Shown here: piece by piece, positions 1 through 22,473 of the stretch
Layout: every line of letters begins with the position of its first letter
How positions within the stretch are numbered: the stretch's first letter is position 1
Source of the DNA: a virus
Length of the DNA stretch: 22,473 nt
IMG/VR virus record: IMGVR_UViG_3300042924_003151
Span: 1 to 22,473 of that record
Strand: one strand, 5' to 3'
Program-made: the position numbers and the translations under genes
The notes under the pieces: generated by a model
What the model was told of the DNA's origin: nothing
Seen by the model: the letters and a program-made list of their open reading frames with translations, nothing else
Database searches by the model: none

Positions 1-1
1 C

Positions 2-373
2 CTGATCGTGAACCCTGGCATCTACAGCCAGCTCATCCCGACCAGCACGACATCCCTGCCCCTGTCCGAAGGTGCTTACGGTTTCGACGGTGGCGTCTTC
101 TACGCTTCCCAGTTCCCGTCTGAGGCCAAGCTCGCTGGTTTCGCCTGTGCCCCTGAGGCCGTGGCTCTCGCCGCCGCTGCTCCTTCCCTCGACCACGTCC
201 GCGACGGTATGCTCGTCTCGGAAGTCGTCGCCCTCGAAGGCCTCGGCATGAGCATCTACTACAACGTGTGGGCCGACAAGAGCACCCGCAACCTGGTCGC
301 CTCGGCTGAACTCATGTTCGGCGCGAACAAGGCGGTCACGAGCGGCACGATCGCCGCGGTCTACAACCCGTAA
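2..373 (+). CDS. Major capsid protein, C-terminal part (partial)
   Basis: Open from the left edge; the reading frame continues upstream of the first methionine-like codon (GTG at 8), so the true start lies outside the window. About 123 residues are visible. The segment is rich in Gly, Ala and small hydrophobics, lacks membrane segments, and ends with an alternating hydrophobic stretch (NLVASAELMFGANKA) typical of the last beta strands of HK97-fold capsid or coat proteins. It is followed by a strong rho-independent terminator and then by connector and tail genes, which is the usual place for a highly expressed coat protein. Identification rests on position and general character; no diagnostic motif is visible. 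A different head protein is possible. Confidence 0.55.
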   Translation: MIVNPGIYSQLIPTSTTSLPLSEGAYGFDGGVFYASQFPSEAKLAGFACAPEAVALAAAAPSLDHVRDGMLVSEVVALEGLGMSIYYNVWADKSTRNLVASAELMFGANKAVTSGTIAAVYNP

Positions 374-378
374 TCGCC

Positions 379-393
379 GGGGCTTAAAGCCCC
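379..393 (+). other. Small GC-rich inverted repeat
   Basis: GGGGCTT and AAGCCCC face each other across one base, 6 nt after the stop codon of the upstream coat gene and just before the terminator hairpin. It could stabilise the 3' end of the capsid transcript or simply add to the terminator. No T-run follows it directly. Confidence 0.4.
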
Positions 394-399
394 ACGATG

Positions 400-430
400 A
401 AAGGCCTCCAGAAATGGGGGCCTTTTTTTT
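400..430 (+). terminator. Rho-independent terminator after the capsid gene
   Basis: A 10-bp stem (AAAGGCCTCC / GGGGGCCTTT, one T-G wobble) with a 6-nt loop is followed directly by an uninterrupted run of T; positions 423-430 are all T. This is the clearest terminator in the window. It would partly uncouple the abundant capsid message from the downstream connector and tail genes. Its T-run overlaps the first copy of the TTGCCC-N-CCGCAG element described in the findings. Confidence 0.85.
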
Positions 431-448
431 GCCCGAGTCCGCAGATGT

Positions 449-829
449 ATGAGCCTGTACGGTCAAGAGTTTCTGAACGATGCGAAGGAAATCACCTTTG
501 ACCTGGGGATTCCCTGCGCCACGGCCGGCTCGACCGTCACCTTCTCGGCCCTCATCTCTGAACCCGCCTACACGACCGGGCTTGAATCTGGGGGCTTTGT
601 GGAGCGGACCCAGTACACCGTCCGCCTGCCCGCCGCAACGGCCTCCTGGACGAAGCCAGACGGGTCTATTGGGGCTTCGGCGGCGGTCATCTCGGCAGGC
701 GTTCCCATCGCCGCCCTAGGCATCGGCAAGAAACTGACGGTCGGGGGCAAGGTCGTCCGCATCACCAGCCAGACTTACAAGACCCTTTCGGCTTGGATCA
801 CCCTCGTGGTCATCGACGACAACCAATGA
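449..829 (+). CDS. Probable head-tail connector / head completion protein
   Basis: A 126-residue soluble protein with no transmembrane segment. The ATG at 449 is used because it follows the CCGCAG element by 4 nt; no Shine-Dalgarno is present. The sequence alternates beta-prone stretches with Gly/Ser turns (for example KKLTVGGKVVRITSQ near residues 93-107), as in small connector proteins of the gpFII or head-closure type. It sits between the coat gene and the 333-residue connector-region protein, and its TGA overlaps the next ATG (ATGA). That position, after capsid and before tail terminator, is where siphoviruses place head-completion proteins. Function is inferred from order and size, not from a recognised motif. 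Confidence 0.45.
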   Translation: MSLYGQEFLNDAKEITFDLGIPCATAGSTVTFSALISEPAYTTGLESGGFVERTQYTVRLPAATASWTKPDGSIGASAAVISAGVPIAALGIGKKLTVGGKVVRITSQTYKTLSAWITLVVIDDNQ

Positions 830-1827
830 TCGCTGAAGGCAGCATCATTCCCAAGAGCCGGGAGGAGTTCATGGCCGCCATCAATCGTTTCGTAATGGGT
901 ACGAATGACGGACTGATAGATGTCTTCCTGGAGCAGGCCGCCCTGATGTGCCGCGACAGTATGATCTTCACCCCTCCGATTGTTAAGGCCGGAGGCGACG
1001 GCATGAGCGACGAAGCCCGCATGGTGGGCAATGCCGCCATCAAGGGCGACGTGCATTCGGTCGTAGTCGGCCAGCGCTCAGGCTCGGTCAATGGACGCCG
1101 CGGCCGCCTCTTCCGCAAACTCGGTTCGGCTGCCTTCATGAACAACCCGTCCAAGTTCTGGAAACTGGCCGGGGAGAATACGGACGTCTTCGCCGGCAAC
1201 GCCCTTTACGCCCGGATGTTCGACAACGGATTCGGGACTGTCCGCTCCTTCCGCAAACTGAAGAACTACTTTAACCGCATCGGCCAAGAGGAGGCAGGGA
1301 ATACTTTCAACCGCTCCGTGATCGAAACCGTGTCGGGTGTTAGGGATGTCCATCAAGCTGCGCTCAAAAAGTTCGGCGGCCGAATCAAGAAGAACGGCGG
1401 CCCAGGGATTGAGTTCTGGCAGCGCATGGAAGCCAAGGACGGAGTCCTCAAGGAATACATCAAGCAGCGCCAGAAGTCTGTCGGCCGCATCAAGGCAGGC
1501 TGGGTCGATACCCTGGCTAAACTCCCCAAGCCAAAAGGCCTTAGCGGACCCAAGTCCCGAGCCAATGCAGGCCGCTCCCAGATTCCCCTCTGGATCAAGA
1601 GGCATAGCAACTCGGACGGCATCGTTGCCATGTCTAAACGCACAGTGGGCACGCTCATCTTTGACCTTACAATCGGGAATCAAAAGGGAGATACGGATGG
1701 CATTGCAACCGGCGCCGACGTGAAGAACCTTGTCTACGGCAACCGCGTTAAACAGATGCCTGCTATGATGGAAATCATGCTCAGGCATCACACACAAAAC
1801 TTTAACAAAAAACACGGAATCAAATAA
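826..1827 (+). CDS. Connector-region structural protein, possibly HK97 gp10-like
   Basis: Start chosen at ATG 826, which overlaps the preceding stop codon as ATGA. A longer reading from TTG 793 would overlap the upstream gene by 37 nt and is less likely. The 333-residue product is soluble, strongly basic and rich in Lys/Arg in its middle and C-terminal parts (residues ~170-260, and the FNKKHGIK tail). It lies between the head-completion candidate and the tail-terminator candidate, the place of HK97 gp10/neck-like proteins, but it is longer than that family (about 130-180 residues). A minor head protein that touches DNA is an alternative. I recognise no catalytic motif. Confidence 0.4.
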   Translation: MIAEGSIIPKSREEFMAAINRFVMGTNDGLIDVFLEQAALMCRDSMIFTPPIVKAGGDGMSDEARMVGNAAIKGDVHSVVVGQRSGSVNGRRGRLFRKLGSAAFMNNPSKFWKLAGENTDVFAGNALYARMFDNGFGTVRSFRKLKNYFNRIGQEEAGNTFNRSVIETVSGVRDVHQAALKKFGGRIKKNGGPGIEFWQRMEAKDGVLKEYIKQRQKSVGRIKAGWVDTLAKLPKPKGLSGPKSRANAGRSQIPLWIKRHSNSDGIVAMSKRTVGTLIFDLTIGNQKGDTDGIATGADVKNLVYGNRVKQMPAMMEIMLRHHTQNFNKKHGIK

Positions 1828-1829
1828 CC

Positions 1830-2270
1830 ATGCCCGGAACCTTCTCAGCCCGCCACATCGTCGAGGCCGTCCTCGATACCTTCCTCACCGCCGAGACAGG
1901 CCTTGCTGGCGTGGCCGTCTACACTGGCGACAACGCTGAGATCAACGTCCTCCCCAAGTGCGTGGTCCTTTGCGACTCCGCCCGTACGCCGCCCGAACTG
2001 CCCGAGGGCGCTGGCAACTACTACTGCTCGGTCCGCGTCACGATCTTCTCCAACGCCGACGACAACACCCTGACCCAGCACCGCGACCGATGCGCTGCCA
2101 TCGCCGGGTCAATGTCCAACGTCTCTGGAATCAAGGCCGCCTTCGTTACCGATGGCTCTGCCCTATGCTATGACGTCATCCCCGACTCCGAAGATGAAGG
2201 CCGGGACGAGCGCTCCTGGGCGACCGTCCTCAGCTACACCGTCCCGGTGGTCGTGAACCCGACCCCCTAA
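1830..2270 (+). CDS. Probable tail terminator protein
   Basis: A 146-residue acidic soluble protein, 2 nt after the preceding stop codon, start ATG 1830 in a TAACCATG context with no Shine-Dalgarno. The N-terminal helix (HIVEAVLDTFLTAE), a central beta strand of the type YYCSVRVTIFSN, and the helix HRDRCAAIAGSMSN before a final beta hairpin resemble the layout of tail terminator or minor tail proteins (gpU/DUF3168-like). These cap the tail tube and join it to the head. Its place immediately before the tail tube candidate fits. The assignment is by architecture and gene order; sequence-level homology was not checked. Confidence 0.5.
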   Translation: MPGTFSARHIVEAVLDTFLTAETGLAGVAVYTGDNAEINVLPKCVVLCDSARTPPELPEGAGNYYCSVRVTIFSNADDNTLTQHRDRCAAIAGSMSNVSGIKAAFVTDGSALCYDVIPDSEDEGRDERSWATVLSYTVPVVVNPTP

Positions 2271-2300
2271 GGGTTGCCCGTTCCCGCAGTTTCAAAGACT

Positions 2301-2684
2301 ATGGCTGCTATCCTCAACGGCACTTCCTGCATTTACGGCATCGGCACTGGGACCGTGGCGAATCTATTCGTCCAGTCCTTCTCTGTCTCCTCTGGCTTCA
2401 ACAACGAAGACACTGTGCAGAACGAGGCCGGCATCACCGTCACCCATCGGCTCGACGATCGCAAGACGACCCTGAGCATCGACGGCATCGTGAAGACCTC
2501 GACCGTCCCTACCCTTGGCGCGACCCTCACCTTCACGACCAACACCCTTTCGGCCTATCCTGCTGGCACCGCTTCGGCGAGCTTCGTGGGAATCGTGACC
2601 AAGGTCGACGAGAAGTCGCAGAACAAAGGTTTCTGCAGCGTCTCCGTCGAAGCCGTCGATTACGAAGGTATCACCTACGCGTAA
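2301..2684 (+). CDS. Probable major tail tube protein
   Basis: The ATG at 2301 gives a 127-residue product beginning MAAILNGTSC. An upstream TTG at 2274 would add nine residues, but that stretch overlaps the repeated TTGCCC-N4-CCGCAG leader element, so I prefer the ATG. The protein is almost all beta-prone: VANLFVQSFSVSSG, then the segment DRKTTLSIDGIV, then a Thr/Ser-rich strand, and a C-terminal SVSVEAVDYEGI strand. This is the pattern of small tail tube subunits that stack as hexameric rings around the tape measure. It lies between the tail terminator candidate and the chaperone/tape measure pair, as expected for a siphovirus. Confidence 0.55.
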   Translation: MAAILNGTSCIYGIGTGTVANLFVQSFSVSSGFNNEDTVQNEAGITVTHRLDDRKTTLSIDGIVKTSTVPTLGATLTFTTNTLSAYPAGTASASFVGIVTKVDEKSQNKGFCSVSVEAVDYEGITYA

Positions 2685-2711
2685 TTGACACCGCCCCGAG
2701 AGGGGTAGACT
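2685..2711 (+). promoter_or_regulatory. Possible promoter before the tail chaperone gene
   Basis: A perfect TTGACA (2685-2690) is followed after 15 nt by TAGACT (2706-2711, 4 of 6 matches to TATAAT), and the next gene starts at GTG 2718. The spacer contains CCCCGAGAGGGG (2693-2704), a 4-bp hairpin closed by a GNRA-type GAGA loop. The 15-nt spacer is shorter than the usual 17, so the site may be weak, or may work as a small RNA hairpin between tube and chaperone genes instead. Confidence 0.3.
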
Positions 2712-2717
2712 CAAGGC

Positions 2718-3320
2718 GTGGACGGAAGATTCCTACGCGCCTGGACAGACCCGGCGGCCAAGGTGCAAATCCTTGGTCGTTCCGTTTATCCGTTTTGCCT
2801 CAAGTACCGCGTGCGGCTTATGGCCATCGAGTCTCCGCTGCTTACGGGCAAGACGGAGCCGACCGCCCTGGACCTATTAGCCGCGGTCAAGATATGCGCC
2901 GAGGAGCCGCTTGGCGACCTGGAGCCGGCCGAGGTCCGCATGGTCGAGCACCTCAACAAACACCCGGGCAAGTTCGCAACCGAGATTGAGCGCTTCGGGG
3001 AATACTGCATGGTCGGCTGCTGGCCTAGGTTCTGGGACACCCCTGAAAAGAAGAAGGGGACGGCCGACGACATCGGCATCCCTTGGCCGTTAGGCGTGAT
3101 CGCGGCGCTCATCAAGAACGGCATCGACGAGAAGAGGGCTTGGGAAATGCCTGAGTGTCAGGCCATCTGGATGAACGCGGCTTGGTCTGCGGCCAACGGT
3201 TCAGAGTCAAAGATTCTGACGACCGAGGAGGAGGCCTTCATGGAGGAACAGGAGCGACTCGAAAAGGTTGCCCCTCCCGCAGAGGTAAAGACCCCCGAGA
3301 CCAATGGCACAGAAACTTGA
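2718..3320 (+). CDS. Probable tail assembly chaperone
   Basis: A 200-residue acidic soluble protein starting at GTG 2718, 33 nt after the tail tube candidate and overlapping the tape measure start by 17 nt. The gene directly upstream of a tape measure gene normally encodes the tail assembly chaperone, which keeps the tape measure soluble during tube growth. The product has helical segments and a charged, Pro/Glu-rich C-terminal tail (about residues 165-200). Many siphoviruses make two chaperone forms by -1 frameshifting; I see no convincing slippery heptamer near the 3' end and no second chaperone frame. Assignment is by position. Confidence 0.45.
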   Translation: MDGRFLRAWTDPAAKVQILGRSVYPFCLKYRVRLMAIESPLLTGKTEPTALDLLAAVKICAEEPLGDLEPAEVRMVEHLNKHPGKFATEIERFGEYCMVGCWPRFWDTPEKKKGTADDIGIPWPLGVIAALIKNGIDEKRAWEMPECQAIWMNAAWSAANGSESKILTTEEEAFMEEQERLEKVAPPAEVKTPETNGTET

Positions 3321-4524
3321 ATATGAATTGAAGGGGAAGTCCGACGTCGAGCAAGTGACGGGTCGGGCGAAGAAGTCCGTCGACTCCCTGGGCGACTCGT
3401 TCAAGAAGGCCGGCAGCGACATCGGCAAGAAGCTCGCGGGAATGTTCGCGGCGACCGTTCTCTTCGACAAGGCCCTGAGTTTCCTTAGCAATACCTTTAA
3501 GCAACTCGGCGAGGTCGCTGATCAGGTGGACCGAAGCGGCCTATCGGCCGAGCAGTTCCAGGGGTTGGCCTACGCGGCGCAACAGTCCGGCGTGTCCGTC
3601 TCCGTCCTGGCTAAGGCGACCCGTCAGCTGCGCGTGGACATGGCCGAGGCAGCCGCCGGCACGGGGAAGAAGGTCGAGATGTTCAAGGCCCTCGGCGTCA
3701 CGATGGAGCAGCTGAAGGCAGGCGACGCGACTTCGGTCTTCCTAGCTATCTCTGCCGCGCTAGGCGGTGGGGCTGATGACTCGGAACGGCTGCTCATTAC
3801 GACGGCCCTCTTCGGCGACAAGATTGGCAACGACATCCTGCCGATGCTTAACGATTTCCAGAAACTCCAGAAGGACATCGCCGACGCCCCGATCGTGGAC
3901 GCAAAAACGCTCAAGGCCATGGGTGATTACAACGACGGCATGGACCGGCTGAACGCAAGCATGGTCAAACTCGCCGCCAACCTTTTCAACGTTTACAATA
4001 ACTACAGCAAGTGGGCTTCTAAGGTCGCCGAAGATGCGGCCACTGGTCTTTTCAATTTCCTAGATAGGTTTGCCCCGGGGGCTGCTTCATCCGCTGTCAC
4101 TGGCGCAATAACGTCGACCCCGATGGGCGCCGCCCTGGTCGCAATGGGAGCTGATGGCTCGACCACTCCGACTGGCACGACGGCCGCTGCATCTGGAGGC
4201 GCCGACAAATCTAAGGCCTTGCTCGCCGCCATCAAGGCAGGTGGCGCTAGCACCGAAAAGGAAAAGGCCGCGGATACCAAGGGCACGACCTCAAGCACGG
4301 GAGCCATCTCCGGCAACGTGATCGGCGTCGGCGCCAACCCCATCGTGACGGCCCTCCAAGAACAGCAGGGCATCGCCCTCCAGCAACTGACCTGCCTCCA
4401 GATTCTCGCGGCCAAGTATGGCTATACGGCCAGCGTCATGGACGTCACCGCGTCAGGCGCCACGCCTAGCACCCCGGCCAACGCCTCTCCAAACCGCAGC
4501 CCTCTCGTCACCAAATCTAAATAA
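3304..4524 (+). CDS. Tape measure protein (short)
   Basis: A 406-residue protein beginning MAQKLEYELKGKSDVEQ with a helical N-terminal region, a hydrophobic stretch near residues 43-66 (LAGMFAATVLFDKALSFLSN), and an Ala/Gly/Ser/Thr-rich region with two hydrophobic patches around 255-280. The segment around DRSGLSAEQFQGLAYAAQQ is of the kind often seen in tape measure proteins. These proteins line the tail tube, fix its length and leave during DNA ejection. At the usual ~1.5 angstrom per residue this length predicts a tail near 60 nm, short for a siphovirus. The gene overlaps the chaperone candidate and is followed after 2 nt by tail-tip genes. Role well supported by composition and order. Confidence 0.72.
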   Translation: MAQKLEYELKGKSDVEQVTGRAKKSVDSLGDSFKKAGSDIGKKLAGMFAATVLFDKALSFLSNTFKQLGEVADQVDRSGLSAEQFQGLAYAAQQSGVSVSVLAKATRQLRVDMAEAAAGTGKKVEMFKALGVTMEQLKAGDATSVFLAISAALGGGADDSERLLITTALFGDKIGNDILPMLNDFQKLQKDIADAPIVDAKTLKAMGDYNDGMDRLNASMVKLAANLFNVYNNYSKWASKVAEDAATGLFNFLDRFAPGAASSAVTGAITSTPMGAALVAMGADGSTTPTGTTAAASGGADKSKALLAAIKAGGASTEKEKAADTKGTTSSTGAISGNVIGVGANPIVTALQEQQGIALQQLTCLQILAAKYGYTASVMDVTASGATPSTPANASPNRSPLVTKSK

Positions 4525-4526
4525 CC

Positions 4527-5372
4527 ATGGCCCTAATCAAAGCAGGCAATGACCTGACCGCCAAGTTCGTCCAGCCAGGAGGCGCATTTACCAATGACGG
4601 CTACGGCATGATGACCGCCCGGGCGACCTACCTCGTGGACAAGACGGTCGGCGGGACGGCCGTCACCACTGGGCAGGTGCATCCTGTCTACTCTGACTTC
4701 TTCTGTCACAAGTTTACGCTTACCCGCGGGGCTTTGGACGTGGATACTATCGACGCCGAGTACGTCGGTATCCTTCTAGCCGTAGGGGAAAACACCGCCC
4801 CTAACGTGACCGCCTCACATGGCCTGACCTCGGAGCACATCACGACCCACCCGAACTTCTTCGGACCGACGGCCCCTTTCACGACGGCCATCGCCGGCAA
4901 TGGGACGACCTTCTCGACCTCCACTATCAACCTTGAGGAACGAGTCGGCGGCATCTTCGGCGCTACGTTCAAAGGCACGGCCACAAACGCCGGCGGGTTC
5001 CTAGGCTTCAAGGATTCAAGCACGGCGGCAAAGCAGTACTACTACGGGAAGACCCACTACCTCTCCCCGATCACGTCCTTCTCTGGGGTCATCTATACTA
5101 AGAACCTAGCCAATGTGGCCATCATCAGGGACGCAGTGGGCAAGACATCCTCGGCCAATACGTTCGGCGGAATCAAGCTACTGCCCGACCACCTCGGCAC
5201 GACATGGACTGCCAGCGTGAAGGGAACGACCCGCAATACCATCCTGCTATCGCAGGCCTCCTTCGAGGATTACTGCGTGCCCGTCGGCGCGGCTCCTAAG
5301 ATCGTTAAGATTAACTACGAGATTCGGTTCAACCGCGAAGGCTACCCGGCCGAAGTCTACGCCGCTTCATGA
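4527..5372 (+). CDS. Tail-tip / minor tail protein, family unknown
   Basis: A 281-residue soluble protein, 2 nt after the tape measure gene, starting at ATG 4527 in the same TAACCATG context as the gene at 1830. It is rich in Gly, Thr and aromatic residues and largely beta-prone, with no signal peptide, membrane segment or catalytic motif that I can see. Directly after a tape measure, siphoviruses encode distal tail and tail-associated proteins, so a distal-tail or hub role is the reasonable guess. Its TGA overlaps the next ATG (ATGA), implying translational coupling with the 300-residue protein. I do not recognise the family. Confidence 0.4.
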   Translation: MALIKAGNDLTAKFVQPGGAFTNDGYGMMTARATYLVDKTVGGTAVTTGQVHPVYSDFFCHKFTLTRGALDVDTIDAEYVGILLAVGENTAPNVTASHGLTSEHITTHPNFFGPTAPFTTAIAGNGTTFSTSTINLEERVGGIFGATFKGTATNAGGFLGFKDSSTAAKQYYYGKTHYLSPITSFSGVIYTKNLANVAIIRDAVGKTSSANTFGGIKLLPDHLGTTWTASVKGTTRNTILLSQASFEDYCVPVGAAPKIVKINYEIRFNREGYPAEVYAAS

Positions 5373-6271
5373 GCATCCAACCCGGCAACGGCTACGGCTT
5401 CAGCTCCAGCGGCTACGGCGTCAGCCTGGACATCTCCGAGCCGTTCAAGGAAACGGCCGCCCAGACGTACCAGCAGTTCCAGTGTATTGTGGTCAAGGAG
5501 GGCGACGACTATTTCGTCAAGACATACAAGGGCGTTGTCGATTTCAGTAAGTCTGGCTTCCCCTTCTCCCCTGGCGGCGGGTTCCCCTCTTCAGCCGGCG
5601 GGCCTACGTTTTTCTCATGGACTGAAAAGCAGGCCCGCATCACGGATTGGTCCGTCTACCGGAACGGTACGCGCACAGCAGGAACTGCTACGGACGGCCC
5701 TCGCTTTGAATGGTTCGCCGGGGACGGAAAAGTAGAAATCATAAATGGGGATTACGAGGGAGGTTCCAACTCATGGCTGGTGACCATCTCAATGATTGAC
5801 TGGTTAGACAACGCAGGCACACACGCTGCCGATCGTCTGATTGATGCCGAGATGCCTTTCATCTCCGTATATCCTACGGACGACACGGTGATGACTGATC
5901 GCATTCAGGCGCCGCCCTATAGTAGCACCTCTTACCGAAGGCTGTACATCAACGGAGCCACCGTCGACGATGGCTCGTCCGTGCCGCAGCGCATCGGATA
6001 CACCTACAAGAAGATTGCTCAAATCGATTGGGACTCGGGCACCAACTCTTGGCTGGTTACTCAGTATGAATACGGACCGATTGACCTCCGTATCAACTGG
6101 ACTGAAAACCTTGGTCTAAGTTATTCAAACGCCCCTGACCCTTCAGAGTTTGACGCTGCCGCCGCGGACGACTTTGACAACGTGTCGAACTACGCTTGGT
6201 TCGAGTCCATGTGGATTATCCCAGGGTATACGCTGAACCCGTCCGCTTGGTGGTATAACCTGGTCAACTAG
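5369..6271 (+). CDS. Tail-tip / baseplate-like protein, family unknown
   Basis: A 300-residue protein coupled by ATGA overlap to the upstream gene. It is Gly/Ser/Tyr-rich at the N-terminus (GYGFSSSGYGVS) and unusually rich in Trp and Tyr at the C-terminus (WFESMW ... SAWWYNLVN). The hexapeptide NSWLVT occurs twice, at residues 134-139 and 226-231, each after a Gly-containing turn, which hints at an internal duplication of a beta unit. No catalytic motif is visible. Position between the tape measure and the fibre genes suggests a part of the tail tip or baseplate. Parts of the gene are less GC-rich than the neighbours. Confidence 0.4.
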   Translation: MSIQPGNGYGFSSSGYGVSLDISEPFKETAAQTYQQFQCIVVKEGDDYFVKTYKGVVDFSKSGFPFSPGGGFPSSAGGPTFFSWTEKQARITDWSVYRNGTRTAGTATDGPRFEWFAGDGKVEIINGDYEGGSNSWLVTISMIDWLDNAGTHAADRLIDAEMPFISVYPTDDTVMTDRIQAPPYSSTSYRRLYINGATVDDGSSVPQRIGYTYKKIAQIDWDSGTNSWLVTQYEYGPIDLRINWTENLGLSYSNAPDPSEFDAAAADDFDNVSNYAWFESMWIIPGYTLNPSAWWYNLVN

Positions 6272-6338
6272 TGGCCTGAGCTGGCCAGCACAGCAAAGGT
6301 CTTTGACGGGATGCCCGCCCCCGCAGATTTAGAACGCC

Positions 6339-6656
6339 ATGGCCAACACCACCATCTTCTCTAGGGGCGACAGTTTCTCCTGCACCTGGACATGGGTCCC
6401 TGGCGCTGGCGAGCCGGCGAACCTGCTAGGCACGACCATCACCTCGACCCTCCGCGATCACTGCGGCCACGAGTACGATATGACCGTGGCCCTCGCCGTT
6501 GACGGCCTGTCCTTCTCCACGACCTACGTCGGCGACACCTCTAACTGGTCCATCGGCCTAGGCAGCTGGGACATCCGCTTCCAATTCGCCGGCTCCCCCG
6601 TGACACATTCCAATATCTTCCGCGTCAAGGTGGAGGAGACCATCACTCAAGCATAA
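6339..6656 (+). CDS. Small beta-rich tail/baseplate protein
   Basis: A 105-residue protein (MANTTIFSRGDSFSC...) preceded by a 67-nt gap that carries the repeated ATGCCC-N4-CCGCAG element, 12 nt before the ATG; no Shine-Dalgarno is present. The pattern RGDSFSCTWTW..., a central strand, and a final FRVKVEETI strand resembles the small immunoglobulin-like or BppU N-terminal-like domains found just upstream of fibre genes. A role as an adaptor linking the fibre to the tail tip is plausible. The resemblance is structural impression only. It ends 1 nt before the fibre start codon. Confidence 0.35.
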   Translation: MANTTIFSRGDSFSCTWTWVPGAGEPANLLGTTITSTLRDHCGHEYDMTVALAVDGLSFSTTYVGDTSNWSIGLGSWDIRFQFAGSPVTHSNIFRVKVEETITQA

Positions 6657-6657
6657 C

Positions 6658-8445
6658 ATGGCGACCATCAACGGAACATTCAACAGCCTGATTGGCGGGA
6701 CCATCTCGGGACAGGTCGGGACGCCCGGGCCCCAAGGACCTGCCGGACCCGCTGGAGCTCAGGGCATCCCCGGCCCTGGCGTTCCTGTCGGCGGCATTGC
6801 TGGCCAGTTCTTGACCAAGACGACCACTGGTGTCGATTACGCAACCAACTGGTCAACCCTATCCCTCGCCGGTTACGCGACCGAGTCTTGGGTGACCGCT
6901 GGTTTTTATCCCTTAAGCGGAAACCCCTCGGGCTTCCTGACGGCCTCGGCTCTCACGCCCTACCTGACCAAGGCCGACAACCTCGGCTCGCTGACCAACT
7001 TCAGCTTGGCCCGAGATAACCTTGGCCTAGGCTCCCTTAACACCCCGACATTTTCAGGCGTCAACATCCCCGGCGCTGGGACCAGCGTGGCCAACCTCGG
7101 CGCCACTTCCCTGACCATCAACCAGCAGGGCTCGGGACAGTTCACGATCCAGCCGTCCCAGGGCATCGTCTTCCCCGACACGTCCATTCAAACGACTGCC
7201 TTCGTCGCCGGCTCCGGCTTGCCCACTGGCGGCACGGTCGGCCAGATACTCACGAAAAACTCCGGCTCGAACTTCGACGCCTCGTTCCAGACCCTCATCC
7301 CGGGCGACCGCTACCTGACGACCTCGACGACGAGCAACACCCTTAGCAATACGAATAAGACCTTCACGATTGGCACGGGCCTCTCTTACACGCCGACCCA
7401 AAGCATCACGATCTCTTACGACGCGTCGAACCATATGCACGGCGAGGTTCTGACGTACAACTCCGGCACTGGCGTCCTGACCGTGGACATCAATCACCAC
7501 ACCGGGTCGGGAACGTACGCCTCTTGGACGGTCAACGTGGGCGGCGTTGTCCCTGCGACCTCCGTTGCCTGGGGCGGCATCACCGGCACGCTCGGCAATC
7601 AGACCGACCTTGCGACGGCGCTGAATGCGAAGCTCGAAGTCACGACCGCGGCCTCGACTTACTTCACGATTGCTTCGGCTGCGGGCAAGGCGAACCTCTC
7701 CGGGGCGACGTTCACGGGCAAGGTCAACTTGGCAACGATTTCGGCATCAAGCCCGAGCGTGAACCTCGGAGGGCAATGCGACTCTGCCCCGGCCAGCGCG
7801 GCCAACGGCGATCTCTGGATTTCCAACGCTGCTTCGCCGAAGATCACTTATCGAACTGGCGGGGTAAACTACAACGTTCCCGCCCTGAACCAGTTCAACA
7901 CGTTCACGGGCCAGATGGTCATCAACACGACCTCGTCATCGACCGCTGCCCTGCGTGTCACTCAGCTCGGAGTAGCCAACGCCATCGAAGTCGAGGACAG
8001 CACGACCCCTGACTCGACCCGATTCGTCGTGGATCAGCACGGCAAGGTCGGCATCGGCGTCGCCCCTGATACGACCGCCGCGCTCAAGGTCGATTCGAAC
8101 GGCATCATGTTCAGCGACGGTTCGGTGCAGACCATTGCGGCGTCCCCGCCTCCTCCCTCTTATTCTGCAGACCAGGCGATTGCCGATATGATCACGGGTC
8201 GTATTATTGCCACTAGTCTTTCTGGAACAGACTTAACTGTCACATTCATGAGCAATCGTGCTTTCTCAAAAACCAATTTTGGTGATGACGTCACTGTTAA
8301 TGGTATTTCTGCTACATCTTGGAGCAACGGTTACTTGGCGGGAGACGGCACATTTATGATTGATGCTACTTCTATCGTAGGCCCTTACTTACTCGCATAC
8401 AATGGCACATCGGCATCCCTTCCTTTCGACAATTTCGGAAGCTAA
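6658..8445 (+). CDS. Tail fibre with collagen-like stalk
   Basis: A 595-residue fibre. Residues 1-20 form a short N-terminal attachment segment. About seven Gly-X-Y triplets follow (residues 21-41, GTPGPQGPAGPAGAQG...), a collagen-like triple-helical stalk. A module of the form GQxLTKxxxxxxD is seen at about residues 49 and 195. Phage-fibre motifs of the form FxDxSxQTxA occur near residues 172 and 485. The last ~95 residues, after a Pro-rich linker (SPPPPSYSADQ), form the likely receptor-binding tip and are encoded by DNA of about 44 % GC by my count at 8161-8400, against about 67 % at 7081-7140. Role: host recognition. Fibre assignment is strong; the receptor is unknown. Confidence 0.8.
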   Translation: MATINGTFNSLIGGTISGQVGTPGPQGPAGPAGAQGIPGPGVPVGGIAGQFLTKTTTGVDYATNWSTLSLAGYATESWVTAGFYPLSGNPSGFLTASALTPYLTKADNLGSLTNFSLARDNLGLGSLNTPTFSGVNIPGAGTSVANLGATSLTINQQGSGQFTIQPSQGIVFPDTSIQTTAFVAGSGLPTGGTVGQILTKNSGSNFDASFQTLIPGDRYLTTSTTSNTLSNTNKTFTIGTGLSYTPTQSITISYDASNHMHGEVLTYNSGTGVLTVDINHHTGSGTYASWTVNVGGVVPATSVAWGGITGTLGNQTDLATALNAKLEVTTAASTYFTIASAAGKANLSGATFTGKVNLATISASSPSVNLGGQCDSAPASAANGDLWISNAASPKITYRTGGVNYNVPALNQFNTFTGQMVINTTSSSTAALRVTQLGVANAIEVEDSTTPDSTRFVVDQHGKVGIGVAPDTTAALKVDSNGIMFSDGSVQTIAASPPPPSYSADQAIADMITGRIIATSLSGTDLTVTFMSNRAFSKTNFGDDVTVNGISATSWSNGYLAGDGTFMIDATSIVGPYLLAYNGTSASLPFDNFGS

Positions 8446-8450
8446 TTTTT

Positions 8451-8582
8451 ATGATCCTCGCAATCCTCTCATTCATCGCCGGCCTGATCACGGGTCTGCT
8501 CGTCATGCGGAAACACGCCGCCAAAGCCTCCGAACTGGAGGCCAAGGGCAAGGCCGCTCTCGACGCGCTCAAGGGACGCTGA
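8451..8582 (+). CDS. Small single-TM membrane peptide of the lysis cassette
   Basis: A 43-residue ORF directly after the fibre gene (5 nt gap). Residues 1-19 (MILAILSFIAGLITGLLVM) form one hydrophobic helix, followed by a Lys/Arg/Glu-rich helical tail of 24 residues. Base composition and codon use match the lysis genes that follow, and the next gene begins 4 nt after its stop. Its place suggests a holin regulator, a small holin or a fragmentary inner-membrane spanin partner. A GGAAG lies 11 nt upstream of the ATG, one of the few possible Shine-Dalgarno-like sequences here. Function unproven. Confidence 0.6.
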   Translation: MILAILSFIAGLITGLLVMRKHAAKASELEAKGKAALDALKGR

Positions 8583-8586
8583 CCCT

Positions 8587-9339
8587 GTGCGCCTGTTCCT
8601 GGTCATCGCCGTCCTGGCCCTGACCGGGTGCAGTCTGTTCCGCAAGGGTGACGCTCTGCCGCCCCTGCCCGTCCAGCCGCCGGCCCCGACGAAGCCTGAC
8701 AACGTCGCCACGCTCGGCAAAGACCTAGACAAGACGGATCACCGCGTGGCCTCGGCCCTCGTGGCCATCGAGCGTAACGCCGATAAGGCCAAGGTCGTCG
8801 TCGCGGAGTCTCGGCTGGCCCAGTCCTATCTCCCCGCACCGCCCGAGGCCGACGTGGCCTTCGCCATGGCCCGGGCTACCAAGGCCGACCCCATCGACTA
8901 CGCCCGCCAGATGGCCTTCGGTCGTCAACTCGCCACCGCCGTGACCAAGGCATGGGAACGACTAGAGGCCGACCAATCTGAAGCCAAAAGGGTGTCCGAT
9001 TTAAAGGATGCCCGCATCAAGGAACTGCAAGCCGAGGTCGAGCGCGTGAAGAAGGACGCCTCCGCCCAGACTTGGACGCTCGTCGGTGCCGGCCTCGCCG
9101 TCATCGGTGCGCTGACGACCGCATTCCTAGGCCCCCGCATCGGTCTGCCCCTGCTTCTCTGCGGCGCCTTCTGCGGATCGGTTCCCTTCATCATCGACTC
9201 GCCCTGGTTTGAATATGCGGCCGGTGCGACCCTCGTCATCTCCTGCGGCCTGGGGCTGTGGTGGCTGGCTGACCGTGTTAGGGACTCGGTGAACAAGCCC
9301 ACCCCTGCCGACGATGAGCAAGCCCCGCCCCAAGTCTGA
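8587..9339 (+). CDS. Lipoprotein with three C-terminal TM segments; candidate unimolecular spanin
   Basis: A 250-residue protein from GTG 8587. Residues 1-15 are a type II signal peptide with lipobox LTGC (Cys15); the next residue is Ser, which by the Lol rule permits outer-membrane sorting. A Pro-rich stretch (24-38) follows, then a long charged helical region with predicted coiled coil at about 118-158, then three hydrophobic segments near 162-181, 184-203 and 209-228. A lipidated N-terminus plus C-terminal membrane anchoring is the architecture of unimolecular spanins such as T1 gp11, which fuse inner and outer membrane at the last step of lysis. Three TM segments rather than one are unusual and might add a holin-like function. 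It overlaps the next gene by 26 nt. Confidence 0.6.
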   Translation: MRLFLVIAVLALTGCSLFRKGDALPPLPVQPPAPTKPDNVATLGKDLDKTDHRVASALVAIERNADKAKVVVAESRLAQSYLPAPPEADVAFAMARATKADPIDYARQMAFGRQLATAVTKAWERLEADQSEAKRVSDLKDARIKELQAEVERVKKDASAQTWTLVGAGLAVIGALTTAFLGPRIGLPLLLCGAFCGSVPFIIDSPWFEYAAGATLVISCGLGLWWLADRVRDSVNKPTPADDEQAPPQV

Positions 9340-9631
9340 CCCGCCCGCGGTCAAATACGCGGAGCCTCACTTCACCTTCCGCATCCTCGGGAAGGCAAAG
9401 CCCTCGCACGATCCGAAATGCAAGACACCCTTCGGCTACTGCTGGAAAGGCTACGGAGACATCCACGTCGACCCTCGTCAGCCTGAACATGAGCTCATCG
9501 ACACGGCCGTCCACGAGCTGATTCACGACACGTATCCTTTTCTCGACGAAGACGCGGTCGAGGCCGGAGCGACCCGCATCGCCGAGTCCCTTTGGCGCAT
9601 GGGCTACCGCCGCACCGTCATCAACCCATGA
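9314..9631 (+). CDS. HExxH zincin-like metallopeptidase domain protein
   Basis: A 105-residue protein from ATG 9314. The helix DTAVHELIHDTYPFL (about residues 63-77) contains HELIH, the zinc-binding HExxH of zincins, and the acidic residues in DEDAVEAGATRIAESL just downstream could supply the third ligand. There is no signal peptide or membrane segment, so it would stay in the cytoplasm unless released. It lies inside the lysis cassette between the spanin and holin candidates, overlapping the first by 26 nt and the second by 4 nt (ATGA). Roles in lysis, protein processing or an unrelated SprT-like function are all open. Zinc binding is inferred from the motif. Confidence 0.55.
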   Translation: MSKPRPKSDPPAVKYAEPHFTFRILGKAKPSHDPKCKTPFGYCWKGYGDIHVDPRQPEHELIDTAVHELIHDTYPFLDEDAVEAGATRIAESLWRMGYRRTVINP

Positions 9632-10005
9632 GCCCTCCCCCTCCCATCAGCCCCGAGGACATCCCGAAGGAACTCAAGGACGGCGTCGTCGCGTCAGTCC
9701 TCGGCGGCCTAGCCATGACGGCCCGCCTTCTGCTATCGACCGAACCTGTGTCCCTGGGCTGGGTCGTGCGCCGTGTCCTCGCCGCCGCGATCACTGCGGC
9801 CTTGGTCGGCTACGGCATCCAAGACCACATCCAAAGCCCGGGCCTGAAGATGGGCGTCGTCGGTGCGGCCGGCTACGCGGCCCCCGAATGCCTGGACTAC
9901 CTGATGAAATACATCAAGGCCCGCGGAGAGAAGGAAGTCGCCGCGGTCGTCGGCAAACCGAAACCCCATGGCAAAGGCAAAGCAGTCAACAAGCGGAAGC
10001 GGTAA
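9628..10005 (+). CDS. Holin, LydA-like
   Basis: Start chosen at ATG 9628, overlapping the upstream TGA as ATGA, rather than TTG 9592. The 125-residue product has hydrophobic segments near residues 17-34, 41-60 and 69-87, including WVVRRVLAAAITAALVGYGI and then VVGAAGYAAPECLDYLMKYI. The GYAxPExLDYL pattern after a small-residue-rich helix is what I associate with LydA-type (superfamily III) holins. The C-terminus is strongly basic (KGKAVNKRKR), as in many holins. It would open the inner membrane at a set time to release the endolysin. The 3' end overlaps the next gene by 38 nt. Confidence 0.65.
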   Translation: MSPPPPISPEDIPKELKDGVVASVLGGLAMTARLLLSTEPVSLGWVVRRVLAAAITAALVGYGIQDHIQSPGLKMGVVGAAGYAAPECLDYLMKYIKARGEKEVAAVVGKPKPHGKGKAVNKRKR

Positions 10006-10291
10006 CCTTCTGCTGGCGGTCACGCTGCTCACCGGCTTCGCGGGAGTCTCGGCCCTGTCGTCGGCCTACATCGCCGGCTACGTCCTCGACCAGCTGCAAT
10101 CGACTGACGCCCTGGTCATGATCGTGACGGATGCTGGCCTGAAATCCGACTCCGCCGACCTCGAGCGCAACATGAGCACGGCGACGATGGCCCTGAAGTC
10201 CGTCCGCGACCTAGGCTGGGCCTTGGCCGTAGGGTGCCTAGGGGTAGGGGTGGCGGTCTTCTTACGTTCCCGCCGTCAAAGCGTCTCCTAG
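9968..10291 (+). CDS. Two-TM membrane protein of the lysis cassette (possible antiholin)
   Basis: A 107-residue protein starting at ATG 9968 inside the holin 3' end. Hydrophobic helices lie at about 13-40 (LLLAVTLLTGFAGVSALSSA) and 83-100 (GWALAVGCLGVGVAVFL), with a ~42-residue polar loop between them and a basic C-terminus (RSRRQS). With a basic N-terminus, both ends would be cytoplasmic and the loop periplasmic. Close overlap with the holin suggests a partner such as an antiholin, or a second holin. It is the last gene before the non-coding spacer and thus probably ends the late transcription unit. I recognise no family motif. Confidence 0.5.
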   Translation: MAKAKQSTSGSGNLLLAVTLLTGFAGVSALSSAYIAGYVLDQLQSTDALVMIVTDAGLKSDSADLERNMSTATMALKSVRDLGWALAVGCLGVGVAVFLRSRRQSVS

Positions 10292-10299
10292 GGCAAGCC

Positions 10300-10319
10300 A
10301 AGGGGGTCTATTGCCCCTT
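10300..10319 (+). other. Stem-loop after the lysis cassette
   Basis: AAGGGG pairs with CCCCTT around an 8-nt loop. It starts 9 nt after the stop codon of the last lysis gene. No T-run follows, so it is not a classic rho-independent terminator, though it may mark the 3' end of the late transcript. The alternative stem TTGCC/GGCAA (10311-10315 with 10326-10330) is mutually exclusive with it. Confidence 0.4.
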
Positions 10320-10345
10320 GACGGAGGCAACCCTAAGGGCATAGT
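10318..10345 (+). promoter_or_regulatory. Candidate promoter toward the early genes
   Basis: TTGACG (10318-10323, 5 of 6) and CATAGT (10340-10345, 4 of 6) are separated by 16 nt. It would produce a roughly 190-nt leader, including the two later stem-loops, in front of the gene at 10544. Strength and use are unknown; the match is by eye. Confidence 0.35.
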
Positions 10346-10367
10346 TAACCCCAGAACGGACCTTAAC

Positions 10368-10405
10368 GGCGGCTTGGGACTATCGGGCTTCACGCGGGAG
10401 CCGCC
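10368..10405 (+). other. GC-rich stem-loop
   Basis: GGCGGCT (10368-10374) is perfectly complementary to AGCCGCC (10399-10405) across a 24-nt loop. No T-run follows. It may be part of a structured leader or a protein-binding site. Confidence 0.4.
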
Positions 10406-10437
10406 CTTGCGCCGGGTCTGTTAGGGCCGGTCGCCCT

Positions 10438-10459
10438 GGTACCCTCGCCGGAGGGCACC
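10438..10459 (+). other. Strong stem-loop upstream of the operator region
   Basis: GGT-A-CCCTC pairs with GAGGG-C-ACC around a GCCG loop: eight base pairs with one internal A-C mismatch. An alternative pairing of GCCCT (10433-10437) with AGGGC (10452-10456) also exists. The absence of a following T-run argues against a rho-independent terminator. Confidence 0.5.
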
Positions 10460-10491
10460 CTATGCCTGTCAAAGGTTTCGATTTAAAGTGT

Positions 10492-10523
10492 TTGACTGAA
10501 TGCATTCGGTCGGTGAATGTAGT
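10492..10523 (+). promoter_or_regulatory. Operator-like palindrome overlapping a promoter-like box
   Basis: The 18-bp dyad at 10494-10511 (GACTGAATGCATTCGGTC) has a perfect 10-bp core GAATGCATTC and outer arms that match except for one T/G position. It overlaps TTGACT (10492-10497), a good -35 box. The best -10 match is TGTAGT (10518-10523), but its spacing of 20 nt is long. A repressor or activator site controlling the early genes that begin at 10544 is the natural reading. The dyad is seen directly; regulation is inferred. Confidence 0.5.
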
Positions 10524-10543
10524 CGGGCACAACCGCACAACAC

Positions 10544-10774
10544 ATGACCACCACCCCCGCCTCCAAACTCCAGCAGCTCGAAGACATGAAAGCCGAATGC
10601 GCCGTCTTCCGTAAGCGCATCGACGCCATGATCCGCAAGGTCCGCAAGACCTATAACTCCGGCGCGCCTCTCTCCGCCATCGAAGAACTGCACACCGCGG
10701 TGAACGACTGCGAAGACGCCTACATCGTCCTCGTCAATCAGACGAACGCCTTCGCCCGCTCCATCAACGCCTAA
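10544..10774 (+). CDS. Small helical protein, first early gene
   Basis: A 76-residue soluble protein in two helical stretches (about 6-36 and 43-74), the first rich in Lys/Arg/Glu with heptad-like spacing (LQQLEDMKAECAVFRKRIDAMI), so probably a coiled coil or helical hairpin. The start ATG 10544 lies in an ACACATGA context 32 nt after the operator-like palindrome, with no Shine-Dalgarno. As the first gene of the early or replication block it may be expressed early after infection. I do not recognise a family; small host-takeover or anti-defence roles are possible but unsupported. Confidence 0.55.
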   Translation: MTTTPASKLQQLEDMKAECAVFRKRIDAMIRKVRKTYNSGAPLSAIEELHTAVNDCEDAYIVLVNQTNAFARSINA

Positions 10775-10785
10775 CGCCCACGCAC

Positions 10786-10926
10786 ATGAAAGCCCTCATC
10801 GCCCTGACCTTCCTCCTCACCTTCGGCTGGCTCGTCGCCGTCACCTTCTACGGCCCCGAACTGTATCGCGCCATCAACGGCCCCGAGCCGGTCAAGGCCA
10901 AGGCCGTCATCCGCCGCGCCCGCTGA
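10786..10926 (+). CDS. Small single-TM membrane protein
   Basis: A 46-residue ORF, ATG 10786 to TGA 10926, 11 nt after the preceding gene and 5 nt before the ligase gene. Residues 3-21 (ALIALTFLLTFGWLVAVTF) form one hydrophobic helix, followed by a short basic tail ending AVIRRAR. The start context CGCACATGA is the same as at the HTH gene (11839). GC-rich third codon positions agree with the neighbours, which supports real coding. Function unknown; it could be an early superinfection-exclusion or membrane-modifying peptide, but nothing in the sequence decides this. Confidence 0.5.
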   Translation: MKALIALTFLLTFGWLVAVTFYGPELYRAINGPEPVKAKAVIRRAR

Positions 10927-10931
10927 TCGCC

Positions 10932-11816
10932 ATGCTCGACGAACTCTTCCGCAAGGTCGAAGCGCAGTTCAACGTGCGTCCCTCCACCCGTAAGCCCTCC
11001 GCTCCTCGCGGCGTGGCCATGCTCGCCAAGACCTACTGCGGCGAACTCCCGGCCCTCTACGCGGTCGAGCCCAAGGTGGACGGCGTCCGCGTGATCGTCA
11101 CCGCCGACCTCGACAACGGCGTAGTCTCCTTCGCCTCCCGCCGTGGCAATCGCCTCGCCTCCCTCGACCATCTCGCCCAGGAGGTGCTCGACCTCTTCGG
11201 CGCTCTCCGCGGAATCTGGACGCTGGACTGCGAAGCCGTCGCCGGCAAAGGGTTCTTCAATGACGTCGGGGAAATCCGCTCCGAAGCACCGGCCCTCGAC
11301 GCCCGCCTCTGGGTCTTCGACATTCCCTCGATGAGCAGCCGCACCTACCGCGAACGTCGCAAGGTGCTCGCCGATATCTTCGAGGCCGCCCTGCCTAAGC
11401 CCTGCTCCCTCCTGCTCGTCCCCTCCCTCGTCGGCGTCCTGCCCGAGGAGGCCTTCCGTGACTTCACGGCGCAAGGTTTCGAGGGCGTCATGGTCAAAGA
11501 CGCTGGCGCTTACTACTCCCACGGCGTCCGCTCCGCAGCTTGGCAGAAACTCAAGGCCTCCGACACCGTGGACGCTGAGGTCGTGGACGTGGTCGAAGGC
11601 GAAGGCAAGTGCGCCGGCATGGCTGGCCGCATCGTCGTCCGCCTCGGTCGTCGCTACGTCAACGTCGGGACAGGAATGAGCAACGAGACCCGCCGCGATC
11701 TGCTCGCCCGCCGTGCCCAGGTCATCGGCCAGACCGCCGAGGTGGCCTTCCACTGCGTCACCCCCGACGCCTCCCTCCGTCACCCTTCCCTCGTCCGCAT
11801 CCGCGGCGACAAGTAA
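10932..11816 (+). CDS. ATP-dependent DNA ligase
   Basis: A 294-residue nucleotidyltransferase that seals nicks in duplex DNA through an enzyme-AMP intermediate. Motif I is EPKVDGVR with the AMP-accepting Lys48; motif III is near LDCEA (98-102); motif IIIa is VFDI (128-131); motif IV is EGVMVKD (184-190); motif V is KLK (206-208). Residues ~210-294 would form the C-terminal OB fold. The length matches compact phage ligases, with no extra domains. It probably acts in replication and recombination together with the helicase, ERF and exonuclease genes downstream. No start-site Shine-Dalgarno; ATG 10932 lies 5 nt after the previous stop. Confidence 0.9.
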   Translation: MLDELFRKVEAQFNVRPSTRKPSAPRGVAMLAKTYCGELPALYAVEPKVDGVRVIVTADLDNGVVSFASRRGNRLASLDHLAQEVLDLFGALRGIWTLDCEAVAGKGFFNDVGEIRSEAPALDARLWVFDIPSMSSRTYRERRKVLADIFEAALPKPCSLLLVPSLVGVLPEEAFRDFTAQGFEGVMVKDAGAYYSHGVRSAAWQKLKASDTVDAEVVDVVEGEGKCAGMAGRIVVRLGRRYVNVGTGMSNETRRDLLARRAQVIGQTAEVAFHCVTPDASLRHPSLVRIRGDK

Positions 11817-11838
11817 TCTCCCCCAAACCAAACCGCAC

Positions 11839-12099
11839 ATGAACCAAGAACCCACCGACATCATCACCGTCGGCGACCGCCCCATCAGGCTGTCCCGCCC
11901 GGTGCTCCCCCACGCCGCCCGCCGTCTCGCCGAGACGCTTCCGCAACTCAACGCCCTCAACACCGCCGGCAAGTCTCAGGCCGATGCCGCCTTCGCCCTC
12001 GGCGTTTCCGTCGGCGCAGTCCGCACATGGATCGCGCTGGCCGGCATCCCCTGGTCGAACCTCAACCGCCGCGGCCCGTACGCCAAGCGCACGAAGTAA
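11839..12099 (+). CDS. Small helix-turn-helix DNA-binding protein
   Basis: Start ATG 11839 (CGCACATGA context) is preferred over in-frame starts inside the ligase gene. The 86-residue product has a clear HTH at about residues 43-68: AGKSQADAAFALGVSVGAV followed by RTWIALAGI, the pattern of a helix that scans for a repeat-type recognition helix with the conserved LGVS turn. The C-terminus is basic (NRRGPYAKRTK). It could be a transcriptional regulator acting on the palindrome at 10494-10511 or on the dyad at 14239-14255, but no partner site is proven. No dimerisation domain beyond the HTH is visible. Confidence 0.65.
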   Translation: MNQEPTDIITVGDRPIRLSRPVLPHAARRLAETLPQLNALNTAGKSQADAAFALGVSVGAVRTWIALAGIPWSNLNRRGPYAKRTK

Positions 12100-12103
12100 G
12101 ACC

Positions 12104-12391
12104 ATGAAAGACATGATTCTTAACGCGCCTAGGGCCATTCAAATAAACCTTAACCCAGACGAGACGCTTCACGTTTACGTCAAGGCCATGCAAATATCTG
12201 GGGTCAATGGCATCCGGGTTGCTGGTGCAATTGAGCGAGAAGACAGCGCGGCATTCCGTCGTACCAATCACCCGCTGGTTAAGGACTTCTTTGGATTTAC
12301 CATGCTCGTCGTTAAGTATGAGGAGTTCGACGATAACGATGGAGGACAAATCCACGTTGAATTCATTATGACTCAAGTTCCCCATGCCTGA
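12104..12391 (+). CDS. Unknown protein in a lower-GC segment
   Basis: Start ATG 12104 follows the HTH gene by 4 nt. The 95-residue product has a beta-prone centre (IQINLNPDETLHVYVKAMQI), an RRTNHPLVKDFFGF segment and an acidic loop (EEFDDNDGG) before a final strand. GC is near 50 % over 12121-12240 by my count, lower than the flanking genes, which suggests separate origin. I do not recognise it. It overlaps the next gene by 8 nt if ATG 12384 is used there. Confidence 0.55.
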   Translation: MKDMILNAPRAIQINLNPDETLHVYVKAMQISGVNGIRVAGAIEREDSAAFRRTNHPLVKDFFGFTMLVVKYEEFDDNDGGQIHVEFIMTQVPHA

Positions 12392-12776
12392 CCCTTCCCA
12401 CCGCCCCTACCAACCCATGACCATCATCAAACCCGACTCCCTCCCCCGCCTCTGGTGGCTCTTCCCCTGGAGCATCGCCCGTCAGCTGCACAAGAACGCC
12501 GTGGCCCTCAAGGCCATGTCCGACCGCCTCGACAACGCCCTGACCATGCAATCGCACATCATCGTCGACCAGTCCGAGGAAATCGCGAACCTCCGCACCG
12601 AGGCCGAGCGTCTCGCCGGCAACGTGAACTATTGGCGCATCGAGGCCGAGACCGACCACGCCCGATGGCTCCGTGTGCTCGAGGAGAATGACAAGCTGCG
12701 CAAGCAGATCGCCGACATCGACGCCGCCATCATGCTAGGCCGCGTCATCACCCCCGACGCTCACCCTCATGAGTAG
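12384..12776 (+). CDS. Coiled-coil protein with aromatic N-terminal patch
   Basis: Two starts are possible, ATG 12384 and ATG 12417; the first overlaps the upstream stop by 8 nt and the second follows it by 25 nt. The product (130 or 119 residues) contains PRLWWLFPWSIA near the N-terminus, possibly a membrane-surface segment, then a long charged helix with coiled-coil character from about residue 55 to 115 (EEIANLRTEAERLAGN...). It overlaps the next gene by 8 nt (ATGAGTAG). Role unknown. Composition is typical of the GC-rich backbone. Confidence 0.55.
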   Translation: MPDPSHRPYQPMTIIKPDSLPRLWWLFPWSIARQLHKNAVALKAMSDRLDNALTMQSHIIVDQSEEIANLRTEAERLAGNVNYWRIEAETDHARWLRVLEENDKLRKQIADIDAAIMLGRVITPDAHPHE

Positions 12777-13053
12777 TTTCAAACACCTCGACGGCATGGT
12801 CGCCCTGCTCTCCGAGATATACGAAATCAACGAGCGCATCCTGACCGGGGACATCTGCTCCAACAAGACGGCCATCGCCTCCGGCCGCATGAAGAAACTC
12901 CTGCACCACTACCACGAGGCCCTGCACGAGGACGGCGCCGTGAAAGTATCGCTCCAGGCTTACGCCGCCGCCGGTGGCTGGGTCGGCATCCAATACTCCT
13001 ACGAGCTCGACGGCTTCGAGGTCGCCGGATCACAAGTCCCGAGACGCGTATAG
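12769..13053 (+). CDS. Small unknown protein
   Basis: A 94-residue acidic protein from ATG 12769, overlapping the upstream stop by 8 nt. An N-terminal helix (HLDGMVALLSEIYEINERIL), a His-rich helix (MKKLLHHYHEALHEDG) and a beta-prone end (WVGIQYSYELDGF) are seen. The cluster of five His near residues 46-53 might bind metal, but no known motif is completed. No signal peptide. Tight coupling to its neighbour suggests co-translation. Unrecognised. Confidence 0.5.
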   Translation: MSSFKHLDGMVALLSEIYEINERILTGDICSNKTAIASGRMKKLLHHYHEALHEDGAVKVSLQAYAAAGGWVGIQYSYELDGFEVAGSQVPRRV

Positions 13054-13054
13054 T

Positions 13055-13315
13055 ATGCCTCGCCGTTATAGCATCATCGCTGGTGTCGCGTCCATGAAGA
13101 CCGACGGCCCTTTCGTCCTTAACAGGGAGGTCGAAGCAACCTTGCAAACCCGAGAGCGTAAAATCGCATTATTAAAAAAGCAGATACATGAACGAGACCT
13201 AAAACTGGCGAAGAGCTCAAAGGGTATAGTGCGTATCAGCATCAACTCAACCAAAGGAAAGACATACGAAATAACCCTCGACGGAACCCTAACCATAAAC
13301 GGACTACCTCTATGA
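13055..13315 (+). CDS. Small unknown protein in a low-GC segment
   Basis: Start ATG 13055, 1 nt after the previous stop; ATG 13094 is an alternative. The 86-residue product has a basic coiled-coil segment (about residues 25-55, RERKIALLKKQIHERDLKLAK) followed by a beta hairpin (IVRISINSTKGKTYEITLDGT). GC is about 40-43 % at 13141-13260 by my count, the lowest of any gene-sized segment here, and AT-rich codons such as ATA and TTA appear. This suggests a recently gained gene. Its stop overlaps the next start (ATGA). Function unknown. Confidence 0.55.
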   Translation: MPRRYSIIAGVASMKTDGPFVLNREVEATLQTRERKIALLKKQIHERDLKLAKSSKGIVRISINSTKGKTYEITLDGTLTINGLPL

Positions 13316-13764
13316 CCCTAAACCAGCGCTTCTCAGTCGTCGCCCTGCTGCTCCTCGGGCTCAACGCCCAAGCCAAGACCGACGCCGCCTTCCTTGAGGC
13401 CGTCGCCGCGGTCGAGTCCGGGCACAACCGCAAGGCCATCGGCAAGGCCGGTGAGCGGGGCCAGTATCAGGTCGGAAAGGCCGCTTGGGACGATGCCTCC
13501 GCCCGCCTCAAGGCCGAGGGCCACTACGCCTTCCCCTGGTCTAAGTGGCGCGACGCTACGGCGCAGGACATGGTGGCCGCTTCGCACCTCCGCTGGATCA
13601 GGTCGAACTTCCACCGCCTCGGCATGACCGACCCGACCCCCGAACAGATGGCGCTCGTCTGGAATGTCGGATGGTCGGAGGCCCGCAGCCGAGACTTCAG
13701 GGCGAACGACTACGCCTTCCGCGTGGCTAATTTATTCCGCTCGCAAAAGGTTTTGACCCGTTGA
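13312..13764 (+). CDS. Secreted lysozyme-like transglycosylase (probable endolysin)
   Basis: A 150-residue protein. Residues 1-21 form an export signal (MTLNQRF then VVALLLLGL, cleavage after AQA), so it should reach the periplasm through Sec. The rest resembles a goose-lysozyme/SLT transglycosylase fold: AVESGHNRKAIGKAGERGQY (about 33-52) supplies the catalytic Glu35 and the Gln-Tyr of the family's ES...GxxQ pattern, followed by a helix with conserved Trp. It cleaves the beta-1,4 MurNAc-GlcNAc bond of peptidoglycan. It is separated from the holin cassette by about 3 kb and lies among replication genes, unlike most endolysins. A virion-associated or signal-released role is possible. ATGA overlap with the upstream gene. 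Confidence 0.75.
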   Translation: MTLNQRFSVVALLLLGLNAQAKTDAAFLEAVAAVESGHNRKAIGKAGERGQYQVGKAAWDDASARLKAEGHYAFPWSKWRDATAQDMVAASHLRWIRSNFHRLGMTDPTPEQMALVWNVGWSEARSRDFRANDYAFRVANLFRSQKVLTR

Positions 13765-13776
13765 AAGTTTCGACCT

Positions 13777-14241
13777 GTGGCGCACCTCCTCGTAGCAATC
13801 GACCCTGGCGTAAACGGCGGCATCGTCTGGTCACTTGAAGGCGACCCGGTCAAGTGCGCTAAGATGCCCGGGTCGGATGTCGAGGTCTGCCAACTTCTCG
13901 CGGACTTGAGCTGCAAGGCCAAGGACGTCAGCCTCTACCTCGAGGAGCCCCCGCTGTTCGCGGGCAAGAACATCCCCGGCTCGGCCATCGGCAAACTGAT
14001 GTGGAACACGGGCGTCCTCTACGGCGCCGCCGTCGCCATGGGCTGGAAAATCCACCGCATCCGGCCGGCCATCTGGCAGAAGACGCACACCTGCGGCACC
14101 AAGGGCGAACTGACCACGACCCAGTGGAAGAACAAACTCAAGGCCCGCGCTGCCGAACTGTTCCCCTCGGTCGACGTCACCCTGTGGAACGCCGACGCCC
14201 TCCTCATCTTCGACTCCGCCACCCGCGGCGCCATCAACTGA
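13777..14241 (+). CDS. RuvC-like Holliday junction resolvase
   Basis: A 154-residue RNase-H-fold nuclease from GTG 13777. The acidic catalytic set is visible: Asp9 in VAIDPGVNGG, Glu56/57 in YLEEPP, and Asp140 with Asp146 in NADALLIFDSATRG at the C-terminus. This order (D near the N-terminus, E in the middle, D-rich end) fits phage RuvC-type resolvases that cut four-way DNA junctions produced by recombination or replication. A stretch of small residues (NTGVLYGAAVAMGW) is the usual helix before the catalytic end. It likely works with the ERF, exonuclease and ligase. A RuvC-like fold used for debranching before packaging is equally possible. Confidence 0.8.
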   Translation: MAHLLVAIDPGVNGGIVWSLEGDPVKCAKMPGSDVEVCQLLADLSCKAKDVSLYLEEPPLFAGKNIPGSAIGKLMWNTGVLYGAAVAMGWKIHRIRPAIWQKTHTCGTKGELTTTQWKNKLKARAAELFPSVDVTLWNADALLIFDSATRGAIN

Positions 14242-14255
14242 GTTAACATAACTCA
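14239..14255 (+). promoter_or_regulatory. 17-bp perfect dyad (possible operator)
   Basis: TGAGTTA and TAACTCA form perfect 7-bp arms around ACA. The first three bases are the stop codon of the resolvase gene, and the next gene starts 34 nt further on after a pyrimidine-rich leader. An operator for a dimeric HTH protein or a short hairpin is possible. No T-run that would make it a standard terminator follows immediately, although TTTT occurs at 14271-14274. Confidence 0.45.
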
Positions 14256-14288
14256 ACCCTTCCCTCCCTTTTGTAACCTTTCCAACCT

Positions 14289-14525
14289 ATGAAGAAAACC
14301 TCCATCAAGAACATCCCCGAGGCTCAGGCCTACGCGGTCATCCCGGGCACGCGCTACATCCTGCTGCCCGACGGCGTCCTCGCCAAGCCCCTGACCAGCA
14401 CGCTCAAGCCCTCCGGCCCCGCGTACAATATCGTCATCGACGGCAAGGTCCGCCAAGTCTCCCTCTCCGTCCTGCAGGAGTCCATCGGCAAGGCCGATAT
14501 CCGCGACCTGATCCGCAAGGACTGA
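14289..14525 (+). CDS. Small basic protein, unknown
   Basis: A 78-residue protein from ATG 14289, preceded by a C/T-rich leader without Shine-Dalgarno. The layout is a short basic start, beta strands (YILLPDGVLAK, YNIVIDGKVRQVSL) and a C-terminal helix (VLQESIGKADIRDLIRKD). It sits between the resolvase and ERF genes and could help recombination, but no motif supports that. A fold resembling small nucleic-acid-binding beta-sheet proteins is possible. Unrecognised. Confidence 0.55.
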   Translation: MKKTSIKNIPEAQAYAVIPGTRYILLPDGVLAKPLTSTLKPSGPAYNIVIDGKVRQVSLSVLQESIGKADIRDLIRKD

Positions 14526-14539
14526 CCTCCCCTTTCCCT

Positions 14540-15007
14540 ATGCCTAAAGAACCCACATCCCCCAACACCGCGACGGCCGACCTGGTCGCCGCTCTCGCGC
14601 AGCTCGACAACGTCAAGGCCAACAAGGTCAACCCGGGCTTCAAGAACCGCTACGTCTCCCTCGACGCGCTGCTCGACGCCATCAAGCCAGTCCTCCTCGA
14701 CCACAACCTGGCTCTGATCCAGACGCTCATCTCCGAAGAGGGCAAGGTCGGCGTCTCGACCGCCTTCCTCCACACCTCCGGCGAGCGCTTCGACTTCGGC
14801 CGACTGATGGTCAAGTCCGAGGGCCTCGACGCTCAGAAGATTGGCGGAGCCATCACTTACATCCGCCGCCAGTCCATCCAGACCGCCTGTTCCATCAGTG
14901 TGGACTTGGACGACGATGGTGCCGTGGCGGCCTCTGGCTTCCGTTCTGCGGCCGTTTCCCCCTCCGCCCCTGCCTTCTCCCCCACCCCTCGCCCCCTGAC
15001 CAAATGA
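14540..15007 (+). CDS. ERF-family single-strand annealing protein
   Basis: A 155-residue protein from ATG 14540. It shows the ERF layout: NPGFKNRYVSLDALLDAIKP near residues 31-50, a central strand region (GVSTAFLHTSGE, 71-82), then the conserved end DAQKIGGAITYIRRQSIQTA (97-116) with Gly-Ala and Arg-Arg, and an acidic VDLDDDG. The C-terminal ~30 residues are Pro/Ser-rich and probably disordered. ERF proteins coat single-stranded DNA and anneal complementary strands, as in P22. Here it would pair with the PD-(D/E)XK exonuclease at 16073. The stop overlaps the next ATG in the recurring ACCAAATGA junction. Confidence 0.85.
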   Translation: MPKEPTSPNTATADLVAALAQLDNVKANKVNPGFKNRYVSLDALLDAIKPVLLDHNLALIQTLISEEGKVGVSTAFLHTSGERFDFGRLMVKSEGLDAQKIGGAITYIRRQSIQTACSISVDLDDDGAVAASGFRSAAVSPSAPAFSPTPRPLTK

Positions 15008-15243
15008 GCGACCCTAAGGACTTCAACCCCTTCGACCCCATCTCCGCCGCGATGGGCGCCATGCACGGCCAGAACCTGAGCGCCGCCAAGGACGCCCGCA
15101 TCAAGCAGCTGGAGGAACGCCTGGAGGGAATGCGCGAGGCCGGCGACCAACTCTGGTACTGTATCCGCCACGCCAAACGCATCGACCCGTCCGAACTCGT
15201 GGACGCTGTTCAGGAATGGCAGGAGGCCCGCAACAATGGCTGA
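15004..15243 (+). CDS. Small coiled-coil protein
   Basis: A 79-residue acidic protein from ATG 15004 (ACCAAATGA overlap with the ERF stop). Residues ~26-50 (SAAKDARIKQLEERLEGMREAGDQ) form a likely coiled coil, and the following region contains DQLWYCIRHAKRIDPSELVDA. The stop codon is overlapped by 8 nt with the next start. Lying between ERF and exonuclease genes, it may support recombination, but nothing in the sequence proves this. Unrecognised. Confidence 0.5.
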   Translation: MSDPKDFNPFDPISAAMGAMHGQNLSAAKDARIKQLEERLEGMREAGDQLWYCIRHAKRIDPSELVDAVQEWQEARNNG

Positions 15244-15475
15244 CCTGCCGAAGGGCATAGAGAAGATCGCGGCCACCGTCCGAAATCAATACGCCCTCCT
15301 CCTCTTCTTGGACGGCTTCCCCTACATCGAGATGACCGCCCGCAAGTCCGCCGACTTCATGACCGACTTGAACGCGTGGAAGCGGAAGACCTACCCGTCC
15401 CTCTCCCGGTCAGACGTCCGATTCTTTACGCTCGCACCTAACGGCGAAGTCAAAGAACTTACCTTCACCAAATGA
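15236..15475 (+). CDS. Small unknown protein
   Basis: A 79-residue protein from ATG 15236. It opens with a short helix (GIEKIAATVRNQYALLLFL), continues with FPYIEMTARKSADFMTDLNAWK, and ends in a beta strand (SDVRFFTLAPNGEVKELTF) and the C-terminal Thr-Lys. The same FTK/LTK-stop plus ATGA junction is seen at two other gene pairs. Soluble, no motif recognised; probably part of a small-protein cluster between ERF and the exonuclease. Confidence 0.5.
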   Translation: MADLPKGIEKIAATVRNQYALLLFLDGFPYIEMTARKSADFMTDLNAWKRKTYPSLSRSDVRFFTLAPNGEVKELTFTK

Positions 15476-15819
15476 CGAACCGCGAATACCTCAGGAACCT
15501 CCTGACGCAACTAGCCGGCGAACTGGCCACCCTCCGCCCTAACTCTTTCGAGGGCATCGCTGGCGACGCTAACTCCCTCGCCGAGTCCATCATCGCCGTC
15601 AACAACGAGCTCGACGCCCTGGACGCCGACAAGATCGAGGAGGCCTATCACGTCAAACCCATCTACGACCGCATCAAGGCCGTGGTCGCCCATGAGCGCG
15701 TCCTCCGCAATCAGCTCGACCGCATCGCCCTCGCCGCGGACAACGCCATCGACCTTTGCAACCTCCTTTCGGCGCACGTCGAAGAGCACAACCCGAGCGA
15801 AGACGACGCCGCCCTCTGA
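15472..15819 (+). CDS. Helical unknown protein
   Basis: A 115-residue, nearly all-helical acidic protein from ATG 15472 (ATGA overlap). Two long amphipathic helices (YLRNLLTQLAGELATLR; YDRIKAVVAHERVLRNQLDR) suggest a helical bundle or coiled coil. The C-terminus is acidic and disordered (EHNPSEDDAAL). It is 3 nt from the next gene. No family recognised. It is not a membrane protein. Confidence 0.5.
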   Translation: MTNREYLRNLLTQLAGELATLRPNSFEGIAGDANSLAESIIAVNNELDALDADKIEEAYHVKPIYDRIKAVVAHERVLRNQLDRIALAADNAIDLCNLLSAHVEEHNPSEDDAAL

Positions 15820-15822
15820 CCC

Positions 15823-16050
15823 ATGAGCCAGCGCTACACCATCTTCCCGTCCAAGGACAACAAGACCGGCGTCCTTCGGTATGGCTTCAAGGATGAGAAG
15901 GCCAACGCGGATAAGCCAAAGGACGCCCTTGTCCACGGCACTGCACTGTATTGCATCGGACACACCTTTCTGTTGATCGAGAACGCTGCCGACGCCATCA
16001 CCGTCTGCGCGCTTCTTAACCACATCGAAAAGAACACCGCCTCCCTCTGA
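15823..16050 (+). CDS. Small unknown protein
   Basis: A 75-residue protein from ATG 15823. It begins with SQRYTIFPSKDNKTG, then a beta-like stretch, then a helix (AADAITVCALLNHIEKN). A single Cys in YCIGHTF and another in TVCALL are noted but do not form a metal motif. It ends 22 nt before the exonuclease gene. It looks like another member of the small-protein cluster. Function unknown. Confidence 0.5.
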   Translation: MSQRYTIFPSKDNKTGVLRYGFKDEKANADKPKDALVHGTALYCIGHTFLLIENAADAITVCALLNHIEKNTASL

Positions 16051-16072
16051 CCCTTTCCACCAAACGCACATC

Positions 16073-16876
16073 ATGCCCCAAATCCACGACCGCAAAGAAT
16101 ACCGCGCCTTCCCAGCGCTCAACCAGTCCGCCGCGAAAGTCCTCGTCGGCAATTCGCCTGCCCACTATCAGGCCTACATCAACACGCCCCAGGAAGAGAC
16201 CAAGGCCCTCAAGTTCGGCACCTTCGTTCACTCGGCCGTCCTCGAACCGAAGACGCTCGACGACCTCTACGTCACCGCCCCGGATTGTGATCGGCGGACT
16301 AAAGAGGGAAAGGCTATCTGGAGCGAGTTCGTCACGGCCAACGCCGGCAAGACTATCCTCGACTATGAGGAGTCAGCCCTCGGCCATCTTGTCGCCGCGT
16401 CTGCCCGACACGCGCTTAAGACCCACGGCGTCGTCTTTGACGCGACCGAAGTCATGTACCACGTCGACTACTGTGGCGTCCCGCTCAAGGCCGCCATCGA
16501 CGGCGTGGCCGGTGACTACCTCTGGGACATCAAGACCACAGGCGCCGGTGAAGCGACTCCCGCTGGTATGTTAAAGAGCATCCGCAATTATCGCTATAAC
16601 CTGCAGGCCTATTGGTACCGACTCGTCTACGAGCTCGCCACTGGCCGTCGCCCTCTCGGCTTCCGATTCCTCTTCATCGAGAAGGAGCCCCCGTTCGCCT
16701 GGTCGATATGCGAAGTAGGCCCCGACCTGATGTCCTATGCCGTCTCCGACTTCGAGAAGGCCATCACCCTCTACAAGGAATGCAGCGCCACGGGCGTCTG
16801 GCCGTCTTACACTCAGGAGATTCAGGTCATCGACATCAAGTCCACGACCACCGCCGCCCCTATCAACTTCGCCTAA
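16073..16876 (+). CDS. PD-(D/E)XK exonuclease, RecE/DUF3799-like
   Basis: A 267-residue nuclease from ATG 16073. The N-terminal part carries LKFGTFVHSAVLEP (47-59) with a His53 typical of the RecE/YqaJ-like fold. The catalytic core is Glu126, Asp143 in AAIDG, and Asp152-Ile-Lys154 in LWDIKTT, the PD-(D/E)XK signature, followed by the QAYWY helix (178-182) that is characteristic of RecB-like and RecE-like exonucleases. Mg-dependent 5'-3' digestion of duplex ends would make single-stranded tails for the ERF protein, a RecET/Red-type pairing. This is the usual architecture of phage exodeoxyribonucleases annotated with this domain. Adjacent to an SSB-like gene. Confidence 0.82.
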   Translation: MPQIHDRKEYRAFPALNQSAAKVLVGNSPAHYQAYINTPQEETKALKFGTFVHSAVLEPKTLDDLYVTAPDCDRRTKEGKAIWSEFVTANAGKTILDYEESALGHLVAASARHALKTHGVVFDATEVMYHVDYCGVPLKAAIDGVAGDYLWDIKTTGAGEATPAGMLKSIRNYRYNLQAYWYRLVYELATGRRPLGFRFLFIEKEPPFAWSICEVGPDLMSYAVSDFEKAITLYKECSATGVWPSYTQEIQVIDIKSTTTAAPINFA

Positions 16877-16880
16877 TACC

Positions 16881-17321
16881 ATGACCACCGAAAACAACGA
16901 CCGCCCGCCGCTCACGTCCATCTCCCAGAATGGAACGTACAAACTGAAACTCATCCGCCCCAAGGGAACCGACAAGGTCAAGGTCTGGGAGGATGGCACG
17001 GCCTCCGCCCGCCTCTTCTTCGTAGACGACAAGGGCTTCTGCCTCTCAAAGAACTTCTCCACCAAGTACGGCAAGGCGCTCGCCATGCTCGTCGGTAAGT
17101 TCTCCGGCAAGTTCACCAACGAGATCAGGCTAGACGCGACCCCTGCCGAGTACCTGGAGTACATCGCCCCCGCTTGCGGCCAGACCATCCTAGTCGGCGT
17201 AGAGGTCGAGGCTAATGGCGAATGGCAGGGCAAACCTCAGTATAAATATAAGATGACGTACCCCCGCGGAAGTCAGTCCCCGGTCGTCAGCGAGCCCATC
17301 CCCGACAACCCGCCGTTCTGA
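16881..17321 (+). CDS. SSB-like single-stranded DNA-binding protein
   Basis: Start ATG 16881, 4 nt after the exonuclease stop, in preference to longer in-frame readings. The 146-residue product has an OB-fold-like series of strands (GTYKLKLIRPKG, ASARLFFVDDKG, TILVGVEVEA) and a C-terminal tail EPIPDNPPF. That tail resembles the SSB tip DDDIPF that recruits partner proteins, although it has fewer acidic residues. Position after the exonuclease and before the helicase supports a replication or recombination role. It is not a canonical SSB family member by sight; DUF669-type or recombination-associated ssDNA-binding proteins are alternatives. Confidence 0.55.
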   Translation: MTTENNDRPPLTSISQNGTYKLKLIRPKGTDKVKVWEDGTASARLFFVDDKGFCLSKNFSTKYGKALAMLVGKFSGKFTNEIRLDATPAEYLEYIAPACGQTILVGVEVEANGEWQGKPQYKYKMTYPRGSQSPVVSEPIPDNPPF

Positions 17322-17482
17322 TGGACAACCACGTCAAGCTGCGGGAAGCCCTCATCGAGGCCCTGCTCAAGAACCCCGACATCAAACTGCGCCGCGTCAG
17401 GCGCAAGGTCAAGATGTCCGGCCGCCAGACCCGCATCGCCGCCCGCATGGCCAAGGCGCTGCGTAAGGCCAACGCTGAATGA
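17321..17482 (+). CDS. Small basic protein
   Basis: A 53-residue ORF, from ATG 17321 (TGATG overlap with the upstream stop) to TGA 17482 (ATGA overlap with the HNH gene). It is extremely basic, with the run LRRVRRKVKM and the helix TRIAARMAKALRKA, so it probably binds nucleic acid or acts as a small HTH-like peptide. The two flanking overlaps strongly support real translation in spite of its size. Its function is unknown; a link with the downstream nuclease is only positional. Confidence 0.6.
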   Translation: MDNHVKLREALIEALLKNPDIKLRRVRRKVKMSGRQTRIAARMAKALRKANAE

Positions 17483-17976
17483 GCACCGCCGCCGCCAAGA
17501 AGGTCGCCTCCATCCTCCGGCTTAAGGAATGGGCAAAGGCCAACCCTGAAAAGGCAAAGCAGACCCAAGCAAATTGGCGGGCTAAGAATCGCGATAGCCA
17601 TCGGGAAGCGATTAAGCGCTGGAGGGAGAAGAACAAGGATCGCGCTCGGGCCGTTGAGTCCGAACGTTCGAAACGCCGCTTCTTCCATACCAGGGCTAAG
17701 AACTCGGTATGGCGAACCAAGCAGGGCGACGTGGCGGAAATCAGGTCTGCCATTTTCTGGATATGGAAGCGTCAGCGTGGCCGATGCGCCATGACTGGGA
17801 AGCCATTGGACAGGACCGCTGAGCTAGATCACATCATCCCCGTGTCTAAGGGAGGCAATAACGAGCCTTCCAACCTTCAATGGCTTTCTCCCGAAGTTAA
17901 CCAGTGCAAGAACGATATGACTGTCGAGCAGTTCATGGAAGTCTGCAAAGCCGTCCTTTCCTACTACAAAAAATAA
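17479..17976 (+). CDS. HNH endonuclease, zinc-ribbon Cys mostly absent
   Basis: A 165-residue protein with a strongly basic N-terminal half (WREKNKDRARAVESERSKRR) and a C-terminal HNH core: GRCAMTGKPL (101-110), LDHIIPVSKGG (116-126) with Asp117-His118, SNLQWL (131-136) and NQCKND (141-146). The usual two CxxC pairs are reduced: the first has Cys103 only, and the second (LCxxCN in most relatives) reads LSPEVN, so zinc stapling is lost. The nicking or cutting metal site (DH, N, and the later N/K) still looks intact. It could be a free-standing homing endonuclease or a phage-used nuclease. GC is about 52 % in part of the gene by my count, lower than the neighbours, which fits a mobile origin. 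Confidence 0.75.
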   Translation: MSTAAAKKVASILRLKEWAKANPEKAKQTQANWRAKNRDSHREAIKRWREKNKDRARAVESERSKRRFFHTRAKNSVWRTKQGDVAEIRSAIFWIWKRQRGRCAMTGKPLDRTAELDHIIPVSKGGNNEPSNLQWLSPEVNQCKNDMTVEQFMEVCKAVLSYYKK

Positions 17977-18548
17977 TGTCCCCTCCCACACTCGTTTTAA
18001 TTTGCGGATTCGCAAGGGCCGGGAAGGACTCCCTTGCCGAGGGCATCCTTGAATGGTCCCGCCGGCCGTCGCGCAAGACCTCCTTTGCCGCCCACCTCAA
18101 GGACGCAGCGAACGACTTCCTCTGGTCGCTCAATCTGGAAGGCGACTTCCATAACGAGGCCTTTAAGGTGAAACATCGGGACGTGCTCGTCACCCTGGGC
18201 AAGTTCGCCCGCTCCCTTAACCCTGACGTCTTCGCCGAGAACCTCGCCCACTTCGTCCCGATCCAGATGGGCCCCGATGAGGTCGCCCCCGAGACGGTCG
18301 TCGTTTCTGACTGGCGGTATATCAACGAGCTGCGGGTGTCCCAGTCCATCCTCTGGAACCTCGGCTGGAAGGTCCGCACCGTCTACGTCTCCACGGCCGG
18401 CATCGGCCCCGCGAACGACGAGGAGCTCGACAGCATCTGCGAGATTAAGCAGTTCCATTCCTTCGACCAGGAGTTCGTCTTCGCCCCTAACTCCCGCCAG
18501 TGCATCCTCGCCGAAGGGCGCCATCTGGCCAAGACGTGGAATCTCTGA
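17976..18548 (+). CDS. Deoxynucleoside monophosphate kinase
   Basis: Start ATG 17976 (TAATG overlap with the HNH stop) gives 190 residues. A P-loop GFARAGKDS (11-19, GxxxxGKDS) binds ATP phosphate. Downstream, FAAHLKDAANDFLWSLN, a KHRDVLVTLGKFARSLNPDVF segment (66-86) and VVVSDWRYINEL (108-119) match the layout of T4 gene 1-type dNMP kinases, whose WRxxNE region lies near the nucleotide. The enzyme makes dNDPs for phage DNA synthesis. The length is close to known phage enzymes. Adenylate- or thymidylate-kinase-like relatives are possible alternatives. Confidence 0.75.
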   Translation: MSPPTLVLICGFARAGKDSLAEGILEWSRRPSRKTSFAAHLKDAANDFLWSLNLEGDFHNEAFKVKHRDVLVTLGKFARSLNPDVFAENLAHFVPIQMGPDEVAPETVVVSDWRYINELRVSQSILWNLGWKVRTVYVSTAGIGPANDEELDSICEIKQFHSFDQEFVFAPNSRQCILAEGRHLAKTWNL

Positions 18549-18550
18549 CG

Positions 18551-18868
18551 ATGGAAGAGCCCCTGTCCATGGAGGAGACCATCGCATGGGCCAAGGGCAT
18601 CGGCATCTCCGCCGAGCGCGTGGCGTTCCTCCTCGCCTGTCCGAAGTATACCCGCACCGGGCGAAAGGACCAACCCGCCTACATCAAGACCGACAACCCG
18701 AACCACCACCTCCAGAAGCAGGGCGACTGCTGGTGGCTCCGCATCCGTCGGCGCAAGACCGACATCGTCCACAACCTGGGCAAAGACCTCGAGACCGCCC
18801 GCCGTCACCGCGACGAGATGCTTGCGGCCTATGACAAAGGCGAACCCATCCCCCACCTGACCAAATGA
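18551..18868 (+). CDS. AP2-like / arm-type DNA-binding protein
   Basis: Start ATG 18551, 2 nt after the previous stop, instead of longer in-frame readings. The 105-residue product has an N-terminal helix (SMEETIAWAKGIG), then a C-terminal segment (about 60-94) of the form CWWLRIRRRKTDIVHNLG followed by a helix with ETARRHRDEMLAAY. That strand-helix pattern, Trp-Arg-rich sheet followed by a helix ending in AxxRRDxxLA, is seen in AP2 and tyrosine-recombinase arm DNA-binding domains. No catalytic integrase domain follows. It ends in the LTK-stop/ATGA junction. A small DNA-binding or host-modulating role is likely. Confidence 0.5.
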   Translation: MEEPLSMEETIAWAKGIGISAERVAFLLACPKYTRTGRKDQPAYIKTDNPNHHLQKQGDCWWLRIRRRKTDIVHNLGKDLETARRHRDEMLAAYDKGEPIPHLTK

Positions 18869-19626
18869 GCAAGCTGACCAAGTTCATCTACGCCTCCGAC
18901 AGTCATGGCGACATGGCCGACCCCGAGGCCTTGGCCGCGCTCTACGAGTTCACTAAGGACTTCGGCGGGAGCAGCGTCCTCAAGATTGCCGGTGGAGATC
19001 AGTACGACTTCCGCTCCCTGCGTAAAGGCGTCGGCACGGACAAGGAAGGCGCTGAGTCCCTCCAGGCTGACCTCGACGATGGAAAACAGTTCTTCGACCG
19101 CTGGCGTCCTAACGTCTGGCTGTGGGGTAATCACGAGCACCGACTCGACGCTGCTCAAGGCGCCGGCTCCGCCCTGGTCCGCGACTACTGCCAAGGGGTG
19201 AAGGACCACATCAACGCCCACGCCCGCAAATGCGGAGCACGGACCATCCTCCCCTACCACGCCGACAAGGGCGTCTATCGCCTAGGCCCGGTGGCGATGA
19301 TACACGGATATGCACACGGCGCCAACGCCACCGTTCTCCAAGGCCTCCACTACGCCCCTTACGGCGGTGCTCTCATCCACGGGCATACACACAACCTCGC
19401 CAGCATTGCCTTGACCAAGCACGGGGGCGGCAACGCCTTCTCAGCTGGATGCCTATGCCGTAAAGACGAGATGACCTATAGCGCTCAGAGACTGGCGACG
19501 GCCCGATGGGGCTCAGGCTTTGTCGCGGGCTTCGTCACCGCCGGCGGAGACTACAAGGCATGGCTCGTCCACAAGATGGGCGACCAATGGATCTGGACGA
19601 AAGACCTTAAGACCTTTACCCCCTGA
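18865..19626 (+). CDS. Calcineurin-like metallophosphoesterase
   Basis: A 253-residue protein from ATG 18865 (ACCAAATGA overlap). The five metallophosphoesterase motifs are seen in order: ASDSH with Asp12 and His14; GGDQYD with Asp45; GNHEH with Asn89 and His90; MIHGY with His147; and IHGHTH with His172/His174. These ligands bind two metal ions for phosphoester hydrolysis. Phage members of this superfamily act as phosphatases or nucleases; the substrate cannot be decided here. No signal peptide, so it is cytoplasmic. It is placed in a DNA-metabolism block, which favours a DNA or nucleotide substrate. Confidence 0.82.
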   Translation: MSKLTKFIYASDSHGDMADPEALAALYEFTKDFGGSSVLKIAGGDQYDFRSLRKGVGTDKEGAESLQADLDDGKQFFDRWRPNVWLWGNHEHRLDAAQGAGSALVRDYCQGVKDHINAHARKCGARTILPYHADKGVYRLGPVAMIHGYAHGANATVLQGLHYAPYGGALIHGHTHNLASIALTKHGGGNAFSAGCLCRKDEMTYSAQRLATARWGSGFVAGFVTAGGDYKAWLVHKMGDQWIWTKDLKTFTP

Positions 19627-19630
19627 GCTC

Positions 19631-19921
19631 ATGCCCAAGTCCCGCAAGAAGATGCTCTACACCCGCGTCGGCAATGACCCGGTTCTCCTCGCCGTCATGG
19701 CCGAGATTAACCGCAGCGCCGTGAAGCCCCCCAAGGGTTACATGACCCGCGATCAGTGGGCGGCCAAATGGAAACTCAAGGCCGGCCACACCGCGTCCAT
19801 CTACATCAAGAAGGCCATGGACATCGGCGCCCTGGTCAAGGTCCGCTACCGCGTCCTCATCGGCAAGAGCAACCGACTCCGCGCCGTGGACCACTACGGC
19901 CCGCCAATCGCCAAGCGGTAA
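19631..19921 (+). CDS. Small winged-HTH-like protein
   Basis: Start ATG 19631, 4 nt after the phosphoesterase stop, instead of the longer in-frame reading. The 96-residue basic product has GYMTRDQWAAKWKLKAGHTASIYIKKAMDIGALVKV (about 37-71), an arrangement of two helices in which the second carries recognition-helix-like basic and Ser/Thr residues, and then RYRVLIGKSNRLRAVDHYG, which may form a wing. It may be a DNA-binding regulator or loader protein beside the helicase gene. The HTH is by eye; no named family. It is separated from the helicase start by 48 nt of C-rich leader. Confidence 0.5.
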   Translation: MPKSRKKMLYTRVGNDPVLLAVMAEINRSAVKPPKGYMTRDQWAAKWKLKAGHTASIYIKKAMDIGALVKVRYRVLIGKSNRLRAVDHYGPPIAKR

Positions 19922-19969
19922 AACATTTGACCAAGCCGACGCACATCGGCAAACCCCACCTCCCTCCCT

Positions 19970-21316
19970 ATGCCTCTCCCCTCCGCCATCGACGCGGAAC
20001 GCCACCTCCTCGGTGTCCTCCTACGCGATGCTCTCCCTCTCCCCGAAGGCCTGATCCCTTCGGACTTCCACGAGCCCAAGCATCAGGACACGGCCGCCTG
20101 TATCAAGGCCCTCTCCGATGCCGGCGTCCCGCCAGACGAACTGGTCGTGACCAACAAGCTGCGCGAAGCCAGGTCAACGGCCGAAGCCCACTACATCTCC
20201 GAACTGACGACCAACGTCGGCGCGTCCGTCTTCAACCCCGGATGGGCTGACCTCATCAAGCGCAAGGCCGCCCTCCGGCAAATCAGCCTCACCGCGTCCC
20301 GCCTCTACGACCACGCCAACGAGGAAGACGCCGACCCCGAAGCCCTGGTCGCCTTTACCGAGGGGTCACTCAAGGCCGCCAAGGGCAGAGCCAAGCCACG
20401 CGATCAGGCCGAACTCATGCCCCTGTCCCTGCTCCGCTCCTTTGACGCGGACAACGACCCGACCTGCCTCGTCGGTAACCGCTGGCTATGCAAGGGCGGC
20501 TCGCTCCTACTCGTCTCGCAGTCAGGCGTGGGCAAGTCATCCTTCACCCTTCAGCTGCTCATCTGCCTAGCCGTCGGCCGTCCCTTCTTCGGTATCCAAG
20601 CCAAGCGGCCTTTGCGTATCGTCATGGCTCAGGCCGAGAACGACGCCGGGGATGTCGCGCAGGCCTTCCAGTCCATCTGCCAAGGCCTGATGCTCTACCC
20701 GGACGAAGAGCGCCTACTCGACGAGAACCTGCACATCTACCGCGACACCCATTCGGTCGGGCCTGCCTTCATCGAACGGATGCGGGAACTAATCATCCGC
20801 CACAACGCGGACTGGTTCACCTGCGACCCGCTGATGTCCTTCTGCGGCATCGAGGTCTCCGATCAGAAGCAGATGACCGAGTTCCTGCGCCACGGCATCA
20901 ACCCGGTCCTCGAAGAGACCGGCGCCGTCTTCATGGCCGTCCACCATACGACCAAGCCCCGCTCGGCCAAGGACAAGGAAGGCCAGACCGTTGCCGACCT
21001 AGCATACGCAGGGAGCGGGAGTTCAGAACTCACCAACTGGGCACGCGAGTGCGCCGTGCTCCAGAGATGCCCAGGAGACGAACCCGTGTTCAAGTTCGCC
21101 CTGACCAAGCGCCGCGGCCGTGCCGGCCTGAAGGACCACGCCGACGACTTCGCCAACGAGATCACCATCCGCCACGCCCGCCAGAAAGGGGTCGTCCGAT
21201 GGGAGTACGCCACCCCCGAGGAGGCCAACCCTGCCCAGACGGAGACCAGACCCGCCCGCAGGGATAGCGATTCCAGACCCGCCAAGGCCTCGCCAAGGCG
21301 TTTTCAGGCCGACTGA
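19970..21316 (+). CDS. DnaB-N/RecA-like replicative helicase (RepA-type ATPase)
   Basis: A 448-residue protein from ATG 19970 after a pyrimidine-rich leader. Residues ~7-105 look like the DnaB N-terminal helical domain (AERHLLGVLLRD..., LIPSDFHEPKHQDTAA). Residues ~155-400 are a RecA-like ATPase: Walker A QSGVGKSS (184-191), Walker B around Asp281-Asp286 in ADWFTCDPL, and the sensor-like VHHTTK (324-329). This second half resembles RepA/RSF1010-type hexameric helicases. The C-terminal ~50 residues are Pro/Arg-rich. It would unwind DNA at the phage origin. No primase is visible in the window. A single TGA separates it from an in-frame extension (see findings). Confidence 0.75.
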   Translation: MPLPSAIDAERHLLGVLLRDALPLPEGLIPSDFHEPKHQDTAACIKALSDAGVPPDELVVTNKLREARSTAEAHYISELTTNVGASVFNPGWADLIKRKAALRQISLTASRLYDHANEEDADPEALVAFTEGSLKAAKGRAKPRDQAELMPLSLLRSFDADNDPTCLVGNRWLCKGGSLLLVSQSGVGKSSFTLQLLICLAVGRPFFGIQAKRPLRIVMAQAENDAGDVAQAFQSICQGLMLYPDEERLLDENLHIYRDTHSVGPAFIERMRELIIRHNADWFTCDPLMSFCGIEVSDQKQMTEFLRHGINPVLEETGAVFMAVHHTTKPRSAKDKEGQTVADLAYAGSGSSELTNWARECAVLQRCPGDEPVFKFALTKRRGRAGLKDHADDFANEITIRHARQKGVVRWEYATPEEANPAQTETRPARRDSDSRPAKASPRRFQAD

Positions 21317-21340
21317 GGGTCAATCCCCGTCCTACCCCCT

Positions 21341-21463
21341 ATGACCCCCCTTTCCCTACCCCCTCAAGGTCCGACTCAAGGTCCGACTCAAGGTCCGTCC
21401 TTATCTTACGATAAGGGGTTCTTCGGGCTTACCCCCTCCGCTGGAGCGTCGGGACGCCCTTGA
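21341..21463 (+). CDS. Possible 40-residue ORF with QGPT repeats (or non-coding)
   Basis: ATG 21341 to TGA 21463 reads MTPLSLPPQGPT... with the tetrapeptide QGPT/S three times, followed by LSYDKGFFGLTPSAGASGRP. It is in the same frame as the helicase gene and separated from it by the single TGA 21314-21316. The 12-bp repeats can equally be DNA iterons, since 12 is a multiple of 3. The region is Pro-rich in translation and has no Shine-Dalgarno. I cannot choose between coding and non-coding function. Confidence 0.25.
   Translation: MTPLSLPPQGPTQGPTQGPSLSYDKGFFGLTPSAGASGRP
21363..21398 (+). repeat. Three tandem 12-bp direct repeats (iteron-like)
   Basis: CTCAAGGTCCGA occurs at 21363-21374 and 21375-21386, and CTCAAGGTCCGT at 21387-21398, without spacers. 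A 7-bp hairpin follows immediately. The repeats sit just after the helicase gene. Such short tandem repeats are the hallmark of iterons in phage or plasmid origins. Confidence 0.85.
21399..21416 (+). other. Stem-loop next to the iterons
   Basis: CCTTATC (21399-21405) pairs perfectly with GATAAGG (21410-21416) across TTAC. The stem touches the last repeat. A second weak inverted repeat, GCGTC/GACGC, lies at about 21446-21457. The AT content of the stem is unusual for this GC-rich genome and may assist strand opening. Confidence 0.6.
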
Positions 21464-21488
21464 ACACTGTCCAATTTAACCTACCGAG

Positions 21489-21872
21489 ATGACCCAACCC
21501 AACCCGAGGAAGGCCACCCCCTCCCAACTCCGCTACCTAGCCATCAAGCGCCGCTGGACTAGGATCAGACTGAAGGCCTGGAGAGAGATGCCCGAGAAGA
21601 TGGAAGCCGCTCGCCGCGAGGCCACCAAAGAGGCAGCAAGGAAGAGGAGAGACAAGAACGACGGACTCCGTCAGGTCGTGGCCACATGGCCGGACCTACT
21701 GACCTCGCCTCAGCTGAGGGAACGGATCGCGGCAGACATCGCCTACAAGGGGAAGCCGTCGTCCCTGGTCTACCGACTTCGCCGGCACGGGATGGTCTCC
21801 TTCCGTGAGGACGGCAACTGGCTCAACCTTTGTACCTTGATACCGAGAGAAGATGGGCAACCTAAGCCGTAA
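21489..21872 (+). CDS. Basic protein with C-terminal DNA-binding-like region
   Basis: A 127-residue protein from ATG 21489. The N-terminal half (about residues 18-57) is a long basic helix full of Arg/Lys/Glu. The C-terminal half (LLTSPQLRERIAADIAYKGKPSSLVYRLRRHGMVSF) looks like a helix-turn-helix or winged-helix unit with a recognition helix and a strand. Its ATG is 172 nt after the helicase stop and directly downstream of the iteron/hairpin region. Its TAA overlaps the next start. It may be an origin or packaging protein. No named family recognised. Confidence 0.55.
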   Translation: MTQPNPRKATPSQLRYLAIKRRWTRIRLKAWREMPEKMEAARREATKEAARKRRDKNDGLRQVVATWPDLLTSPQLRERIAADIAYKGKPSSLVYRLRRHGMVSFREDGNWLNLCTLIPREDGQPKP

Positions 21873-22405
21873 TGGCGAAACAACTGCACGACCTTGAGGC
21901 TCCTGCCAAGGATGCCCGGTCGTTCGATGCCTGGTACTTCTCCCTGCCTAAGGCCACGCAGGACAAGATGCGGGAAGCGGGCGTGCTTCCCTACCGCGAG
22001 ATGGTTCAGCCTCGACGCGTCTGCGAGGTGCAACCTTGGCGCCGCATCTGGAACTCAACCGAGCAAGAGCAACGGATCGAGACGGACTCGTTCATAAGTA
22101 GGGAACACGTGGGGTCCATGCTTAAGGCCTTCATCGACGCGCTGGCCATGACCGACGAGTACTCGGTGCGCCGGCACGTGGAACTCGTCAGATGGGCGCT
22201 CGACCTCCCCGGCTGTCTGCCCGCGCCTGACATCGCTCGGATGTATGACGTGAGCAAACAAGCGATCCACAAAAGAGCGAAGCTGATGCGCGAGCAGTTC
22301 ACTCCTGATGCGCTGGGGGAGTGGACCGGGCAACACGCCACGCCTGCAGCTGAAAAGGTGGCGAAAAACTTACGGAAACCTGCGAAAACAAAGGGAAAAC
22401 GATGA
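21872..22405 (+). CDS. HTH protein, possible terminase small subunit or regulator
   Basis: A 177-residue protein from ATG 21872 (TAATG overlap). A conserved-looking HTH is at about residues 118-142: APDIARMYDVSKQAIHKRAKLMREQF, in which DVSKQAIHKRAK is very like the recognition helix of sigma-region-4 and terminase-small-subunit HTH domains. The N-terminal half is helical and mixed-charge, and the last ~20 residues are Lys-rich. In tailed phages a small DNA-binding protein just before the large terminase gene often starts packaging, and the next gene start is here; an alternative is a late-gene regulator. The stop overlaps a new ATG (ATGA). Confidence 0.5.
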   Translation: MAKQLHDLEAPAKDARSFDAWYFSLPKATQDKMREAGVLPYREMVQPRRVCEVQPWRRIWNSTEQEQRIETDSFISREHVGSMLKAFIDALAMTDEYSVRRHVELVRWALDLPGCLPAPDIARMYDVSKQAIHKRAKLMREQFTPDALGEWTGQHATPAAEKVAKNLRKPAKTKGKR

Positions 22406-22473
22406 GAGATGCCCCAAATACCCCCCGCCAAGGAATCTCTTCGGAACTGCCGTTTGCGTGCGTGGCCTGCCAC
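22402..22473 (+). CDS. Start of a gene running off the window (partial)
   Basis: ATG 22402 overlaps the preceding TGA (ATGA), like most genes here, and stays open to the right edge. The 24 codons visible read MRDAPNTPRQGISSELPFAC..., and end in CVACH, a Cys-x-x-Cys that may be the first half of a zinc site. Product undetermined. A second in-phase candidate, ATG 22409 in another frame, also stays open, but lacks the overlap. Confidence 0.45.
   Translation, partial: MRDAPNTPRQGISSELPFACVACH

Follow-up and report, generated by a model that had tools for sequence, protein, structure and literature searches.

A candidate unimolecular spanin with a predicted three-segment membrane anchor in an uncultured phage lineage

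The putative lysis cassette

The window analysed here, i.e. the whole stretch of 22,473 nucleotides forming positions 1 to 22,473 of IMG/VR virus record IMGVR_UViG_3300042924_003151, carries a putative lysis cassette in which the gene for a predicted lipoprotein with three C-terminal hydrophobic segments lies two genes upstream of a holin candidate (Table 1). A separate holin in the cassette had been noted by an earlier sequence-only reading of the same DNA, and the candidate gene agrees with that remark. The gene order, i.e. tail, 43-aa transmembrane (TM) protein, lipoprotein, putative metallopeptidase, holin candidate and protein with two TM segments, recurred at almost every one of 114 distinct loci, and the metallopeptidase gene was present at 146 of the 152 distinct loci. 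The endolysin candidate, which sits 3 kb past the cassette in the window, was located downstream wherever the contig extended that far and was identified in 14 of the 15 larger relatives; no detectable match to it was obtained in the 42.7-kb relative G014. Additionally, an ORF at positions 10932-11816 resembles, by eye, an ATP-dependent DNA ligase.

Table 1. Location of the candidate spanin gene, its predicted domains and neighbouring genes in the window.
Feature	Position	Strand	Basis and remarks
Candidate unimolecular spanin gene	8587..9339	+	ORF, GTG start, TGA at 9337-9339, 250 aa
Lipoprotein signal and lipobox LTGC, Cys15, +2 Ser	8587..8631	+	GC invariance (58 members), [GAS]C in 143/143
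Pro-rich linker, residues 16-38, consensus PLPxQPxAPT	8632..8700	+	Invariant P28 and P34; 29% Pro
Predicted periplasmic helical region, residues 39-160	8701..9066	+	AlphaFold2; Cys-free in 58 members
Predicted three-TM module, residues ca. 162-181, 187-203, 210-228	9067..9291	+	Hydropathy, loop charges, dN/dS 0.12
C-terminal tail, variable, predicted cytoplasmic	9292..9336	+	dN/dS 0.55
43-aa protein, one N-terminal TM	8451..8582	+	phrog_3879 (no assigned function); stops 4 bases upstream of the spanin start
Putative metallopeptidase (HELIH)	9314..9631	+	phrog_87, weak, E 0.023; overlaps both the spanin gene (at its end) and the holin candidate (at its start)
Holin candidate	9628..10005	+	phrog_6384 holin, E 2.2e-6; ATGA overlap with the metallopeptidase gene
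107-aa protein, two TM segments	9968..10291	+	Overlaps the holin candidate
Endolysin candidate, signal-like N-terminus, transglycosylase-like (SLT)	13312..13764	+	PF01464, E 0.0015, under cut-off

A six-frame scan of the window and of nine larger relatives (28-43 kb, themselves fragments), which also covered unusual lipoboxes in seven of the nine, returned this protein as the sole convincing lipoprotein. No second convincing lipoprotein, as a two-component pair of inner- and outer-membrane spanins (i-/o-spanin) would include, turned up in the cassette or in the nine larger relatives, whichever frame was read. As a control, the same scan of a 12.8-kb stretch of phage T1 returned gp11 alone. One antisense lipobox ORF in the window (14643-14434, minus strand) was rejected, as it is opposed by the ORF at 14540-15007.

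Domain layout and conservation of the lipoprotein

Relatives in viral contigs numbered 222 for the window protein and 239, 134 and 12 for the proteins L045, L234 and L238, respectively, and the family comprised 152 distinct sequences, all encoded on fragmentary contigs of uncultured viruses. No relatives were found with three queries among 50,697 phage records, T1 included, nor in 84,980 GTDB species genomes, and a literature search linking spanins to a probable freshwater host gave no useful result. Searches against Pfam, PHROGs, NCBIfam and PDB gave only weak coiled-coil or membrane matches. Among these, TIGR04211 was matched in 50 of the 58 aligned members, and its match in the window protein, spanning residues 119-181 (coil and first TM segment, TM1), was far below the cut-off.

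From the N-terminus, the protein consists of the lipobox, the Pro-rich linker, a charged centre, with ca. 145 residues up to the membrane, and three hydrophobic segments. It begins with MRLFLVIAVLALTGC (GTG read as Met), and the lipobox with Cys15 and Ser at position +2, as the sequence-only reading had described it, was recovered as the LTGC motif. Gly14 and Cys15 were invariant in the 58-member alignment, in which identities went down to 36%, and [GAS]C occupied the lipobox in 143 of 143 distinct sequences whose N-terminus was complete. Among these there were no homologues devoid of the lipobox Cys, which the sequence-only reading had named as a refutation. In one member (L303, 4001-4732) the lipobox Cys is followed by Asp at +2, unlike in the other 57; +2 Asp is the inner-membrane retention signal of Escherichia coli lipoproteins. 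The previously noticed Pro-rich stretch is likewise a family feature, with a mean of 29% Pro over residues 17-37 of the 58 members and with P28 and P34 invariant.

Hydropathy placed hydrophobic segments of the window protein at about residues 164-182, 185-203 and 210-228. The third was the weakest (KD 1.46, with values up to 2.5 in relatives), and three segments were present in every complete family version inspected by eye or hydropathy. Segment assignment was based on hydropathy and charge statistics over 58 members, in which a charged residue occurred inside TM1, TM2 and TM3 in only two, none and four members, respectively. Both measures thus favour membrane helices, as had been claimed, over the suggested opposite outcome that the C-terminal segments might fail as such. 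The first loop (GPRIG in the window protein) has on average one K/R and zero acidic residues (net charge +1.0), the second (DSPWFE) is acidic (net -1.5), and the C-terminal tail starts with K/R across the 58 members. By the positive-inside rule these charges predict an N-out/C-in topology. In L210 (3985-4989) the spanin candidate continues in frame into the metallopeptidase to a total of 335 aa, which is consistent with a cytoplasmic C-terminus.

For the whole protein the median dN/dS was 0.22. The central domain (0.13) and the TM region (0.12) had lower values than the signal, linker and tail (0.55 in the tail). The retention of the Cys in 143 of 143 relatives, the invariance of the GC pair and a dN/dS of about 0.2 together indicate that the three-segment lipoprotein architecture is not a product of chance.

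The distance from Cys15 to TM1 was 140-150 residues across the 58 members, and such a near-constant length at identities down to 36% suggests a bridge fitting a gap. No periplasmic Cys other than that of the lipobox was present in any of the 58. AlphaFold2 produced all-helical models with the same helix order for the window protein (pLDDT 74, pTM 0.41) and for L238, which is 39% identical to it (pLDDT 75, pTM 0.43), so that model confidence was moderate. Both contained three short helices, a long helix entering TM1, and then TM2 and TM3; the helices of the window protein were predicted at residues 37-63, 68-81 and 87-99, followed by the long helix at 102-181, which corresponds to residues 96-173 in L238. 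The central region had been described as a charged coiled coil. Its charge and, in the two models, its helical nature were upheld, while for the coiled coil itself the tendency of hydrophobicity to repeat with a heptad period (P about 0.03 relative to shuffled sequences) is suggestive, not strong. Confident Foldseek neighbours were uncharacterised phage proteins only, among them A0A6J5MZD0 of an uncultured Caudovirales phage (E 4e-17, 49% identity), from which no function was transferred. Foldseek gave no match against PDB, and the PDB sequence search gave nothing useful.

Comparison with known spanins

The protein combines a lipobox, a C-terminal anchor in the same chain, a periplasmic part free of Cys, and a place in the lysis cassette, all of which are features of unimolecular spanins (u-spanins), although its anchor is predicted to have three segments and not one. 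Periplasmic Cys is absent from all 58 published u-spanins (PMC6139136), and the predicted N-out/C-in orientation fits what a u-spanin requires. On the basis of these features, together with the constrained bridge and the standing of the protein as sole convincing lipoprotein in the scanned contigs, the u-spanin interpretation put forward earlier is retained as well supported, and we consider the protein to be a u-spanin variant, alpha-helical and with a three-TM anchor, with a probability of roughly three in four. The spanin function is one that we infer, and the gene is accordingly listed as a candidate. No sequence or fold match to tested spanins was obtained, PHROG Rz-like matches being weak only.

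As a u-spanin, which presupposes a host with an outer membrane, the protein would be exported via Sec and cleaved at the lipobox, and Cys15 would be lipidated. Its N-terminus would then move to the outer membrane while the three C-terminal helices stay in the inner membrane, leaving the Pro-rich linker and the alpha-helical part, ca. 145 residues together, to span the periplasm. After removal of the peptidoglycan by holin and endolysin, collapse or zippering of the helical region would draw both membranes together, and the resulting membrane fusion would release the progeny.

Envelope lipoproteins are common in phages, and a function outside lysis, e.g. in superinfection exclusion or envelope stabilisation, was also weighed; the single relative with +2 Asp would be in line with such a function. 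The fixed site near the holin candidate, the near-constant bridge and the lack, in the scanned contigs, of an alternative lipoprotein to serve as the spanin speak against it, and we regard it as unlikely.

The prototype u-spanin, T1 gp11 (AY216660), resembles the window protein in being one chain with an N-terminal lipobox, a C-terminal anchor and no periplasmic Cys, encoded in a lysis cassette. However, gp11 has 133 aa, one TM (107-125) and 84 residues from Cys to TM, whereas the window protein has 250 aa, three predicted TMs and a spacing of 140-150 residues in its family, and no sequence similarity between the two was detectable. The periplasmic domain of gp11 is beta-rich, in contrast to the all-helical models obtained here, and the structural comparison with gp11 that had been proposed thus points to a protein outside the gp11 family. 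The earlier statement that known u-spanins have a lipobox and one C-terminal TM agrees with the published survey (PMC6139136), from whose u-spanins the candidate differs by its three predicted TMs and its modelled helical periplasmic domain.

With lambda Rz/Rz1 the candidate shares, by prediction, helical coiled-coil bridging of the periplasm, the proposed driver of membrane fusion; Rz and Rz1 are, however, encoded by two embedded genes and form covalent dimers via periplasmic Cys, whereas here a single gene encodes a protein that lacks such Cys. As a multi-TM spanin, the candidate has its nearest precedent in the inner-membrane spanin of phiCbK. In the gp105/gp106 system (PMC3556154) this protein carries one or two additional predicted TMs, and its periplasmic domain is helical and Pro-rich, but the system has two components encoded by overlapped genes, the additional TMs sit at the N-terminus of the i-spanin, and the lipoprotein is separate.

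The three-TM module and its possible roles

Pairwise comparisons show that the central and three-TM modules are swapped independently between phages. L185 was 44% identical to the window protein in the centre and 96% in the TM region; for L237 the corresponding identities were 78% and 38%. Among 4,560 pairs, 366 had similar centres and dissimilar TM regions, and 442 the opposite. Mosaic proteins of this kind were L185, L186, L195, L237 and L316.

Correlations between genes were computed on pairwise distances with phylogenetic structure ignored, and with that reading the distances of the TM module and the holin candidate correlated little (Spearman 0.14; partial 0.08 given the metallopeptidase), in contrast to those of the holin candidate and the two-TM gene (0.70). 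The 43-aa protein correlated with the TM module at 0.39 (0.30 as a partial correlation that accounts for the central domain) and with the spanin central domain at 0.28, though the centre lies between the 43-aa gene and the TM module. That the 43-aa protein tracks the TM module above the centre may hint at contact between them. This weak correlation, together with the position of the 43-aa gene directly upstream, would also suit a two-component spanin of which the lipoprotein is one half and the 43-aa TM protein, or the two-TM protein, the inner-membrane partner. The lipoprotein carries TMs of its own, though, and the 43-aa protein has positive charges past its TM, which would orient its C-terminus to the inside, and does not have the length to span the periplasm; such a pairing is therefore considered highly improbable.

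For the u-spanin candidate, a refinement rather than an exclusive alternative is that the additional TMs act in concert with the holin or detect when it is triggered. Coordination with the holin was proposed for the extra TMs of the phiCbK inner-membrane spanin by its authors (PMC3556154), which provides a precedent, and the strong constraint on the TM region (dN/dS 0.12) is compatible with a role of this kind. The low correlation with the holin candidate (0.14, partial 0.08), set against the 0.70 of the holin candidate and the two-TM gene, makes the refinement doubtful, if conceivable.

Three TMs in N-out/C-in orientation are the topology of class I holins, and the sequence-only reading had raised the possibility of a spanin and a holin combined in one chain. 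In such a chimera the three TMs would be a class I holin-like module that also permeabilises the inner membrane or times its permeabilisation. Lambda S105, a class I holin, has this same topology; in the window protein, by contrast, the TMs are preceded by a long periplasmic domain and, at the N-terminus, by a lipoprotein signal, and no holin-family match was above cut-off. Weak matches to PF07332 (holin superfamily III) in 22 of the 58 members (best E 3.8e-6), and a TM region constrained like the centre (dN/dS 0.12 and 0.13), beyond the apparent need of a bare tether, are in favour of the combination. Against it, the window protein scored 18.8 bits for PF07332 against a cut-off of 28.4, the cassette keeps a separate holin candidate, and variation in the TM module does not follow that of the candidate. 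As the module hardly tracks the holin allele, the combination is conceivable but gains no positive support, the weak PF07332 matches being insufficient, and a literature search on spanin-holin fusions found no description of such a chimera. The spanin half of the earlier proposal was thus kept and the holin half was not; the full combination is judged quite improbable.

A broader speculation, also improbable in our estimate, is that one chain would act both as spanin and as inner-membrane effector, the conserved and exchanged three-TM module acting as more than a tether, e.g. by oligomerising or by perforating the inner membrane. If true, inner-membrane disruption and membrane fusion would both be done by one protein.

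In the published survey (PMC6139136), u-spanins have a single C-terminal TM, the periplasmic domain of the gp11 family is beta-rich, and a comparison is drawn between u-spanins and viral fusion proteins of class II. A u-spanin with a helical coiled coil would instead be class I-like, which suggests more than one origin of one-chain fusogens. Whether the spanin membrane anchor has a role past tethering is a question posed for phiCbK (PMC3556154), and the naturally swapped three-TM modules of this family would constitute a ready set for probing such roles.
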